A stretch of 64,000 bases of DNA from Sphingobium phenoxybenzoativorans. GTDB lineage: Bacteria > Pseudomonadota > Alphaproteobacteria > Sphingomonadales > Sphingomonadaceae. A program made the position numbers and the translations under genes. Below are positions 1 through 64,000 of this stretch, piece by piece (position 1 is the first letter of the stretch; each line of letters begins with the position of its first letter). The notes beneath the pieces are model-generated. The model saw nothing but the letters and a program-made list of their open reading frames with translations, made no database searches and was not told where the DNA came from. The stretch covers positions 186,001 to 250,000 of the forward strand of contig NZ_MINO01000001.1 of the NCBI RefSeq assembly GCF_001757355.1. The letters are read 5' to 3'.

Positions 1-1
1 G

Positions 2-1567
2 ATGTTGCTCGCAAGCTGCGGCTGTGCGGCGCTCGCCGCATGCGGCGCTGACGACGTGGCATCGCCAGGGGAAGGCACTGTCGTCATTCCCGCACCCACG
101 CCGACCCCCACCCCGACCCCGACCCCCACGCCGACCCCTGGCGCGGCAGTGACTCCTGCTTCGGCCTGCCCGACCATCGCCGGTCCTGACCAGCTCACCA
201 ACCTCAGCACGATCACAGACGGCACCAACACCTGGCTCAACTGCCAGCTCCCGGCGCGCTTCACGGCGTCGACCGCGCTGGCCAAGGTTGCAGGCGTTGT
301 CTATTCGCTCGGCGGCCGCGTTGATGTCGGCACGGACCAGGGCGCTGCAAGCACCAGCAGCGTCGTGACCCTGACCATCGATCCCGGCGTCGTGATCTTC
401 GGCGGCACGGGCGCTTCCTATCTTGCCGTCAACCGCGGCAACAAGATCAATGCCGTCGGCACCGCATCGCAGCCGATCATCTTCACCAGCCGCGACAATG
501 TCCGCGGTCAGAACAATGATCAGTCCTCCGGTCAGTGGGGCGGCGTCGTGCTGCTCGGCCGCGCCCGCATCACTGACTGTCTCGCGCCTGCGGCTGCGCC
601 CGGCACCACGGCGTGCGAACGCGATACCGAGGGCACCAGCAACGCCCTGTACGGCGGCGCCAACGACGCGGACGACAGCGGCCGCATGAGCTATGTGCAG
701 ATCCGCTATTCCGGCTTCGTGCTTGCCAACAATTCGGAGCTTCAGGGCCTGACCCCCAGCGGCGTCGGCACCGGCACCCGGCTCGACCATATCCAGATCC
801 ACAACAGCTCGGACGACGGCATCGAAATCTTCGGCGGCAGCGCCCACCTGAAATATCTGGTCCTGACCGGCAATGAAGACGATCAGCTCGACAGCGACGT
901 CGGCTATCGCGGCACCGCCCAATATGTGATCTCGGTTCAGCGCGCCAATAACAACATCGGCGACACCTTCACCGAAACCGACTCGAACGGTTCGACCGTG
1001 AACACCAACGCCGGTGAAGACGCACTGCCTCGCCAGTATCTGAAGGTGGCCAACTTCACGCATATCCAGCGGTCGACCACCGGTGCCGACCTTGCCAGCA
1101 TGATGATCCGCGGCGGCGCCGACCTGACGATGGTCAACGGCATCGTGGTCAGCCCCAACTATCCCTGCATCAACCTCGCCAGCACCGCCACGAGCCGCGC
1201 TGCCGACGGCGCGCTGCAGGATGCAGGCCCGCCCAGCTATCGCTCGGTCGTGATGCAGTGCTCCAGCACGCCGTTCCTCGGAACCCGCGGCGTCACCAAT
1301 GCTGAAGTGCAGGCCATCTTCGCCGCCGGCGCGAACAGCAGCTTCGCCTACACGCCGTCGCTGACCAGCCTGTTCATCAATGGCGCAACCGAAACCGCCG
1401 TAGTCGCGACCGATCCGAAGACGATCGACACGAACTTCGACACCACCAACTATGTTGGTGCGGTGAAGGATGCGACGGACACCTGGTATGCCGGCTGGAC
1501 CTGCAACTCGGCCACCGCGACCTTCGGGACCAGCAACGGCAACTGCACGGCCATCCCGACCACCTGA
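2..1567 (+). CDS. Surface lipoprotein, beta-helix-like (5' end cut by window)
   Basis: The first visible ATG gives 521 residues, but only 13 residues precede a lipobox (LAAC at 11-14) and no charged n-region is visible, so the true start probably lies upstream of the window. After the lipobox comes a Pro-Thr repeat (about residues 31-46), a typical flexible tether. The rest is rich in Gly, Asn, Asp and Ser, with recurring short strands (for example IQIHNSSDDGIEIFGGSAHL) that resemble a right-handed parallel beta-helix. It lies 81 bp upstream of a TonB receptor in the same direction, so the two are probably co-expressed and may form a receptor plus surface-lipoprotein pair. The ligand cannot be told from sequence. 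Confidence 0.75.
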   Translation: MLLASCGCAALAACGADDVASPGEGTVVIPAPTPTPTPTPTPTPTPGAAVTPASACPTIAGPDQLTNLSTITDGTNTWLNCQLPARFTASTALAKVAGVVYSLGGRVDVGTDQGAASTSSVVTLTIDPGVVIFGGTGASYLAVNRGNKINAVGTASQPIIFTSRDNVRGQNNDQSSGQWGGVVLLGRARITDCLAPAAAPGTTACERDTEGTSNALYGGANDADDSGRMSYVQIRYSGFVLANNSELQGLTPSGVGTGTRLDHIQIHNSSDDGIEIFGGSAHLKYLVLTGNEDDQLDSDVGYRGTAQYVISVQRANNNIGDTFTETDSNGSTVNTNAGEDALPRQYLKVANFTHIQRSTTGADLASMMIRGGADLTMVNGIVVSPNYPCINLASTATSRAADGALQDAGPPSYRSVVMQCSSTPFLGTRGVTNAEVQAIFAAGANSSFAYTPSLTSLFINGATETAVVATDPKTIDTNFDTTNYVGAVKDATDTWYAGWTCNSATATFGTSNGNCTAIPTT

Positions 1568-1648
1568 ACTCTTGTTTGACAGGGCGGGGCGCGCGGCAAC
1601 GACCGGCGCTCCGCCCCCATTTTTATTAACCTCTCTGGGGGAAATTCC

Positions 1649-4372
1649 ATGTCGAAGTCGCTGACTCTGGCGAGCCTGCTTCTGCTCTCATCTGCGCTGG
1701 TCGCTCCTGCGGCTCTCGCCCAGTCGGACGTCTCTGCGCCCGCCGATGGCGCGGCGACCGGCACGACCAACACCGGCGCTGCCAACCCCGGCATGCCGAC
1801 GGCGGCGGAGGAGGCTGCAGACCAGTCCGGCAATGTCGACGTGTCCATTCCGGGCGCGGACATCGTTGTGGTCGGCCGTCGCGGCGCCAATATTGAGCGC
1901 GCCGCTCCCCAAGTGGTCAGCGTTCTGTCCGCAGCCGACATCAAGCGTACGGGCGAAGGCGATATCGCCGGCTCGCTCCAGCGCGTTACCGGCCTCAGCG
2001 TTGTTGGCGGCGGCTATGTCTATGTCCGTGGTCTTGGCGATCGCTATTCGCTGGCGCTGCTCAACGGAGCGCCTCTGCCCAGCCCCGAACCGCTGAAGCG
2101 CGTTGTTCCCCTCGATATCTTCCCGACCAGTGTCATCGCATCGACCCTGGTCCAGAAAAGCTTCTCGCCCAACTTCCCCGGCGAATTTGGCGGCGGCGTG
2201 ATCAACCTCACGACCAAGGCGATCCCGGCGGAAAGCTATCTGGAAATCAGCGGCGGCGTATCCGGCAACAGCGAGACGACCGGCAAGCTTGGCTACACCT
2301 ATTTCGGCAGCGGCTCCGACTGGACCGGCTTTGACAGCGGTTCGCGCGACGTGCCGCCGCTGCTTCAGTCGGTATTCGACGATCGCGTCCGCCTTTCGGA
2401 CCTGTCCCTGACGGAGCAGCAGGCCATTGCGATGCAGTTCAAGAATGCGCGCACCACCTTGCTGCAGAAGAACAACAATATTCCCGTCAACTGGTCGGCG
2501 AGCCTGAATGGCGGCACCGCCTTTGACATGGGCGGCTCGACCCTGGGCGTCATCGCCACGGCGTCGATCAGCAATAAGTGGCGGACGCGCGACGCTCTGC
2601 AGCAGGCGTCGATCGACCTGACGCAACCGGCCGGCAAATCGTTCGAGCAGGTTACCACCGACAATGAGATCACGGTGAACGGCCTGGTCGGCGTTGGTCT
2701 GGAATCGGATGTCGCAAAGGCGCGCTGGACCGCGCTTTACATTCGCGACACGTTGAAGCGCGGCCAGCTCGCCGTGGGCCAGAATGACGGCGGCCTCATC
2801 GGCGCCGACTATATGCAGCAGAACACTGCCTGGTATGAGCGCCAGCTTCTCGACCTGCAGTTCACTGGCGAGTTCAAGCTGTCCGATCCGCTCTCGTTCA
2901 ACGTCCGCGCCAGCTATGCGAATTCGCAGCGTGAAGCGCCCTATGAGCGCGAGTTCGAATATGTCCGCTCCAATCAGGACCTGGCGATCGATCCGGTGGG
3001 CAACCGGTTCATCAACCGCCTGGACCGTCAGCGCGGCGACGCCTCGGTCACGTTCAGCGATCTGAATGAAGACCTGATGTATGGCGGCGCAGACCTTACC
3101 TACGAACTGACCCCGGACATCAAGGCGACGGTCGGCTACGCCTATCAGAATACTGAGCGCACCTCCTCGCGCTACGAACTGCACTATGACGCGACCAATC
3201 TGCCGATCCCGGTGCAGCAGCAGCGTCCTGATTATCTGACGTCGGACTATACGATCCAGTATTTCGGCCTCCGTCTGCTCGACTTCTCGGACAATTATCC
3301 GATCTACGAAGCGAAGCTTCGGGTGCATGGCGCCTACGGCCAGCTTCAGGCGCAGATCACGCCGGAAATCGCGCTGAACGGCGGCGTCCGCTTTGAATCC
3401 GGCCGTCAGGAGGTCACGGGCCGTGACATCTATCTGACCGGCACGGTGCCATCCAACACGATCAGCAAGGAATATTGGCTGCCTGCGGCGACGCTGACCT
3501 GGGAGTTCCAGGAGAATATGCAGCTACGCTTCAGCGGGTCCAAGACGATCGCCCGTCCGCAGTTCCGTGAGCAAATCGCCCAGATCTATATCGACACGGA
3601 ATCCAGCCGCGCCTTCCGCGGCAACCCCTATCTGCTCGACAGCACCTTGTGGAATGCGGACGCGCGCTACGAATGGTATTTCGCGCGTGATCAGCGGGTG
3701 TCGATCGCCGGCTTCTACAAGAGCATCAAGAACCCGATCGAAGCCTATACCACGATCAACGACCGTTATGACGTCGTGACCAGCTTCGCCAACGCGCCGA
3801 AGGCGACGCTGTACGGCGCGGAAATCGAAACACAGAAATATTTCGATCTTTCCGACTGGTCGAGCAGCGGTTTCTTCGCCAGCCGCCGCGCAGTGCTGAT
3901 CGCGAACTATACCTACACCCAGTCGAAGATTAAGGTTGGGGATACGGATACGACGATCCCTTATACCTTCGATCCCGCCAACGGCTCGGCGCCTCCTCTG
4001 GCGTCGGACTATTTCATCGATGGCCGTCCGATGACGGGCCAGTCCGATCACCTGGTCAATCTGCAGATCGGCCTGGAGGATACGGATCGCCTGTCGCAGC
4101 AGACCCTGCTTCTGACCTATGCCAGCAAGCGCGTCACCAGCCGTGGTCCCAACCTGCAGCCGGACATTATCGAACAGCCCGGTCTCAGCCTGGACTTCGT
4201 GGCGCGTCAGGGCATCGTTCTGGGCGGCGTGAATGCCGAACTGAAGGTTGAGGCGCGCAACATCACTGGCCGGAAATATAAGGAATTCCAGAGCCTTGGT
4301 GACAACCGGGTCTATTATAACCTGTATGACATCGGCACGTCCTACGCCGCGTCGCTGTCCGTCAACTTCTGA
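1649..4372 (+). CDS. TonB-dependent outer-membrane receptor
   Basis: The protein has 907 residues. A signal peptide is cleaved about after ALA at residue 24, and a plug domain (about 70-190) contains IVVVGRRG and the RGLGDRYSLALLNG stretch. A long 22-strand-type barrel region follows and ends in the C-terminal aromatic signature SLSVNF. The ATG is preceded by GGGGGAAATTCC, a usable ribosome site. The family carries out TonB/ExbBD-energised import of siderophores, glycans or other large nutrients through the outer membrane. The substrate is unknown. The lipoprotein gene upstream and the hydroxylase gene downstream (opposite strand) give no firm clue. A large antisense ORF over this gene is a codon-bias shadow. 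Confidence 0.93.
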   Translation: MSKSLTLASLLLLSSALVAPAALAQSDVSAPADGAATGTTNTGAANPGMPTAAEEAADQSGNVDVSIPGADIVVVGRRGANIERAAPQVVSVLSAADIKRTGEGDIAGSLQRVTGLSVVGGGYVYVRGLGDRYSLALLNGAPLPSPEPLKRVVPLDIFPTSVIASTLVQKSFSPNFPGEFGGGVINLTTKAIPAESYLEISGGVSGNSETTGKLGYTYFGSGSDWTGFDSGSRDVPPLLQSVFDDRVRLSDLSLTEQQAIAMQFKNARTTLLQKNNNIPVNWSASLNGGTAFDMGGSTLGVIATASISNKWRTRDALQQASIDLTQPAGKSFEQVTTDNEITVNGLVGVGLESDVAKARWTALYIRDTLKRGQLAVGQNDGGLIGADYMQQNTAWYERQLLDLQFTGEFKLSDPLSFNVRASYANSQREAPYEREFEYVRSNQDLAIDPVGNRFINRLDRQRGDASVTFSDLNEDLMYGGADLTYELTPDIKATVGYAYQNTERTSSRYELHYDATNLPIPVQQQRPDYLTSDYTIQYFGLRLLDFSDNYPIYEAKLRVHGAYGQLQAQITPEIALNGGVRFESGRQEVTGRDIYLTGTVPSNTISKEYWLPAATLTWEFQENMQLRFSGSKTIARPQFREQIAQIYIDTESSRAFRGNPYLLDSTLWNADARYEWYFARDQRVSIAGFYKSIKNPIEAYTTINDRYDVVTSFANAPKATLYGAEIETQKYFDLSDWSSSGFFASRRAVLIANYTYTQSKIKVGDTDTTIPYTFDPANGSAPPLASDYFIDGRPMTGQSDHLVNLQIGLEDTDRLSQQTLLLTYASKRVTSRGPNLQPDIIEQPGLSLDFVARQGIVLGGVNAELKVEARNITGRKYKEFQSLGDNRVYYNLYDIGTSYAASLSVNF

Positions 4373-4377
4373 CGAAC

Positions 4378-4417
4378 CCTGCCGTCACCCCGGCGCAGGC
4401 CGGGATGACGGCGTGGC
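4378..4417. repeat. REP-like palindrome / possible bidirectional terminator
   Basis: The sequence CCGTCACCCCGGCG followed by CAGGCCGGGATGACGG forms a near-perfect hairpin just after the TonB receptor stop. It lies between that gene and the convergent 2OG-Fe(II) oxygenase gene. It belongs to the same palindrome type seen at 11363-11446 and 21126-21219. There is no T-tract, so any terminator role is inferred from position. Confidence 0.7.
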
Positions 4418-4422
4418 GCTGC

Positions 4423-5067
4423 TCAGCCCCAGGGCCGCTCCCGGAACCATTTCGTGATGATATATTTGGCGCCCGCCCGCACCTTCATGCCGTGATGGAT
4501 GGAGGCCGGGTTGGGTTCGCCGGTCGGCAGGCGATTGTTCCACGCCAGCAGCTTGCCCGGCTCCGGCTGGATGATCTTGTTTACCTTGGTGAAACGGGTT
4601 GCGCCGCCAGCGCCGGGTTCATTCAGATAGATCATGAAGGTCCATGTCCGGTTGCCAGCGACCGAACAGAAGCGCGCGAAATCCTCGCCCTTGGGATCGA
4701 AATAGTCGGTATGCGCCTTGAACTCCTGTCCGGGGGCGTAGCGCTGTCCCTGGATCGGTTCGCCATGTGAGGGAGCGATCCCGGCATAGGCGGCGATCTT
4801 CGCGTCGATCGCCGCGACAAACGGATCGTCAATGCTGAGGTCGCATGTCTCGCTGGTGCGGAAATAATGGTCGCCGTTGGAATCCGCGATTGTCGAGGGA
4901 CGGCGGTTCGCATCGATCCGTTCGATCAGCCCCATGCATTCATCAGCGTCCAGAAAATCGCGCTGGATAAACAGGGTCAGGTCGCGGTTGGGGAATCGCT
5001 GCACACGCCCATGCCCGGAAAGGCGAACGGGGTCGGCGTCAGTTGCAATGGGAATGACTGTTTCCAT
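4423..5067 (-). CDS. 2OG-Fe(II) dioxygenase, prolyl-4-hydroxylase-like
   Basis: The 214-residue protein carries the double-stranded beta-helix iron site: HTD with His119 and Asp121, a distal His191 in ASIHHGMKV, and the 2-oxoglutarate-binding Lys201 in GAKYIITKW. This is the spacing of the prolyl 4-hydroxylase alpha-subunit superfamily. No signal peptide is visible, so it is probably cytoplasmic. The reaction would be 2-oxoglutarate- and O2-dependent hydroxylation of a peptidyl or small-molecule substrate, which cannot be named. It is transcribed away from gspC, and an inverted repeat lies in the shared upstream region (5121-5162). Confidence 0.87.
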   Translation of the reverse strand: METVIPIATDADPVRLSGHGRVQRFPNRDLTLFIQRDFLDADECMGLIERIDANRRPSTIADSNGDHYFRTSETCDLSIDDPFVAAIDAKIAAYAGIAPSHGEPIQGQRYAPGQEFKAHTDYFDPKGEDFARFCSVAGNRTWTFMIYLNEPGAGGATRFTKVNKIIQPEPGKLLAWNNRLPTGEPNPASIHHGMKVRAGAKYIITKWFRERPWG

Positions 5068-5120
5068 GATGAAAGACGCCTAACGCCGACCGGCCGTTAT
5101 GCAAACATGGTAAAGCGACA

Positions 5121-5162
5121 CTTGCATGACGTAATATTTTCGTCACAAATTGGTCATGCAAG
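5121..5162. promoter_or_regulatory. Inverted repeat in divergent P4H/gspC promoter region
   Basis: CTTGCATGAC (5121-5130) and GTCATGCAAG (5153-5162) are a perfect 10-bp inverted repeat separated by 22 bp. A second inner pair, TGACG and CGTCA, is nested inside. It lies 54 bp upstream of the hydroxylase ATG and 75 bp upstream of the chosen gspC ATG. The spacing and AT-rich centre suit an operator or a paired binding site, but no regulator is encoded nearby. Confidence 0.45.
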
Positions 5163-5237
5163 CGTAAGAAGGCGTGCCTAGGCCCCGTCATGCGAACGCG
5201 CCCTGGGAGGGCCGATCAACCGGGACATTTTATTTCA

Positions 5238-6110
5238 ATGCCCATGCCGACATTCGACACGCTGCGTGGCCGGGGAAGCAGGACGATTGCGTCCGGCCGC
5301 TGGCTGTCGCTTGTCGAACTGCTGCTCCTGGCGCTCCTGGCGATACAGCTCGCGCGGCTGGTCTGGGCGGTTGTGACGCCAGTGGGCAGTTTCGGCGACT
5401 GGCGAGGGCGTCAGGCGGCGATTCCGGCTCCGGCGGCCCGTCAGGCGCTTTTTGCGGCGTTCGATCCCTTTTACCGCACGGCGGACGGCGCGCAGCCCGG
5501 CTCGGTTGTGACCTCGCTTGCCCTCACGCTGTACGGCACGCGCGTCAATGAGGGGTCGGGCATCGGTTCGGCCATCATCGCGACGCCCGATGGCGTACAG
5601 AACAGCTTCGCTGTCGGCGATGAGATCATGCCGGGCGTCATCCTGAAGGATGTGGCTTTCGACCATGTGGTGATCGACCGGGGCGGGGCGGTGGAGAATA
5701 TCTTCCTGGACCAGTCGGTCGCCGCGCCGGTTGCCGACCCGGAGAGTTCGGGTGCCGCTGCCCCGGAATCGGCCGTTCCGCCCATTACGCCGGGCGGTGG
5801 AGAGCCTGCCGCTGCGGAGGGCGCACGCCGTTCCCCCAACGTCGCATCGATCAAGTCGGATATCGGGTTCGCCCCCCGGCTTCAGAATGGCAAGGTCACC
5901 GGGCTTGTGCTTTCGCCCAAGGGGCCGGCTTTCCAGTCGGCAGGGTTCCAGCCTGGCGACATCATTGCGCAGGTCAATGGCCGGCCCATTTCTTCGGCCG
6001 CCGACGTGCAGGCGCTCCAGTCGCAGCTTGCTCCCGGCGCGCGTATTTCCCTTTCCGTTGAGCGCGGCGCCGCCGTCGTGCCCATCGCTCTCATCCTGCA
6101 AGGCCAATGA
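5238..6110 (+). CDS. gspC: Type II secretion system protein C (inner-membrane, PDZ)
   Basis: From the ATG at 5238 the product is 290 residues. An upstream in-frame ATG at 5190 would add 16 residues of poor quality. The single transmembrane segment is about residues 23-45 (LSLVELLLLALLAIQLARL). The homology region (VVTSLALTLYGTRV to GGAVENIFL) binds the secretin. A C-terminal PDZ domain (about 205-285) contains GFQPGDIIAQVNG. GspC links the secretin GspD to the inner-membrane platform and helps choose substrates. It is the first gene of the gspC-O operon and its stop overlaps the gspD start (ATGA). Confidence 0.92.
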   Translation: MPMPTFDTLRGRGSRTIASGRWLSLVELLLLALLAIQLARLVWAVVTPVGSFGDWRGRQAAIPAPAARQALFAAFDPFYRTADGAQPGSVVTSLALTLYGTRVNEGSGIGSAIIATPDGVQNSFAVGDEIMPGVILKDVAFDHVVIDRGGAVENIFLDQSVAAPVADPESSGAAAPESAVPPITPGGGEPAAAEGARRSPNVASIKSDIGFAPRLQNGKVTGLVLSPKGPAFQSAGFQPGDIIAQVNGRPISSAADVQALQSQLAPGARISLSVERGAAVVPIALILQGQ

Positions 6111-8392
6111 AAAGCAGAACCCTTCTTCACGCCGGCGCTGCCGTCGCTCTCATCCTCTCGACGCCGTTCCTGCCTGCGCCTGCCTTCGCGCAGCAGACGT
6201 TGAACGTGCGTGACGCCGATATTCGCGCCTTCATTCAGGATGCGGCGCGCGTTACCGGCCGCACCTTCATCATCGACAACCGGGTGCAGGGGAAGGTGTC
6301 GGTCGTCACCGACCGCCCGCTCAGCAAATCGGAATATTTTGAGATCGTGCTGTCCACCCTGCGCGCCAACGGCCTGATCGCCGTGCCCGCGCCGGGCGGA
6401 GCCTATCGCATTCAGCCAGCCGATGGCGCGGCGGGCCAGCCCAGCGCGGTCGGCGCGGGCGCGACGCGCAACCAGTTCGTGACGGAGGTTTTCCGCCTGC
6501 GGTCCATTGACGCCGCCTCTGCTCTTGAAACGCTGCGTCCGCTGGTCAGTAAAGACGGCTCCGTCACCGCCAACCGGGCTGGCAACAGCATTGTCGTCGC
6601 TGACTATGCCGACAATATCGCCCGCATCCGTCAGGTGATCGCGCGGGTTGACCGGGACTCCTCCTCCACGCAGATTGTTACCCTGCGCAACGCAGGCGCG
6701 CGAGAAATCGCGCAGTCTCTGCAGGCGCTGGTCGGCGGCGGCGCGGGCGAAGCGGGCAGTTCTGCCGCAGCCGCAACCGTGGTTCCCATCGACAGCAGCA
6801 ACAGCGTCGCCATTCGCGGCGACGCAGGCACTGTGGCGCGGCTATCGAACATCGCCCGCGATCTGGACAAGCAGGCGGCAAGCGGCACGGAAATCCGGGT
6901 CTATTGGCTTGAACATGCCGATGCGGAGAAACTGCTCCCGGTTCTCCAGCAGCTTGTCGGCCAGACACCTACGGTGTCCGGCGTCAGCTCCTCTGACGCG
7001 TCCTCCTTCATCACATCATCGTCATCCGCGGCGCGCGGCATGGGCGGCAGTTCTGCGGGCAACGCTAGTCCTGTTCCCGCGCCGTCAGCGGCGCCCTCGG
7101 CTGCTCCCGCCGCCACGGGCGGCTCAGGCGGCGGCATCGCCACGCGCGGGCCGGCGATCGTCACGCGCTATGAAGGCGCGAACGCCATCATTGTCGCCGC
7201 CAACAGTGATGTGCAGCGGATGCTGGGCGAAACCATCCGTCAGATCGACACGCGCCGCGAGCAGGTGCTGGTCGAGGCGATCATCGTCGAGATCGGCGAT
7301 GTCGCCGCCAAGAATCTGGGCGTCCAGTTCCTGATCGGCAGCACCAAGACAGGCTTTGCCGCAACCAACTATTCCAACGCCACGCCGAACCTGCTGACGC
7401 TGGCCGGGGCCTATGGCGCTACAAAGCTCGGCAATCAGACGACGACGGTCGTTGCGGCGGACGGCACCACGACCACTACCACCGTTCCGCAAAGCGGCGA
7501 CCTCGCCACCAATCTGCAGGAGGCGGCCTTCAACTCGCTTACCTCCGCGACTGGGGGCATCGCGGGGCTTGGCGGACAAATCGGCAAGAACGGCATTTTC
7601 GGCGCGATCATCAATGCCGTGAAGTCGGACACCGGCTCCAACCTTCTGTCCACCCCGTCCGTCATGACGCTGGATAATCAAAAGGCGTCGATCCTTGTCG
7701 GGCAGGAGGTTCCGGTCACTACCGGCGAGGCGCTCAGCCAGAATTTCGACAATCAGTTCCGCACCGTTCAGCGCCAGAATGTCGGCATCCAGCTCGACGT
7801 GAAGCCGCAGATCAACACGGGCGGTGCGATCAAGCTGTTCCTGCGGCAGGAGGTTTCCAGCATCGCCGGCCCCGTATCGAACAACAGCAATGACCTGATC
7901 ATCAACAAGCGCGAGATTGAGACCACCGTCACCGTCGACGATGGCGAGATCATCGCCCTTGGCGGCCTGCTCGACGATAATGAGCGCAAGACGATCGAGC
8001 GCATTCCGCTCCTGAGCGATATTCCCGGCATCGGCGAACTGTTCAAATCGCGCAGCCGCAGCCGCAGCAAGACCAACCTGATGGTCTTTATCCGCCCGAC
8101 CATATTGCGCAGCCGGGAGGACGCCCGCGCGCTCACTGCTCAGCGTTACGGCTATATCCAGAACCAGCAATTGCTGCGCAGCCCGGACCGGGAGCCGACG
8201 ATCGACGAACTGTTGCGCGACTATATGGGCGTGGAACCGCCGGTGTCTCCTCCGGGCGCAGCCGCTCCGCCGCCTGCGGCTCCAGCCGCTAGCGCTGCCC
8301 CAGCCCAGGGACAGGTCATCACGCCGCAGTCACGCCAATCCTCCACAGTCGTCCGCCCGGTCGATGTTCCGCCCAGCGAGAAACCGAAATGA
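6107..8392 (+). CDS. gspD: Type II secretion system secretin D
   Basis: The protein has 761 residues with a Sec signal peptide ending in APAFAQ. N0-N3 ring domains (about 27-350) follow, including a Ser/Gly/Ala/Pro-rich linker at about 295-350. The secretin beta-domain contains VPVTTGEAL, the GGLLDDNERKTIERIPLLSDIPGIG region and the closing SRSKTNLMVFIRPTI motif. A Pro/Ala-rich tail ends the protein. It forms the outer-membrane channel of the T2SS. It overlaps gspC by 4 bp and is separated from gspE by a 151-bp spacer that holds a palindromic repeat. Confidence 0.97.
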   Translation: MKSRTLLHAGAAVALILSTPFLPAPAFAQQTLNVRDADIRAFIQDAARVTGRTFIIDNRVQGKVSVVTDRPLSKSEYFEIVLSTLRANGLIAVPAPGGAYRIQPADGAAGQPSAVGAGATRNQFVTEVFRLRSIDAASALETLRPLVSKDGSVTANRAGNSIVVADYADNIARIRQVIARVDRDSSSTQIVTLRNAGAREIAQSLQALVGGGAGEAGSSAAAATVVPIDSSNSVAIRGDAGTVARLSNIARDLDKQAASGTEIRVYWLEHADAEKLLPVLQQLVGQTPTVSGVSSSDASSFITSSSSAARGMGGSSAGNASPVPAPSAAPSAAPAATGGSGGGIATRGPAIVTRYEGANAIIVAANSDVQRMLGETIRQIDTRREQVLVEAIIVEIGDVAAKNLGVQFLIGSTKTGFAATNYSNATPNLLTLAGAYGATKLGNQTTTVVAADGTTTTTTVPQSGDLATNLQEAAFNSLTSATGGIAGLGGQIGKNGIFGAIINAVKSDTGSNLLSTPSVMTLDNQKASILVGQEVPVTTGEALSQNFDNQFRTVQRQNVGIQLDVKPQINTGGAIKLFLRQEVSSIAGPVSNNSNDLIINKREIETTVTVDDGEIIALGGLLDDNERKTIERIPLLSDIPGIGELFKSRSRSRSKTNLMVFIRPTILRSREDARALTAQRYGYIQNQQLLRSPDREPTIDELLRDYMGVEPPVSPPGAAAPPPAAPAASAAPAQGQVITPQSRQSSTVVRPVDVPPSEKPK

Positions 8393-8415
8393 GGATGGCA
8401 GACGGCTCCCCACAT

Positions 8416-8505
8416 CCGTTCGCCCTGAGCCGGTCGAAGGGCTGTCCTTTCTTTGAGACCTGTTCTGGCAAAGAAGTGCAGGGCTTCGACACGCTCAGCC
8501 CGAAT
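8416..8505. repeat. Bipartite inverted repeat between gspD and gspE
   Basis: The left arm around TTCGCCCTGAGCCGGTCGAA (8419-8438) is matched in inverted orientation by CTTCGACACGCTCAGCCCGAA (about 8484-8504). Matching continues inward through CTGTCCTTTCTTTG and CAAAGAAGTGCAG. This 'TTCGxxCTGAGCxxGTCGAAG' element is a familiar dispersed intergenic repeat type in sphingomonad genomes (from memory, not searched). Here it sits inside an operon, so it could form a strong hairpin in the mRNA and set the D-to-E expression ratio. Confidence 0.75.
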
Positions 8506-8543
8506 GGTTTTATAAGTGCGCCTCCAATTAATGGTGGCCAATC

Positions 8544-10127
8544 ATGAAAAAGGGCTCCGAAATCAAGCCTGAGGCTCCAAACGAGCAAGAGAGCGGCTTT
8601 GCGATCACGCCGCATATCGCCCCCCGGTTGATCGACATCCCCTATGCATTCGCCCGGAAATTCGGCGTGGTCCTGATGAACGGTACGGATACCGGCCGTC
8701 TCGCCGTCGCCATGCGGGAGGGGGGCGATCCACGCGTGCTGCTGGAGGTGCGCCGTCATCTCGCGCAAAGCTTCGACATCGAATTTGTCGATGCAGCGCA
8801 GTTCGACCGGCATCTGTCGGATCATTATGCGATGGATGGCAGCGCGGCGGCGGTCGCCGGTACGCTGGCGGTGGGCGCGGATGAGCTGGACATGCTGGCG
8901 AGCGACCTGCCGACGGCCGACGATCTGCTCGACAGCGCCGACGACGCGCCCGCCATCCGCCTGATCAACGGCATCATTGCGGAGGCCGCGCGGCAGGGTG
9001 TGTCGGACATCCATATCGAACCCTATGAGACTGGCCTTGTCGTGCGCATGCGCATCGACGGCGTGCTGCGCGAGACGCTGCGCATGCCGCCGCACGTCGC
9101 CCCCGTCGTCGTCAGCCGCATCAAGGTCATGGCCCGCCTGGACATTGCCGAGCGGCGCGTGCCGCAGGATGGCCGCATCGGCCTGACGCTTGGCGGCAAG
9201 CTGCTTGACGTGCGCGTGTCCACGCTCCCCAGTCGCGCGGGCGAGCGTGTTGTGCTGCGTATCCTGGACAAGGAGAATGCGGGCATTTCGCTTGACGTGC
9301 TCGGCATGACGGGCGCTGCGGACCGCATCTTCCGTGAAGCGCTGGCCGAACCCAATGGCATCATCCTGGTTACGGGTCCCACCGGTTCGGGCAAGACCAC
9401 GACCCTCTATGCGGGCCTGCGCAACCTGAATGACGGCAGCCGCAACATCCTGACGGTCGAGGACCCGGTCGAATATGCGATTGAGGGCGTCGGCCAGACC
9501 CAGGTCAATCCCAAGGTCGGCCTGACTTTCGCGGCTGGCCTGCGCGCCATTCTGCGTCAGGACCCTGATGTCGTGATGGTAGGCGAAATCCGCGACCGCG
9601 AAACCTCCGAAATCGCCGTGCAGGCGTCGCTTACTGGCCATCTTGTGCTGTCCACCGTTCACACCAATGACGCGGTGGGCGCGATCACGCGCATGCGGGA
9701 CATGAAGGTGGAGCCGTTCCTGCTCGCTTCCACCCTGCGCGCCGTCGTTGCCCAGCGCCTCGTTCGCCGCCTCTGCCAGCATTGCCGCGAACCGCATCAG
9801 GCGGACAAGTCGGCGAGCGCGCTGCTTGGCTTCGACCCCGGCACCATCGTCTATCAGGCGAAGGGCTGCGGCGAATGCAACGGCACCGGCTATAAGGGCC
9901 GGATCGGCGTGTTCGAAGCGATCCGGGTGGACGACACCATCCGCCGCCTCATCAATGATGGCGGAGACGAATCCCTTATCGCCCGCCACGCCTTCCTCAA
10001 TGCGCCCAATCTTGGCTCGGCCGCTCGCGCGCTCGTCCGCGATGGGCAGACCACGGCGGAGGAGGCCATCCGCATTTCCCGTCGCGATGCGATGGATGTC
10101 CCGGACGAGGTTCTGGGTGATGCCTGA
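8544..10127 (+). CDS. gspE: Type II secretion ATPase E
   Basis: The 527-residue protein is a PilB/GspE ATPase. It has the Walker A motif GPTGSGKTTT (about 278-287), an Asp box, Walker B VMVGEIRDRET (about 344) and a His box HTNDAVGAI. A zinc-binding tetracysteine lies near residues 411-445 (CQHC and CGEC). It powers pseudopilus assembly from the cytoplasm. The ATG follows the repeat-containing spacer, and the end overlaps gspF by 8 bp. The N-terminal GspL-binding domain is present but short. Confidence 0.97.
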   Translation: MKKGSEIKPEAPNEQESGFAITPHIAPRLIDIPYAFARKFGVVLMNGTDTGRLAVAMREGGDPRVLLEVRRHLAQSFDIEFVDAAQFDRHLSDHYAMDGSAAAVAGTLAVGADELDMLASDLPTADDLLDSADDAPAIRLINGIIAEAARQGVSDIHIEPYETGLVVRMRIDGVLRETLRMPPHVAPVVVSRIKVMARLDIAERRVPQDGRIGLTLGGKLLDVRVSTLPSRAGERVVLRILDKENAGISLDVLGMTGAADRIFREALAEPNGIILVTGPTGSGKTTTLYAGLRNLNDGSRNILTVEDPVEYAIEGVGQTQVNPKVGLTFAAGLRAILRQDPDVVMVGEIRDRETSEIAVQASLTGHLVLSTVHTNDAVGAITRMRDMKVEPFLLASTLRAVVAQRLVRRLCQHCREPHQADKSASALLGFDPGTIVYQAKGCGECNGTGYKGRIGVFEAIRVDDTIRRLINDGGDESLIARHAFLNAPNLGSAARALVRDGQTTAEEAIRISRRDAMDVPDEVLGDA

Positions 10128-11337
10128 TTATGACTATCTCGCCATCGACACTGCCGGACGGGAACGCCGGGGTAGCGTCAAGGCGGACAGCATGGACGCG
10201 GCCAGGGCGCAGCTCGACAGCCGCCGCCTGTTCGTCGTCAAGATGGATCCCGGCCAGGAAAAGGCGTCAAAGGGCAGGGCGCTTTTCTCGCTTGGCGGCA
10301 AAAAGCTTTCGCCCAAGGAATTGACGCTTTTCACTCGCCAGCTTTCCACGCTGATTCAGGTCAGCCCGCTTGAGGAATCCCTGCGCACCATTGGTCGCCA
10401 GAGCGAGACTGAACATGTCCGCGCCATCGTCGGCAGCGTGCATTCCGGAGTGATGGAGGGCCGCCGTCTCGCCGAGGCGCTGGGCACCCAACCGCGCAGC
10501 TTTCCGCCGCTCTATCGCGCCATGATCTCCGCGGGCGAAAGCTCCGGTAGTCTCCCCACGATCATGGAGCGTCTCGCTGAGTTGATGGAGCGGCAGGCGG
10601 TGATCCGGTCGAAGGTGATGACCGCCATCGCCTATCCGTCCGTCCTTGCCGGTTTCGCGGTGTTCGTGGTCGCCGCGCTGATGATTTTCGTCGTGCCGAA
10701 GGTTGTGGAGCAGTTCGACACGGTGGGCCAGACCCTGCCGCTCCTCACCCGCATGGTCATGGCGGTTTCCGCCTTCCTGGCGGGCTGGTGGTGGGCGTTG
10801 CTGATCGTCATTGGCCTTGCCGGGTTCGGCGCATGGCGCGCGTTGAAGGTGGAGAGCATTCGCCACCGCTTTGATAGTTTCCTGCTGCGCCTGCCGATCA
10901 TCGGCCGTCTGATCCGCGACCTCCATGCCGCCCGCATGGCGCGTACGCTGTCCACCATGATCGCCAGCCGCCTGCCGCTGATGGAGGGCCTCGCGCTCAC
11001 CGCCAACACCATCCACAATCGCGCCTTGCGCCGCGCATCGGATCAGATCGTCGAGGCGATCCGGGGGGGGGGCAGCCTCTCGGCTGCATTGCGCCGCGCG
11101 AATATCTTCCCGCCGCTGCTCGTCTATCTCGCCGCCAGCGGAGAGGCGGCGGGCCGCCTCGACACGATGCTGGAGCGCGCAGCCGACTATCTGGAGCGGG
11201 AGTTCGATTCCTTCACCTCGACCGCGCTCGCCATGCTGGAGCCAGCGATCATCATCCTGATGGGCGGCATCGTCGCCGTCATCATCCTGTCCATTCTGCT
11301 GCCGATCCTGCAGCTTCAAAGCCTTACGGGTGTGTGA
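10120..11337 (+). CDS. gspF: Type II secretion inner-membrane platform protein F
   Basis: Starting at the ATG inside the gspE stop region, the product is MPDYDYLAIDTAGRERRGSV and so on, 405 residues. Two GspF domains each carry the family pattern (LSTLIQVSPLEESL, and a repeat near MARTLSTMIASRLPLMEGL). Three transmembrane segments are present: about 168-190, 215-240 and the C-terminal IIILMGGIVAVIILSILL. It anchors the ATPase and the pseudopilus. A run of eight G occurs at 11060-11067 within an otherwise intact frame. The stop overlaps the possible gspG starts. Confidence 0.96.
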   Translation: MPDYDYLAIDTAGRERRGSVKADSMDAARAQLDSRRLFVVKMDPGQEKASKGRALFSLGGKKLSPKELTLFTRQLSTLIQVSPLEESLRTIGRQSETEHVRAIVGSVHSGVMEGRRLAEALGTQPRSFPPLYRAMISAGESSGSLPTIMERLAELMERQAVIRSKVMTAIAYPSVLAGFAVFVVAALMIFVVPKVVEQFDTVGQTLPLLTRMVMAVSAFLAGWWWALLIVIGLAGFGAWRALKVESIRHRFDSFLLRLPIIGRLIRDLHAARMARTLSTMIASRLPLMEGLALTANTIHNRALRRASDQIVEAIRGGGSLSAALRRANIFPPLLVYLAASGEAAGRLDTMLERAADYLEREFDSFTSTALAMLEPAIIILMGGIVAVIILSILLPILQLQSLTGV

Positions 11338-11924
11338 TGCTTTCTGTTTTTTCCTCTCTAGTCCGTCATGCCCGCGAAGGCGGGCATCCCGCTGCCTTTT
11401 ATGTGCGGGGAGAGAAGCGGGACCCCTGCCTCCGCAGGGGTGACGGAGAAGGCGCAATTCCCGCCCGCCGCTCCGCCGAACACGGCTTCACGCCAGTGAG
11501 GCGTTCCGCCGAACACGGCTTCACGCTGGTCGAGCTGATGGTCGTTATCGTCATCATTGGCCTCCTTGCCACCATCGTCGCCATCAACGTCATCCCCGCC
11601 ACTGACACGGCGCGGGTGGAAAAGGCGAAGGCGGATATCTCCACCATCGAGCAGGCGCTGGAGCAATACCGGCTCGACAATCTGACCTATCCGGCCGGCA
11701 CTGACGGTCTGCAGGCCCTGCTGACGCCGCCGCCTTCGCTGGCGCAGCCGCAGCGCTACCGTCGCGGCGGTTATATCAAGAAGCTGCCGAAGGACCCCTG
11801 GGGCCGTAACTATAATTACGCCGTTCCGGGCAGAAAGGGCGCGTTCGACATCTACTCGCTGGGCGCCGATGGCCAGCCGGGCGGGGACCAGGAAAATGCC
11901 GATATCTATTCCAGCGATATCTAG
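11337..11924 (+). CDS. gspG: Major pseudopilin G, with repeat-expanded leader
   Basis: The mature part is a textbook major pseudopilin: GFTLVELMVVIVIIGLLATI, Glu+5, and a C-terminal calcium-binding end (GADGQPGGDQENADIYSSDI). The leader is odd. From ATG 11337 (overlapping the gspF stop) there are about 61 residues before the cleavage Gly, far more than the usual 5-15. They are encoded by a bipartite palindromic repeat (11363-11446) and a 33-bp duplication of the cleavage region. A GTG at 11496 would give the short leader MRRSAEHG, which fits prepilin peptidase, but it lacks a clear ribosome site. The pseudopilin call is firm; the start is not. Confidence 0.93.
   Translation: MLSVFSSLVRHAREGGHPAAFYVRGEKRDPCLRRGDGEGAIPARRSAEHGFTPVRRSAEHGFTLVELMVVIVIIGLLATIVAINVIPATDTARVEKAKADISTIEQALEQYRLDNLTYPAGTDGLQALLTPPPSLAQPQRYRRGGYIKKLPKDPWGRNYNYAVPGRKGAFDIYSLGADGQPGGDQENADIYSSDI
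11363..11446. repeat. Bipartite REP-like element inside gspG leader region
   Basis: The left palindrome CGTCATGCCCGCGAAGGCGG (11365-11384, extending to GCATCCC) and the right palindrome GGACCCCTGCCTCCGCAGGG (11420-11439, extending to TGACGG) face each other across a 30-bp spacer. The same architecture occurs at 21126-21219. It is open in the gspG frame but lies between the gspF stop and the conserved pseudopilin sequence. Confidence 0.8.
11471..11526 (+). repeat. 33-bp direct duplication at the prepilin cleavage site
   Basis: TCCGCCGAACACGGCTTCAC occurs twice with a 33-bp offset, giving two successive peptides RRSAEHGFT. Only the second copy is followed by the hydrophobic pilin helix. The 33-bp length keeps the frame. 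It looks like a recent tandem duplication that made a second, non-functional cleavage motif and brought the GTG at 11496 into start position. Confidence 0.8.
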
Positions 11925-12447
11925 GAACCATCCGCTCCGGATTGACCAGACCTCCGTTGGTAAAGGTCGCACGGCTCATGAGGCTGACAGTCCGTGGCCC
12001 TCACGCGCCACCGAACGCGGCTTCACCCTGCTGGAACTGATGGTCGTGGTGGCGATCATCGGCTTCGTGTCGGCCGCCGTCGTCCTCGCCATGCCCGATC
12101 CGCGCGGACGGGTGATCGAGGATGCGGAGAAATTCGCCGCCCGCGTGTCCGCCGCGCGCGACAATGCCGTCATTCAGGCGCGGCCTATGGGTGTGTGGAT
12201 TTCAGCCTCCGGCTATGGCTTTGAACAGAGGGGCGCTGGCCGGTGGATGCCGCTGGAGGATCGCCCCTTCGCCACCACGCAATGGCGGCAGGGCACGGGC
12301 GCGCTGGTGGGGGAAAGCGGCCGCGCCCAGATCAGCTTCGACAGCACCGGCCTGCCCAGCGAGCCGCTCGTCATCCGCCTGGTGCGCGAGGGGGAGCGCG
12401 CTTCGGTCAGCGTCGACATGGCCGGAAAGGTGATGGTCGGTGGCTGA
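11896..12447 (+). CDS. gspH: Minor pseudopilin H
   Basis: The prepilin motif ERGFTLLELMVVVAIIGFVSAAVV marks a class III prepilin, and the 183-residue length suits GspH. No start codon exists between the gspG stop and the motif, so translation must begin inside gspG. The ATG at 11896 has AGGAAA just upstream and overlaps gspG by 29 bp; an ATG at 11869 is also possible. The leader before the cleavage Gly is then about 41 residues, again long. GspH joins the pseudopilus tip complex. The end overlaps gspI by 8 bp. Confidence 0.9.
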   Translation: MPISIPAISRNHPLRIDQTSVGKGRTAHEADSPWPSRATERGFTLLELMVVVAIIGFVSAAVVLAMPDPRGRVIEDAEKFAARVSAARDNAVIQARPMGVWISASGYGFEQRGAGRWMPLEDRPFATTQWRQGTGALVGESGRAQISFDSTGLPSEPLVIRLVREGERASVSVDMAGKVMVGG

Positions 12448-12808
12448 CAGGCGGTCCGAGCAAGGGTTCACCCTCCTTGAAATGCTGGTCGCGCTCGCCG
12501 TTTTCTCGCTCGCCGCGCTTGCGCTTATCCGGCTGCAGAGCGTGACGGTCCGCACCGCCGCTGATCTCGACAGCAAGGTTATGGGCCAGATCGTCGCCCA
12601 TAATCTGATGGTCGATATTCAGGGCGATCCGACGCCACCCAGCACTGGCGAAGAACAGGGCGAGGTCGATAATGGCGGCCATCGCTGGCGCTGGACTCGG
12701 GTCGCGACGGCGACCGACGATCCCCGCCTGCTGCGCGTCGACCTTGTCGTCAATGGCGGTTTCGGACAGTCGCCCGCCGCGCTCACCTTCATGCGGGCCA
12801 CACAATGA
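12440..12808 (+). CDS. gspI: Minor pseudopilin I
   Basis: The GTG start at 12440 gives MADRRSEQG followed by FTLLEMLVALAVFSLAALAL, a normal nine-residue leader and pilin helix with Glu+5. The length is 122 residues, as usual for GspI. GspI nucleates the tip complex with GspJ and GspK. It overlaps gspH by 8 bp and its TGA overlaps the gspJ ATG by 4 bp. Confidence 0.94.
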   Translation: MADRRSEQGFTLLEMLVALAVFSLAALALIRLQSVTVRTAADLDSKVMGQIVAHNLMVDIQGDPTPPSTGEEQGEVDNGGHRWRWTRVATATDDPRLLRVDLVVNGGFGQSPAALTFMRATQ

Positions 12809-13491
12809 TGGGCATGGACCGCACACGCCATCTGTTCTCCTGCGAAAGCAGGAGTCCAGGGACGAATGAACGCGGCTTCACGCTGATCGAGCTTCTGGTC
12901 GCGCTGGTGATCTTCGCCATGCTTGCTGCGGCGGGCGTGCTTCTGCTCGGCAACAGCGTATCGGCGCAGGGCGCCATTCGGGGCCACCTCGATGGAATGG
13001 CGGCGATTCAGCGCGCCAATGGCGCGCTGACCGCCGATCTCGCCCAGGCGGTTCCGCGTATCAGCCGCACTGAAAATGGCCTGCTCGCCCCGGCCTTCTT
13101 CGCGCAACCTCAAGGGGAGAATGCCCCGGTCATGCAGTTCGTCCGGGCCGGATGGACCAATATGGACGAGTCGCCGCGCCCGACTCTGCAGAAGGTTGAA
13201 TATTGGGTGCGGCAGGGGCGTCTGGAGCGGCGGACCTATCCGCTGGTCGACGGCGCGCAAGGCGCGCAACCCGCAACGCTTCTGGAAGGGGTTGATGGCG
13301 CGGTACTGCGCTTTCGGGACGCGCGCGGCGACTGGCGAGAAAACTGGGCGTCGACCCAGCCGGACCTGCTGCCACGCGCGGTGGAGCTTGTGCTGCCCCG
13401 CGCCGGTGCGCCGTCGCTCACGCTCAAATTTCTGGTCGGTCCCGGTCCTGTCGAAAAACAGGATGAGGCGGAGGCTCCCGCCAATGGCTGA
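12805..13491 (+). CDS. gspJ: Minor pseudopilin J
   Basis: The protein has 228 residues with the prepilin motif NERGFTLIELLVALVIFAML and a GspJ-type C-terminal domain ending near PSLTLKFLVGPG. The leader before the cleavage Gly is about 25 residues long. It contains the palindrome CTCCTGCGAAAGCAGGAG (12837-12854), half of the REP-type element seen in gspG. Alternative starts at 12808 and 12814 do not remove it. GspJ is part of the I-J-K tip. Its end overlaps gspK by 8 bp. Confidence 0.94.
   Translation: MMGMDRTRHLFSCESRSPGTNERGFTLIELLVALVIFAMLAAAGVLLLGNSVSAQGAIRGHLDGMAAIQRANGALTADLAQAVPRISRTENGLLAPAFFAQPQGENAPVMQFVRAGWTNMDESPRPTLQKVEYWVRQGRLERRTYPLVDGAQGAQPATLLEGVDGAVLRFRDARGDWRENWASTQPDLLPRAVELVLPRAGAPSLTLKFLVGPGPVEKQDEAEAPANG
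12837..12854. repeat. REP-type half palindrome inside gspJ leader
   Basis: CTCCTGCGAAAGCAGGAG is a hairpin with a GCGAAA-type loop, followed by TCCAGGGACGAATG. This matches the consensus feel of the left half of the 11363 and 21126 elements. It encodes part of the pre-cleavage leader SCESRSPG. Confidence 0.7.
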
Positions 13492-14497
13492 CCGGCCGCA
13501 GAAAGACTCTGCCTCCGGCGAGTCGGGCATGGCCCTGCTCACTGTGCTGCTGCTGGTGGCGGTGATGGCCATAGTCGCCGCGACAGCGCTTGAGCGCCTG
13601 ACCATCGCGACGCGCCTCACCGCCAATGCGGGCGCCTTGGATCAGGCGCGCGCCTTTGCCGAAGCTGCGGAGAATGTCGCGCGCCTGCGTATCGGCGATC
13701 TTGTCGCCGCGCAACCGGGCAAGGTCACGCTGCAGGGCGGGTGGCTCGGCGCGCCGCAGCCGCTGCCTGTCCCCGCCGGCTCCGCGACGGCGCGAGTCAC
13801 GGATGGCGGTAACTGCTTCAACCTCAACAGCGTCGTCGCGGCCAACGAAGGCGAGGGGGAGGAGAATCTGAAGGTGCGCCCGACCGGCGTGACCCAGTTT
13901 CAGGCGCTGATGCGGCTTCTCGGCATTGATGACCGGCAGGCGCAGACAGTGGCGGCGTCGCTCGCTGACTGGATCGATACCGATACGGTGCCGCAGCCGG
14001 GCGGGGCGGAGGATGAAACCTATGCCCGCGCCCCCACGCCCTATCGTACGGCCAATCGCTTCATGGCGTCGGCCAGCGAACTGCGGGCGGTAAATGGCGT
14101 TACTCCGGCCATTTATCAGACATTGCGCCCCTGGATCTGTGCGCTGCCGACGGCCGATCTGTCGCCTATCAATGTCAATACGCTGCTGCCTGCCCAGGCG
14201 CCGTTGTTCGCTATGCTGCTGCCTGGTCAGTTGACTGTCGATCAGGCGCGGCAAATGCTGGCGCGCCGCCCTGCCGATGGCTATGGCAGCACCGTTGCCT
14301 TCTGGGCGCTTCCCGCGCTTCAGAAACTTACGCCGATGGGCGATGTGCAGGCGCAGACGAAACTTGTGACCCGCTTTTTCCGGGTAGAAATCTTGGTGGA
14401 CCTTGGGGGCACGGAATTGAACGAGACCGCGCTGATAGACGCGCAGCCGCAGAAGCCGGCCCGGCTTGTCAGCCGCGAGTGGGGTGAGGGCGCATGA
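13484..14497 (+). CDS. gspK: Minor pseudopilin K
   Basis: From the ATG at 13484 the product is 337 residues. Leader MADRPQKDSASGESG is followed by MALLTVLLLVAVMAIVAATA, the GspK variant that lacks Glu+5, which fits its place at the very tip. The large alpha-domain inserted in the pilin fold includes GGNCFNLNSVV and the SAM-like region around LLGIDDRQAQTVAASLADWIDTD. A longer upstream reading frame exists, but its first 130 residues are gspJ in another frame. The end overlaps gspL (ATGA). Confidence 0.94.
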   Translation: MADRPQKDSASGESGMALLTVLLLVAVMAIVAATALERLTIATRLTANAGALDQARAFAEAAENVARLRIGDLVAAQPGKVTLQGGWLGAPQPLPVPAGSATARVTDGGNCFNLNSVVAANEGEGEENLKVRPTGVTQFQALMRLLGIDDRQAQTVAASLADWIDTDTVPQPGGAEDETYARAPTPYRTANRFMASASELRAVNGVTPAIYQTLRPWICALPTADLSPINVNTLLPAQAPLFAMLLPGQLTVDQARQMLARRPADGYGSTVAFWALPALQKLTPMGDVQAQTKLVTRFFRVEILVDLGGTELNETALIDAQPQKPARLVSREWGEGA

Positions 14498-15615
14498 CCG
14501 CGCGTGAGGGCCTTATCGTTACCCTGCCGGAAACGGCCGAGGGTCAGCCGCTATGGATGCGCGTCATTGACGGAACCGTGGTGCAGGGCGGTTCCGGCAC
14601 CCACTGGCTTGACGCCTGCGGTCTTTCCAGCCTGCCGGACGGGTGCAGCGTCATGCTGGTGCCGCCGGCCGGACTCACCACGCTCCATTGGATATCCAAT
14701 GACGGCATGCCCGCGCGGCAGGGCAGGGCAGCGGCGCGCCTGGCCGCCCTGTCGGACAGTATCGACCCGCCGGAAACCCTGATCGCCGCCGCCAATGAGA
14801 ATGACGATCCCGCACGGCCGCATATCGTGGCGGTCGCCGCGCGCGCCGACATGCAGCATTGGCTGCTCTGGGCGCAGCATAACGGCCTGGACCCCGATTT
14901 CGTGGTGCCGGCTGGCTTGATCCTGCCGGAGCCTGATGAGGGCTATGTCATGGGCACGGTGGGCGGGACCAGCCTGCTGCGGGGCAGGGAGGCTGCGCTC
15001 CCCGCCGACGAACCGATGGCGGAACTGCTTGTGGCCGATGCGCCGGTGGCGGTTCTTTCGCCCGAAACGGTCAGTCGCGCTGCCATCGCCATGCTCGCCG
15101 ATCCGGCGCTCAACATGCGTCAGGGGGATTTCGCCAAGCGCGCCCGCCGTCCGCTTGACCGGCAACAACTGACCCGCATCGCCATCTGGATCGGCTTTAT
15201 CGCGCTGGTCAGCCTGCTTCTCTCCCTGATCGCGATCATTCGGTATAACGCCGCCGCCAGCAGCCTTGACCGGGATAGTATCGCCCTCGCCTCTACCGTC
15301 CTCCCCGGCGTCACGGACCCGGAACGGCTGGAGCCTGATCTCGACGCCCGCCTGGCCGATCGGGGGGCGGGCGCCTACACTTTCTCCGGGCCGGTGGCGG
15401 GCCTGTTCACCGCCATGCAGCGGACGGAGAATGTCAGCCTGACCAAGCTTGGCCGAAGCGCGGATGGCATGTTGACGGCCACGCTCGCCAGCGCGCAGGC
15501 GGCTGACATCAATGTTGTGCTGCTCGCCCTGCAGGATGCTGGCTTCACGATCACGGCAACATCCTCACAGGGCACTGACGGCCGCGTGCTCGCAGACATT
15601 ACGGTGAAGCCATGA
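14494..15615 (+). CDS. gspL: Type II secretion protein L
   Basis: The protein has 373 residues. A cytoplasmic actin-like domain (about 1-225) binds GspE. A single transmembrane helix, IAIWIGFIALVSLLLSLIAII, lies near 228-250, and a small periplasmic ferredoxin-like domain follows. The sequence is weakly conserved, as is normal for GspL; gene order and topology make the call. It overlaps both neighbours by 4 bp. Confidence 0.9.
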   Translation: MTAREGLIVTLPETAEGQPLWMRVIDGTVVQGGSGTHWLDACGLSSLPDGCSVMLVPPAGLTTLHWISNDGMPARQGRAAARLAALSDSIDPPETLIAAANENDDPARPHIVAVAARADMQHWLLWAQHNGLDPDFVVPAGLILPEPDEGYVMGTVGGTSLLRGREAALPADEPMAELLVADAPVAVLSPETVSRAAIAMLADPALNMRQGDFAKRARRPLDRQQLTRIAIWIGFIALVSLLLSLIAIIRYNAAASSLDRDSIALASTVLPGVTDPERLEPDLDARLADRGAGAYTFSGPVAGLFTAMQRTENVSLTKLGRSADGMLTATLASAQAADINVVLLALQDAGFTITATSSQGTDGRVLADITVKP

Positions 15616-16094
15616 TCGCGAATCTCGCCGCCTGGTACAAGGAACTCAGCAAGCGCGAACAAGTGCTGGTCGGCATCATGGCCGTGCTGCTTGCGATCGT
15701 CATCCTCTGGCTCGGCATTGCCCGCCCCGTCGAGTCCGGCCTGAAAAGCGCGATAGAGCGGCATGGCGCGGCGCTGGACCGCAATGCCGCCGTCCGCGTC
15801 AAGGTCGCCTCGCTGAAAGCCCTGCCGCGCGGCGCGGCCGCTCGTCCCGCTGCGCCGATTGCCCAACTTGTCAGCCAGAGCGCGGGTGAGGGCGGCTTCA
15901 CCCTTGAGCGCACTCAGGAACAGGGGCCGGGCCGCGTCGATATCGCGATCGCGTCGATCAGGCCAAAGGCGCTGTTCACATGGCTTTCGAGCCTTGAGGC
16001 GCAGGGCGTTGTGGTGGAGACCTTCTCCGCCCAGCCTTCGGGGACTGCGGGCGCAGTCTCCATGCAGGCGGTGCTGAAGGCGGCGGGACAATGA
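15612..16094 (+). CDS. gspM: Type II secretion protein M
   Basis: The 160-residue protein has the typical GspM beginning: an amphipathic stretch WYKELSKREQVLVGIM, then one transmembrane helix (about 18-37). A periplasmic ferredoxin-like domain rich in Ala and Val follows. It partners GspL to stabilise the inner-membrane platform. The start ATG overlaps the gspL stop and the end overlaps gspN. Confidence 0.9.
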   Translation: MIANLAAWYKELSKREQVLVGIMAVLLAIVILWLGIARPVESGLKSAIERHGAALDRNAAVRVKVASLKALPRGAAARPAAPIAQLVSQSAGEGGFTLERTQEQGPGRVDIAIASIRPKALFTWLSSLEAQGVVVETFSAQPSGTAGAVSMQAVLKAAGQ

Positions 16095-16813
16095 TGGGGC
16101 TTGCGCTTTCGCGCCGCGCCCGTCTCGGCCTGCTCGCGATATTCCTGATCGCGCTGGTCGCCCTGTTCCCGATGCGCCTGGCTTTCGGCATTTTCGGCAT
16201 GGACCGCTACGGCCTTGCCGCCCGCTCGGTGACGGGAAGCATCTGGTGGGGCCGCATTGGCAAGCTCAGCCTCAGCGATGTGTCGCTCGGCACCGTGGAT
16301 GCCGGTCTGTCCCCGCTTTCGTTGCTCATCGGCCGCGCCCGCATAGGCGTCAGCCGGAAAAATGGGCAGGCGGACGATATAGAGGGCGCGTTGACGGCGG
16401 GTTTTGGCCGGATTGGCATAGACGACGCCACCGGCATGCTGCCGCTGGGCGCGGCCGCCGCGCCCCTGCCGATCGCCTCGGCCGATCTCAGCGACGTGTC
16501 CGTGCGCTTTTCCGGCGGCCTTTGCGGCGCGGCGGAGGGGCAGGTTCGCGCCCATCTATCGACGCAGATTCCCGGCCTCAATCTGTCGCAGGGTTTGAGC
16601 GGCGCGGCCCGGTGCGAGGGGCCGGCTCTGCTCCTCCCGCTCGTCAGCCAGTCCGGCATGGAAAAGATCACCCTGCGCATCTCGCCCGATGGCCGCTATG
16701 CCGCCGAAATGCGGGTGACGACGGCTGATCCCGCGCTTCAGCAGGCTCTCGGCAATCAGGGGTTCGCGCAATCGGGCGACGCTTCCGTGATCAAGGTCGA
16801 AGGCATATTGTGA
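16091..16813 (+). CDS. gspN: Type II secretion protein N
   Basis: The 240-residue protein starts with an inner-membrane anchor (ARLGLLAIFLIALVALFPMRL). It continues with the GspN-type repeated segments VTGSIWWGRIG and LSPLSLLIGRARIG, and a Cys pair (near FSGGLCGAAEG and GAARCEG) that could form a periplasmic disulfide. GspN is an accessory T2SS protein found in only some systems. The call rests on position between gspM and gspO plus these motifs. The end overlaps the gspO GTG. Confidence 0.85.
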   Translation: MMGLALSRRARLGLLAIFLIALVALFPMRLAFGIFGMDRYGLAARSVTGSIWWGRIGKLSLSDVSLGTVDAGLSPLSLLIGRARIGVSRKNGQADDIEGALTAGFGRIGIDDATGMLPLGAAAAPLPIASADLSDVSVRFSGGLCGAAEGQVRAHLSTQIPGLNLSQGLSGAARCEGPALLLPLVSQSGMEKITLRISPDGRYAAEMRVTTADPALQQALGNQGFAQSGDASVIKVEGIL

Positions 16814-17583
16814 CGCCTCTCGCCTTGCCGCTGCCCATCTGGTCCTTATCGGGCGGCGTGCTGGGGGCGATTGTCGGCAGTTTTATCGCGACATGCATAC
16901 TGCGCTGGCCGCAGGGCCGCTCGGCGCTCGGCGGCCGCTCGGCCTGCGACGGTTGCGGCAAGACGCTCGATCCCGTGGAGCTGTTCCCGCTTCTCAGCAT
17001 CCTTGTCCAGCGGGGGAAATGCCGGTCATGCGGCGCGCGTATCGATCCGCTTCACTGGCGGGTCGAACTCGCCTGCGCGGCTGCGGGCGCCATTCTTCTC
17101 GCCCTGATGCCAAACATAGCGGGGCTTGGCTCCCTCATTCTCGCCTTTTTCCTTATTCCGCTCGCCATTCTCGACTGGCGGCATTTCTGGCTGCCGGACA
17201 AATTGACGCTCCCGCTCGCCTTCCTCGGCCTGACGCTCGGCCAATGGGTGACGGATGTATCGCTGCCAGGCCGGATCATCGGCGCGGCGGCGGGCTATCT
17301 CAGCCTGCTGGCCATCTCGCTTGCCTATCGCCGCCTGCGGGGCCGGGAGGGGCTGGGGCTGGGCGACGCCAAGCTGCTGGGGGCGCTTGGAGCCTGGTTC
17401 GGCTGGCAAAGCCTGCCGTTCCTGCTGCTCATCGCCAGCATTCTCGCCCTGCTGACCGTCGCCGTCTCGGCGGTCATGCACAGGTCGGTAAGTATGACCA
17501 CGCGCATCCCGCTCGGTACCTTCCTCTGCCTGGCAGCGGTGCCCGCCTGGCTGACGGTGCGGCTGATGCTCATCCCCACATGA
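16810..17583 (+). CDS. gspO: Prepilin peptidase / methyltransferase O
   Basis: The GTG start gives 257 residues of a type IV prepilin peptidase. The cytoplasmic zinc module has CDGC (Cys46, Cys49) and CRSC (Cys71, Cys74). The two catalytic aspartates sit at Asp122 in ILDWRHFWLPD and Asp186 in GLGLGDAKLLG. Multiple transmembrane segments are visible. It cleaves the leaders of GspG-K after Gly and N-methylates the new end. It closes the operon. Its presence suggests the cluster is self-sufficient except for substrates and any GspA/B/S pilotin functions, which are not here. Confidence 0.96.
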   Translation: MTPLALPLPIWSLSGGVLGAIVGSFIATCILRWPQGRSALGGRSACDGCGKTLDPVELFPLLSILVQRGKCRSCGARIDPLHWRVELACAAAGAILLALMPNIAGLGSLILAFFLIPLAILDWRHFWLPDKLTLPLAFLGLTLGQWVTDVSLPGRIIGAAAGYLSLLAISLAYRRLRGREGLGLGDAKLLGALGAWFGWQSLPFLLLIASILALLTVAVSAVMHRSVSMTTRIPLGTFLCLAAVPAWLTVRLMLIPT

Positions 17584-17730
17584 CGATTTTGTAATGCTGC
17601 GGTCAGCACCTGGCTGGCCGCGCTGCGCTAGGACGGTTCTCGCCGATCTTATGCTCCTTCGACCGGCAGACCCAGGTGGCGGTCGCCGGCTCCTCTCGGC
17701 GGCCGCCATCTTTGCCTTCTGGGATCAGGG

Positions 17731-20700
17731 ATGCACCGTCCGGTATTCTATGACGAGAGCGGCCGCCGCAAGCGGCTGACCCTGCCGCTGGTGTTCGCGC
17801 TGATCCTGCTGATCCTCGCCGCCGCAACTGCCTTCGCCATCACGATCCTTGACGTGCCGACACCCGCGGCGCTCGCCCTAGATATGGAGCGCCCGCACCC
17901 GGAGCCGCTGGCGCAGCAAGTGGGAAGCATCGGCCACGCCCTGCGCAAGCGCGCTCATTCGGCGGGGCAGACGCTGCGCAACTGGCTTCCCGCATTGTCC
18001 GCCCATCCGGTCCATCCGGTCAGCGTCGGCTTCTATGTCCCCTGGGATGACGCAAGCCGCTCCTCGCTGCGCCGTCATGTCGGCGCGCTCGATTGGGTTG
18101 CGCCCTCGCTCCTGTCGGTCACTGGCCCCGCTCACCAGCTTCGCGTGACCCGCGATCCGCAGTTCGACGCCATCGTCCGCCACGGCGCGCGCCGTCCCCG
18201 CATCCTGCCGGTCGTCCAGAATGTCGTCGACGGCGCGTGGGAAGGGACGAACATGGCCGCATTGCTCCATTCCCCCGCCGCCCGCGCAACCCTGCTCGAC
18301 CGGCTGGTTCCGGTCCTGACTGGAATGAAGGCGCGGGGCGTGGTCTTTGATTTTGAGGCGCTGCCCGCTTCCGCCCAGCATGACTATCTCGCCTTCCTGA
18401 ACGAAGCGGCCGCCCGTTTCCATCCGCATGGCTGGCTGGTGACCGCCACGGTCCCGGTCGACGATATGGACTGGAACCTGTCCGCCTATGCCCGCGCCGC
18501 CGACCGGCTGTTCCTGATGGATTATGACCAGCATTATATCGGCGACGCCCCCGGCCCGATCGCCGCCCAGCCATGGTTCGTCGCCCACTTGCGCCACGCG
18601 CTGGAACAAGTGCCCGCCGCCAGGGCGATCGTCGCTATCGGCAATTACGGCTATGACTGGACGGACGGACAGCCCGCCGCCGATGCGGTTTCGATAGAGG
18701 ATGCATGGCTGACCGCCCATGATTCCGGCGCGCCGATCCGGTTCGACGCCGCCACCGGCAACGCTGCCTTTGATTATGCCGAGGACGGCCACACCCACCA
18801 TGTCTGGATGCTGGACGCCGCCAGCGCCTGGAACCAGATCCGCGCCGCGCGGCAGGCGGGGGCGGGGGGCGTCGCGCTCTGGCGGCTGGGGTCGGAGGAT
18901 CCCGGTTTCTGGCCAGCGCTCAAGGATCGCACGGGCGCCATCCCGGCCGAAATGAATCGCCTCACCAGCCTCAATTCCGTCGATGTGGAGGGCAATGGCG
19001 AGATACTGCATATCGATGATGTGCCGACCACCGGCAACCGCACCCTGCGCCTCGACCATGGCCTGGTCACAGATGAGCGATATCGCGCGCTGCCCACGCC
19101 CTATGTCATCCGCCGCACCGGCTATCGTCCGGGGCAGGTCGCCCTGACATTCGATGACGGTCCCGACGCGGTATGGACGCCGCAGATACTGTCCATCCTG
19201 AAGCGCGCGCATGTGCCCGCAACCTTCTTCGTCATCGGCGAAAATGCGATGCCGCATCCCGGCCTGTTGCGCGCGATCCTTGCGCAAGGCAGCGAGATTG
19301 GCAGCCACAGCTACACGCACCCCAATCTCGCGCAGGTTTCCCCTGAAGGCGCGCGGATAGAGCTGAACTCCACCCAGCGCTTGATAGAGGCCTATACCGG
19401 CCGTTCCGTCCGCCTGTTCCGCGCACCCTATTTCGGCGACGCCGAACCGACGACTGCGGACGAGATCGGCCCGGCGCTGGAGGCGCAGAATGCCGGTTAT
19501 GTGAATGTCGGCCTGCATGTCGATCCCGGCGACTGGACCCGGCCCGGCGCAGACGCCATCGTTTCGCGCACCATCGCGCAAGTGGAAGCGGGCAACGCCG
19601 AACGCTCCGGCCAGATCATCTTGCTCCACGACAGCGGCGGAGACCGGGCGCAGACGGTGGCCGCGCTCCCCCGCATCATCGCCGCGCTCCGGGCGAGGGG
19701 CTATCAGTTCGTCCCCGTCTCCAGCCTCGCCGGGCTTACCCCCGCTCAGGTCATGCCGCCGGTCAGGGGCGCGGACCTGCTCGCCGTCCGGGTGGATGTC
19801 GGCATATTCCTGACCTTGGCGGCCATTTCGGTCGCGCTCAAATGGCTGTTCTTCGCCGTCATCCTGTTCGGCATGGCGCGGGCGGTGATGCTGGCCGCGC
19901 TGGCGCTGGGCAGCCGGATGAAGCGCAACCGCGTCACGCCGCCGCCGGTTGATACGGGCCTGTTCGTCTCCGTCCTCATCCCCGCCTTCAATGAGGCAAA
20001 GGTGATCGAGGCGTCGGTGCGCCGGGTGCTGGAAAGCCGGGACGTCTCGCTGGAGGTCATTGTCGTCGATGACGGGTCGACGGACGGCACCAGCGATATC
20101 GTCGCCGCCGCCTTTGCGAACGAGGACCGGGTCGGCCTGCTCACGTTGAAAAATGGGGGCAAGGCGGCCGCGCTCAACGCCGCGCTCCAATATGCCAGGG
20201 CGCCGATCATCGTCGCGCTGGACGCCGACACCCAGTTCGAACCGCTCACGATCGCGCGTCTCGCCCGCTGGTTCGCCGATCCGGATATCGGCGCAGTGGC
20301 GGGCAACGCGATGGTGGGCAACCGGGTCAACCTTGTCACCCGCTGGCAGGCGGTGGAATATGTAACGGCCCAAAATCTGGAACGCCGTGCGCTTGCCCGG
20401 TTCGACGCGATCACGGTCGTCCCCGGCGCGGTGGGCGCATGGCGCAGGGCCGCGCTGGATGATGTCGGCGGCTATCCGCTCGACACGTTGGCGGAGGATC
20501 AGGACCTCACCATCGCCATCCAGCGTCAGGGCTGGCGCATCGCCTATGATACGGAGGCGGTCGCCTGGACCGAAGCGCCGGAAAGCTTCCGCGCCCTGTC
20601 CAAACAGCGGTTCCGCTGGGCCTATGGCACGCTGCAGTGCCTGTGGAAGCATCGCGGCATCTGGCGAAACGGCCGACCGGCCGGCCTGTCATGGGTAGGA

Positions 20701-21099
20701 TTGCCCCAGGCATGGCTGTTCCAGATCGGTTTCGCCATGATCTCGCCGATCATCGACCTTGCGCTGGTCCTCAGCATGATCGACACGGCCGTCCGCGTGC
20801 ATCAGCATGGCTGGGCGCAGACGCAGAGCGACCTGCTGCGCATGGCGCTTTACTGGCTGGCCTTTACGGCCGTGGATGTCGCCTGCGGCTGGGTCGCCTA
20901 CCGGCTTGAACCGCGCGCGCCCCGCTATCCGGCGCTGCTGCTCGTGGCCCAGCGCTTTATCTACCGCCAGATCATGTACGGCGTCGTCATTCGCGCTGTC
21001 GCTACCGCGATCGGCGGGCCATGGGTGGGCTGGGGCAAGCTGGAGCGCACAGGACGGGTCGCGCAGGCGCAGTCGCCGGACCGGCTGGTGAAGGCGTGA
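17731..21099 (+). CDS. GH18-like + NodB deacetylase + GT2 membrane fusion protein
   Basis: One 1122-residue frame holds three enzymes. After an N-terminal transmembrane helix (about 17-39) comes a GH18-like TIM-barrel domain (about 85-405) with a DxE-type motif in GVVFDFEAL (about 203-211). Next is a NodB polysaccharide deacetylase (about 465-665) with LTFDDGPD, GSHSYTHPN and RLFRAPYF. After a transmembrane stretch (about 690-726) comes a processive GT2 domain with SVLIPAFNE (747), DDGSTDG, LDADTQF, AEDQDL and QRFRW (959), then further C-terminal helices. The parts suggest synthesis and editing of a beta-linked N-acetylglucosamine-type polysaccharide at the inner membrane. It starts 147 bp after gspO and is probably not part of the secretion machine. 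Confidence 0.9.
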   Translation: MHRPVFYDESGRRKRLTLPLVFALILLILAAATAFAITILDVPTPAALALDMERPHPEPLAQQVGSIGHALRKRAHSAGQTLRNWLPALSAHPVHPVSVGFYVPWDDASRSSLRRHVGALDWVAPSLLSVTGPAHQLRVTRDPQFDAIVRHGARRPRILPVVQNVVDGAWEGTNMAALLHSPAARATLLDRLVPVLTGMKARGVVFDFEALPASAQHDYLAFLNEAAARFHPHGWLVTATVPVDDMDWNLSAYARAADRLFLMDYDQHYIGDAPGPIAAQPWFVAHLRHALEQVPAARAIVAIGNYGYDWTDGQPAADAVSIEDAWLTAHDSGAPIRFDAATGNAAFDYAEDGHTHHVWMLDAASAWNQIRAARQAGAGGVALWRLGSEDPGFWPALKDRTGAIPAEMNRLTSLNSVDVEGNGEILHIDDVPTTGNRTLRLDHGLVTDERYRALPTPYVIRRTGYRPGQVALTFDDGPDAVWTPQILSILKRAHVPATFFVIGENAMPHPGLLRAILAQGSEIGSHSYTHPNLAQVSPEGARIELNSTQRLIEAYTGRSVRLFRAPYFGDAEPTTADEIGPALEAQNAGYVNVGLHVDPGDWTRPGADAIVSRTIAQVEAGNAERSGQIILLHDSGGDRAQTVAALPRIIAALRARGYQFVPVSSLAGLTPAQVMPPVRGADLLAVRVDVGIFLTLAAISVALKWLFFAVILFGMARAVMLAALALGSRMKRNRVTPPPVDTGLFVSVLIPAFNEAKVIEASVRRVLESRDVSLEVIVVDDGSTDGTSDIVAAAFANEDRVGLLTLKNGGKAAALNAALQYARAPIIVALDADTQFEPLTIARLARWFADPDIGAVAGNAMVGNRVNLVTRWQAVEYVTAQNLERRALARFDAITVVPGAVGAWRRAALDDVGGYPLDTLAEDQDLTIAIQRQGWRIAYDTEAVAWTEAPESFRALSKQRFRWAYGTLQCLWKHRGIWRNGRPAGLSWVGLPQAWLFQIGFAMISPIIDLALVLSMIDTAVRVHQHGWAQTQSDLLRMALYWLAFTAVDVACGWVAYRLEPRAPRYPALLLVAQRFIYRQIMYGVVIRAVATAIGGPWVGWGKLERTGRVAQAQSPDRLVKA

Positions 21100-21125
21100 A
21101 TATCGGCGTTGATTAGCGCCTTTAG

Positions 21126-21219
21126 TTCGTCATCCCGGCGAAAGCCGGGACCCAACACGCCTCCGGCAAGCTGCTTATATTGAGGCGATATGGGTTCCGG
21201 CTTTCGCCGGAATGACGAA
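21126..21219. repeat. Bipartite REP-like element
   Basis: TTCGTCATCCCGGCGAAAGC (21126-21145, continuing CGGGACCCA) is mirrored by TGGGTTCCGGCTTTCGCCGG (21191-21210, continuing AATGACGAA). Each half is itself a hairpin, and together they form a long inverted repeat. It lies just downstream of the polysaccharide-enzyme stop and may end or protect that transcript. Confidence 0.82.
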
Positions 21220-21335
21220 TGAAGGAAGAATGGCGGACCTTCCGCTCCTCTGTCCTACAGTCCGGCCATCCTGTTATTCCATTGCCATGCTTCAGCCCGT
21301 CTCAGCCATATCGACCGCGCCTCTGCGTTGCGTCC

Positions 21336-21511
21336 GTGCGACGAAATCAAGACCTGACTGGGACTCGACTGCGACGTGGATGAGACTCAGGTGCGACCAA
21401 CATGAGACTCAGATGCGACGCAAGTGCGACGCACATGAGACTCAAGTGAGACGCATATGCGACGAAGGTGAGACGCACATGAGACCTACATGCGACCTTA
21501 TTGCGACTTTC
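21336..21511. repeat. 16-unit degenerate 11-bp tandem array
   Basis: The stretch divides without slippage into 16 units of exactly 11 bp, consensus RTGMGACBCAN. Examples are ATGAGACTCAG (21380 and 21402), GTGCGACGCAC (21424) and GTGAGACGCAT (21446). Units carrying TGAGAC would give a TGA codon, yet every third unit (21358, 21391, 21424, 21457, 21490) lacks it, so one plus-strand frame stays open. In that frame the array reads as an 11-residue repeat of the form MRRKCDAHETQ. The 500-bp convergent gap it occupies has no established gene. An ORF from 21230 (ATG after GAAGGAAG) to 21676 runs through it but may be an artefact. Confidence 0.9.
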
Positions 21512-21592
21512 CGGGTCAAAATGCGTCACAACCCGCAACTTCCGCAACTTCGTTGGAATTGCAGCATAGCGTTGCGCCGAAAAACTGCCGGT

Positions 21593-22924
21593 TCAGTCGC
21601 GCGCGGCCGCCAGCTCCTTGTTGGCCCGCAGCGCCACCAGCGTACAGATCGCGCCGGACAGCAGATAGGCACCTGATGAGAACAGCCCGAAATTGCTGGA
21701 CAGCCACAGCGCCCAGAAGGGCGCAAAGCCCGCGCCGAACATCCATGCTAGGTCAGACGTCAGCGCCGATCCGGTATAGCGCGTCTGTTGCGAGAAGTTC
21801 GACGCGACGACGCCGGACGATTGGCCAAAGGACAGGCCGAGCAACATGAAGCCCAGCACCATGAACGCCACTTCGCCCAGATCGCCGCCATTGAGCAGCA
21901 GCGGCGCGAAGATGCTGAACAGCGCAATCCCGCCCGCCGACCAGCCAAGCAGAGACCGGCGGCCGATCTGGTCTGCGATAAAGCCCGATGCAACGATGGC
22001 CAGCACGCCCACAGCGCCGCCGATGATCTCGATGATCAGGAAGCGTTCGATCGATTCCTTGGTGAACAGCGCCACCCAGGAGAGGGGGAACACCGTCACC
22101 ATATGGAACAGCGCAAAGCTCGCCAGCGGCGCGAATGCCCCGATGATGATGTTGCGCCCTTCCGCCTTGACCGTCGGGATAACGGGGGAGGGAACAAGGT
22201 CCCTGCTCTCGAACAGCCGCTCAAACTCATGCGTCACGACGATGCGCAACCGGGCGAACAGCGCCACCACATTGATCGCGAAGGCGACGAAGAAAGGATA
22301 GCGCCAGCCCCAGTCGAGGAAGTCGGCGGGCGAGAGCGTCGACCAGAAATAGGCGAACAGCGCCGCCACCACGGTCAACGCCAGCGGCGCACCAAGCTGC
22401 GGCATCATCGCATACCAGCCGCGCTTGTTCTGCGGCGCGTTGAGGGAGAGGAGGGAGGCGAGGCCGTCCCATGTGCCGCCCAGCGCAAAGCCCTGCCCGG
22501 CGCGGAACAGGGTCAGCAGCACGGCGGAGGCATGGCCGATTGTCTCATATCCGGGAAGGAAGGCGATGGCGGCTGTCGATCCGCCCAGCAGGAACAGCGC
22601 GATAGTCAGCTTCACGCCCCGGCCATAGGTGCGGTCGACCCACATGAAGAAGAAGGACCCCATCGGCCGCGCGACGAAGGCGATGGCGAAGATGGCGAAG
22701 GAATAGAGCGTGCCCGTCAGCGCATCGACATAGGGAAAGACCAGCCGGGGAAAGACCAGGATGGAGGCGACGGCATAAACAAAGAAGTCGAAAAATTCGG
22801 ACGTGCGGCCGATGATGACGCCGATGGCGATCTCGCCGGGCACCACCTGCTTGTGCCGCGCGGTGATGTTCCGGGCGTCGCGCTCCATGTCGGTGGAGGA
22901 GGGGGCGGCAATCTGGGCGCTCAT
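21593..22924 (-). CDS. MFS transporter, metabolite:H+ symporter type
   Basis: The ATG at 22924 gives 443 residues with about 12 transmembrane helices. It opens with VPGEIAIGVIIGRTSEFFDFFVYAVAS, a pattern of the MHS subfamily (sugar and organic-acid:proton symporters, relatives of ShiA, ProP and KgtP). Loop motifs include FVARPMGSFFFMWVDRTYGR after helix 2 and FADQIGRRSLLG-like text after helix 8. The frame is open much further upstream, but that part overlaps the cyoA region and is not real. The substrate is unknown. It is divergent from cyoA, across a 204-bp control region. Confidence 0.9.
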   Translation of the reverse strand: MSAQIAAPSSTDMERDARNITARHKQVVPGEIAIGVIIGRTSEFFDFFVYAVASILVFPRLVFPYVDALTGTLYSFAIFAIAFVARPMGSFFFMWVDRTYGRGVKLTIALFLLGGSTAAIAFLPGYETIGHASAVLLTLFRAGQGFALGGTWDGLASLLSLNAPQNKRGWYAMMPQLGAPLALTVVAALFAYFWSTLSPADFLDWGWRYPFFVAFAINVVALFARLRIVVTHEFERLFESRDLVPSPVIPTVKAEGRNIIIGAFAPLASFALFHMVTVFPLSWVALFTKESIERFLIIEIIGGAVGVLAIVASGFIADQIGRRSLLGWSAGGIALFSIFAPLLLNGGDLGEVAFMVLGFMLLGLSFGQSSGVVASNFSQQTRYTGSALTSDLAWMFGAGFAPFWALWLSSNFGLFSSGAYLLSGAICTLVALRANKELAAARD

Positions 22925-23075
22925 GGGGCTGATCAATCCTTGCGCATATGTTAGGGTCGAAACGATCCTGGGTCGCGTGCGTTGCATACTACCAAACCGA
23001 CCCGGCCATATAGCAGCATATGGGGGCCGATTTGCCAGATGACTGTGCCAATGCACTTTTCGCGCCTGCAGCGTG

Positions 23076-23094
23076 ATTGGACAAAGTGTCCAAT
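23076..23094. promoter_or_regulatory. Perfect palindromic operator candidate upstream of cyoA
   Basis: ATTGGACA-AAG-TGTCCAAT is a perfect 8-bp inverted repeat with a 3-bp centre. It lies 34 bp upstream of the cyoA start and 151 bp upstream of the divergent MFS start. The size and symmetry are those of a dimeric repressor or activator site. It does not match the FNR box or the GCGNC-type RegA half-site, so the regulator is unknown. Confidence 0.55.
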
Positions 23095-23128
23095 GTCGAT
23101 AGCCGTGCGCAGCGGCTAGGCGGCAGGC

Positions 23129-24337
23129 ATGAGCACCCGCCCGATCCCTGGCCAACCTTTCGTCCAGCGCCGTTCCATGCGGTTTCTGGCTCCCTTGCTG
23201 CTGCTGCCCCTGTCGGCTTGCAATTGGGTCGTGATGAACCCGGCCGGCGATGTTGCGGTGCAACAGCGTGACCTGATCCTGATCTCCACTGGCCTCATGC
23301 TGCTCATCATCCTGCCGGTGATGGCGCTGACGGTGCTGTTCGCATGGCGCTACCGCCACTCGGCCAAGAACCCGGATTACGACCCTGACTGGGATCATTC
23401 GACCAGCCTGGAGCTGATCATCTGGTCCGCGCCGCTGCTGATCATCATCTGCCTTGGCGCGGTCACCTGGACCAGCACGCATCTGCTCGATCCCTATCGC
23501 CCGGTTGAGCGCATCGATGCTGGCCGCAAGGTTGCGCCCGGCGTCAAGCCGCTGGAGGTGCAGGTGGTGGCGATGGACTGGAAATGGCTGTTCATCTACC
23601 CGGAACTCGGCATCGCGACGGTCAACGAACTGGCCGCGCCGTTGGATCGACCGATCAGCTTCAAGCTCACCTCCTCGACGGTCATGAACTCCTTCTACGT
23701 GCCCGCGCTCGCTGGCCAGATCTACGCCATGCCTGGCATGCAGACGGTGCTCCACGCCGTCGTCAACAAGCCCGGAAATTATGAGGGCTTCTCGGCCAAT
23801 TACAGCGGCGCCGGATTCTCCCACATGCGTTTCCGCTTCCACGCGCTGGATGAAGGCGGTTTCGACCGCTGGGTCGCGGGCGTGAAGTCCGGCGGCGGCG
23901 CGCTTGACCGTCCTGCCTATCTCGCTCTTGAAAAGCCGAGCGAGAAGGACCCGGTCCGCCGCTTCTCCACCGTGGACGCCAGCCTGTTCGACTCGGTTGT
24001 CAACCTCTGCGCCCGGCCCGGCCAGCGCTGCATGTCAGAACTGATGCACATTGATGCGATGGGCGGGGCGGGCAAGGAATCGGCCCATGACACGCGCGGC
24101 CTGCGCCATGATGGTCCCAATGGCCACGACCCTCTCGAACGCGGCGCGCTCCAGAAGGAGCCGGAGGAAAAAGGCGCCTCGCCGCATCTCATGAAGGATG
24201 GCGACCGGCCGCCGCCCGGCAAGACGCCCACGGGTCATCAGCACGATAACCGGGACATGACGATGGACATGCCCGCCCGGCCAGCCGCCCCGCATCATCC
24301 CGACGCGCCAGCGCCGGCCCACGCCCACACATCGTAG
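23129..24337 (+). CDS. cyoA: Quinol oxidase subunit II, with His-rich tail
   Basis: The protein has 402 residues. A lipoprotein signal ends LPLSAC (Cys31 from this start, or Cys15 from ATG 23177). Two transmembrane helices follow, then a cupredoxin domain (about 130-250) containing ANYSGAGFSHMRFRF. This is the place where cytochrome c oxidases carry CuA cysteines; their absence marks a quinol oxidase. About 90 C-terminal residues are extra and rich in His, Met and Pro (for example HQHDNRDMTMDMPARPAAPH). Subunit II forms the periplasmic part of the bo3 complex. It is the first gene of cyoABCD-surf1-regBA. Confidence 0.93.
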   Translation: MSTRPIPGQPFVQRRSMRFLAPLLLLPLSACNWVVMNPAGDVAVQQRDLILISTGLMLLIILPVMALTVLFAWRYRHSAKNPDYDPDWDHSTSLELIIWSAPLLIIICLGAVTWTSTHLLDPYRPVERIDAGRKVAPGVKPLEVQVVAMDWKWLFIYPELGIATVNELAAPLDRPISFKLTSSTVMNSFYVPALAGQIYAMPGMQTVLHAVVNKPGNYEGFSANYSGAGFSHMRFRFHALDEGGFDRWVAGVKSGGGALDRPAYLALEKPSEKDPVRRFSTVDASLFDSVVNLCARPGQRCMSELMHIDAMGGAGKESAHDTRGLRHDGPNGHDPLERGALQKEPEEKGASPHLMKDGDRPPPGKTPTGHQHDNRDMTMDMPARPAAPHHPDAPAPAHAHTS

Positions 24338-24355
24338 AGGCCGTCAGAGATCCCT

Positions 24356-26359
24356 ATGTCCGACTCCTACACCCTGGCGAAGATCATCTTCGGCCGCCTC
24401 ACCTGGGAATCCTTTCCCATCCACGAACCGATCCTGATCGGCACCTTCATCATGGTGCTGATCGGCGGCATCGGCGTCGTCGGCGCGATCACGAAATACA
24501 GGCTCTGGGGCTATCTGTGGACCGAATGGTTCACCACCGTCGATCACAAGCGGATCGGCATCATGTATATGATCCTGGGCCTTATCATGTTCCTGCGCGG
24601 CTTTGCCGACGCCATCATGATGCGACTTCAGCAGGCAATGGCCTTCAACGGGTCGGAGGGCTATCTCAACGCCCATCATTACGACCAGATCTTCACCGCG
24701 CACGGCGTGATCATGATCTTCTTCGTCGCCATGCCGATGGTGACGGGCCTGATGAACTATATCGTCCCGCTGCAGATCGGCGCACGCGACGTCAGCTTCC
24801 CCTTCCTCAACAATTTCAGCTTCTGGATGACCACGGCCGGGGCCGTCACCGTCATGATGTCACTGTTCGTGGGCGAATTCGCCCGCACCGGCTGGCTCGC
24901 CTATCCGCCATTGTCCGGCATAGCCTATAGCCCGGATGTCGGCGTCGACTATTATATCTGGGCCTTGCAGATAGCGGGCGTCGGCACGCTCCTGTCCGGC
25001 GTCAACCTGATCGCGACCATCGTGAAGATGCGCGCGCCGGGCATGAGCATGATGAAGATGCCGATCTTCACCTGGACCTCGCTCTGCACCAACGTCCTGA
25101 TCGTCGCCGCTTTCCCGGTGCTGACCGCCGTCCTCGCGCTGCTCAGCCTGGATCGCTATGCCGGCACCGCCTTCTTCACGAACGACTTTGGCGGCAACGC
25201 CATGATGTATGTGAACCTCATCTGGATCTGGGGCCATCCGGAGGTCTACATCCTGATCCTCCCCGCCTTCGGCATCTTCTCGGAAGTCACCTCGACCTTC
25301 TCGGGCAAGCGGCTCTTTGGCTATACCTCCATGGTCTATGCGACGGTGGTCATCACCATCCTGTCCTATATCGTGTGGCTCCACCACTTCTTCACCATGG
25401 GGTCGGGGGCCAGCGTCAACAGCTTCTTCGGCATCACCACGATGGTCATCTCCATTCCGACCGGCGCAAAGATTTTCAACTGGCTTTTCACCATGTATCG
25501 CGGCCGCATCCGTTTCGAGCTGCCGATGATGTGGACGGTCGCCTTCATGCTGACCTTCGTGGTCGGCGGCATGACCGGCGTGCTGCTCGCCGTGCCGCCC
25601 GCCGACTTCGTGCTGCACAACTCGCTGTTCCTGATCGCGCATTTCCATAATGTGATCATCGGCGGCGTGCTGTTCGGCCTGTTCGCCGGGATCAACTACT
25701 GGTGGCCCAAGGCGTTCGGGTTCAAGCTCGACACGGTCTGGGGCAAGCGTAGCTTCTGGCTGTGGGTCGTCGGCTTCTGGTTCGCCTTCATGCCGCTCTA
25801 TATCCTGGGCCTGATGGGCGTCACCCGCCGGATGCGCGTGTTCGACGATCCCTCGCTGCAGATATGGTTCATGATCGCCGCCTTCGGCGCATTCATGATC
25901 GCCGCCGGCATCGCCTGCATGCTGATGCAATTCTATGTGTCGATCCGCGACCGGGAGAAGCTGCGCGACACCACGGGCGACCCGTGGGACGGCCGTACGC
26001 TGGAATGGGCGACCAGTTCGCCGCCGCCCGACTATAATTTCGCCTTCACGCCGGTCATCCATGATGGCGACGCCTGGGCCGACATGAAGAAGCGCGGTTA
26101 TCAGCGGCCGGTGGAGGGCTTCCGCCCGATCCACATGCCCAGCAACACCGGCACCGGCATTATCCTTGCAGGTCTCAGCGTCGCCTTCTCGGTCGGCATG
26201 ATCTGGTACATGTGGTGGCTTGCGGCGATCAGCTTCGTCGGCATCCTCGCCGTCGCCATCGGCCATACCTTCAACTATAAGCGCGACTTCCATATCCCGG
26301 TCGAGGATGTGGTGCGCACGGAGGGCGAGCGCACGAAGCTGCTCGCGACGCAGGGCTGA
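24356..26359 (+). CDS. cyoB: Quinol oxidase subunit I (haem-copper catalytic subunit)
   Basis: The 667-residue haem-copper oxidase subunit I has the low-spin haem ligand region [16 protein letters not shown]. It also has the cross-linked His-Tyr pair in [15 protein letters not shown], the CuB ligands in [10 protein letters not shown], and the haem ligands in [12 protein letters not shown]. The D- and K-channel surroundings look intact. It reduces O2 to water with ubiquinol electrons and pumps protons. The ATG lies 18 bp after cyoA. Confidence 0.97.
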
Positions 26360-26364
26360 CCGGC

Positions 26365-26997
26365 ATGTCGACAGAAGCAACAGCAATGCCGACAGGCGCC
26401 AACCCGGTCTTTCACCTGGCCGAGGAACCCCATCATCCCGAAGGGAGCAGCACCGCGCTCGGCTTCTGGATGTATCTGATGAGCGACTGCCTCATCTTCG
26501 CCTGCCTGTTCGCCACCTTCGGGGTGCTGGGCGGCAGCTATGCGGGCGGGCCGGGGCCGAAGGACCTGTTCGACCTGCCGCTCGTCGCGCTCAACACCGC
26601 GATGCTGCTATTCTCGTCCATCACCTATGGCTTCGCCATGCTGGCGATGGACAAGGGCAGGGTGGGCGCGACCCAGGGATGGCTGGCCATCACCGGCCTG
26701 TTTGGCCTGGCCTTCCTGTCGATCGAGCTGTACGAGTTCGCGCATCTGATCCATGAGGGCGCAACGCCGCAGCGCAGCGCTTTCCTCTCCTCCTTCTTCA
26801 CGCTGGTCGGCACCCATGGCCTTCACGTCACCTTCGGCGTCATCTGGCTGGTGACGCTGATGGTGCAGGTGGGCAAGCATGGCCTGATCGCCGCCAACAG
26901 GCGCCGCCTGATGTGCCTCAGCATGTTCTGGCACTTTCTCGACGTCATCTGGATCGGCGTCTTTACCTTCGTCTATCTGATGGGAATGCTGCGATGA
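26365..26997 (+). CDS. cyoC: Quinol oxidase subunit III
   Basis: The 210-residue protein has five transmembrane helices and subunit III signatures: ALGFWMYLMSDCLIFACLFA, SFFTLVGTHGLHVTFG and FWHFLDVIWIGVFTFVYL. It supports complex stability and proton uptake. It follows cyoB by 5 bp, and its TGA overlaps the cyoD ATG. Confidence 0.96.
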   Translation: MSTEATAMPTGANPVFHLAEEPHHPEGSSTALGFWMYLMSDCLIFACLFATFGVLGGSYAGGPGPKDLFDLPLVALNTAMLLFSSITYGFAMLAMDKGRVGATQGWLAITGLFGLAFLSIELYEFAHLIHEGATPQRSAFLSSFFTLVGTHGLHVTFGVIWLVTLMVQVGKHGLIAANRRRLMCLSMFWHFLDVIWIGVFTFVYLMGMLR

Positions 26998-27389
26998 GCG
27001 CTGAACAGCACACGCACCACGATCAGGGTCATCACGGCCACGATCACGACGATGGCCACGCCCATGGCACGATGGGCGGCTATATGATCGGTTTTGGCCT
27101 GTCGGTGATCCTGACGGCCATTCCCTTCTGGCTGGTGATGACCGGCGCACTGGGCAATGCGCAACTGACCGGCTTCGTAATCATGGCGTTCGCCGTGGTG
27201 CAGATCGTCGTCCACATGATCTATTTCCTGCACATGAGCGCCCGGTCGGAAAGCGGCTGGACGATGATGGCGCTGATCTTCACCATCGTCATCGTCGTCA
27301 TCACCCTCTCCGGGTCGATGTGGGTCATGTATCATCTCAATCACAATATGATGCCCGTGTCGGCGCATGACATGAGCCAGATGCCGTGA
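26994..27389 (+). CDS. cyoD: Quinol oxidase subunit IV, with His-rich N-terminus
   Basis: The ATG at 26994 gives 131 residues. Nine His lie in the first 24 residues (HTHHDQGHHGHDHDDGHAHG), then the three-helix CyoD fold follows (GGYMIGFGLSVILTAIPFWL, IVVHMIYFLHM, SGSMWVMYHLN). Subunit IV helps assemble the CuB site in E. coli bo3. The histidine run is not a standard part of the family and could bind copper or other metal on the cytoplasmic side. It overlaps cyoC by 4 bp. Confidence 0.94.
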   Translation: MSAEQHTHHDQGHHGHDHDDGHAHGTMGGYMIGFGLSVILTAIPFWLVMTGALGNAQLTGFVIMAFAVVQIVVHMIYFLHMSARSESGWTMMALIFTIVIVVITLSGSMWVMYHLNHNMMPVSAHDMSQMP

Positions 27390-27399
27390 TCCCCGCGGC

Positions 27400-27418
27400 C
27401 CTCCCAGCGGGGGAGGGG
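27400..27418. repeat. GC-rich hairpin at the cyoD/SURF1 junction
   Basis: CCCTCCC (27400-27406) and GGGAGGG (27412-27418) pair around AGCGG. The element lies just after the cyoD stop and upstream of the preferred SURF1 ATG. If the overlapping GTG at 27386 were used, it would be translated as part of the SURF1 N-terminus. Confidence 0.6.
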
Positions 27419-27439
27419 CGGCGGTCGCCACGGTCCGGC

Positions 27440-28147
27440 ATGACGGTGGCGCTGACGGGGCTGCTTGCGCTGCTCCTTGTTGCGGGCTTTGTGGCGTTGG
27501 GCGTGTGGCAGGTGCAGCGTCTTGCGTGGAAACGCGCGCTCATCGCCAGCGTAGACGCCCGCATCCACGCCCCGCCCATTGCCGCGCCTGCCCCGGCGGA
27601 ATGGCCTTCAATCACGGCGCAGGCGTCCGAATATCGCCGGATAAGCGCGCACGGCGTCTATCGCTTCGACCGGCAGACGCTAGTCCGCGCCTCCACGGCG
27701 CGCGGCAGCGGCTACTGGGTGATGACGCCGTTCGATACCGGCCGGGGCTTCACGATCCTCGTCAATCGCGGCTTTGTGCCCCCCGGCTGGAAAACGGAAA
27801 GTGGAAACCGGCCCGCCGCTGTCACCGGCTTGCTGCGCATAACGGAACCCGGCGGCGGTTTCCTGCGCGCCAATGATCCCGCCACAGGGCGCTGGTATTC
27901 CCGCGACGTCGCTGCAATCGCCAGAGCGCTTCGCCTAGACCGCACCGCCCCCTATTTCATCGACGCGCAGGCGGCTGGCGGCCCCGACGCGCTGCCGGTG
28001 GGCGGCATGACCGTCGTCTCCTTTCCCAACAATCATCTCGTCTATGCGATCACCTGGTTCGCTCTGGCCCTTATGACGGCGGGCGGTTACATGCTGTTCC
28101 TGAGAGAGGAACGCAGGCTCCGCACGGCGGGTGGAGGCGCGGGATGA
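27440..28147 (+). CDS. SURF1 family oxidase assembly protein
   Basis: From ATG 27440 the protein is 235 residues; a GTG at 27386 would overlap the cyoD stop and add 18 residues coded by a hairpin repeat. SURF1 features are the N-terminal helix VALTGLLALLLVAGFVALGVW then QVQRLAWKRALI, the central GSGYWVMTPFDTGRGFTILVNRGFVP, and a C-terminal helix after NNHLVYAITWFALALM. SURF1 proteins aid haem delivery to subunit I of haem-copper oxidases. Placement after cyoD fits that job. It overlaps regB by 4 bp. Confidence 0.92.
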   Translation: MTVALTGLLALLLVAGFVALGVWQVQRLAWKRALIASVDARIHAPPIAAPAPAEWPSITAQASEYRRISAHGVYRFDRQTLVRASTARGSGYWVMTPFDTGRGFTILVNRGFVPPGWKTESGNRPAAVTGLLRITEPGGGFLRANDPATGRWYSRDVAAIARALRLDRTAPYFIDAQAAGGPDALPVGGMTVVSFPNNHLVYAITWFALALMTAGGYMLFLREERRLRTAGGGAG

Positions 28148-29475
28148 GGGCGCTGAAGATCATTAGCCAGACACGACCGATTTTGCGCAACTGGCCTGCG
28201 GAGGCTGCCGGGCGCAAGAATATGCTGCTGCTCATCCAGCTTCGCTGGATCGCCGCCGCCGGACAGCTTTTCACCATTCTGATCGTGCATTACGGCATGG
28301 GCATCCGCCTGCCGCTGCTGGTCATGATGATCGTTCCTGTCGCCGCCACGGGCCTCAACCTTGGCAGTCTCGCGGTCCTGCGCCGCCGTCAGACGGTCGC
28401 GAATGCGGAGCTGTTTCTGGCCCTGCTTTTTGATGTGGTTGCCTTGACCATCCAGCTCTATCTCAGCGGCGGCGCGACCAATCCGTTCATCTATCTCTAT
28501 CTGCTTCAGGTGGTGCTGGGCGCGATCCTGCTGGACACGCTTTCCGCATGGGCGATCGTTTTTGCGACCAGCGTGTTCGCCGCTATCCTCGCGAAATTCT
28601 ACTGGCCGCTGGTTCTGCCGTCGGCGCTCGCCGAATCCCTGTTCGAAATGCACATCATCGGCGCGTGGATATGCTTTGCGCTGATTGCCGTGCTGCTGGT
28701 CGTTTTCGTGACCCGGATCAACCGCAACCTGCAGGCGCGCGACGCCCGCCTCGCCGATATGCGCCAGCGTGCGGCGGAGGAGGATCATATTGTCCGCATG
28801 GGCCTGCTCGCATCCGGGGCCGCGCATGAGCTGGGTACGCCGCTCTCCTCGCTGGCCGTCATTCTCAACGACTGGAAACGCATGCCGGCCCTTGCCGCTC
28901 AGCCCGGCATTATTGGGGAGATTGAGGAGATGCAGGTCGCGGTCCAGCGCTGCAAGACCATCCTCTCCGGCATTCTCCTCTCCTCCGGTGAGGCGCGGGG
29001 GGAGGCCCCCACGATCATTTCCATCCGCATCTTCCTTGATTATATCGTCAAGGAATGGAGCGTCGCCCATGCGGGCGTGGAGGTCGATTATGACAACAGC
29101 GCCGACGCCGGGCTGGAGATCGTTGCCGATCCGGTGCTCAAGCAGGTCATATATAATGTCCTCGACAATGCGTCGGAGGCCTCGCCCGACTGGATCAGCC
29201 TCTCGGTCGATCAGCAGGGGGATTTCCTGCGCCTTGTGGTGCGCGACGACGGCCCCGGCTTTGCGCCCGGAATGCTGGAAAATCTGGGCAAGCCCTATCA
29301 GTCGAGCAAGGGCAAGCAGGGCGGGGGGCTTGGCCTGTTCCTGGTGCTCAACGTGATGCGCAAGCTGGGCGGAGAGGTGACGGCCGAAAATGGCGTCATG
29401 GGCGGGGCGATCGTGACGCTGTTGTTCCCGCTCGACACGTTGGGCGTTCGCAGGGGGGATGGCGATGTCCGCTGA
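28144..29475 (+). CDS. regB: Redox sensor histidine kinase, RegB/PrrB/ActS type
   Basis: The 443-residue protein has six transmembrane helices (about 28-190). The ubiquinone-binding signature GGATNPF lies at 109-115. The H-box GAAHELGTPLSSL has phosphorylated His228, and the redox-active Cys of the RegB family is present as Cys270 in VQRCKTIL. The ATP-binding domain has NVLDNASEAS and DDGPGFAPGML. In this family the quinone pool and Cys oxidation control autophosphorylation. Its place directly after the quinol oxidase genes links sensor and sensed pathway. It overlaps regA. Confidence 0.92.
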   Translation: MRALKIISQTRPILRNWPAEAAGRKNMLLLIQLRWIAAAGQLFTILIVHYGMGIRLPLLVMMIVPVAATGLNLGSLAVLRRRQTVANAELFLALLFDVVALTIQLYLSGGATNPFIYLYLLQVVLGAILLDTLSAWAIVFATSVFAAILAKFYWPLVLPSALAESLFEMHIIGAWICFALIAVLLVVFVTRINRNLQARDARLADMRQRAAEEDHIVRMGLLASGAAHELGTPLSSLAVILNDWKRMPALAAQPGIIGEIEEMQVAVQRCKTILSGILLSSGEARGEAPTIISIRIFLDYIVKEWSVAHAGVEVDYDNSADAGLEIVADPVLKQVIYNVLDNASEASPDWISLSVDQQGDFLRLVVRDDGPGFAPGMLENLGKPYQSSKGKQGGGLGLFLVLNVMRKLGGEVTAENGVMGGAIVTLLFPLDTLGVRRGDGDVR

Positions 29476-29998
29476 TCGCCATATCGTGATCGTCGAGGAT
29501 GACGAGGCGTTCGCCAATACGCTTGCCCGGTCGTTTGAACGGCGCGGCTATAATGTCCATCTCGCCCACAGCCATGAGGCGCTGGTCGAATTGCTGGCGC
29601 AGCATAGTCCCGGCTTCGCGGTCGTCGATCTGAAACTGGGCAGCGCATCCGGCCTCGTCTGCGTTCAGACCCTCCATGCCCATGACCCGGCGATGAAGAT
29701 CGTTGTGCTGACCGGCTTCGCCAGCATTGCGACGGCCGTCGAGGCGATCAAGCTTGGCGCGTCCCACTATCTCGCCAAGCCGTCCAATACGGACGACATA
29801 GAGGCCGCCTTCGGCCGCACCGATGGCGATGTCACCGCCCCGCTGACTGAACGCCACACCTCGATCAAAACCCTGGAGTGGGAACGCATCCACGAAACCT
29901 TGGCCGAAACCGGTTTCAATATTTCGGAAACGGCCCGGCGGCTGGGCATGCACCGCCGTACGCTCGCGCGAAAACTCGGCAAGCGTCAGATTGGCTGA
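29465..29998 (+). CDS. regA: Response regulator, RegA/PrrA/ActR type
   Basis: The ATG at 29465 follows GGGGGG with good spacing; the ATG at 29459 lies inside that site. The 177-residue protein has a receiver domain with acidic EDD, phospho-acceptor Asp55 (VVDLKLGS) and Lys in YLAKPSNTDD. A linker and a Fis-type helix-turn-helix follow (LAETGFNISETARRLGMHRRTL), which is the highly conserved RegA DNA-binding end. It probably controls oxidase and other redox genes. It overlaps regB by 11 bp. Confidence 0.93.
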   Translation: MSADRHIVIVEDDEAFANTLARSFERRGYNVHLAHSHEALVELLAQHSPGFAVVDLKLGSASGLVCVQTLHAHDPAMKIVVLTGFASIATAVEAIKLGASHYLAKPSNTDDIEAAFGRTDGDVTAPLTERHTSIKTLEWERIHETLAETGFNISETARRLGMHRRTLARKLGKRQIG

Positions 29999-30469
29999 AA
30001 ATAACGTTCGATATGTGAAACAGCGTAGATTGCGCACGGGATAGCAAATCTTCATTCGAACGGCATTGACCGATAATATCTCTATCACGTAAGTAGACAT
30101 CATTCGAAAGGCCATGCGGCTTGCCCCCGTATGACCAGCCTCATCAGGCCGGATGTTCAGGGCACGCGGGTTTTGATCGGGATGCAGCTTGCTCCGCGTT
30201 ATCAACGGCTAAAGCGCACGATGCTAAGGCGACCACGCCAGGGATCGTGTTCCCCCCAATGTAGGGGAAGTAACGATGCATAAGCTTCACTAAACACCGG
30301 ATCGGGGGATAGGGCGGCTGCCGGTTGTCACCGGCCTGCAGCATCCTTTCGCGCGGTTTCCGTTGGCCAGTCCGCCCGCCGGTCGCCTGACTGCAGCCGC
30401 ACTTCGACATCGGGAGATTGTCCCGTCGCGACAGGGTCGCGGCGAACGGGTCCTGCATGTCCAAGCCAT
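29999..30469. other. Intergenic region between regA and the sulfate-ester operon
   Basis: No convincing gene was found in these 470 bp. A minus-strand frame runs through it (30144-30653) but has no family signature and no ribosome site. Small stems such as GCCGGTTGTCACCGGC are present near 30317-30332. The promoter of the downstream operon presumably lies here. Confidence 0.5.
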
Positions 30470-30494
30470 CCGAAAAGCGCCCGGCGCCTTTCGG
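30470..30494 (+). promoter_or_regulatory. Hairpin just before the small-ORF ribosome site
   Basis: CCGAAAAGCGC and GCGCCTTTCGG pair (one A-C mismatch) around a CCG loop, right before AAAGGAGG (30495-30502). Such a stem could hold or free the strong ribosome site in the leader of the TonB-sulfatase operon. The sequence does not match any riboswitch class I recognise. Confidence 0.45.
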
Positions 30495-30506
30495 AAAGGA
30501 GGCGTC

Positions 30507-30659
30507 ATGCCCGGTAGAATTCCATCCAAGGGCGCTTCGCCGCGCACCTATTCCGTGTCCCTTCAACAGGCTGCGGCCGCCATTTTCGGCGTCGCCCTGA
30601 TTGATGGCGAACCGTCTCGCAAGCCCGCCCGTCCACCGCGCGGGGCGCAACATTCATAA
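30507..30659 (+). CDS. Small leader ORF upstream of the TonB receptor (50 aa)
   Basis: The ATG has an almost ideal ribosome site, AAAGGAGG with 4 bp spacing, the best in the region. The 50-residue product begins MPGRIPSKGASPRTYSVSLQ, is basic and has one short hydrophobic stretch (AAAAIFGVALI). It ends 19 bp before the TonB receptor GTG, so it may couple translation or act as a leader peptide. It has no Cys or Met run that would suggest amino-acid attenuation. No family is recognised. Confidence 0.4.
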   Translation: MPGRIPSKGASPRTYSVSLQQAAAAIFGVALIDGEPSRKPARPPRGAQHS

Positions 30660-30678
30660 AAGAAATCAGGGAAAAACA

Positions 30679-33138
30679 GTGACCTATAATGATGTTTCCA
30701 AAAGTGATCGCCTTGCCTTCCGGCGCTTTCTGCTCTCCGGCGCTTTCCTTGGCGTGTTGACGGCGACGCCGGGCATGGCCGCAGAGCAGCCCACCGTCGC
30801 GCCGGTGGCGGTGGCTGCAGGGGCCGATGCCGCGGATGCGGAAGCGGGCGGCGAGATATTCGTAACCGCCCGCCGCCGGGAGGAGGATGCGCAGGATGTC
30901 CCCATCGCTCTGAGCGTCGTCAGCGCGAACTCGCTCGAAAAGACCGGCAATTTCACTCTGGGCCAGGTGCAGCAGCTTGTGCCGAGCCTTCAGGTGTTCA
31001 GCTTCAACCCGCGCAATACCAATGTGAATATTCGCGGTCTCGGCTCCAACGTCGCGCTGACCAATGACGGACTGGAAAACGGCGTCGGCTTCTACGTCGA
31101 CAATGTCTATTACGGCCGCCCCGGTCAGTCGCAGTTCGATCTGGTCGACCTGCAGCAGATAGAGGTGCTGCGCGGGCCGCAGGGGACATTGTTCGGTAAG
31201 AACACGACCGCTGGCGCGATCAATATCACGACCCGTGAACCGAGCTTCGATCCTGACTTTTTCGGCGAAGTCACGCTCGGCACCTATGGCTATCATCAGG
31301 TCCGGGCATCGGTTTCCGCGCCGCTGGTCGCGGACAAGGTGGCGTTCCGGCTGAGCGTTGCCGACACGCATCGCGACGGCTTCCTGACTAACCTGCATGA
31401 TGGGTCAAAGGCGCAGGATTACGACAATTTCTCGGTGCGCGGCCAATTGCTGGTCAAGCCCACGGATACGCTATCGGTCAAGATCATCGGGGATTATTCC
31501 CATCAGAAACAGCATTTCGCGCTGAATATCCCGGTCAATTACTTCTCGACCTACGACAGCGGCATCACGATCGCCAACAACTTCCTCGCCCGTGTCGGAC
31601 GCGCCGGATACACGCCGCTTCCCGCCGATCCCTTTGCGCGCAACGGGGATTCGGACGGCCATTACCAGGCTTTCATGAAGGGCTATGGCGTGTCCGGTCA
31701 GGTTGACTGGGACCTGGGGCCTGCCGCGCTGACGTCCATCACCGCCTATCGCTGGTGGGACTGGGATCCGGCCAATGACGGCGACTCAACGGGCCTGCCC
31801 GTGATCACCAAGGCGCAGCAGGCCAATCGCCAGCGCCAGTTCAGCCAGGAAATCCGCCTCGCCTCAACCGGCAGCAACACAATCGATTATGTCGTTGGCG
31901 CTTATTATTTCTGGCAGATCGTGCGCGGCTATGGCGCATCGGCCTATGGCTCGGCTGCGGCCAACTGGAATTTTCCGCCGCCCGGCGTGGCGGGGGCGAC
32001 CGATCCGGTCATCGCCAACGCTGCATTGAACGGTTTCGAGGCCCGGTCGACATCAACGCCGGAGACCAAGAGCTATGCCCTGTTCGGCCAGGCGACCTGG
32101 AACATCAGCGACAGCCTCAGCTTCACCGGCGGCCTGCGCTATACGCATGAGAAGAAGAACGGGGCCTATAACCAATATTGGTACGCCGGGAATGACCTGT
32201 CCGGCCTGACCGCCGCTCAGGCGGCTGCGGCGCGCGCCATCCGCACCCGCTTCAATCCCGTCACCAGCTACACTGTCGGCCTCACCGACAACAGTGTTTC
32301 GGGCCTCGCCACGCTGAGTTGGAAGGTGACGCAGGATGTCCTGCTCTACGGCTCCTATTCGCGGGGCAACAAGTCCGGCGGCCTTAATCTGACGGTCCTG
32401 CCCGCCGGCGCGACCGCAGAGGTGGAGCCGGAAACCGTCGACAGTTTCGAAGTCGGCCTGAAAAGCCAGTTTTTCGACAAGAAGCTGACCTTCAACGCCG
32501 CGGGTTTCTGGACGGAGGTCAGCGATTATCAGACCGCGATCACCGTCATCCCGGCCTCTGGACCGGTCATCCAATATATCTCCAACATACCGAAGGTCCG
32601 CTCGCGCGGGCTGGAGGCGGACCTCAGCTATGCGCCGAGCAAGTGGATCAGTTTCTCCGCCTCCGGCTCCTATATCGAGACGACCTACCGCAACTATACC
32701 AATGCCCCCAATGCGCAGGAGCATAATCCGGTCGTCACGCCGGGCGATCCCACATCCGGCCCGACGCAGGACCTGTCCGGCGTGCAATTGGGCGGGGTGC
32801 CGAAATTCACCTACACGCTCGGCGTCGACGTCGCTCAGCCGCTGACGCAATGGGAAGGGCGGGGGGTCGAGATTTACGGCCATGCCGACTTCTCGCACCG
32901 CACGGGGTTCAACACCTCCTCGACCAACAGCCGCTATGCCGATGTGCCGGGTTATGGCCTGCTCAATGCGCGCATCGGTCTGCGCGTCGATGACGGGCTT
33001 TGGGACATATCCCTCTGGGCGCGCAACCTGACGGACAAGAACTATTTCCAGGCCCTGTCCCCGGGCGCCTTCGGTCTCGTCACCGGCACGATAGGCGATC
33101 CCCGCACCATCGGCGTCACCCTTCGAACGAAATTGTGA
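30679..33138 (+). CDS. TonB-dependent receptor of the sulfate-ester operon
   Basis: The GTG at 30679 has AGGG 7 bp upstream and gives 819 residues. A TTG or ATG near 30601 would place a long poor-quality leader before the signal peptide (FRRFLLSGAFLGVLTATPGMAA). The TonB-box-like EIFVTARRREEDAQDVPIAL is followed by a plug with VNIRGLGSN and VLRGPQGTLFGKNTTAGAIN, then the barrel, ending GVTLRTKL. It is probably the outer-membrane import route for the compound handled by the dioxygenase and sulfatase downstream. Confidence 0.92.
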   Translation: MTYNDVSKSDRLAFRRFLLSGAFLGVLTATPGMAAEQPTVAPVAVAAGADAADAEAGGEIFVTARRREEDAQDVPIALSVVSANSLEKTGNFTLGQVQQLVPSLQVFSFNPRNTNVNIRGLGSNVALTNDGLENGVGFYVDNVYYGRPGQSQFDLVDLQQIEVLRGPQGTLFGKNTTAGAINITTREPSFDPDFFGEVTLGTYGYHQVRASVSAPLVADKVAFRLSVADTHRDGFLTNLHDGSKAQDYDNFSVRGQLLVKPTDTLSVKIIGDYSHQKQHFALNIPVNYFSTYDSGITIANNFLARVGRAGYTPLPADPFARNGDSDGHYQAFMKGYGVSGQVDWDLGPAALTSITAYRWWDWDPANDGDSTGLPVITKAQQANRQRQFSQEIRLASTGSNTIDYVVGAYYFWQIVRGYGASAYGSAAANWNFPPPGVAGATDPVIANAALNGFEARSTSTPETKSYALFGQATWNISDSLSFTGGLRYTHEKKNGAYNQYWYAGNDLSGLTAAQAAAARAIRTRFNPVTSYTVGLTDNSVSGLATLSWKVTQDVLLYGSYSRGNKSGGLNLTVLPAGATAEVEPETVDSFEVGLKSQFFDKKLTFNAAGFWTEVSDYQTAITVIPASGPVIQYISNIPKVRSRGLEADLSYAPSKWISFSASGSYIETTYRNYTNAPNAQEHNPVVTPGDPTSGPTQDLSGVQLGGVPKFTYTLGVDVAQPLTQWEGRGVEIYGHADFSHRTGFNTSSTNSRYADVPGYGLLNARIGLRVDDGLWDISLWARNLTDKNYFQALSPGAFGLVTGTIGDPRTIGVTLRTKL

Positions 33139-33145
33139 GGTCATC

Positions 33146-34567
33146 ATGGCGACTGTTCTGCGAAGCACTGTCACGGCCAAAGCTGCGTCCGGTTCGCCGG
33201 GCAGGCGAAAGGGCGGCTCCACTGGGCAACTCAGCCCGTGGCGGCTGGCGGGCTTCGCCTCGCTCACCGTGCCGATCTACGCAGCGCAGATGCCGCTGGC
33301 GGTGCACCTGCCAGCGATTTACAGCCAGCATTTCGGTCTTTCGCTGGCGGCGATCGGCGCGATCTTCCTGGCGGAGCGGCTCTGGGGCGCTGCGGCGGAC
33401 CCGTTGATCGGCGCGCTCAGCGACCGCACCCGTTCACGCTTCGGCAGGAGGAGGCCGTGGATCGTCGCCGGCGCCATCGCCTTCGGGCTGGCCGCGATAG
33501 CCCTGTTTTTTCCCGTTTTCGGCGTAACGCCCGTCTATCTCGCGGTGTCGCTGTTCATCATGTATCTGGGCTGGTCGATGATCCAGATCCCCTATCTTGC
33601 CTGGTCGGGCGAGATTTTCGGGGAATATCATGAGCGCACCCGGATCGCCACGTTCCAGGCCGTGGCGGGGGCGTCCTCGCTGCTCCTCGTGCTTGTCTTG
33701 CCCACGATCATCGATCAGGTCGATCCGCAGGATGGCGCGTTGAAACTGGGCGCGATGGGGGCGGTCGTAATCGTCAGCCTCATCCTGTCGCTGAATTTCG
33801 CGCTCCGCGCTTTCCCGGAAAAGCCTGCTCCCCTGACCCAGCCGGCCCGCCTGCCGCTGCGGGAAGCGCTTCGCGTGGTGTTCGCCGACCGCCTTCTGCT
33901 GCGCGTGCTGGCCTCCGACCTCGCCGTGACGACGGGGCAGGGCATTCGCTCCGTGCTGATCGTCTTTTTCGTCACCCATTATATGGGCCTGCCCCAATGG
34001 GCGAGCGGCCTGTTCCTGCTGCAATTCATCTTCGGCATCGTCGCCGGGCCGATATGGGCGCAGATCGGCTACCGCATCGGCAAGCATCGCGCGGCCGTTG
34101 CCGGAGAAGTGGTGCAGATCGCCATAAATCTCGGCCTGCTGCTCGTCACGCCCGGCAATCTCCCCTTGTTGCTTGGTCTTACCGTGGCGCAGGGTTTTGC
34201 GCAGGGATCGGGCAATCTGATGCTCCGGGCCATCGTCGCGGACGTCGCTGACCGCCACCGCCTGGAAACCGGGCATGATCGCGCCGCGCTCTTTTTCTCG
34301 GCTTTCAGCCTGTCGATGAAGGGCGGCATGGCGCTGGCGGTGGGCATCGCTCTGCCTCTGGTCGGCTGGCTCGGTTTCGATCCCACAGCGCCCGCCAACA
34401 CGCCCGCGGCGCTGAACGGCCTTCTCTACGTCTTCGCCTTTGGCCCCGCCGTCGCCCACCTCATTTCCGCCGCCTTCATTCACGGCTTTCCGCTGGATGA
34501 GGCAGAGCACAGCCGAATTCGCCGGGCGCTGGATGAACGCGACCACGCGCTCCAGCCCGCCGAATGA
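33146..34567 (+). CDS. GPH-family MFS symporter
   Basis: The protein has 473 residues with 12 predicted helices. The glycoside-pentoside-hexuronide:cation signature is clear in the first cytoplasmic loop: DPLIGALSDRTRSRFGRRRP. The MelB-type cation site helix (AERLWGAAADPLIG) also fits. It starts 8 bp after the TonB receptor and overlaps the region before the dioxygenase start, so it is probably the inner-membrane importer for the same substrate, perhaps a sulfated sugar, steroid or alkyl ester. Confidence 0.88.
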   Translation: MATVLRSTVTAKAASGSPGRRKGGSTGQLSPWRLAGFASLTVPIYAAQMPLAVHLPAIYSQHFGLSLAAIGAIFLAERLWGAAADPLIGALSDRTRSRFGRRRPWIVAGAIAFGLAAIALFFPVFGVTPVYLAVSLFIMYLGWSMIQIPYLAWSGEIFGEYHERTRIATFQAVAGASSLLLVLVLPTIIDQVDPQDGALKLGAMGAVVIVSLILSLNFALRAFPEKPAPLTQPARLPLREALRVVFADRLLLRVLASDLAVTTGQGIRSVLIVFFVTHYMGLPQWASGLFLLQFIFGIVAGPIWAQIGYRIGKHRAAVAGEVVQIAINLGLLLVTPGNLPLLLGLTVAQGFAQGSGNLMLRAIVADVADRHRLETGHDRAALFFSAFSLSMKGGMALAVGIALPLVGWLGFDPTAPANTPAALNGLLYVFAFGPAVAHLISAAFIHGFPLDEAEHSRIRRALDERDHALQPAE

Positions 34568-34611
34568 CCCCGCCAACCCCCAACCCGACAATCCCACGGA
34601 AGGACAATGCC

Positions 34612-35553
34612 ATGACTGCTCAGATCAACAATTTCATCAACGCCGCCGATGCTGCCAGCCCGCTCGACATCGTGCCGGTCGCCGGACGGATTGGCGCGGA
34701 AATCAGGGGCGTTGCGCTCTCCGGGGATATCGATCCGGCGACGCTTGCCGCGATCCGCGCAGCGCTCGTCCGGCACAAGGTGATCTTTTTCCGCGATCAG
34801 GACGCCCTGAATGATCAGCGGCATGAGGATTTCGCTGCCCTGCTCGGCGAACCCGTGGCGCATCCGACCGTGCCGGTGGCGGAAGGATCGCGCTACCTGC
34901 TCGAACTGGACTCGAAGGAAGGCTATGCCGCGTCGAGCTGGCACACCGATGTCACTTTCGTCGAAGCCTATCCGCAGGCGTCGATCCTGCGGGCGATCAC
35001 CATTCCGCAGGCTGGCGGCGACACATTGTGGGCGAACACCGCGACGGCTTATGAAGATCTGCCGGAGGCGTTGAAGCCGCTGGTGGACACGCTGTGGGCC
35101 ACCCATTCCAACAAATATGACTATGCCGGCGCGCTCAGCATCAAGGACGCCAAGCGGTCCGAGGAATATAGCAAGATCTTCGCGTCGACCGTGTATGAAA
35201 CCGAGCATCCGGTTGTTCACGTTCATCCGGAATCCGGCGAGCGCAACCTGCTGGTCGGCCATTTCGTCAAGCAGTTCGTCGGCCTTAACAGCGCGGATTC
35301 GCAGCGGCTGTTCTCGATCCTTCAGGATCATATCACCCGTCCGGAAAACACGGTGCGCTGGCGCTGGCGCGCCGGTGACGTCGCCATCTGGGACAATCGC
35401 GCAACCCAGCATCGCGCCATTGCCGACTTCGGTCTCCAGCGCCGGACGCTGCGCCGCGCGACCGTCGCCGGCACGGTGCCGGTCTCGATCGATGGCCGCC
35501 CCAGCCGCACGGTGAAGAAGGAGCGCGCGGTCGAATTGCAGCCTGCGGAATAA
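34612..35553 (+). CDS. TauD/AtsK-type 2-oxoglutarate dioxygenase
   Basis: The ATG at 34612 follows GGAAGGA; an upstream ATG at 34564 overlaps the transporter. The 313-residue protein has the iron ligands His111 and Asp113 (WHTDVTFVEAYP) and His267 (QHRAIADFG). The 2-oxoglutarate arginines Arg278 and Arg282 lie +11 and +15 from the distal His, exactly the TauD spacing. The family frees sulfite from taurine (TauD) or sulfate from alkyl sulfates (AtsK). The neighbouring sulfatase favours an alkylsulfatase role, but taurine cannot be ruled out. Confidence 0.88.
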   Translation: MTAQINNFINAADAASPLDIVPVAGRIGAEIRGVALSGDIDPATLAAIRAALVRHKVIFFRDQDALNDQRHEDFAALLGEPVAHPTVPVAEGSRYLLELDSKEGYAASSWHTDVTFVEAYPQASILRAITIPQAGGDTLWANTATAYEDLPEALKPLVDTLWATHSNKYDYAGALSIKDAKRSEEYSKIFASTVYETEHPVVHVHPESGERNLLVGHFVKQFVGLNSADSQRLFSILQDHITRPENTVRWRWRAGDVAIWDNRATQHRAIADFGLQRRTLRRATVAGTVPVSIDGRPSRTVKKERAVELQPAE

Positions 35554-35649
35554 CCGATCCGCCCGGCGTTCCGCGACGCTCCGGCCATTTTTGCCGCATC
35601 GGTCCAACATGACCGGTGCGGCCCTATATTCCAACAATCCAACAGGTGG

Positions 35650-37281
35650 ATGATGCGACTGAAAAATATGCTCTACACCCTCGCGTTCACCGTCGCATTC
35701 CAAGCTCATGCGGCGGAGAAAAAGCCCAATTTTCTAGTGATTGTGGCCGATGACCTTGGCTATTCGGACATCGGCGCATTTGGCGGGGAAATCGACACGC
35801 CGAACCTGGATGCGATCGCGTCGTCGGGCCTTAAGCTGACTGGTTTCCACACAGCTCCGACCTGCTCGCCGACCCGTTCCATGCTCTTGTCCGGCACCGA
35901 CAATCACCGCGCCGGTCTTGGCACGATGGCGGAACTGATCTCCCCGAACCAGAAGGGGCAACCGGGCCATGAGGGCTATTTGCGGCCGGAGGTCGCGGCG
36001 CTTCCTGAACTGCTCGTGAGCGGGGGATATCGCACCATCCTGTCGGGCAAATGGCATCTCGGCCTGACAGCGCAGCAGGACCCCCATGCCCGTGGTTTCC
36101 AGCACAGCTTCGCTCTGTTGCAGGGCGGCCATAATCATTTCGGCAATAATAGCGGGCCGAGCACCGCCACCTACACGCAGGACGGCAAGCCCGTCGCCAA
36201 GCTGCCGGACGATTTCTATTCCTCCGACTATTTTGCGACCAAGCTGATCGAGCAGCTCAAGGCCAGCGGCAAGGGCGCGGAGGGCAAGAAGCCGTTCTTC
36301 GCCTATCTTGCCTTCACCGCGCCGCACTGGCCGTTGCAAGCGCCAAGGGCCGACATCGCCAAATATAAGGGCCGTTATGACGCCGGTTTCGATGTGCTTC
36401 GCGCGCAGCGGCTGAAGCGTCAGGCGGAACTGGGCCTGATCGACCCCGCAAAGGCGGCGCATATCCCCGCACTGCGCAGCGGCGGCTGGGACTCGCTTAG
36501 CGCAGAGGACAAGCGCGTTGCCGCCCGCGACATGGAAATCTACGCAGCGATGGTCGACCGGCTGGACAAGAATGTCGGCCGCGTGATCGATGCGCTGAAG
36601 CGCAGCGGCGAATATGACAACACCGTCATCCTGTTCCTGGCCGATAATGGCGCGGAAGGGCTGGACGTTGCCCGCACGGAGATGGTGGGCATCAACAAGG
36701 CCGCGGCGGCAGCGGACAACAGCTTCGACAATCTCGGCGCTGCGACGAGCTATGTCAGCTATGGCCCCGGTTGGGCGCAGGCGGCGACCGCGCCGTCCTG
36801 GCTCTACAAGGCTTATGCGACGGAGGGCGGAACCCGCGCGGTGTCGTTCATCAGCTATAAGGGGTTCGAGCGGAAGGGCGTGAACGGCGCGTTCCTCTCC
36901 GTTGCGGACGTCAGCCCGACATTCCTCGAACTGGCGGGCGTGGCCGATCCGAAAGGCAGCTTCCAGGGCCGGAGCGTTGAACCCATTCGCGGCAAAAGCT
37001 GGGTATCCTATCTCAGCGGGAAGGCCGATCGCGTCTACGCGCCAAACGACAGTTTCGGGACGGAGCTGTTCGGCTCCCGCGCCTTGCGGCAAGGGGACTG
37101 GAAGATCACCGACATTGGCGATGGCAAATGGCGGCTGTTCAATATTGCGGAGGACCCGGGCGAGACCAATGACCTGTCGCTGGAGCAGCCGGACCGGCGC
37201 AAGGACCTGATCGCGGCATGGGATGTCTATGCCAAGGATGTCGGCGTGATCATCCCTGATCAGCGGATTTATCAGCCGTGA
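35650..37281 (+). CDS. Exported arylsulfatase (FGly type)
   Basis: The 543-residue protein has a signal peptide ending QAHA. The type I sulfatase core is complete: metal-binding DD in VADDLGYSD (Asp34, Asp35), the formylglycine site CSPTR with Cys72 and Arg76, SGKWHLG, and LADNGAEG near the metal site. Its length and sequence style match AtsA-like arylsulfatases. It hydrolyses sulfate esters after Cys72 is oxidised to formylglycine. The gene for the likely converting enzyme follows with a 4-bp overlap. ATG 35653 is an equally good start. Confidence 0.94.
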   Translation: MMRLKNMLYTLAFTVAFQAHAAEKKPNFLVIVADDLGYSDIGAFGGEIDTPNLDAIASSGLKLTGFHTAPTCSPTRSMLLSGTDNHRAGLGTMAELISPNQKGQPGHEGYLRPEVAALPELLVSGGYRTILSGKWHLGLTAQQDPHARGFQHSFALLQGGHNHFGNNSGPSTATYTQDGKPVAKLPDDFYSSDYFATKLIEQLKASGKGAEGKKPFFAYLAFTAPHWPLQAPRADIAKYKGRYDAGFDVLRAQRLKRQAELGLIDPAKAAHIPALRSGGWDSLSAEDKRVAARDMEIYAAMVDRLDKNVGRVIDALKRSGEYDNTVILFLADNGAEGLDVARTEMVGINKAAAAADNSFDNLGAATSYVSYGPGWAQAATAPSWLYKAYATEGGTRAVSFISYKGFERKGVNGAFLSVADVSPTFLELAGVADPKGSFQGRSVEPIRGKSWVSYLSGKADRVYAPNDSFGTELFGSRALRQGDWKITDIGDGKWRLFNIAEDPGETNDLSLEQPDRRKDLIAAWDVYAKDVGVIIPDQRIYQP

Positions 37282-38258
37282 TCATCCGCCGGTTGCTGCC
37301 CATAATCTCCCTCGTAGCGCTTCTGCCGCTCACCACCGCCGCCCTCGACCGGCCGGCCTATGGCAGCCTGTGTGAGCGTGGGGGAGACCAGGCGATATGG
37401 GTGCCCGCCGGAGAAGCCCTGATCGGAGACGATCGGGGCTATCCGGAGGAACGGCCCGCCTATCGGGTCAGGGTGCCGGGATTCTGGATCGACCGGCATG
37501 AAGTGACCAACGCGCAATATGCCCGTTTCGTCGCCGCTACCGGCTATGTGACGCAGGTGGAGCGGCAGGGGGAGTCGGTCATATTCCGGCCGCCGGGGCC
37601 GGGTGAGCGCCCCGTTGAACCAAGCCAATGGTGGCATATCGTCAAGGGTGCGGACTGGCGGCACCCTGAAGGGCCGGGCAGTGACCTGGCAGGCCGCGAT
37701 GACTATCCGGTGGTTCAGCTTTCCTATGCCGACGCGCTTGCCTATGCGCGTTGGGCAGGCCGGTCCCTGCCGAGCGAGGAGCAGTTTGAGCGTGCGGCCG
37801 GGGGCGGGCAACCTGACACGCTGACGCAGCCGGGACCGGATGCGGCCAATAGCTGGCAAGGCGAGTTTCCCGTCCGGAATGACGCGGTTGACGGCCATAA
37901 GGGGCTGGCCCCTGTCGGATGCTATAAACCCAATGCGTTCGGCCTTCAGGACATGATCGGCAATGCCTGGGAATGGACGAAAAGCTGGTACCTGCCCGGT
38001 CACGGTCCGATGGTGTCGAATGAGGGTGCACCGGGCAATCCCAGTTTCGATCCCGCCCAGCCCGATGCGCGCACTCGCGTCATCAAGGGCGGTTCGTTTC
38101 TCTGCGCCCCCAATTATTGCGCCCGCTACCGCCCGGCGGCCAGGCACGCGCAGGACGAACTCTACGCGGCCTCCCATCTGGGGTTCAGGACCATCGACAG
38201 CGCGCGTGCAGGTCCGGCTCAGCCAGCAGTCCCGCAAGCCGGGCGGCACGGCATTTGA
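37278..38258 (+). CDS. Formylglycine-generating enzyme, apparently exported
   Basis: The GTG start (GTGA overlap with the sulfatase stop) gives 326 residues. The FGE-sulfatase domain has the FWIDRHEVTNAQYARFV entry, a QDMIGNAWEWTKSWY core and the active-site pair Cys276 and Cys281 in FLCAPNYCARYRPAARH. The end LGFRTI is typical. This pair binds copper and oxidises a sulfatase Cys with O2. Unusually for this enzyme, the N-terminus (RRLLPIISLVALLPLTTAA) looks like a Sec signal peptide, so maturation may take place in the periplasm, where the partner sulfatase also goes. Confidence 0.92.
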   Translation: MIIRRLLPIISLVALLPLTTAALDRPAYGSLCERGGDQAIWVPAGEALIGDDRGYPEERPAYRVRVPGFWIDRHEVTNAQYARFVAATGYVTQVERQGESVIFRPPGPGERPVEPSQWWHIVKGADWRHPEGPGSDLAGRDDYPVVQLSYADALAYARWAGRSLPSEEQFERAAGGGQPDTLTQPGPDAANSWQGEFPVRNDAVDGHKGLAPVGCYKPNAFGLQDMIGNAWEWTKSWYLPGHGPMVSNEGAPGNPSFDPAQPDARTRVIKGGSFLCAPNYCARYRPAARHAQDELYAASHLGFRTIDSARAGPAQPAVPQAGRHGI

Positions 38259-38260
38259 GG

Positions 38261-38296
38261 GCCTGAGCATTGCCCGCCGCCGGGCAAAGCTCAGGC
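38261..38296. terminator. Bidirectional terminator-like stem
   Basis: GCCTGAGC-A-TTGCCCG pairs with CGGGCAA-A-GCTCAGGC around a CCGC loop. It sits between the convergent FGE and PQQ-dehydrogenase genes, 2 bp after the FGE stop. There is no long T-tract on either side. Confidence 0.6.
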
Positions 38297-38312
38297 TGCG
38301 CGGGCGGCGCGG

Positions 38313-40244
38313 CTATGGCTTGCCGGGCATGCTCATCAGGAAAGCGGTGAGATGGCCCACATCCGATTCCGATACGACATCGGGCACCATGCGCGGCATG
38401 GCTTCCGACTTCGGATTGCGGATCCATTCCGCGACCTGATCGCTGGTGGCCCGGCCTGATATGCCTGCGAGTTTCGGACCTGCCTGGCCTTCTCCCGCCG
38501 CTCCATGACATGCGGCGCACATGGTCTCATACAGCGCCTTGCCTTTTTCCGCGTCTGGCTTCTCCAGAACGGCAGCGGCCTTTGGCGTCGCTGCGGATGT
38601 GGCGGCCGCCGGGGCTGGCGCTGCGCCTACGGCATAGATGACCATCGTCGGAATGCCCGAAGCGCCGAAGGTCGACCGCGATACATTGCCTGAGGTCAGC
38701 GCCACATATTGCTTCTTGTTGACCTCATAGGTGACGATGCCGCCCGCCAGCGCGCCGCCCGTGGCGATCTTGCGAAGCACTTCGCCATTGGAGCTTCGCA
38801 GCGTGTAGAAATTCCCGCCCAGATCTCCCGCAAAGGTCACGCCGCCCGCAGTCGGCGTAATTGCCGAGACGACAGGGAAACCGGGTTTGAACTGCCACCG
38901 GATATGGCCATCATCCGGGTCGATCGCCGTAATGGTGCCGTCCGGCTTGTCGCCATCGGCCATCATGCGTCCGCCATAATAGACCTGGCCCATAACATAG
39001 GGCTGCGGCGCCAGAGTGATCTTGTGGCACCAGTCGACCGCGCCCGCGATCAGCGAGCGGTTCAGGCGGTCAAAGGCAACGCCATTCCATTCGATCCCGC
39101 CCAGCACGCCCGGACAGATGGTTATTCCTTCGGGCGTCGCCGTCTTGAACAGATTGTGCAACCGCACCACTGGCCGTTTAAAGACCATCTTGTGGCTTGT
39201 CCGGTCGATCACATAGACATGACCGTCCTTGTTGCCCAGCGCGACAAGCTTCCGCCCGTCCTTACCCTCGAACAGCATCGGTGGCGACGTCACGCCATAG
39301 TCGTGATTGTCCGATGGCCGGGTCTGATAGAACCATTTCAGCTTGCCCGTCTTGGCGTCGAGCACGACAATGGAATTGGTGTAGAGATTGGTGTGCTTCT
39401 TGTTCCCGACACGCGGGGCGGTATCCAGAACGGGGGCCGGATTGGCAACCGGAACGAACAGCTCGCCAGTATCGGGATCAAGCGCGTAGGACGTCCATGT
39501 GCCGCCGCCGCCCTGTTCATAGGAACGCCCCTTCCAGGTTTCGGTGCCGGGTTCTCCCTCCTGCGGGACAAGGTTGAACTGCCAGAGTTTCTCACCTGTA
39601 TTGGCGTCGAATGCGAACATGCGCCCACGAATGCCGCCCTCGCTGTTGGCGATGCCGATGAACAGCATGCCGTTCCAGACGATCGGCGCTGAGGTGAACA
39701 ATTCTCCCTTTGCCCAATCGATGGCTTGCTTTCGCCATATCTGCTGACCCGTCAGCGCATCATAGGCGATGATGCTGCCATCGGGCAGGCCACGGAAAAG
39801 CTTTTCGTCAGCATAGGCGACGCCGCGGTTTACCGGGATGCCCTCCTTGGCCATGGGCCGGTAGGTGCTTTTCCAGATGATCGCGCAAGTCGTCGGATTG
39901 ATCGCCATCGTCACCCGGCCAATGGTGATATACATCATGCCGTTGGCCAGGACCGGGCCGGGGTAGAAAGAGCCAAGCTCTCCGACCTGAACGCGGCACA
40001 CCTCCTGGATATTCGCCGCGTTGTCAGCGTTGATCGCGGTCAGATCGGAAAAGCGCTGCCCGCCAAGACTGCCATTGTAGAGCGGCCAACTGGTGACTTC
40101 GGGAAGGGGGGGAGGGCCCTCCATCGGGTGATGCCCGATTTCCTGCGCGGCCAGCGATGAACCGATCACCGACAGCGCGAAAACCGCCCCTGCGCCAGAC
40201 ATTATCGCGCCGCGCCAGCCGCTCTTGCGCTTGTATATTTTCAT
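38313..40244 (-). CDS. PQQ-dependent dehydrogenase with C-terminal cytochrome c
   Basis: From the ATG at 40244 (GTG 40247 is adjacent) the protein is 643 residues. A signal peptide is followed by an eight-bladed PQQ propeller with tryptophan-docking repeats such as ALTGQQIWR, ANTGEKLWQF and AKTGKLKWFYQ. The active-site Asp region is SDNHDYGVT. The C-terminal haem domain has CAACH and a Met ligand near SEAMPRM. It oxidises an alcohol or aldehyde in the periplasm and passes electrons to the haem. No vicinal Cys pair is present. The substrate is unknown; a second PQQ enzyme lies 48 bp upstream in the same operon. Confidence 0.9.
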   Translation of the reverse strand: MKIYKRKSGWRGAIMSGAGAVFALSVIGSSLAAQEIGHHPMEGPPPLPEVTSWPLYNGSLGGQRFSDLTAINADNAANIQEVCRVQVGELGSFYPGPVLANGMMYITIGRVTMAINPTTCAIIWKSTYRPMAKEGIPVNRGVAYADEKLFRGLPDGSIIAYDALTGQQIWRKQAIDWAKGELFTSAPIVWNGMLFIGIANSEGGIRGRMFAFDANTGEKLWQFNLVPQEGEPGTETWKGRSYEQGGGGTWTSYALDPDTGELFVPVANPAPVLDTAPRVGNKKHTNLYTNSIVVLDAKTGKLKWFYQTRPSDNHDYGVTSPPMLFEGKDGRKLVALGNKDGHVYVIDRTSHKMVFKRPVVRLHNLFKTATPEGITICPGVLGGIEWNGVAFDRLNRSLIAGAVDWCHKITLAPQPYVMGQVYYGGRMMADGDKPDGTITAIDPDDGHIRWQFKPGFPVVSAITPTAGGVTFAGDLGGNFYTLRSSNGEVLRKIATGGALAGGIVTYEVNKKQYVALTSGNVSRSTFGASGIPTMVIYAVGAAPAPAAATSAATPKAAAVLEKPDAEKGKALYETMCAACHGAAGEGQAGPKLAGISGRATSDQVAEWIRNPKSEAMPRMVPDVVSESDVGHLTAFLMSMPGKP

Positions 40245-40292
40245 CACTTCATCCCCTCTTTATCCGGTGTGGCCCTGCCCACCGGCAAATGA

Positions 40293-42407
40293 CTACATGG
40301 CCTGCCCGAAATCCTCGGTTTCCTTGTCGCTTTCCGGATTATGCGCCTGCGCCCGGATATATTGGCGCACAGCGGCCAGATCCTTGGCGGAGATATTATC
40401 GAATTTCGGCATATTGTTCGGCTGGAGAATGCCGTCCCGCACCACCGCGAGGAAGGTTTCCTCGGACAAGGGGATGAAGGACCGCCGCAGATCGGGCGCC
40501 ATGCCGGCGGCCACAGCGCCAAAGCCGTGGCACAGGGTGCAATGCTGGGCGTAGATAGCAGCGCCCTGGCTGGCCAGCGCCGGATCCGGCCTGTAATCGG
40601 GATCAGCCGGTTTCGACCAGTCCGGCTCTACCTTGGGCGGCAGGACCGCTTTGCCGTCCAGCGCGAAGGTCAGGACGCGGCGCGCCATGGTGCGATAGTC
40701 CAGCCTGTACCGCTGAAGCATCGCCCCGCCGCTGCTGGAACTGGTGCCAAAGCCCGTGAGCACCGTGACATATTGCCGCCCCTTTACCGAGAAGGTGATG
40801 GGTGGCGCGACCGACGGGGCCTGCGTATCGAACGACCAGAGGCGTTTCCCATCGACCGCCGAATAGGCGTTGAATCTGGAGTCGATCCCGCCCTGAAATA
40901 CCAGGCCGCCGCCTGTCGAAACCACGCCTGCGGGCACCATGCGGGGGGCCTGTACCCGCCACATTAGCTTTTGCTGGACCGGGTCCCAGGCGATGAGCGA
41001 GGAAGTGTAGTTGCGCGGTCCGCCGTCCTTCACCTTGAAATCCGCCGCAAATCCCGGCCCGCCGCCGACGGTGACGTCGGTTGGAGGCAGCCAGCCCGCG
41101 CCGGAGCCATCATCGGAGAGTCTGGCGGACAGCTCATTTGCCGGCAGATACACCAGCCCCGTCTTTGGGTTGTACGACATGGGCTGCCAATTATGTCCGC
41201 CAAGCGAGGTCGGGCGGACCACTGCCGGGTTCGCATAGCGCGCCTCAGGATTCTCGACCGGACGGCCCGTGCCCAGATCGATCTTCGACGCCCAGTTGAC
41301 GTCCACGAAGGGTTCGGCGGAGATCAGCTTTCCGGTGATCCGGTCGATGATATAATAGAAGCCGTTCTTGGGAGCCGCCATCAGCACCTTGCGCGGCTTG
41401 CCGTCGATAATCAGGTCGGCCAGCGGCATGTCCTGAGTGAAGGTAAAGTCCCAGGTTTCGCCGGGATTTGCCTGATAATGCCACTTATATTTGCCGGTTT
41501 TCGCGTCGACTGCGACGACGGAGGCAAGAAACAGATTGTCTCCCTTGCCCTGGCTGCGGACCCGGTGATTATAGGGATAGCCATTGCCGGTGCCGATAAA
41601 GACGGTGTCGGTTTCAGGGTCGTAAGTGAATGCATTCCACGGCGTTCCTCCGCCGCCGAACTTCCACCATTCTCCCGACCAGGTTTTCGCTGCCATTGCC
41701 ATGGCTTCATTCTCGAAGCCCTTTGCGGGATCGCCCGGAACGACCCAGAACCGCCACAGCCTTTTGCCTGTTTCGGCGTCAATCGCCGTCGCATGACCGC
41801 GCACCGCGCCATAGTCGCCGGAATTGCCGATGATCAGCTTGCCGTCGAAAATGCGCGGCGCGCCCGTCACATAGCTGCTGTCATCCTTGTCGAGCGTCGG
41901 CACTTTCCAGAGCGGCTTGCCGGTCTTCGCGTCGAGGGCGATGACGAAGCCGTCATGCGTAACCGTGTAGACCTTGCCGTTCCACCACGCGATGCCCCGG
42001 CTGCCCCATCCGGCATGCTGCTTGGGGCCTGCAGTCTTGTAGACCTCCGGGTCATAACTCCACAACAGCTTGCCGGTAAGGGCATCCACCGCATGCACAA
42101 AGCTGTATCCCATCGCGAAATAGATGACGCCATCCACTGCGATCGGTTGGGTGACCGTATTGCCTGCGGGCAGATCCAATGACCAGGCAAGGCCAAGGCG
42201 CTCTACATTGCCAGCATTTACCTGATCCAGAGGGCTGTAATGCTGCTCGCCATAGGTCCGCCCATAGCCAGACCAATCAGCGCCGCCGGAATTGTCGAGC
42301 AACCGCTCGCTGGGCTTGACGCCGTGCATGACGGACATGGGACTGGCGCCGACGATCATTGTCAAAAGCAGGGGGGCAGCAGCATATATTTTCAGAACTC
42401 GGCCCAC
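40293..42407 (-). CDS. Quinohaemoprotein alcohol dehydrogenase-like
   Basis: The GTG start gives 704 residues with a signal peptide, a PQQ propeller and a C-terminal haem domain (CTLCHG). Quinohaemoprotein ADH motifs include GAVRGHATAIDAETGKRLWR, FWVVPGDPAKGFE and the catalytic Asp in GETWDFTFTQDMPLADL. The residue two after this Asp is Thr, not the second Asp of lanthanide enzymes, so calcium is expected. Where classic enzymes have the Cys-Cys pair, this one has QHAGWGSRGIAWW. It probably oxidises an alcohol for the neighbouring catabolic cluster. Its mRNA starts in a 573-bp gap shared with a divergent TonB receptor. Confidence 0.92.
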   Translation of the reverse strand: MGRVLKIYAAAPLLLTMIVGASPMSVMHGVKPSERLLDNSGGADWSGYGRTYGEQHYSPLDQVNAGNVERLGLAWSLDLPAGNTVTQPIAVDGVIYFAMGYSFVHAVDALTGKLLWSYDPEVYKTAGPKQHAGWGSRGIAWWNGKVYTVTHDGFVIALDAKTGKPLWKVPTLDKDDSSYVTGAPRIFDGKLIIGNSGDYGAVRGHATAIDAETGKRLWRFWVVPGDPAKGFENEAMAMAAKTWSGEWWKFGGGGTPWNAFTYDPETDTVFIGTGNGYPYNHRVRSQGKGDNLFLASVVAVDAKTGKYKWHYQANPGETWDFTFTQDMPLADLIIDGKPRKVLMAAPKNGFYYIIDRITGKLISAEPFVDVNWASKIDLGTGRPVENPEARYANPAVVRPTSLGGHNWQPMSYNPKTGLVYLPANELSARLSDDGSGAGWLPPTDVTVGGGPGFAADFKVKDGGPRNYTSSLIAWDPVQQKLMWRVQAPRMVPAGVVSTGGGLVFQGGIDSRFNAYSAVDGKRLWSFDTQAPSVAPPITFSVKGRQYVTVLTGFGTSSSSGGAMLQRYRLDYRTMARRVLTFALDGKAVLPPKVEPDWSKPADPDYRPDPALASQGAAIYAQHCTLCHGFGAVAAGMAPDLRRSFIPLSEETFLAVVRDGILQPNNMPKFDNISAKDLAAVRQYIRAQAHNPESDKETEDFGQAM

Positions 42408-42980
42408 ATCCTTCTCCCAATATCATCCCGGCGATCCGGTCATTCCTCCTCCGCAAAATTGGGGAGGGTGCTGAACCAGACCCATGGCCGGAGCCGGACG
42501 GCGGAAGGTCAAAATCCGCCATGGCGCCTGCAGCCGCGAAATGTTTCGAGATGGGGAGTGACAAGGGTTCTGGCAGGGCGGGCGCGCCGTGCGAGAATGT
42601 CCGTCATAGATCCCCTCCCAGACTGTACCAAATCCACATGCCCGCTCGTTCTTTTGCCGCGAGAGGTGCGTCTGAAATTGGATGGCGCATGATCACAAAG
42701 ATGCAGACGGAACTCTATCGCCCGTTGGGCAAGGGAGCCTTTCCTTTGCCGCATGCTGACCCGTTTTAGGGTGGCGAGCAGATTTTCGGTGACTGGTAGG
42801 TAACTGTTTTAACGTCAGAAATATCTGTTCAATTCTTCGGATTGGGCATGGGCAAGGCTCGCTTGCTCAACCGGCGATGGCGTTATCGATTTGTGGCTGT
42901 GAACATAATCCCGCCAATGCAAGCGCACCGCTCCCCACAAGAAGGAGCAGCGGGCACATATTTTGGGAGGGGGTAAATTG
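42408..42980. other. Divergent promoter region, PQQ operon / TonB receptor
   Basis: These 573 bp contain no gene I can support; open frames on both strands lack signatures and ribosome sites. The right part (42780-42900) is clearly more AT-rich than its surroundings and is a likely promoter area for the TonB receptor. GGGAGGGGG at 42965-42973 is that gene's ribosome site. Confidence 0.5.
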
Positions 42981-45245
42981 ATGCTTTGCAAATTCTTGAC
43001 GTCATCCGCAATCTTGACTGTGGCCATGCTGAGTGCAGCGGCCGCAAATGCTCAGGAGACGGGTGTCGCACCGCAGGACGCGGCCACTGATCAGGGCGCC
43101 AAAATCGAAGACATCGTTGTAACCGCGCAGCGGCAGGTATCGAGCGTACAACAGACGCCCCTGTCGATCACGGCTATCGGCGGTGACATGCTCAAAGATC
43201 GCGGCATCGCCAATCTCGATGCGCTGACGCGCGCAATTCCCAATGTCAGCTTCTCCCGCATCGGCGGCGACGGGCGTATCTTCATTCGCGGCATCGGCAT
43301 CGAGGGGCTGGACGCAAGTACGGATCCGCGCGTGGCTGTCTACACCGATGACGTCATCAACGCCCGTTCGCAGGCTGCGTTGGCTTCTCTGTTCGATATC
43401 AACCGCATCGAGGTGCTTCGCGGTCCGCAGGGCACCCTATATGGCCGAAACGCCACCGCTGGTGCGGTCAATATCATCTCCAATGATCCTACCGATTCCC
43501 TGGAGGGCTATGCCTCGCTGACGGCCGGCAACTATAACCTGATCCGGGCGGAAGGCGCGATCAGCGGCCCGCTCTCCGATACGGTTTCGGCCAGGCTCGC
43601 TTTCCAGACCAACGACAGGGACGGCTTCGGCAAGAATATCGTAACCGGCAATCCCGTCGACAATGAGCGGAGCAGGGCGGTTCGCGCCAAGCTGCGTTTT
43701 GAACCGACCGACAAGTTTCACCTGACCCTGACCGGCGACTATCGCTGGGAGAAGGATGCTTCCGGCGGTTACGCCTACGTACGGCCGAACCCATTCCTTG
43801 CAGACGTCAATGTCGCAAAGGGCTTTGCACACGCCGCCAGCCGGCGTGACCGCGGCGGTCTCGACCAGCGGCTTTTCATGGAAAATTATGGGCTGACTGC
43901 GAACGCCACGCTGAACCTTGCCGATGATGTCGATCTTACCTCGGTCACCGGCTATCGCCATCTCGACCAGGTGAGCGCAGGTAATGGCGGCGATGACTCG
44001 ACCGCGGTCAGCACGGCGATCGATCTCAATACCAAATCCGACCATTGGTCGCAGGAACTGCGTCTTTCGCTTAAAAAGGGTCCGGTGGACCTGGTTCTGG
44101 GCGGTTTCTACTTCCATGAAAAGAACAGCTTCTCGTTGAACGCTGGCGTCTCCCCACTCTTTTTCGGGGGCACAAATTCGCCAATTTATCAGAGCTTCGG
44201 TCAAGGCGGCACGCAAAAGACGAACGCTTATGCCGCTTTTGCTCAGGCGACCATCCACGCCACGGACAAGCTCGGGATCGATCTTGGCGCACGCTACAGC
44301 TATGAAAAGCGCGACATCAGCCGGTATAACCAGCTCGATTTCGTGAATCTCTACCGGCTCAACGCCCCCCGTGTCGTCGGTTGCGTCGCCCCCCCGATCA
44401 CTGGTTTCGTGTTCGGCGTCACAAGCTGCAGCAGCAGCGGTGTAGACGGGGCTTCCTGGTCCTCTTTCGACCCGAAGGCCACGATCCACTATCAGTTCAG
44501 CGACCGGGTGATGGCCTACGCGACCTATTCTCGCGGCTTCAAGAGCGGCGGGTTTGATTTCACCCAGTTGAAGCCGGCCTTCAATCCTGAAAGGCTGACT
44601 AACTATGAGGCTGGCATCAAGGCCGACATGTTTGATCGCCGGCTCCGCGTGAACCTGTCCGGCTTCTACTATGATTACAGCAACCTTCAGATCACGATCG
44701 TAAACCTGGAACCGCCGACGCCCGGTCCGGTCACGATTAACGCGGCGAAGGCAAGGCTATATGGCGCGGAAGCGGAAATCACCGCTGTTCCGGTCGATGA
44801 TCTGAGGCTCTCGTTCAATCTGGCCTGGTTGCACAGTGAATATCTCGAGCTTTTCGACACCAATATTTACACAGGGCAGGTCGAAAATCTCGCTGGCAAC
44901 CAGCTCACCTCAGCGCCCAAATACAAGCTGGTGGGTGAAGCGGGTTACACCTTCCATGCGGGTTTTGCGGACATCACGCCGCGTGCGGGACTGAGCTGGA
45001 CAAGCCGGGTCCAGTTCTCTCAGTTCAATTATGACTTCCAGTCCCAACCCTCTCGCTGGGAACTGAACCTGTATCTGGACATCGTGCGCAAGAATGATTG
45101 GACGATCAGCGCCTATGGCCGGAACGTGACCAACAAGCTCTACTTCCTGACGAACGTGCCGGATTCAACTTGGTCTGGCGCCGCCATGCTGGGCCAGGCT
45201 GCTCCGCCGGCGACATATGGTCTGTCCGTCACGAAGCAGTTCTGA
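42981..45245 (+). CDS. TonB-dependent receptor of the steroid-like catabolic cluster
   Basis: The ATG at 42981 follows GGGAGGGGG by 7 bp and gives 754 residues. The signal peptide ends ANAQ. The TonB-box region IEDIVVTAQRQVSSVQQTPL, plug motifs IFIRGIGIEG and VLRGPQGTLYGRNATAGAVN, and the C-terminal end GLSVTKQF are all present. This subtype is common beside catabolic genes for hydrophobic or polycyclic compounds in sphingomonads (family knowledge). It heads the SDR, flavoprotein and OYE genes, with a palindrome behind its stop. Confidence 0.93.
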   Translation: MLCKFLTSSAILTVAMLSAAAANAQETGVAPQDAATDQGAKIEDIVVTAQRQVSSVQQTPLSITAIGGDMLKDRGIANLDALTRAIPNVSFSRIGGDGRIFIRGIGIEGLDASTDPRVAVYTDDVINARSQAALASLFDINRIEVLRGPQGTLYGRNATAGAVNIISNDPTDSLEGYASLTAGNYNLIRAEGAISGPLSDTVSARLAFQTNDRDGFGKNIVTGNPVDNERSRAVRAKLRFEPTDKFHLTLTGDYRWEKDASGGYAYVRPNPFLADVNVAKGFAHAASRRDRGGLDQRLFMENYGLTANATLNLADDVDLTSVTGYRHLDQVSAGNGGDDSTAVSTAIDLNTKSDHWSQELRLSLKKGPVDLVLGGFYFHEKNSFSLNAGVSPLFFGGTNSPIYQSFGQGGTQKTNAYAAFAQATIHATDKLGIDLGARYSYEKRDISRYNQLDFVNLYRLNAPRVVGCVAPPITGFVFGVTSCSSSGVDGASWSSFDPKATIHYQFSDRVMAYATYSRGFKSGGFDFTQLKPAFNPERLTNYEAGIKADMFDRRLRVNLSGFYYDYSNLQITIVNLEPPTPGPVTINAAKARLYGAEAEITAVPVDDLRLSFNLAWLHSEYLELFDTNIYTGQVENLAGNQLTSAPKYKLVGEAGYTFHAGFADITPRAGLSWTSRVQFSQFNYDFQSQPSRWELNLYLDIVRKNDWTISAYGRNVTNKLYFLTNVPDSTWSGAAMLGQAAPPATYGLSVTKQF

Positions 45246-45257
45246 ACCAAGGACTAA

Positions 45258-45291
45258 CCTGCCGCTGCCGGTCATGACCGGCAGCGGCAGG
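45258..45291. terminator. 34-bp perfect palindrome after the TonB receptor
   Basis: CCTGCCGCTGCCGGTCA is followed with no spacer by its exact reverse complement TGACCGGCAGCGGCAGG. As RNA it would form a very stable hairpin 13 bp past the stop codon. There is no T-tract, so it could be a terminator, an mRNA 3' stabiliser, or a protein-binding site. Confidence 0.65.
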
Positions 45292-45359
45292 CGAATGTTG
45301 AAAGTACGTTACGGTGAGCCAATCAGCCAGATTGGCCATGATGGCATGCTTGGGAGAGA

Positions 45360-46121
45360 GTGGTGGGTTCACTCGAAGGCAGATGCGCGATTGTGACCGG
45401 CGCGGCCTACGGTATCGGTTTTGCCGCCGCGCAACGCTTTGCGAGGGAAGGCGCCTTTGTCGTCATCGCGGACATCAAGGGGCATGAGGCGGCGGCCGAG
45501 AGTTTGCGGGCGGAGGGTCTGAACGCGCTGGCTGTCTCGGTCGATGTGACTAGCGACGAAGATGTAAACGGCGTGGTCGCACAGATGATGGCGCAACAGG
45601 GCCGTATCGATATTCTGGTGAACAATGCCGCCATTTCCGCCGAATTGCGGCCAGCGCCGTTTGAAACGGCGACTGCCGAGCAATGGCACCGGATTTACGA
45701 CGTCAATGTCGTTGGGGCCTTCCGGATGTGCAAGGCGGTGTCCCCGCATATGAGGGCGGCCAAATGGGGACGCATCATCAATGTGACGTCCGGTGCGGCC
45801 TTTGTCGGGTCGGCCGGGATCATGCACTATGTCGCCAGCAAGGGAGCGATCATCGCCATGACCCGCACGCTCGCCAATGAATTTGGCGTAGACAATGTGC
45901 TGGTGAATGCCGTGTCTCCGGGTTTTACCATTACCGAAAGTGTAAAATCGGCTCCCGAAATATGGGGGGACTATATGGCGCCAGCCATTGCGGCGCGCTT
46001 CATCAAGCGGGACGCGCTGGCACCTGACGTCGCCAATGTCATGCATTTCCTTGCTACCGAAGATGCTTCTTTCATGACCGGCCAGACGCTTACGGCGGAT
46101 GGTGGCACGGTGATGCACTGA
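45360..46121 (+). CDS. Short-chain dehydrogenase/reductase
   Basis: The product has 253 residues; GTG 45360 or GTG 45363 after GGGAGAG is the start. It is a classical SDR with the cofactor motif TGAAYGIG, Asp37-type acidic NAD preference (VVIADIKG), NNAAIS, catalytic Ser in INVTSGAAF and YVASK. The end ASFMTGQTLTADGG is typical. It probably oxidises or reduces a ring hydroxyl or ketone. The neighbours (ketosteroid-dehydrogenase-like and OYE enzymes) suggest a hydroxysteroid-type substrate, which is an inference. Confidence 0.92.
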   Translation: MVGSLEGRCAIVTGAAYGIGFAAAQRFAREGAFVVIADIKGHEAAAESLRAEGLNALAVSVDVTSDEDVNGVVAQMMAQQGRIDILVNNAAISAELRPAPFETATAEQWHRIYDVNVVGAFRMCKAVSPHMRAAKWGRIINVTSGAAFVGSAGIMHYVASKGAIIAMTRTLANEFGVDNVLVNAVSPGFTITESVKSAPEIWGDYMAPAIAARFIKRDALAPDVANVMHFLATEDASFMTGQTLTADGGTVMH

Positions 46122-46238
46122 TTTGGGATTGGCTTTGATGGCTGACCTGCCGGCGGACGGGAAGATTCAGGCCCGACATTATTGGCGGTCAGTACGACGA
46201 TATATTGGCCAGATCGGTCTCGAAGCAGGAGCCTTGTA

Positions 46239-47900
46239 ATGCAAGCCGATGTGGTGATTGTTGGTTCCGGTGCGGCAGGTTTGACCGCAGCCATTCTTGC
46301 GGCGCGCTCTGGCCTTTCGGTTCTCGTGCTTGAAAGCACATCGGTAATTGGGGGAACGTCCGCAATCGCCGGCGGCGGTATCTGGATCCCCAACAATCAT
46401 CTGGCTGCCGCCACGGGTGTCGAGGACAGCAAGGCGATGGCCGAGGCATATCTCCGCGCTGTTCTGGGCAATCGCTATGATGCCGCCAAGATCGATGCAT
46501 TCCTTGAGAATGCGCCGGATATGCTCCGCTATGTTCAAGATGCCACGGACGCCAAATTTATGCCCGTGGCGGTTGGCGATTATGTCCTCGGAATGCCAGG
46601 CTGGACGGCCGGCCGCACCCTCATACCTTGTCCCTATGATGGTAACCGGCTTGGGTCTCTTCTGAAAAAGCTCCGGTCGCCCATACCCGAAATGGGCCTC
46701 TTTAGCGCGATGCAGGTCACCTTTCTTGATCTGGGTATTTTACGGCACTGGAACCGGTCGGCATCGAATTTTATCGGCACAGCCTCACTTCTCGCGCGGT
46801 ATGCATGGGATAAGCTGAGACATGGCAAAGGCGCCCGGCTGGGAAATGGCAATGCGCTGGTGGCCGGCCTCTTGCGTAGCGCCATCGATAGCGGCGTGGA
46901 GATCTGGACCGATGCTCCCGCTCAGGAACTGATCAAGGATCAGGGGCGCGTCACTGGCGTAGTTTGTTTTCGCGAAAACAGGCGCGAGATCATCATTGTA
47001 TCCCGCGCCGTCATTCTCGCTACGGGCGGCTGTGGCGCTAATCCTGAAATGCGGCGCCGCTATATTCCCGACACGATATCCGACCTGTCCCTCCAGCCTG
47101 AAGGGTGCACCGGGGGTGGATTGACGATGGGAGAGGCCGCCGGAGGCCGCATCGAGCATGACAATGAGGATAACGGAATCTGGGTTCCCGTATCAGTGTC
47201 GCAACGCAAGGACGGCAGCATCGCCAAACTACCCTCGCTGATCCTGGAGCGTCATTGCCCCGGGTCGATCATGGTCGATGCGGCAACCGGCCGGCGGTTC
47301 GTTAACGAGGGGCTTAGCTATCAGCATTTCGGCCGCACGGCGATCAAGCATGACATAAGAAAGGCTTATATCCTGAGTGACGCCCCGGCCGTCAGAAAAT
47401 ACGGTCTTGGCATGGTCAAGCCCGCGCCCTTCTCCGTTCGGCCATGGGTGGAAAAAGGATATGTGATCGAAGGCGATACGGTCAGTGATCTGGCCAGCAA
47501 GATTGGCCTCGACGCATCCATCCTCAACAAGACGATAGCCGATTTCAACAGGCATGCAGTGAATGGTGAGGACCCGGAATTTCAGCGTGGTCAGGACAGC
47601 ATATCGGCGGGCGCTGGCGATCCCGAACACAAACCCAATCCAGCGCTTGGGCCACTGAAGACCGGGCCATTTTATGCGCTGCCCATAGTGCCCGGCGACC
47701 TGAGCATCTTTGCGGGTCTGGAGACCGATGCACATGCGCGGGTCACGGACCGGACGGGGAACCCTATTCCGGGCCTGTATGCCGTTGGCCTGGACAGCAA
47801 CAGCCTCTTTCGCGGCTGTTATCCCGGAGCGGGCGCCAGCATCGGTCCGGCGATGACCTTTGCCTATATCGCGGCCAGGGATATCGCCGCCGCCGCATGA
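46239..47900 (+). CDS. FAD-dependent 3-ketosteroid dehydrogenase-like oxidoreductase
   Basis: The ATG at 46239 follows AGGAG; the longer GTG frame at 46182 starts with unrelated sequence. The 553-residue flavoprotein has the dinucleotide motif VVIVGSGAAGLTAAI (residues 5-19), GGTSAIAGGGIWIPNN, GNALVAGLLRSA, and the C-terminal CYPGAGASIGPAMTFAY. These are typical of the KstD/fumarate-reductase flavoprotein family that desaturates 3-ketosteroids. GPFYAL may supply a catalytic Tyr. Related members act on non-steroid enones, so the exact substrate is open. Confidence 0.85.
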   Translation: MQADVVIVGSGAAGLTAAILAARSGLSVLVLESTSVIGGTSAIAGGGIWIPNNHLAAATGVEDSKAMAEAYLRAVLGNRYDAAKIDAFLENAPDMLRYVQDATDAKFMPVAVGDYVLGMPGWTAGRTLIPCPYDGNRLGSLLKKLRSPIPEMGLFSAMQVTFLDLGILRHWNRSASNFIGTASLLARYAWDKLRHGKGARLGNGNALVAGLLRSAIDSGVEIWTDAPAQELIKDQGRVTGVVCFRENRREIIIVSRAVILATGGCGANPEMRRRYIPDTISDLSLQPEGCTGGGLTMGEAAGGRIEHDNEDNGIWVPVSVSQRKDGSIAKLPSLILERHCPGSIMVDAATGRRFVNEGLSYQHFGRTAIKHDIRKAYILSDAPAVRKYGLGMVKPAPFSVRPWVEKGYVIEGDTVSDLASKIGLDASILNKTIADFNRHAVNGEDPEFQRGQDSISAGAGDPEHKPNPALGPLKTGPFYALPIVPGDLSIFAGLETDAHARVTDRTGNPIPGLYAVGLDSNSLFRGCYPGAGASIGPAMTFAYIAARDIAAAA

Positions 47901-47966
47901 CGTTTTACATGGGAGTGGTTGGATGCGCTGCAATTCCCGCTCCCCGTATTGGAGCAAAGACATCAT

Positions 47967-49946
47967 ATGACTGCTGAGGCGCAGGAAATTCAGGGCAACA
48001 GGCTCTTAACACCGGTTCGGGTCGGTACAAGAACGCTCAAGAACCGCGTCGCCATTACCTGTCACGTCTATGGCCTGGAGGTCTATGATCCTGGAGAGAG
48101 CGGGGACAGTCACGCCGGTTATATAGCGCGCCGGGCCGAGGGGCCGGGTCTTATCGGCATTACCGGTATCGTTCCCCCGACAGCCGATGAAATCAGGCCG
48201 GGCATGCTCGAAGGTTTTGCCGAAAAATTCCGCCGGCTTGCCGACATTGTTCATGAACATGGCGGGGTCGCCGTCATCCAGATCCTGGGCACAGGCGCAA
48301 AGTGGCGCAGCGGCCTGTTCGGAAAACGGGTGCCATGGAAGGGGGAGGCGCTTTGGGCTTTTTCGCCGGTGCAATCCGATCTGGGAACTGAAGTGGCGCA
48401 TGCCATGAGTTCCGGCGAGATCGAGTCCCTCATCGAGGGCTGGGGGGTGATGTCCGAAGTTGCCGTTGCCGCCGGTCTCGATGGGATCGAACTGCACGGG
48501 GCGCAGGGCTACCTCTTGCAGCAGTCGATCAGCCCCTGGATGAATTTCCGGAAGGATAAATGGGGCGAGCCCCTGGCTTTCTATAAGGCGGTCCTCGACC
48601 GGACGCGCGCGGCCATAGGGCCGGACGGCATTCTGGGGCTGCGTTATGCGACCGATGATCTCCGCCCGCCGGAACAGGGCGGCCTGGGGCGGGACAGGTT
48701 ACGGGAAATCGCCGTCGAGCTCGTATCCGGCGGCCAGATTGACTATGTTAACCCCAGCGAGGGTTCCGCATCCTATCACTATTCCCATGCGATTGGCACT
48801 TATCGCCGGCCCCATGGAGATTTCCTGCCCGGCGCGTCAGCGCTGCGCCAAGCGATCGGCGCGAAAGTTCCTGTGATTGGCGTTGGACGCATTACCAACG
48901 TAGATCATGCTGAGGCTGCCTTGGCGCGGGGCGACTGCGATATTGTGGGACTGACGCGCGCCCATATCGCCGACCCGGACATTGTGAAAAAACTGTTCAG
49001 GGGTGAGCGTAATCGCATCCGGCCCTGCGTGGGCGCCAATACAGGGTGCATAGATCGCAACGCCCTGGGTCTGCCGGTGCGATGTTTCCACAACCCAGAG
49101 GCGGGGCGTGAAAGCGAGATAGAAGATCTTTCGCAAGTGGATGCGGCCCGTCGAATTTTGGTTGTTGGCGCTGGACCGGCCGGACTTAAAGCCGCTGAGA
49201 TCGCAGCCCGCCGCGGACATCATGTGGTGATCATGGATAAGCGCACATATCCCGGTGGACGGCTGGCGACGATCACTGACAGGACCAGCGCTTACGAAAT
49301 GCTGGGCGCAGTGCATTGGATCGGCAAGGAGCTGGAGTTGCTTGGCGTAGAGATGCGTCTAGGAACCGAGGTGAACGCCGCCTTCTTGGAGAGTGAGAAG
49401 TTCGATTCCGTCATTCTGGCGACCGGCTCCAAACCCGCTGAGCACCGGTTGGACACTGACGGCAGCGTTCCTGTTCTAAGCACCGATGAGGCGATGGAGG
49501 CGCTGTCCGACGGACAACTTACCAATGTGCTTGTGCATGACGTTTTGGGTAGTGAGGAAATTGCGGTTGTAGTGGAGCAATTCGCTGCAGCAGGTGTCAG
49601 AGTTACCACGACCACTCCCAACCCGTCAGTGGGGCAATTCCTGGGCTGGACCCATATGGGCGATCATGTGCCGCGCTTGCTGGCATTGGGCTGCGCTATT
49701 GAGGAGCGGACCATGGTAACGGGCATCGCCGATGGATGCGTGATGACCGTGGATCAACTCAGTGCACAGAAAAAGACCCGCCCGTTCGACGCTTTGATAT
49801 GGGGGCATAGCCGTTTGCCAGATGTGTCGCTTGAAGATGCGGCGCGCCGGGTTTGCGGGGATGTCCACGTCATTGGCGATGCGAATGCGCCTCGCGACGC
49901 CATGCTCGCCTTCCTTCAGGGCGAAACCGCCGGGCGCGCAATCTGA
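47967..49946 (+). CDS. OYE-family NADH:flavin oxidoreductase (BaiCD/BaiH/DCR-like)
   Basis: The 659-residue protein (a TTG at 47919 would add 16) has an FMN barrel with catalytic-type GIELHGAQGYLLQQSISP. A 4Fe-4S region and a C-terminal FAD/NAD(P) half follow (ILVVGAGPAGLKAAEIAARR). The Fe-S motif is unusual: Cys354, then Ala357 where relatives have Cys, then Cys361 and Cys373. The family includes 2,4-dienoyl-CoA reductase and the bile-acid enzymes BaiCD and BaiH. It lies 66 bp after the KstD-like gene, so the pair may reduce and oxidise the same ring system. Confidence 0.88.
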   Translation: MTAEAQEIQGNRLLTPVRVGTRTLKNRVAITCHVYGLEVYDPGESGDSHAGYIARRAEGPGLIGITGIVPPTADEIRPGMLEGFAEKFRRLADIVHEHGGVAVIQILGTGAKWRSGLFGKRVPWKGEALWAFSPVQSDLGTEVAHAMSSGEIESLIEGWGVMSEVAVAAGLDGIELHGAQGYLLQQSISPWMNFRKDKWGEPLAFYKAVLDRTRAAIGPDGILGLRYATDDLRPPEQGGLGRDRLREIAVELVSGGQIDYVNPSEGSASYHYSHAIGTYRRPHGDFLPGASALRQAIGAKVPVIGVGRITNVDHAEAALARGDCDIVGLTRAHIADPDIVKKLFRGERNRIRPCVGANTGCIDRNALGLPVRCFHNPEAGRESEIEDLSQVDAARRILVVGAGPAGLKAAEIAARRGHHVVIMDKRTYPGGRLATITDRTSAYEMLGAVHWIGKELELLGVEMRLGTEVNAAFLESEKFDSVILATGSKPAEHRLDTDGSVPVLSTDEAMEALSDGQLTNVLVHDVLGSEEIAVVVEQFAAAGVRVTTTTPNPSVGQFLGWTHMGDHVPRLLALGCAIEERTMVTGIADGCVMTVDQLSAQKKTRPFDALIWGHSRLPDVSLEDAARRVCGDVHVIGDANAPRDAMLAFLQGETAGRAI

Positions 49947-49990
49947 GATTTTTGGACTTCGGGGTAGCTGCTTAGCATGGCCCATAAAAA

Positions 49991-50033
49991 CGTGCGTTGC
50001 GGCAAAAGTTGACGATTAAGCGCGCAACGCACG
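49991..50033. terminator. Bidirectional terminator-like stem
   Basis: CGTGCGTTGCG (49991-50001) and CGCAACGCACG (50023-50033) are a perfect 11-bp inverted repeat with a 21-bp loop. It lies between the convergent OYE and SnoaL-like genes. The loop is long for a classic terminator. Confidence 0.5.
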
Positions 50034-50064
50034 ATGTTCATGATGCCCCCAGAAGGGGCGCAGT

Positions 50065-50448
50065 TCAGGCGCGAAGCACCTGGACGGCTTTCTCGTCCTC
50101 CACCTGCCAGGTCAGATAGCTGTATCGCTGGATCAGACCGGAAGGCGCGAGGCGCGTGCTAATGAGGAAATAGCGGTTGGACGAGGGGCCAGTCACGAAG
50201 CCTTCGGCCATCACTGTGTCGCCGGACGCGACGAATTTGTCGACCTCATGGTCCTCCGCAAGCTGCTCAGGCGTAGCGGTTCGTTCATAGTCGTAGACGA
50301 GTTCGCTAAAATCCTGAAAGTTGAGCGCTTCGCCGCCACGCAGCGACGGGGAAATGATCATGGCGTCAGGCTCAAAGTGGGTCAGCGCCTCGGCGAAATG
50401 GCCGGTGTCGATCAGCCTCAGATATTCAAGCACATGGTTTGTGGACAT
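50065..50448 (-). CDS. SnoaL/NTF2-like protein A
   Basis: The 127-residue protein fits the NTF2/SnoaL cone fold (HVLEYLRLIDTGHFAEALTH, FEPDAMIISP, YFLISTRLAPSGLI). The fold includes ketosteroid isomerases, polyketide cyclases and the 7-alpha-dehydratases of bile-acid pathways. It is clearly paralogous to the gene 139 bp upstream (shared LRLIDxGxF, PDAMI, YERxAxPEE-like, HEVDxF, Y-L-WxVED). It converges on the OYE gene. Enzyme activity is not shown by sequence alone. Confidence 0.8.
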   Translation of the reverse strand: MSTNHVLEYLRLIDTGHFAEALTHFEPDAMIISPSLRGGEALNFQDFSELVYDYERTATPEQLAEDHEVDKFVASGDTVMAEGFVTGPSSNRYFLISTRLAPSGLIQRYSYLTWQVEDEKAVQVLRA

Positions 50449-50587
50449 ATCTCAACTCCTATGATGCATGGAGGCTGCTGCTCTTCAGCGCCTCCTATTA
50501 TGGTGCGGGTTTCGGCACCCAAAGTCCGTTGATTGATAGATAAGGCGTGAGCTCGCCTACGACCGATATCGCCCTATCCTCTGTGCC

Positions 50588-50989
50588 TTAGCCGCGCAGA
50601 ATCTTGATGGTTTCGGGGTCTTCTACAGCCCAGATCAGAAAGCCATATTTTGTGATCAGCCCTTCCGAATTGTACCGCGCGCTTGTCATGTAATAGCGGC
50701 TTATTCCCGGCGCTTTGATGAAGCCTTCGATGATGCTGGCGCCTTCGATTTCAAACACTCTGTCGACTTCATGATTGCCGGCGCGCTCCTCAGGAGAGGC
50801 GTTCCGCTCATACTCATGGACGAATTCGCGAAACTCCTCGAAATTCATCGGCACGCCATCATTGAACAGCGGCGTGGCGATCATGGCATCCGGCGAAAAT
50901 AGCTTCAGGGATTCGGTGAATTGCCCACTGTCGATCAGGCGCATAAATTCCAGCACCGGATTGGTTTTTGTGGCTGTGATGGTTGTCAT
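50588..50989 (-). CDS. SnoaL/NTF2-like protein B
   Basis: The 133-residue paralogue of the neighbouring SnoaL-like protein has NPVLEFMRLIDSGQFTESLK, FSPDAMIATP, FREFVHEYERNASPEERAGN and a matching C-terminal end WAVEDPETIKILRG. Its ATG follows AGAGGTCACAC. Tandem copies with many replaced pocket residues suggest two related substrates or steps. The functional options are the same as for its neighbour: isomerase, dehydratase or non-enzymatic binding. Confidence 0.8.
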   Translation of the reverse strand: MTTITATKTNPVLEFMRLIDSGQFTESLKLFSPDAMIATPLFNDGVPMNFEEFREFVHEYERNASPEERAGNHEVDRVFEIEGASIIEGFIKAPGISRYYMTSARYNSEGLITKYGFLIWAVEDPETIKILRG

Positions 50990-51599
50990 GTGTGACCTCT
51001 CGGAAAATTGTGATCGGGCTATCTTTTCTTGGAACCCAGAGTGAAGTCTTTGAGCTGATTTGCGCGCTTTAATATTGCTCGTTTGGCATGAGAGCTTGGC
51101 CCGCCCGGCAATGCTGTTCTTCGGACCTGTTGAGAACGAAATATCCAGGGGCTTGCGCCATTCAGGGTCCCGTCTGTCATGGAGGCGCAGCAGTTGTGCG
51201 TCGGTAAGCGCTGATCAGGTGGCAGGGTCCGATGGCCGACAGAGCTCTAACAGAGAGGTTCAGTGGCATCCCGGAGACGTGTCTGAACGAATGAAACCTA
51301 GACGCGTGCTCAAATATACATGGCCTGTTCGTCCAACAATTACCGAAAATATCATTAAGGCGGCATCGGTTTGTCGCATGAACGGATCGGATTGGCGACA
51401 CAATTACGGGAGCTGTCCGAAGTGTTCATGCGCCCGAAAGGTTGGGCCGAACACGCAGAATATCCATAGCGTTCAGGTGTGGATTCGTGCCGCACATCTT
51501 ACGAGGCGAAATGGGAGGGGTTCTGGCAGCCAATGCGCCATCATGCGGTCGGCAGTCGGACGAAGAGCTGCGATCATGCAGGCCCGGCTAGTTGAGTTT
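50990..51599. other. Gap without a supported gene; possible gene remains
   Basis: About 610 bp between the SnoaL-like pair and the OmpA-like gene. A plus-strand frame (51060-51617) is open but its text has no family features and a mixed composition. In another plus frame a short protein-like run (LRELSEVFMRPKGWAEHAEY, near 51405-51464) is closed by a stop, which could be a decayed coding fragment. GC content is lower than in the neighbours. Confidence 0.4.
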
Positions 51600-51613
51600 G
51601 AAGGAGAAGCGCA

Positions 51614-52474
51614 ATGAGTGGTATTTCCAAAAGTCCGAAAGTTCTTTTATTGCTTGCCATGCTTGCCGGGACGGCATCTGCCAGCTTGGCTGCGCAGGCG
51701 CAGGAAGGCAGTGGAGCCGACGCTCCCGCTGTGACGGTAGATGGCACCCGCCTCGCTGCGGGACCGGAGGTTAAGGGCATTATCTCCGCACGCAGCGGCG
51801 ACAAGGTGCAGATCACGAGTGATGACGGGACCAGCACGGTCGTTGTCGTTAATGACCAAACTCAGATCAAGGCCAGTAAGGGGCTTTTCAGCAGCAGCAA
51901 GCTTGCCGCTGCCTCGCTTCTCAATGGCCTGCCTGTCACCATCAAGACCTTGCAGGCGCCTGAGGGCCTGATGGCGAGCCAGATCAAACTGCTCGGCAAG
52001 GATCTTAAGACCGCGCAGATGATCCGCAACGGCACCGATCAGCGCTTTGCTGAGCAGACGGCCGCAACGGAAGCATTGCGTGGCCGTGTGGGCGATATCG
52101 ACCAGTATAATGTGAAAAGTACGACAAATGTGAACTTCGCTACCGGCAAGGCGGTGCTGACCGCTCAGGCGAAAAATGATCTCTGCGCTGCGGCGACCAC
52201 CGCTCAGGGAATGGATAACGCGCTGCTGCTCGTCGTGGGCTACACCGATTCCACAGGCAGCCAGGAATTCAACCAGGTACTTAGCGAAAAGCGGGCCAGT
52301 AGCGTTATCAACTATCTTCAGCAGGCCTGCGGGTGGAAGCCCTACCGCATGCTGACCCCCACCGGGATGGCCGAAGCCGATCCGTTGGCGGACAATGAAA
52401 CGGCTGAAGGCAAGGCCCAGAACCGCCGCGTCGCGGTGAATGTTCTGGTCAGCAAGGCTGTCGAAGGTATGTGA
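51614..52474 (+). CDS. OmpA-family outer-membrane protein
   Basis: The ATG at 51614 follows AAGGAGAAGCGCA. The 286-residue protein has a signal peptide (about 1-28), then a small N-terminal beta domain (GPEVKGIISARSGDKVQITS). The C-terminal OmpA peptidoglycan-binding domain (about 165-280) has VNFATGKAVLTAQAK, GYTDSTGSQEFNQVLSEKRA and AQNRRVAVNVLV. It probably ties the outer membrane to the cell wall. It appears to be a single-gene unit, closed by a strong terminator. Confidence 0.92.
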   Translation: MSGISKSPKVLLLLAMLAGTASASLAAQAQEGSGADAPAVTVDGTRLAAGPEVKGIISARSGDKVQITSDDGTSTVVVVNDQTQIKASKGLFSSSKLAAASLLNGLPVTIKTLQAPEGLMASQIKLLGKDLKTAQMIRNGTDQRFAEQTAATEALRGRVGDIDQYNVKSTTNVNFATGKAVLTAQAKNDLCAAATTAQGMDNALLLVVGYTDSTGSQEFNQVLSEKRASSVINYLQQACGWKPYRMLTPTGMAEADPLADNETAEGKAQNRRVAVNVLVSKAVEGM

Positions 52475-52481
52475 GATGCGC

Positions 52482-52509
52482 GGGGCGGGCCAGCCCGCCC
52501 CGGCTTTTT
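52482..52509 (+). terminator. Rho-independent terminator of the OmpA-like gene
   Basis: GGGGCGGGC and GCCCGCCCC pair around CA and are followed by GGCTTTTT. It starts 8 bp after the stop codon. Confidence 0.85.
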
Positions 52510-52807
52510 GGCTCTGACGCGTCAGTCTAGTCGCCGAATTCAAACTTGGCGGTGTCAACGCGCGATGCGGGGCTGGCTCGAAAGAATAGGCTTCAGGATC
52601 AAGAATATATCGGATGCACAGCTCGGCGCGCTGCAAGGCAGTGCTGTATTAAAGCCAATATCTTCATGAGCAGCGGAAAGCGCATGAAGGCAACGAATCG
52701 CCGAGGCAAATATCACTTCAGCGCACACGGTTACATGTTTCCTATGGTTTCAAGGTGATACGCCACACCTTGGAAAGGTCCGGAAAGCGCGCATATGCTG
52801 GGCGGTT
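52510..52807. other. Intergenic region, no gene found
   Basis: This 298-bp spacer between the OmpA-like terminator and the minus-strand tRNA-Asn contains no supported gene. A 70-codon frame beginning near 52546 has no signature and no ribosome site. Confidence 0.5.
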
Positions 52808-52884
52808 TGGCTCCCCGAGTAGGATTCGAACCTACGGCCATTCGATTAACAGTCGAATGCTCTACCGCTGAGCTATCGGGGAGC
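52808..52884 (-). tRNA. tRNA-Asn (anticodon GTT), CCA encoded
   Basis: The minus strand folds as a full cloverleaf. The acceptor GCTCCCC pairs with GGGGAGC, the D-arm is AGCTCAGCGGTAGAGC, and the anticodon loop CTGTTAATC holds GTT. The T-arm is GTAGGTTCGAATCCTAC, and the 3' CCA is encoded in the DNA. The plus-strand peptide reading across it is an artefact. Confidence 0.97.
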
Positions 52885-52947
52885 AGCCCGGCTTCCGCTG
52901 GGCAGGCCGCGCCTATAGCAGCGGCTTTCGCGCAAAGGCAAGTCCCG

Positions 52948-53724
52948 TCAGGCGATAAATTGCTCCGCCGCTATCCGGTCGTCCAATGTGTGCTCAGGAT
53001 CAAAAAGCAGGATGAGCGGCGTTGTGCGGTCAATCTTCACTTCAACGGCGGCGACATCGCGGACTTCGCGCTGATCACCAACAGCGCTAACGGGGCGCTT
53101 TACAGGATCAAGAACCGTGAAGCGCACAACCGTAGCATCAGGCAGGATTGCACCACGCCAGCGCCGTGGACGGAACGGGCTGATGGGTGTGAGAGCCATC
53201 AATCCCGAACCCAGGGGCAGGATAGGGCCGTGGGCCGATAGATTATAGGCCGTCGATCCTGCAGGCGTTGCGACAAGCACGCCATCACAGACCAGCTCCG
53301 GCAGAACCACCCTGCTATCGACGTGAACCTCCAGCTTGGCGGTCTGGCGCGTCTCGCGCAGCAGAGAGACCTCGTTGATTGCCGGTATGGAAAATTGTTC
53401 GCCGTCGACCGTGTCCACCGTCATGCGCAGGGGGAGTACCTTGAATGGCTTGGCGGCTGCGAGCCGCTGTTCAAGCCGCTCCAGCCGCCATTCATTCATC
53501 AGGAAGCCGACCGTCCCCAAATTCATACCGAATACGGGCACGATCCGGCGCGCCTCCAGCATTGCGTGAAGGGTCTGCAGCATGAAGCCATCGCCGCCCA
53601 GGGCGATGATCATGTCGGCCTCGTGCGGTTCCACAAAATCATAGGAGGCGCGCAGCCGTTCCTCCGCAGCGCGGGCTGCAGGCGCGGGCGAAGCAACAAG
53701 GGCGCGCTTCGGTTCGGCGATCAT
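52948..53724 (-). CDS. nadK: NAD kinase
   Basis: The 258-residue ATP-NAD kinase has the GGDG motif in IIALGGDGFMLQTLH, the NLGTVGFLMNE region, INEVSLLRE, and the nucleotide loop VLVATPAGSTAYNLSAHGPI. It makes NADP from NAD in the cytoplasm. It overlaps the upstream moaA by 4 bp (ATGA), so both are probably one transcript. The length is that of alphaproteobacterial NadK. Confidence 0.96.
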   Translation of the reverse strand: MIAEPKRALVASPAPAARAAEERLRASYDFVEPHEADMIIALGGDGFMLQTLHAMLEARRIVPVFGMNLGTVGFLMNEWRLERLEQRLAAAKPFKVLPLRMTVDTVDGEQFSIPAINEVSLLRETRQTAKLEVHVDSRVVLPELVCDGVLVATPAGSTAYNLSAHGPILPLGSGLMALTPISPFRPRRWRGAILPDATVVRFTVLDPVKRPVSAVGDQREVRDVAAVEVKIDRTTPLILLFDPEHTLDDRIAAEQFIA

Positions 53725-54740
53725 CCGCCTGTCACGTTCATGTGACGCCTGGTTGCACCCTGCGTGCTACCCTGCGTGATGGCGAAACCATGCCGTTCCG
53801 GCTTGGCGGCCAATGCCCTGTCGAGCAGAGCGTCGATGGCGCTTGCCCCATTTTCACGGAAGGCGGCCTTTAAATCGATATGATCCTCATGGCCAAGGCA
53901 CATGAAAATTTTACCCTGACACGTGAGACGCATGCGATTGCAACCCGCGCAGAAATTATCCGTCAGTGGCGTGATAAGACCCAATTTTACGTCAGTGCCG
54001 TCAACTGCGAAATAGCGGGCGGGTCCTCCAGTGCGGTATTTCATTGGGAGCAATTCGTAATGCTTGCCTATGGCCGCCACCGCTTCATGCAAAGGCATAT
54101 AACGGTCAAATCGATCCTCTCCGACTTCGCCAAGCGGCATTGTCTCGATCAGCGTCAGATCATGCCCTTGAACAGAGCACCATTCAAGCATCGGCACAAA
54201 TTCGCTGTCATTAACGCCGCGGAGCGCGACCATGTTGATCTTGATAGCTATACCGGCTGAGCGCGCTGCCGCGAGCCCATCCAGCACCTTATCAATCGCG
54301 CCGCCGCGTGTGATGAAAGCGTATTTTCCGGCATCCAGACTGTCGAGGCTGACGTTGATCCGCCGAATGCCTGCACTTGCAAGTGCATCAGCATGTTCTG
54401 CAAGGTGGGTGCCGTTAGTGGTCAATGTCAGTTCTTTGAGCGCTCCGGTCCGCAAATGGCGTCCGATCCGGCGGGCCAGCTCAGGGAAATCGCGCCGCAC
54501 GAGCGGTTCACCGCCCGTCAGGCGGATGTGACGAACTCCGCGTGCAATGAACCTGTCCGCGATGATCGCTGTTTCCTCTAGCGTCAGGACATCTTTGCGC
54601 GACAGGAATTGCATCTTTTCCGACATGCAGTAACGGCAACGAAGATCGCAACGATCGGTCACGGAAATGCGCAGATAATCGATGCGCCGACCAAAGCCGT
54701 CGGTCATCGCGCGATCCAGCATCTTTTCCGCACTTTGCAT
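53721..54740 (-). CDS. moaA: GTP 3',8-cyclase MoaA
   Basis: The 339-residue radical SAM enzyme has the N-terminal cluster motif CDLRCRYC (Cys31, Cys35, Cys38) and GGEPLVRRDF. The C-terminal second cluster is in CAGCNRMRLTCQGKIFMCL, and the protein ends with the conserved double Gly (NVTGG). It starts molybdopterin synthesis from GTP. A molybdenum oxidoreductase and fdhD lie 3 kb away. It overlaps nadK. Confidence 0.97.
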   Translation of the reverse strand: MQSAEKMLDRAMTDGFGRRIDYLRISVTDRCDLRCRYCMSEKMQFLSRKDVLTLEETAIIADRFIARGVRHIRLTGGEPLVRRDFPELARRIGRHLRTGALKELTLTTNGTHLAEHADALASAGIRRINVSLDSLDAGKYAFITRGGAIDKVLDGLAAARSAGIAIKINMVALRGVNDSEFVPMLEWCSVQGHDLTLIETMPLGEVGEDRFDRYMPLHEAVAAIGKHYELLPMKYRTGGPARYFAVDGTDVKLGLITPLTDNFCAGCNRMRLTCQGKIFMCLGHEDHIDLKAAFRENGASAIDALLDRALAAKPERHGFAITQGSTQGATRRHMNVTGG

Positions 54741-54882
54741 CTTGTTTAGCTAGGACATGGCAGGGCGGGGCGCAAGCATGCGGGTCTTTTCCGGCATGCT
54801 GTTCGCAAGGCCGCAGTAACCTCCTCGTGCTAAACCGTCCCGCTACGGCCTGGACAGGACCGGAACATAAGAAGGTACCCGA

Positions 54883-56913
54883 TTGACGCGCAGAGACCAA
54901 CATGACGAAGGCCGGCCGGGGGTGTTTATTCTGTCCCAGCATGATCGGGATGGATTGGCGGGCTTTGCCGGAGAGGCGGGGTGGCGGGTCATTGCGTCAA
55001 GGCGTCCGATGGAGGCCGAACAGAGATTTTTGGCAAGCGACGTCCAGATAGTGGTGATCGATGCCCGCCGTTCCACTTCGCCCGATCTATTGGTTGAGCC
55101 GTTTGCTGGAGCGGTAGAGGCGACCGGCGGCGCGCTTATTGCGCTTGTAGGAGAGGGCGCTGAGAGTGCCGTTCCGCAAATCATGGCGGCGGGGGCGACA
55201 CATTATCTAGCAGCGCCTTTTGGCCTGGATGCATTTGCCGCGACACTTTCTTCCGCCCAGCGGCTCGTCGAACGGCTGGGTGGCGATGTGAAGCGGGCCG
55301 GTGATAGCCGCGCCATCAGGAGAAGCGACGCGCTGCGCTGGCGCTTTGACCGGGAGGCTGGGGAAATCGAACTCAGCGAGGCGCTTGCAGCCGAAATAGA
55401 AAGCCATTGCGCGCCAACGCCGCGCTCCTTGCTCAAATCACTGTCCAGATCGGACCGCGTTGCTGCAATCGCAGCGATCCGTATGGTGGCCCACAGTGGA
55501 GGAACTGCTGCATTCGCCCATGACATGGCTGGGGGTGGGCGTAAGCGCGTAGCGCATCATCTGCACGCTGACAAAGATAGTATCGTTGGAGAAGTGGAAT
55601 TGCTGCCCGGCGCCACGATATGGCGCAAGCGTGGGCAACGTGATTATCTTACTGGCCTCAGCAATCGCGCGGAAGCTCTGTTATGGCTGGATGAGGCGTT
55701 GATGGAGGCGAAAACCCCACCAATCATATTGCTTCTCTCAGTCAGTCAGCTTGATCGCGTAAATACCGCCTATGGACAGATGGCGGGTGACGCCTTGCTG
55801 GGACGGCTTGCGCGCAGAATGGAACGCCTAGTTGACGAGCTTGCCGGAACCGGCGCGTTGCTTGCCCGCATAACCGGCACGGAGTTCCTGATCGGATTAT
55901 CGGGAGAGGTAGGCAGTGAAACCGGGATGGAGCGTGCGAAATTCCTAGCCCGGAGGCTGGTCGCTACCGTCAGTCAGCCATTCAATGCGGGCGATCATCT
56001 GATCAGGCTGACCGGCCGATGCGGGATTGCCGGGGCGAGGAAGGGCGACGATGCCGTCCGATTGTTGCGGCATGCGGCGATGGCTCTGGCCGATGCGCGA
56101 CAGTCCGATGGTGAGGGCATTCGCATATTTACCCGTCAGAGGCACAGCCGGGAGGTCGACCCGGATCGTCTGGAAGCAGACCTGCGGCTCGCACTCGACC
56201 GTGGCGAAATCGGTATCGTTTTCCAGCCACAATATGCGACGGGGAATGACGAGCTTCTGGGAGTGGAGGCGTTGGCGCGGTGGACCCATCCCGAACATGG
56301 GGCCTTGGGCGCAGGTGTTCTGTTCGCGACGGCGGAACGATCGGATTTTCTGTTACCGCTTTCGGCGCATATCCATGCAGAGGCGCTCCGGCTTGCGGCC
56401 GCTTGGCCATCCGGCTTGAATGCGTTGCGTCTGTCGATCAATGTTACTGCGGCGGATATCTCCCAACCGGACTTTCTGGAAAATTTTCTCATCCTCGTGG
56501 ACCGCAGCGGTTTTCCGCGCGGGCGCCTGACGGTGGAGATCACCGAGAGTGGGCTTGTGGACGATATCGATGCCGTGGCCGTGCTGCTGAACCAGATGCG
56601 GGCGGAGGGCTTGCGAGTGGCTATCGATGATTTCGGCACTGGCTATTCCAGTCTTGCCTACCTCAAGGCGCTGCCGCTCGATTATCTCAAGATCGATAGC
56701 GGTCTGGCGCAGGATATTGCCGGATCTGCGCGTGACCGGATCATTGTACGCGGCGTGATCCAGATGGCCAGATCCCTGGGGCTAACCGTCATCGCGGAAG
56801 GGGTGGAAACCGAGCAGCAGCTATCGCTCCTCGCGCGCGAAGGGTGCGAAATATACCAGGGTTTCTTGCGGTCTCCTGCAATCAGCAGCGATCAACTGGC
56901 GCAATTGGTCTAA
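54883..56913 (+). CDS. Cyclic-di-GMP phosphodiesterase: REC-like + degenerate GGDEF + EAL
   Basis: The TTG start gives 676 residues. The N-terminal part (about 10-125) looks like a receiver domain, but its conserved Lys position reads AAPF, so phosphorylation is doubtful. The GGDEF domain (about 255-420) has ITGTEF in place of GGDEF and is unlikely to make c-di-GMP. The EAL domain (about 430-672) is complete: GVEALARW, ITESGLVDD, IDDFGTGYSSLAYLKALPLD, LKIDSG and AEGVETEQQ. The protein should degrade c-di-GMP, like FimX/PdeB-type hybrids. It stands alone and diverges from moaA. Confidence 0.9.
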   Translation: MTRRDQHDEGRPGVFILSQHDRDGLAGFAGEAGWRVIASRRPMEAEQRFLASDVQIVVIDARRSTSPDLLVEPFAGAVEATGGALIALVGEGAESAVPQIMAAGATHYLAAPFGLDAFAATLSSAQRLVERLGGDVKRAGDSRAIRRSDALRWRFDREAGEIELSEALAAEIESHCAPTPRSLLKSLSRSDRVAAIAAIRMVAHSGGTAAFAHDMAGGGRKRVAHHLHADKDSIVGEVELLPGATIWRKRGQRDYLTGLSNRAEALLWLDEALMEAKTPPIILLLSVSQLDRVNTAYGQMAGDALLGRLARRMERLVDELAGTGALLARITGTEFLIGLSGEVGSETGMERAKFLARRLVATVSQPFNAGDHLIRLTGRCGIAGARKGDDAVRLLRHAAMALADARQSDGEGIRIFTRQRHSREVDPDRLEADLRLALDRGEIGIVFQPQYATGNDELLGVEALARWTHPEHGALGAGVLFATAERSDFLLPLSAHIHAEALRLAAAWPSGLNALRLSINVTAADISQPDFLENFLILVDRSGFPRGRLTVEITESGLVDDIDAVAVLLNQMRAEGLRVAIDDFGTGYSSLAYLKALPLDYLKIDSGLAQDIAGSARDRIIVRGVIQMARSLGLTVIAEGVETEQQLSLLAREGCEIYQGFLRSPAISSDQLAQLV

Positions 56914-56933
56914 ATTTCCGCGAAGGGCGAAAT

Positions 56934-57725
56934 CTACGGTTTCGGCGGCGCTGCGATACGGAGGATTGAGTCTTCCCGGGCCAGCACCACCAGATCCAGG
57001 CCCGCCTCCTGCGCGCGACGGACAGCGAGGTCTGTCGGCGCGGATATGGTGGCAAGCAGGGGGCAATGGGCCAATGCGGCTTTTTCAACCAGATCGTAGG
57101 AGCAGCGCGACGACAATAGGGCAAATCCCCCGTCCCACTGCCGCCCTGCCACAAGCATCGCGCCGATCAGCTTGTCGAAAGCATTGTGGCGGCCGACATC
57201 TTCCCGAACGAGCAGCACTTCCCCATCGGCGGAGCATAATGCCGCAGCATGCATAGCGCCTGTTGCGCGATTAAGCGGCTGCTTCGCATAAATATCCTTA
57301 AGAGCGCGGAAAAACGCTGAATACTTGATCCGTGCGGTCTGCTGGATGCGGGGCAGGGGCCGCATCGCCTGGGTCAGATTTTCAATCCCACATAGGCCGC
57401 AGGATGAGTCTGCGACCCGGTGACGAACGCGGTCCAGAACATGGGGAGAGCAATCATCGGCGAGATGGACGCGCAGCAAGATGCCCTGATCCGTCTCGTG
57501 AGTATCGAAGCCGAGGATGTCCTGCGATTGGGTTATCAACCGTTCGGAATAGGCGAACCCCGTTATCAAGTCGCCAATATCGCTTGGGCTGCCCATCAAC
57601 ACGGCGTAGCCAATACCGTTGAATTCAAAAGCCAGCGGAACTTCCTGCGCCAAAATACGCTCGACCGCCGTGCATGCGCCATCTGGCGTGATGCGGCGGA
57701 AACCCGTGATGGGGAAGGATGTCAT
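56934..57725 (-). CDS. fdhD: Sulfur carrier / formate dehydrogenase accessory protein
   Basis: The 263-residue FdhD has the active CxxC in SSCGLCG (Cys109, Cys112) and the VREDVGRHNAFDKLIGA and SSRCSYDLVEKAA stretches. FdhD carries sulfur from a cysteine desulfurase to the Mo-bis-MGD cofactor of formate-dehydrogenase-like enzymes. It follows its likely client gene by 11 bp on the same strand. Confidence 0.96.
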   Translation of the reverse strand: MTSFPITGFRRITPDGACTAVERILAQEVPLAFEFNGIGYAVLMGSPSDIGDLITGFAYSERLITQSQDILGFDTHETDQGILLRVHLADDCSPHVLDRVRHRVADSSCGLCGIENLTQAMRPLPRIQQTARIKYSAFFRALKDIYAKQPLNRATGAMHAAALCSADGEVLLVREDVGRHNAFDKLIGAMLVAGRQWDGGFALLSSRCSYDLVEKAALAHCPLLATISAPTDLAVRRAQEAGLDLVVLAREDSILRIAAPPKP

Positions 57726-57736
57726 TATGGCCGGCG

Positions 57737-60040
57737 TCAGGCGCTACGCCGGATGGTCACAGGGATGGACTTGTAGGCTGGAGTGCCACTCTGCGCATCA
57801 TAGTCGTCCAGGGGGATCAGGCAGTTTGCTTCGGGGTAATAGGCGGCCGTGGAGCCGCGAGCTATGGGATGCGCGATCGCCGTCACTGCCTGCATGACGC
57901 GGCCCGGTTCGGATTCCACATCGACCAGATCGCCATGGGCAAGACCCAACATGGCCAAATCATCCTGATTGCAAAAAATGACGTCGCGGCGGCCGCTAAT
58001 GCCCCGATAGCGGTCATTAAAGCCGTAGATGGTGGTATTATATTGATCATGGCTGCGGATCGTTGTGAGGAGAAGGCTGTCGGCATCTCGTGATGGAACG
58101 TCGTGCACAATGAAATGCGCCTTGCCATCCGGGGTATTCCAGCGCCGTTCCGATGCCGCGATTGTAAGCCTGAACCCGCCTGGCGTGCGAACGCGCTGAT
58201 TGAAATCGCGAAAGTCAGGGAAAACCGCCTCGATCTTGTCACGAATGCGATCGTAGTTCCCGGTTAGCATGTCCCAATCGCTACGCGTCGCCGACAAAGC
58301 GGCCTTCGCCAGACCCGCGACAATGGATGGTTCCGATTTCAAATCAGGTGCGGGCGGTTTCAGCCTACCCCGTGATGCATGCACCATGGACATGGAGTCC
58401 TCGACCGTGACCCATTGGGGTCCGGCGGCCTGCATATCCTGCTCAGTCCTTCCAAGACATGGAAGTATGAGCGTTTCCTTGGCCGTGAGCAGGCAGGTGC
58501 GGTTGAGCTTCGTGACGATATTGACCGACAGATCGAGCTTGCGAATGGCTGCAAAGCAAGCATCCGGGTCAGGCATCGCCACCGCCAGATTGCCTCCAAG
58601 GGATATGAGCGCGCGCGCTTCGCCCCGCTGCATGGCCGCGAGAGCCTGCACAGCGTTATGTCCATGTTTTCGAGGGCTTTGGATTGCGAACGCGGCATCA
58701 AGCCGGTCCAGCATCGCGTCACTTGGCAACTCGGTGATGCCGACCGTGCGATCGCCCTGTACATTGCTGTGACCGCGCAGGGGGCAGATACCGGCTCCCC
58801 GCTTGCCAATATTGCCTCGCAGCAACAGCAGATTGGCAATCTGCTGAACATTCTCCGTGCCATGCTTATGCTGGGTGATACCCATGCCGTAGCAGATGAT
58901 GACCCTTTCTGCCTTGGCATAGATTTGGGCCATGCTTTCGATCGCGGCGCGCACAAGGCCGGATTGGCGCTCGATCCAATCCCAGGACGCCGCACGCAGA
59001 TATGCTTCAAGCTTTTCAAAACCGGTGCAGTGGTCAGCAATGAAAGGCAGATCAAGAACGGCGGGACCTCCGCTGGCCATGCTGGCGTCATGCATTTCCA
59101 GCAACGCCTTCATCATGCCGGAGAGCATTGCGTAATCGCCGCCTATTTTTACCTGGTGATAGGCGGACGCAAGCTGTGTTGCGCCGGGCAGGAGCATTTC
59201 GGAGGGGTGCTGCGGCGATTTGAACCGTTCCAGCCCCCGTTCGCGCATTGGGTTGGCGACAATGATCGGAACGCCGCGTTTGGACGCCGCGGCCAGCGTA
59301 GACAGCATGCGGGGGTGATTAGTCCCCGGATTATGACCGATACAGAAAATCGCGTCGGCATGGTCGAAATCTTCGAGCGTGACAGTGCCCTTGCCAACAC
59401 CAATCGATTTGGGGAGGCCAACGCTGGTTGCCTCATGACACATGTTGGAACAGTCGGGAAAATTGTTGGTCCCGAACTCACGCGCGAATAGCTGGTAAAG
59501 GAAGGCCGCCTCGTTGGAGGCGCGACCGGAGCAGTAAAATTCCGCCTGGTCGGCATGTTCCAGCGCCTGCAGGGCTGTTCCTGCGCGGGAAAAGACATCT
59601 TCCCAAGACGCAGGTACGAAATGATCCGTCGCGGCGTCATAGCGGAGGGGATGTGTGAGCCGCCCTGCATCTTCCAGAGCATGGTCATTCCACTCCCAAA
59701 GCTCCGAAACGCTATGCTGGGCAAAGAAGTCTGGATCGACCCGTTTGACCGTAGCTTCCCATGTCACTGCCTTCGCGCCGTTCTCGCAAAACTCGAAGGA
59801 GGAGGTGTGTTTCGGGTCGGGCCATGCGCAGCCCGGGCAATCAAACCCTTCTGGCTGGTTCATTTGTAGCAGGGCGCGGGTATCCGTACTGGCGCCCATC
59901 TGATCCCTTATGGTGCGCGCGACCGCTCGCAGCGCTCCCCAGCCGCCCGCAGGACCGGCATAGGGATGCACGCCTTCGACGGGAGTTGGCGTTTCTCCGG
60001 CAGGGATTGCATCTGGGTGGTTGGCTTTTTCTTTCAACAT
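57737..60040 (-). CDS. FdhF/YdeP-type molybdopterin oxidoreductase
   Basis: The 767-residue molybdo-enzyme begins without a signal peptide. It has the YdeP-family cluster region GFDCPGCAWPDP (Cys68, Cys71, with Cys85 nearby). The Mo-pocket motif NNFPDCSNMCHEATSVGL has Cys201 as the likely Mo ligand. Further family blocks are FCIGHNPGTNHPR, VICYGMGITQHKHGT and ICPLRGHSNVQGDRT. YdeP-like proteins have been linked to acid and redox stress rather than proven formate oxidation. fdhD downstream supports a sulfurated bis-MGD cofactor. Confidence 0.93.
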   Translation of the reverse strand: MLKEKANHPDAIPAGETPTPVEGVHPYAGPAGGWGALRAVARTIRDQMGASTDTRALLQMNQPEGFDCPGCAWPDPKHTSSFEFCENGAKAVTWEATVKRVDPDFFAQHSVSELWEWNDHALEDAGRLTHPLRYDAATDHFVPASWEDVFSRAGTALQALEHADQAEFYCSGRASNEAAFLYQLFAREFGTNNFPDCSNMCHEATSVGLPKSIGVGKGTVTLEDFDHADAIFCIGHNPGTNHPRMLSTLAAASKRGVPIIVANPMRERGLERFKSPQHPSEMLLPGATQLASAYHQVKIGGDYAMLSGMMKALLEMHDASMASGGPAVLDLPFIADHCTGFEKLEAYLRAASWDWIERQSGLVRAAIESMAQIYAKAERVIICYGMGITQHKHGTENVQQIANLLLLRGNIGKRGAGICPLRGHSNVQGDRTVGITELPSDAMLDRLDAAFAIQSPRKHGHNAVQALAAMQRGEARALISLGGNLAVAMPDPDACFAAIRKLDLSVNIVTKLNRTCLLTAKETLILPCLGRTEQDMQAAGPQWVTVEDSMSMVHASRGRLKPPAPDLKSEPSIVAGLAKAALSATRSDWDMLTGNYDRIRDKIEAVFPDFRDFNQRVRTPGGFRLTIAASERRWNTPDGKAHFIVHDVPSRDADSLLLTTIRSHDQYNTTIYGFNDRYRGISGRRDVIFCNQDDLAMLGLAHGDLVDVESEPGRVMQAVTAIAHPIARGSTAAYYPEANCLIPLDDYDAQSGTPAYKSIPVTIRRSA

Positions 60041-60129
60041 GGTGCGGCCAATCCCTTCTATCGGTGATCAGGATATAGGAGGTCTGCCCGATGCACAAAG
60101 AGTCAAACAGAAAAGGTTCGATCGGCTAT

Positions 60130-63100
60130 TTATTGCCCGGCGACTTTTGCCAGCCCCTTTGACAGTTGAAGCGCGCCATTGAGGCGCGACGCGGAATCGC
60201 CCCAGCCACGTGTGATGACCAGCTTGCTGTCAGGACGCAGTTTTGCCGTGCCTTCGAGTTTCTGGACATAGGCGATGAGTCCGGGTGGATTGGGGAAGCT
60301 GTCGTTCTGGAAGGTAACGAGCGCGCCTTTCGGGCCGACATCGATCTTGGCGACCGATGCTGTCAGGCAGTTCTGCTTGATCTCGATAAGCTTCAGCAAA
60401 TTCTGGGTCGGCGCAGGAAGTTTACCGAACCGGTCGATCAACTCTGCGGCAAAAGCCTCGATCCCCTGCCGATCCTCCAATTCGTTGATGCGGCGATAAA
60501 GGCCCATGCGCAGGTCGAGGTCGGGGACATAATCGTCCGGAATCATGATTGGCGCATCGACAGTGATCTGCGGCGAGAAGCTTTCCTTCGTCCGGTCACG
60601 CAGAATGCCGCCCGCCTTGGCGTCCATGATCGCCTCCTCCAGCATTGACTGGTAGAGTTCGAAGCCGACTTCGCGGATATGGCCCGACTGCTCGTCCCCG
60701 ACCAGATTGCCCGCCCCGCGAATATCGAGATCGTGGCTGGCGAGTTGGAACCCGGCGCCCAGCGTGTCGAGGTCTGAGAGCACCTTTAGCCGCTTTTCCG
60801 CCGTTTCTGTGATGATGCGGTCTGCCGGTGTGGTCATGTACGCATAGGCGCGCGTTTTCGACCGGCCGACCCGGCCGCGAAGCTGATAAAGCTGAGCAAG
60901 CCCGAAACGGTCGGCGCGGTGGATGATGAGCGTGTTGGCGCTTGGGATATCAAGCCCACTTTCAACAATAGTGGTCGAGAGGAGCACATCATAGCGCTTG
61001 TCGTAGAAGGCTGACATGCGTTCCTCGACTTCGCCGGCAGACATTTGTCCATGGGCGACGATGGGCCGCACTTCAGGCACCTCGTTACGCAAAAATTCTT
61101 CGATGTCGGGCAGGTCGGCGATGCGGGGGACAACGAAGAAGCTCTGGCCGCCGCGATAATGTTCCCGCAGCAGCGCTTCGCGGATAACAACGCCGTCCCA
61201 CGGCATGACATAGGTACGGACGGCGAGGCGGTCGACCGGCGGGGTCTGAATGACGGAAAGTTCGCGCAGGCCCGACATCGCCATTTGCAGGGTCCGGGGG
61301 ATGGGCGTGGCGGTGAGCGTCAGCACATGGACATCGGTCTTCAGGCTCTTGAGCCGTTCCTTGTGGGTAACGCCGAAGCGTTGCTCCTCGTCGACGATGA
61401 CGAGACCCAGGCGTTTGAACTCCAGTCCCTTGGTCAGCAAGGCGTGGGTGCCTACAACGATATCAAGCGTGCCGTCCGCCAATCCCTCTTTGACTGCTTT
61501 CGCCTCGGCAGCCGGGACAAGACGGGAAAGCCGTCCAACCTTGAGCGGGAAGCCCTTGAAGCGTTCCTCGAAATTGTTGAAGTGCTGGCGGGCGAGAAGG
61601 GTGGTCGGACCGATGAGCGCGACTTGCATCCCGGCCATCGCCGCAACGAAGGCTGCGCGAAGGGCCACCTCTGTCTTGCCGAATCCGACATCGCCGCAGA
61701 CCAGGCGGTCCATCGGCTTGCCCTCGCCAAGGTCACTTAAGACATCCGCGATGGCGCGGTCCTGATCGTCGGTTTCCTGATAGGGGAAACGATCGATAAA
61801 AGCTGGATATCCAGAGGCGTCGGGTTCGGCGACCGGTGCGGGGCGAAGCGCTCTGGCTGCGGCCGTCTTGAGCAACTCTCCCGCGATCTCCCGGATGCGC
61901 TCGCGCATCTTCGCCTTGCGGCGCTGCCACGCCTCTCCGCCCAGCTTGTCCAGGGCGACGCCGTCCGTTTCCGAGCCGTAACGGGACAGAACATCAAGAT
62001 TTTCAACGGGAACATAGAGCTTGTCGCCGCCCGCATAGCCAAGCGCCACGCAGTCGTGCGGCGCATTGCCGACCGGGATCGACATGATGCCGTCATAGCG
62101 GCCGATACCGTGGTCCGCATGAACGACAAGATCGCCAGGAGTGAGGGTCGCCAATTCCTGCAGGAATGCGTCAGCGCTTTTCTTGCGCTTGGCGCGGCGC
62201 ACGAGCCGGTCGCCCAACATATCCTGTTCGGTGAGCAGCGCGACATCAGGTGCCGTGAAACCGTGATCGAGCGGCAGGACGACCAGGGCGACATTCCCGG
62301 AGGCGGCGGCCCCTAGCGCCTGCTGCCAACCGTTGGCCTCCACCATCTTCTTCACGCCATGATCAGCAAGAAGACCTGTCAGGCGGTCTCGCGCACCCCC
62401 CGAATAGCTGGCTATGACAATTTTTTTGGTGCCAAGACGCAGGGAAGCGAGATGCTTCGCCACAGCCTCATAGATATTGACGTTCTGCGCGCGTTCCGGC
62501 GCAAAATCCCTTGCGCTGTCGACGCTGAAGTCGAGCACCCTGTCGCTTTCCGGCTCGTGGAATGGCGAAGTGATATGGATGGCGTGGGTGCGGACAGCAT
62601 CCTCCCACTCGCCGCTGCCAAGGTAAAGCAGGGCGGGGTCGATCGGACGATATGCTCCGGGGTTGGCGGAACGGGCCTCCAGCCGGTTGGCGTGATAATC
62701 CCTGATCGCCTCGAAACGGGCTTCCGCTGCGCCTGTTACGCCATGATCGCGCACATAGACGGTATGCTCGCCCAGATGTTCGAACATCGGCACCAGCCGC
62801 TCCTCGAACAAGGGCAACCAATGCTCCATGCCCGCCAGCCGCCGGCCCTCGCTCACTGCCTGATAAAGGGGATCTCCGGTGGCGGTTGCGCCAAAAGTCT
62901 CGCGATAGCGGCTGCGAAACCGCTTGATGCTTTCCTCATCGAGCAGGGCCTCCGAAGCCGGAAGCAGGACAAAGCCTTCGACATTTTCGGTTGTGCGCTG
63001 GGTCGACGGATCAAAGCGGCGAACGGTTTCAATTTCATCCCCGAAAAAGTCGAGCCGCAATGGCTGCGGCTCACCGCCGGGGTACAGATCAACAATACCG

Positions 63101-63597
63101 CCGCGAATGGCATATTCGCCCGCATCATGGACCGTATCCGTGCGGACATAGCCGTTCGCCTGCAGCAGTTGCGCCAGCTTGTCGATTGCGATCCGTTCAC
63201 CCGGCGCGAGCCGTGCCACCAACTGCCGGATACGGAAGGGGGTGAGGGTGCGCTGGGTGAGCGCGTTGATCGTCGTAAGAACGAGTTGCGGTCCGCGCTG
63301 TGCGGTCTGCAGCGCATGAAGCCCCGCCAGCCTCTCCGACGCCGCGCGCAGAGAGGGCGAGGCGCGATCGTAGGGAAGACAGTCCCAGGCAGGAATGCGG
63401 ATGACGTCCAGTTCCGGCGCGAACCAATGAACCGTGTCGGCAATGGCCTGCATCAATTGTTCGTCTGGCGCGACGAATACGGTACGGCCTGGAGCGGCGC
63501 GGGCAATGTCCGCCAGCATCCATGGCTGAAACCCCGCCGGGACGCCGGACAAGGTAAGCGGTGTCTTGGCCTTGATGATTTTCTGCAGGTCGGTCAC
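60130..63597 (-). CDS. mfd: Transcription-repair coupling factor Mfd
   Basis: The 1155-residue translocase has the complete Mfd layout: a UvrB-like N-terminal half, a CarD-like RNA-polymerase interaction domain (GDLVVHADHGIGRYDGI), and a RecG-type helicase core with GDVGFGKTEVALRA (about 636), DEEQRFGV and LTATPIPRTLQMAMSG. A TRCF C-terminal domain closes it. It frees stalled RNA polymerase and recruits UvrA. It lies next to sdhE and recG, a common alphaproteobacterial order. Confidence 0.98.
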   Translation of the reverse strand: MTDLQKIIKAKTPLTLSGVPAGFQPWMLADIARAAPGRTVFVAPDEQLMQAIADTVHWFAPELDVIRIPAWDCLPYDRASPSLRAASERLAGLHALQTAQRGPQLVLTTINALTQRTLTPFRIRQLVARLAPGERIAIDKLAQLLQANGYVRTDTVHDAGEYAIRGGIVDLYPGGEPQPLRLDFFGDEIETVRRFDPSTQRTTENVEGFVLLPASEALLDEESIKRFRSRYRETFGATATGDPLYQAVSEGRRLAGMEHWLPLFEERLVPMFEHLGEHTVYVRDHGVTGAAEARFEAIRDYHANRLEARSANPGAYRPIDPALLYLGSGEWEDAVRTHAIHITSPFHEPESDRVLDFSVDSARDFAPERAQNVNIYEAVAKHLASLRLGTKKIVIASYSGGARDRLTGLLADHGVKKMVEANGWQQALGAAASGNVALVVLPLDHGFTAPDVALLTEQDMLGDRLVRRAKRKKSADAFLQELATLTPGDLVVHADHGIGRYDGIMSIPVGNAPHDCVALGYAGGDKLYVPVENLDVLSRYGSETDGVALDKLGGEAWQRRKAKMRERIREIAGELLKTAAARALRPAPVAEPDASGYPAFIDRFPYQETDDQDRAIADVLSDLGEGKPMDRLVCGDVGFGKTEVALRAAFVAAMAGMQVALIGPTTLLARQHFNNFEERFKGFPLKVGRLSRLVPAAEAKAVKEGLADGTLDIVVGTHALLTKGLEFKRLGLVIVDEEQRFGVTHKERLKSLKTDVHVLTLTATPIPRTLQMAMSGLRELSVIQTPPVDRLAVRTYVMPWDGVVIREALLREHYRGGQSFFVVPRIADLPDIEEFLRNEVPEVRPIVAHGQMSAGEVEERMSAFYDKRYDVLLSTTIVESGLDIPSANTLIIHRADRFGLAQLYQLRGRVGRSKTRAYAYMTTPADRIITETAEKRLKVLSDLDTLGAGFQLASHDLDIRGAGNLVGDEQSGHIREVGFELYQSMLEEAIMDAKAGGILRDRTKESFSPQITVDAPIMIPDDYVPDLDLRMGLYRRINELEDRQGIEAFAAELIDRFGKLPAPTQNLLKLIEIKQNCLTASVAKIDVGPKGALVTFQNDSFPNPPGLIAYVQKLEGTAKLRPDSKLVITRGWGDSASRLNGALQLSKGLAKVAGQ

Positions 63598-63613
63598 GGG
63601 CGTTTGCGCAAGC

Positions 63614-63886
63614 TCACGGTTCTATCTGGATGAAGTCAAGTTTTCGAAAGGCATCCATCATCGGCCCTTCAAACTGCGCCGGCACCGGTTGGGTGCCAAG
63701 GCCCCAGGCCATGATGTCGACATCCTGCTCCTCCAGAAACAGCTCGAACCAGGCGATTTCCGCTTCGTCCCAGCCTGTGCCGTAACGATTGAAAAAGCCG
63801 CCCACCATCAGGTCGGCTTCCTTCGTGCCGCGATGCCAGGCGCGAAAGCGCAGTCGGCGGAGGCGCGGATTGTCTTCCATGAACAT
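63614..63886 (-). CDS. sdhE: SdhE flavinylation / succinate dehydrogenase assembly factor
   Basis: The 90-residue protein is in the SdhE/Sdh5 (DUF339) family, with RRLRFRAWHRGTKEADLMVG holding the RGTKE motif needed to promote FAD attachment to SdhA. ATG 63886 or ATG 63880 is the start. It lies 17 bp upstream of mfd in the same direction and is probably co-transcribed with it. The divergent recG begins 84 bp away. Confidence 0.95.
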   Translation of the reverse strand: MFMEDNPRLRRLRFRAWHRGTKEADLMVGGFFNRYGTGWDEAEIAWFELFLEEQDVDIMAWGLGTQPVPAQFEGPMMDAFRKLDFIQIEP

Positions 63887-63970
63887 CCTTGCTGGCCCAG
63901 AGCGGGCACGAGAAATTGGCCCGCGGCCATTTGCATGGACCCCGCGGGCTGCGATAGTGGCGAGATAGCC

Positions 63971-64000
63971 ATGCGACCCGACATACTCAATCCGCTGTTT
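63971..64000 (+). CDS. recG: ATP-dependent DNA helicase RecG (first 10 codons)
   Basis: The last 30 bases encode MRPDILNPLF, which matches how alphaproteobacterial RecG proteins begin (MRPxxLNPLF). The position opposite sdhE-mfd also fits. The rest is outside the window, so the call rests on ten residues and gene order. Confidence 0.7.
   Translation, partial: MRPDILNPLF

Follow-up and report, generated by a model that had tools for sequence, protein, structure and literature searches.

An 11-bp tandem array in Sphingobium phenoxybenzoativorans as the likely 3' module of a multi-copy chromosomal element that has lost its HTH gene at this locus

Results

The array and its neighbours

The stretch of DNA analysed here (the window) comprises 64,000 nt of Sphingobium phenoxybenzoativorans (GCF_001757355.1, contig NZ_MINO01000001.1, 186,001-250,000), and all positions are numbered within it. 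The array lies between a convergent gene pair, the left gene ending at 21099 and the right gene at 21593, and the locus contains the following features, with columns counted from the left box:

17731..21099, plus strand: left neighbour gene, 1122 aa (from the ORF list)
21250..21259, plus strand: left box CTGTCCTACA, upstream promoter box of the element, an exact 10-mer
21272..21277, plus strand: TGTTAT, extended -10-like motif (TGnTAnnnT geometry), with TGnT at column 23
21287..21676, plus strand: putative leaderless ORF, 129 aa, reading the whole array as an 11-residue repeat; ATG at column 38
21336..21511, plus strand: tandem array, 16 x 11 bp, unit TGVGACBYANR (direct reading and TRF)
21533..21552, plus strand: end module CCGCAACTTCCGCAACTTCG, with copies at no more than one mismatch elsewhere in the genome
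21593..22924, minus strand: right neighbour gene, convergent (gene calling)

From their sequences we take the left neighbour to encode a polysaccharide deacetylase plus glycosyltransferase, and the right neighbour is presumably an MFS-type transporter. The right neighbour gene is present in most genomes of the genus; in the Sphingobium loci that were read to look for an empty site of the window element, it is flanked by different neighbours.

A first-pass annotation of the window had described sixteen 11-bp units between convergent genes, six of them carrying TGAGAC and those at 21358, 21391, 21424, 21457 and 21490 carrying TGGGAC or TGCGAC; direct reading agrees on each point, with the qualification that the second unit is degenerate (a stricter counting rule gives 14 units). 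TRF finds periods of 11, 22 and 33 in the array, period 33 scoring 123. Immediately left of the element, at 21125-21228, are two palindromes resembling CGTC-type REPs (GTCATCCCGGCGAAAGCCGGGACCC and its partner), and similar palindromes are scattered across the genome. An RNA-family search returned only two sub-threshold matches, both on these neighbouring REP-like palindromes.

A dispersed family with common ends

BLAST and pattern searches place arrays of the same unit at 16 loci in this genome and at 8 in a sister Sphingobium, G458, a 78% complete MAG whose sequences are the same as those of MAG Sphingobium sp. nzgw534 at five loci. A two-unit pattern has 141 matches in this genome versus 1 for its reversed control. 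The 24 arrays of both genomes range from about 4 to 28 units and total 344 units, with 317 of 320 steps exactly 11 bp and three of 10 bp under a chaining rule that favours 11 bp; within the unit TGVGACBYANR, positions 1, 2, 4, 5 and 6 are nearly invariant. Because the units are contiguous, without spacers, at this near-constant step, the array is not a CRISPR, as had been said of it at the outset.

The arrays share flanking modules as well as a unit. The end module CCGCAACTTCCGCAACTTCG occurs in 27 copies at no more than one mismatch in this genome and in 11 copies in G458 (reversed control, 0); 16 of the 27 follow an array and 11 are without one, and in all 24 arrays the module begins 30, 31 or 41 bp past the start of the last unit. 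The left box CTGTCCTACA lies as an exact 10-mer on the same strand upstream of 21 of this genome's 27 end modules, 20 times within about 430 bp and once, on contig C89, at 617 bp. Among the 17 other genomic copies of CTGTCCTACA, TGnT occurs at column 22/23 in 2, ATG at column 38/39 in none and an end module in none. Terminal inverted repeats are a mark of MITEs; by eye, the left box and the end module show no inverted repeat. A left-module hairpin, CCATG-N-CATGG, has modest support (3 double changes, a score matched by 6 of 500 shuffles), and a type-B 3' hairpin is paired in 89% of cells with no double change.

Elements free of arrays (L024-L028, L295-L300, L158, L168, L174) mostly have left box and end module in common and differ in their middles; several contain a GAAGTTGCGGG...CCCGCAACTTC hairpin, and in L025/L174, L298 and L168 an ORF starts at the expected ATG.

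The first-pass annotation had offered a 33-bp duplication history as one source of the open frame. Position 3 shows raised similarity between units at lag 3 (z +4.7) and lag 6 (z +4.0), and position 9 at lag 2 and lag 3; positions 7, 10 and 11 show no rise at lags 3 and 6. Since lag-3 similarity is not common to positions 7, 10 and 11, we reject the idea that the open frame arose from 33-bp duplication. With all variable positions pooled, similarity is raised at lag 2 (z 6.1) as well as at lag 3 (z 4.4), and some block duplication of two or three units is therefore likely. Counts at positions 3 and 7, where palindromic pairing inside the unit would show, fit independence except for one rare G/C combination.

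Start site and open frame

Nineteen array elements have a left box within 450 bp, and in all 19 TGnT stands at column 23 and an ATG falls within columns 34-48. In 17 of them the first ATG occupies column 38 or 39, the exceptions being L014 (column 43) and L176 (columns 35 and 39). By this geometry the ATG should coincide with the transcription start expected from an extended -10 element. Reading from the first ATG, the ORF covers 60% or more of the units in 14 of the 19 (mean fraction 0.76), as against 2 and 4 of 19 for the other two frames (means 0.17 and 0.36); the five that fail are L010, L016, L160, L172 and L176. In the window, the ORF from ATG 21287 reads 14 of 14 strictly counted units and the other frames read 2 and 0. 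The G458 orthologue of the window array, L170, keeps both the equivalent of ATG 21287 and its frame, which contains a TAG upstream of the ATG. The family's promoter geometry, together with this conservation beside an upstream TAG, leads us to prefer 21287 as the likely start over ATG 21230, which the first-pass annotation had chosen for its Cys-containing repeat peptide and which is not needed. Pfam and NCBIfam give no family above cut-off for the longer same-frame ORF (21212-21676). A structure model of the window ORF (pLDDT 49.5) has a helix spanning most of the array.

That one frame is kept open, as first claimed, holds beyond chance and is visible only over the family: taken by itself, the window array would still have an open frame with probability 0.12 once its unit order is shuffled. 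An open forward frame is found in 16 of 18 arrays of at least 13 units (two of which contain 10-bp steps and were joined as 11-mers for this test), compared with a mean of 4.04 after shuffling, and 0 of 500 shuffles reach 16. In the real DNA the longest open run takes up 94-100% of the array in the same 16; the mean is 96%, versus 76% for shuffled order, and the two exceptions are L012 (79%) and L013 (68%, shuffled mean 70%). Across 17 letter-position combinations the only one depleted by class is A at position 3, the letter that makes TGA. It is depleted modulo 3 in 14 of 16 strictly phased arrays, a value reached by 0 of 2000 shuffles, and no such depletion is seen at moduli 2, 4, 5 or 6. 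TAA and TAG at positions 8-10 behave likewise, with 0 of 70 in the stop register versus 12 of 137 elsewhere (P 0.006; frame set from TGA alone in 13 arrays, four with zero or more than one TGA-free frame being skipped); a cruder choice of frame gives 1/75 versus 13/147 (P 0.022). In non-redundant sets of increasing strictness stop avoidance is found in 11/13, 10/11, 8/8 and 4/4 arrays, reached by 0, 0, 0 and 2 of 1000 shuffles.

Eleven is not a multiple of 3 but equals 2 modulo 3, so that successive units are read in three registers. Whichever frame is followed through a uniform array, the translation is therefore one and the same 11-residue repeat, with consensus C-D-[AV]-x-[EAG]-T-[QHYN]-[MV]-R-[RPL]-x. 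Gain or loss of a whole unit consequently leaves the peptide pattern intact, and inside the array the elements look alike even when their frames before and after it differ. Most of the open frames have no stop of their own and run on beyond the end module, SD-like starts are few, and no common N or C terminus was found among the array ORFs.

Core letters are kept at synonymous third positions, in GAC 64/65, VGA 63/65, GVG 63/64 and xxT 60/64, compared with at most 46/65 for synonymous sites that lie outside the core (position 3 set aside). The comparison of unit number between strains that had been proposed shows the window array and L170 differing by one whole 11-bp unit. The suggested test for codon-position substitution bias, made on this pair, gives 6, 9 and 10 differences at codon positions 1, 2 and 3, and with 5 synonymous and 13 non-synonymous codons no amino-acid purifying selection is seen between window and orthologue.

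The HTH gene and loci across the genus

One locus in each of the two genomes, on contig C89 here and at its orthologue in G458, still has a gene between promoter and array: left box, TGnT, ATG, an HTH ORF, array and end module are all present at both. The ORFs are 104 aa (C89, at L018:1654-1968) and 110 aa (G458) long and start MEQH. The C89 protein matches the PHROG 4044 terminase small subunit (E 5.6e-6), as do 29 of 29 aligned relatives (best E 4.9e-10), and 15 of the 29 match Pfam Terminase_2 at E <= 0.1 (best 2.5e-4). The MerR family is absent among the matches listed for the HTH protein in PHROG and Pfam. A single-sequence model of the G458 protein has four helices only (mean pLDDT 58), for a protein of about 95-110 aa across the family; Foldseek with the structure model gives a best E of 2.2, and the best PDB sequence-profile hits are adenylosuccinate lyase (E 0.059) and then LysR regulators (0.22).

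A strong HTH match (E <= 1e-15) is present in 39 of 94 genus genomes; of the remainder, 51 have weaker matches only, among which there may be other HTH proteins, and 4 have none. We fetched the best locus of each of 30 genomes, this genome and G458 included. In most, a promoter of CTGATCTATCCTGTCGG type immediately precedes the ATG, 23 of 30 have a GATYTAT-like promoter sequence, and the promoter of L361 contains the window's own left box. TG or CG stands at -16/-15 of the ATG in 29 of 30, with the start codon chosen partly by that motif. By raw count, 27 of the 30 loci have the end box, as ACGGTGTGAACTTCG or a local version, and its median distance past the stop is 142 bp. Between HTH stop and end box, lag-11 periodicity exceeds z 2 in 23 of 26 testable loci, and in the first 250 bp past the stop 11-bp periodicity exceeds z 3 in 17 of 29 versus 0 of 84 control stretches. 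A shared genus unit, [CT]GTCGCNTCNC, fits 24 HTH loci (score 78.3, versus 7.7-9.5 with letters shuffled); the window-clade unit matches this consensus moderately, with profile correlations of 0.58 on the reverse strand and 0.36 forward. Stretches that follow an HTH gene are open in 22 of 25, where shuffling gives a mean of 20.0 and 23 of 300 shuffles reach the observed count, which is little avoidance beyond composition.

Distribution and placement

The search of sphingomonad genomes suggested by the first-pass annotation located the family in this genome and G458; in a sample of 397 genomes of the taxonomic family, drawn evenly, the three-unit pattern occurs in this genome only. Among the 94 genus genomes the end module is found 27 times here, 11 times in G458 and twice in G397 (one mismatch each), and neither left box nor array lies within the 420 bp read at the G397 sites. 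With 24 of this genome's 27 elements compared, 9 of the 11 G458 end modules stand at sites orthologous to its elements, and one orthologous site (L012 / L158) has an array here and none in G458. Flank probes from this genome were found in G458 for 5 of 12, and none of those five stretches has element motifs: at L298 and L010 the element is absent with both flanks collinear, at L016 both flanks are present with other DNA between, and at L020 and L009 one flank each was recovered. The element-free orthologous sites in G458 are too diverged for a target-site duplication to be read.

The gene-less arrays mostly lie close to the 3' end of a gene oriented toward them. The right neighbour points toward the element in 17 of 24 elements in this genome and 9 of 11 in G458, orientation being taken from an automatic caller that probably miscalled two more in this genome (L013 and L014). 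For 13 of those 17 the distance between its stop codon and the end module is 16 to 58 bp. Several arrays are on contigs of 100-300 kb. Elements occur in mixed orientation even within one contig, so orientation does not simply follow replication.

HTH relatives were sought in 50,697 phage records (with two proteins) and 72,556 plasmid records (with one), without a match; in viral contigs 46 stretches matched a peptide pattern and none is a relative.

Other 11-bp arrays

A general TGNGAC grammar across phyla was considered and set aside. The pattern matches at least 114 stretches of the genome collection, most of them with 3-5 units. In viral contigs it gives 32 stretches, versus 8 for the reversed and 43 for the scrambled control, and since it is not clearly enriched over these controls we treat it as background. 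Among the matches listed, L069, L152 and L068, from unrelated phyla, are 11-bp arrays adjoining genes that by eye we take to be AlbA_2-like. Because such genes adjoin some 11-bp arrays elsewhere, an AlbA_2 autoregulated array was considered here and ruled out: PF04326 has 0 matches in this genome, and 5 of 14 control genomes are positive.

Several further arrays are observations in their own right. Bacteroidales and other MAGs (L047, L049, L057, L064, L098, L102, L126, L146) have dispersed TGGGACTTACT-type arrays of 4-5 units, which among the matches listed form a separate array family, lying after a CTTGTCCGC stretch and at several loci before GCGGACGG. At least 12 contigs of a Lentisphaera MAG bear 11-bp arrays of TTGGGACACAG type (L042, L061, L072, L077, L104, L110, L114, L120, L127, L136, L139, L145). 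In two Legionella species (L090, L115) three TGCGACACA-type units lie immediately upstream of a presumably integrase-like gene, reminiscent of integrase arm sites, and in Lyngbya/Microcoleus (L092, L101, L121, L134, L142) three or four TGAGACACAAT units occur at the same gene pair in several genomes.

Discussion

Many Sphingobium genomes contain a composite of promoter and ATG, HTH gene, 11-bp array and end box; of these parts the copy in the window lacks the HTH gene and retains promoter box, ATG, array and end box. Because the HTH loci carry the end box and the 11-bp periodicity, we read the window as holding a gene-less copy of the unit of HTH gene and array, and consider it likely that its array is the 3' DNA module of a multi-copy Sphingobium chromosomal element whose HTH gene has been lost here. 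In full form the element would run from a promoter with a leaderless ATG, through a small terminase-small-subunit-like HTH gene, to an 11-bp phased array and an end box.

The first-pass annotation had also raised a helically phased protein-binding array, which gains in likelihood from the many Sphingobium genomes in which a small HTH gene is followed by a stretch with 11-bp periodicity. The array would then be the binding site of the HTH protein, taking one molecule per helical turn, head to tail, and by analogy with BldC the proteins may bind cooperatively on one face of the helix; the constraint on core nucleotides at synonymous sites fits head-to-tail HTH binding. The single strong HTH copy, on contig C89, could act in trans on the gene-less arrays of this genome.

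In the gene-less copies the sequence comparisons support an arrangement in which the ATG would read into an array kept free of stops in one frame, usually that one. As stop codons are avoided in one frame, usually that of the ATG, these arrays are probably translated, which favours the repeat-peptide part of the original proposal. Since stop avoidance is hardly seen after intact HTH genes, translation looks like a property of the gene-less copies, in which promoter and ATG run straight into the array. The most inclusive version, in which a domesticated TerS-like HTH protein assembles head-to-tail on its own downstream array, one per helical turn, and in the Sphingobium clade of the window a single such protein controls more than 12 gene-less arrays near gene 3' ends, these forming in addition a frame-agnostic satellite translated from a leaderless start, is offered only tentatively, as a scenario that we find possible and do not favour outright.

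Were the arrays selected purely as peptide, TG-GAC would be conserved as the unit cycles through three codon registers, and every core position is indeed non-synonymous in two of the three. Stop-codon avoidance across arrays is in keeping with this, as are a composition at positions 7-11 that depends on register (random rotation reaches it in 2 to 42 of 1000) and the whole unit gained or lost between orthologues. For the gene-less arrays, register cycling alone could account for the core; it does not account for the periodic stretches behind an HTH stop codon. We still think a coding-only origin unlikely, given the periodic 11-bp stretches after the intact HTH stop codon in 23 of 26 loci, the lack of amino-acid conservation between window and L170 and array ORFs that share neither N nor C terminus. 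The converse, a phased protein-binding array acting purely at the DNA level with an accidental open frame, meets the opposite difficulty: the TGA-making A at position 3 is depleted only at modulus 3 (14/16 arrays, 0/2000 shuffles), TAA and TAG are independently depleted in the matching register (0/70 versus 12/137, P 0.006), and stop avoidance persists in the non-redundant sets (11/13, 10/11, 8/8, 4/4). An exact 11-bp step in 317/320, a near-invariant core and arrays 3' of an HTH gene in many genomes all suit a DNA-only array, which we nevertheless judge quite unlikely.

It is very improbable that the arrays are a neutral satellite, dispersed as a non-autonomous mobile element and now without function, for this would leave both the position-specific conservation and the stop avoidance to be explained, together with the 9 of 11 G458 end modules at orthologous sites (24 of 27 own elements compared). 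Block similarity of up to 15 units between arrays at different loci points toward such spread, as does the lack of an element at the G458 sites orthologous to L298 and L010, where both flanks are present, and many genomes have a background of 11-bp tandem repeats.

A gene-bearing element with gene-less array copies, the reading we prefer, has partial counterparts among known systems. BldC of Streptomyces, a MerR-like wHTH protein, is described as binding direct repeats head-to-tail and cooperatively, with repeats AATTXXXX(C) of about 9 bp, two or four per target-promoter site (PMC5859096). The likeness would lie in the very small size of the HTH protein, which lacks a separate dimerisation domain, and in direct repeats of varying number; here, in contrast, units are 11 bp, number about 4-28 and lie 3' of the gene, and the HTH is TerS-like and not MerR. 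With phage packaging, where the P22 pac site is located inside the TerS gene (PMC9611059), the resemblance is that of HTH sequence (PHROG 4044 in 29/29). As to the central oligomerisation domain and stalk of TerS, the single-sequence model of the G458 protein shows four helices only. The present element is chromosomal, however, and its protein of about 95-110 aa is mostly N-terminal tail plus HTH; it is not a TerS-pac system in the phage sense.

REP/RAYT systems, as described in PMC3733652, combine a Y1 transposase gene locus with dispersed gene-less repeats, tagged palindromes often found between convergent or unidirectional genes. A gene-bearing locus with repeats and dispersed gene-less intergenic copies is common to both, although here the protein beside the repeats is an HTH protein instead of a Y1 transposase and the repeats are phased and direct instead of a tagged palindrome; the left box CTGTCCTACA reads GTAG, the tag of REP hairpins, on the opposite strand. 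In plasmid centromeres of the ParR/parC type, 11-bp direct repeats adjoin the gene for a small DNA-binding protein with a ribbon-helix-helix fold. Our element likewise sets 11-bp direct-repeat arrays next to a gene for a small DNA-binding protein, and differs in that here there are many chromosomal copies and an HTH in place of the ribbon-helix-helix. On the coding side, DRT2 neo is reported to have a stop-free repetitive frame through repeat junctions, with units that are multiples of 3 and arise by reverse transcription (PMC12039810); the stop-free repetitive frame is shared, whereas the unit here is 11 bp and lies in genomic DNA. PARCEL comprises dispersed DNA repeats with coding constraint and a 25-residue repeat (PMC2996958), and is likewise a dispersed repeat under coding constraint, differing in repeat length, sequence and hosts.

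A unit of HTH gene and 11-bp array was not found in the open-access literature, in a search little of which was aimed at the HTH gene, and the element is apparently undescribed. In it an HTH of phage type would be joined with a helically phased array and a leaderless gene as one chromosomal unit of Sphingobium. Its natural arrays of about 4 to 28 sites would suit tests of cooperative filament binding, and its gene-less copies would offer a clean case of a repeat whose length is not a multiple of three and that still codes, where the gain or loss of units rotates the same peptide.
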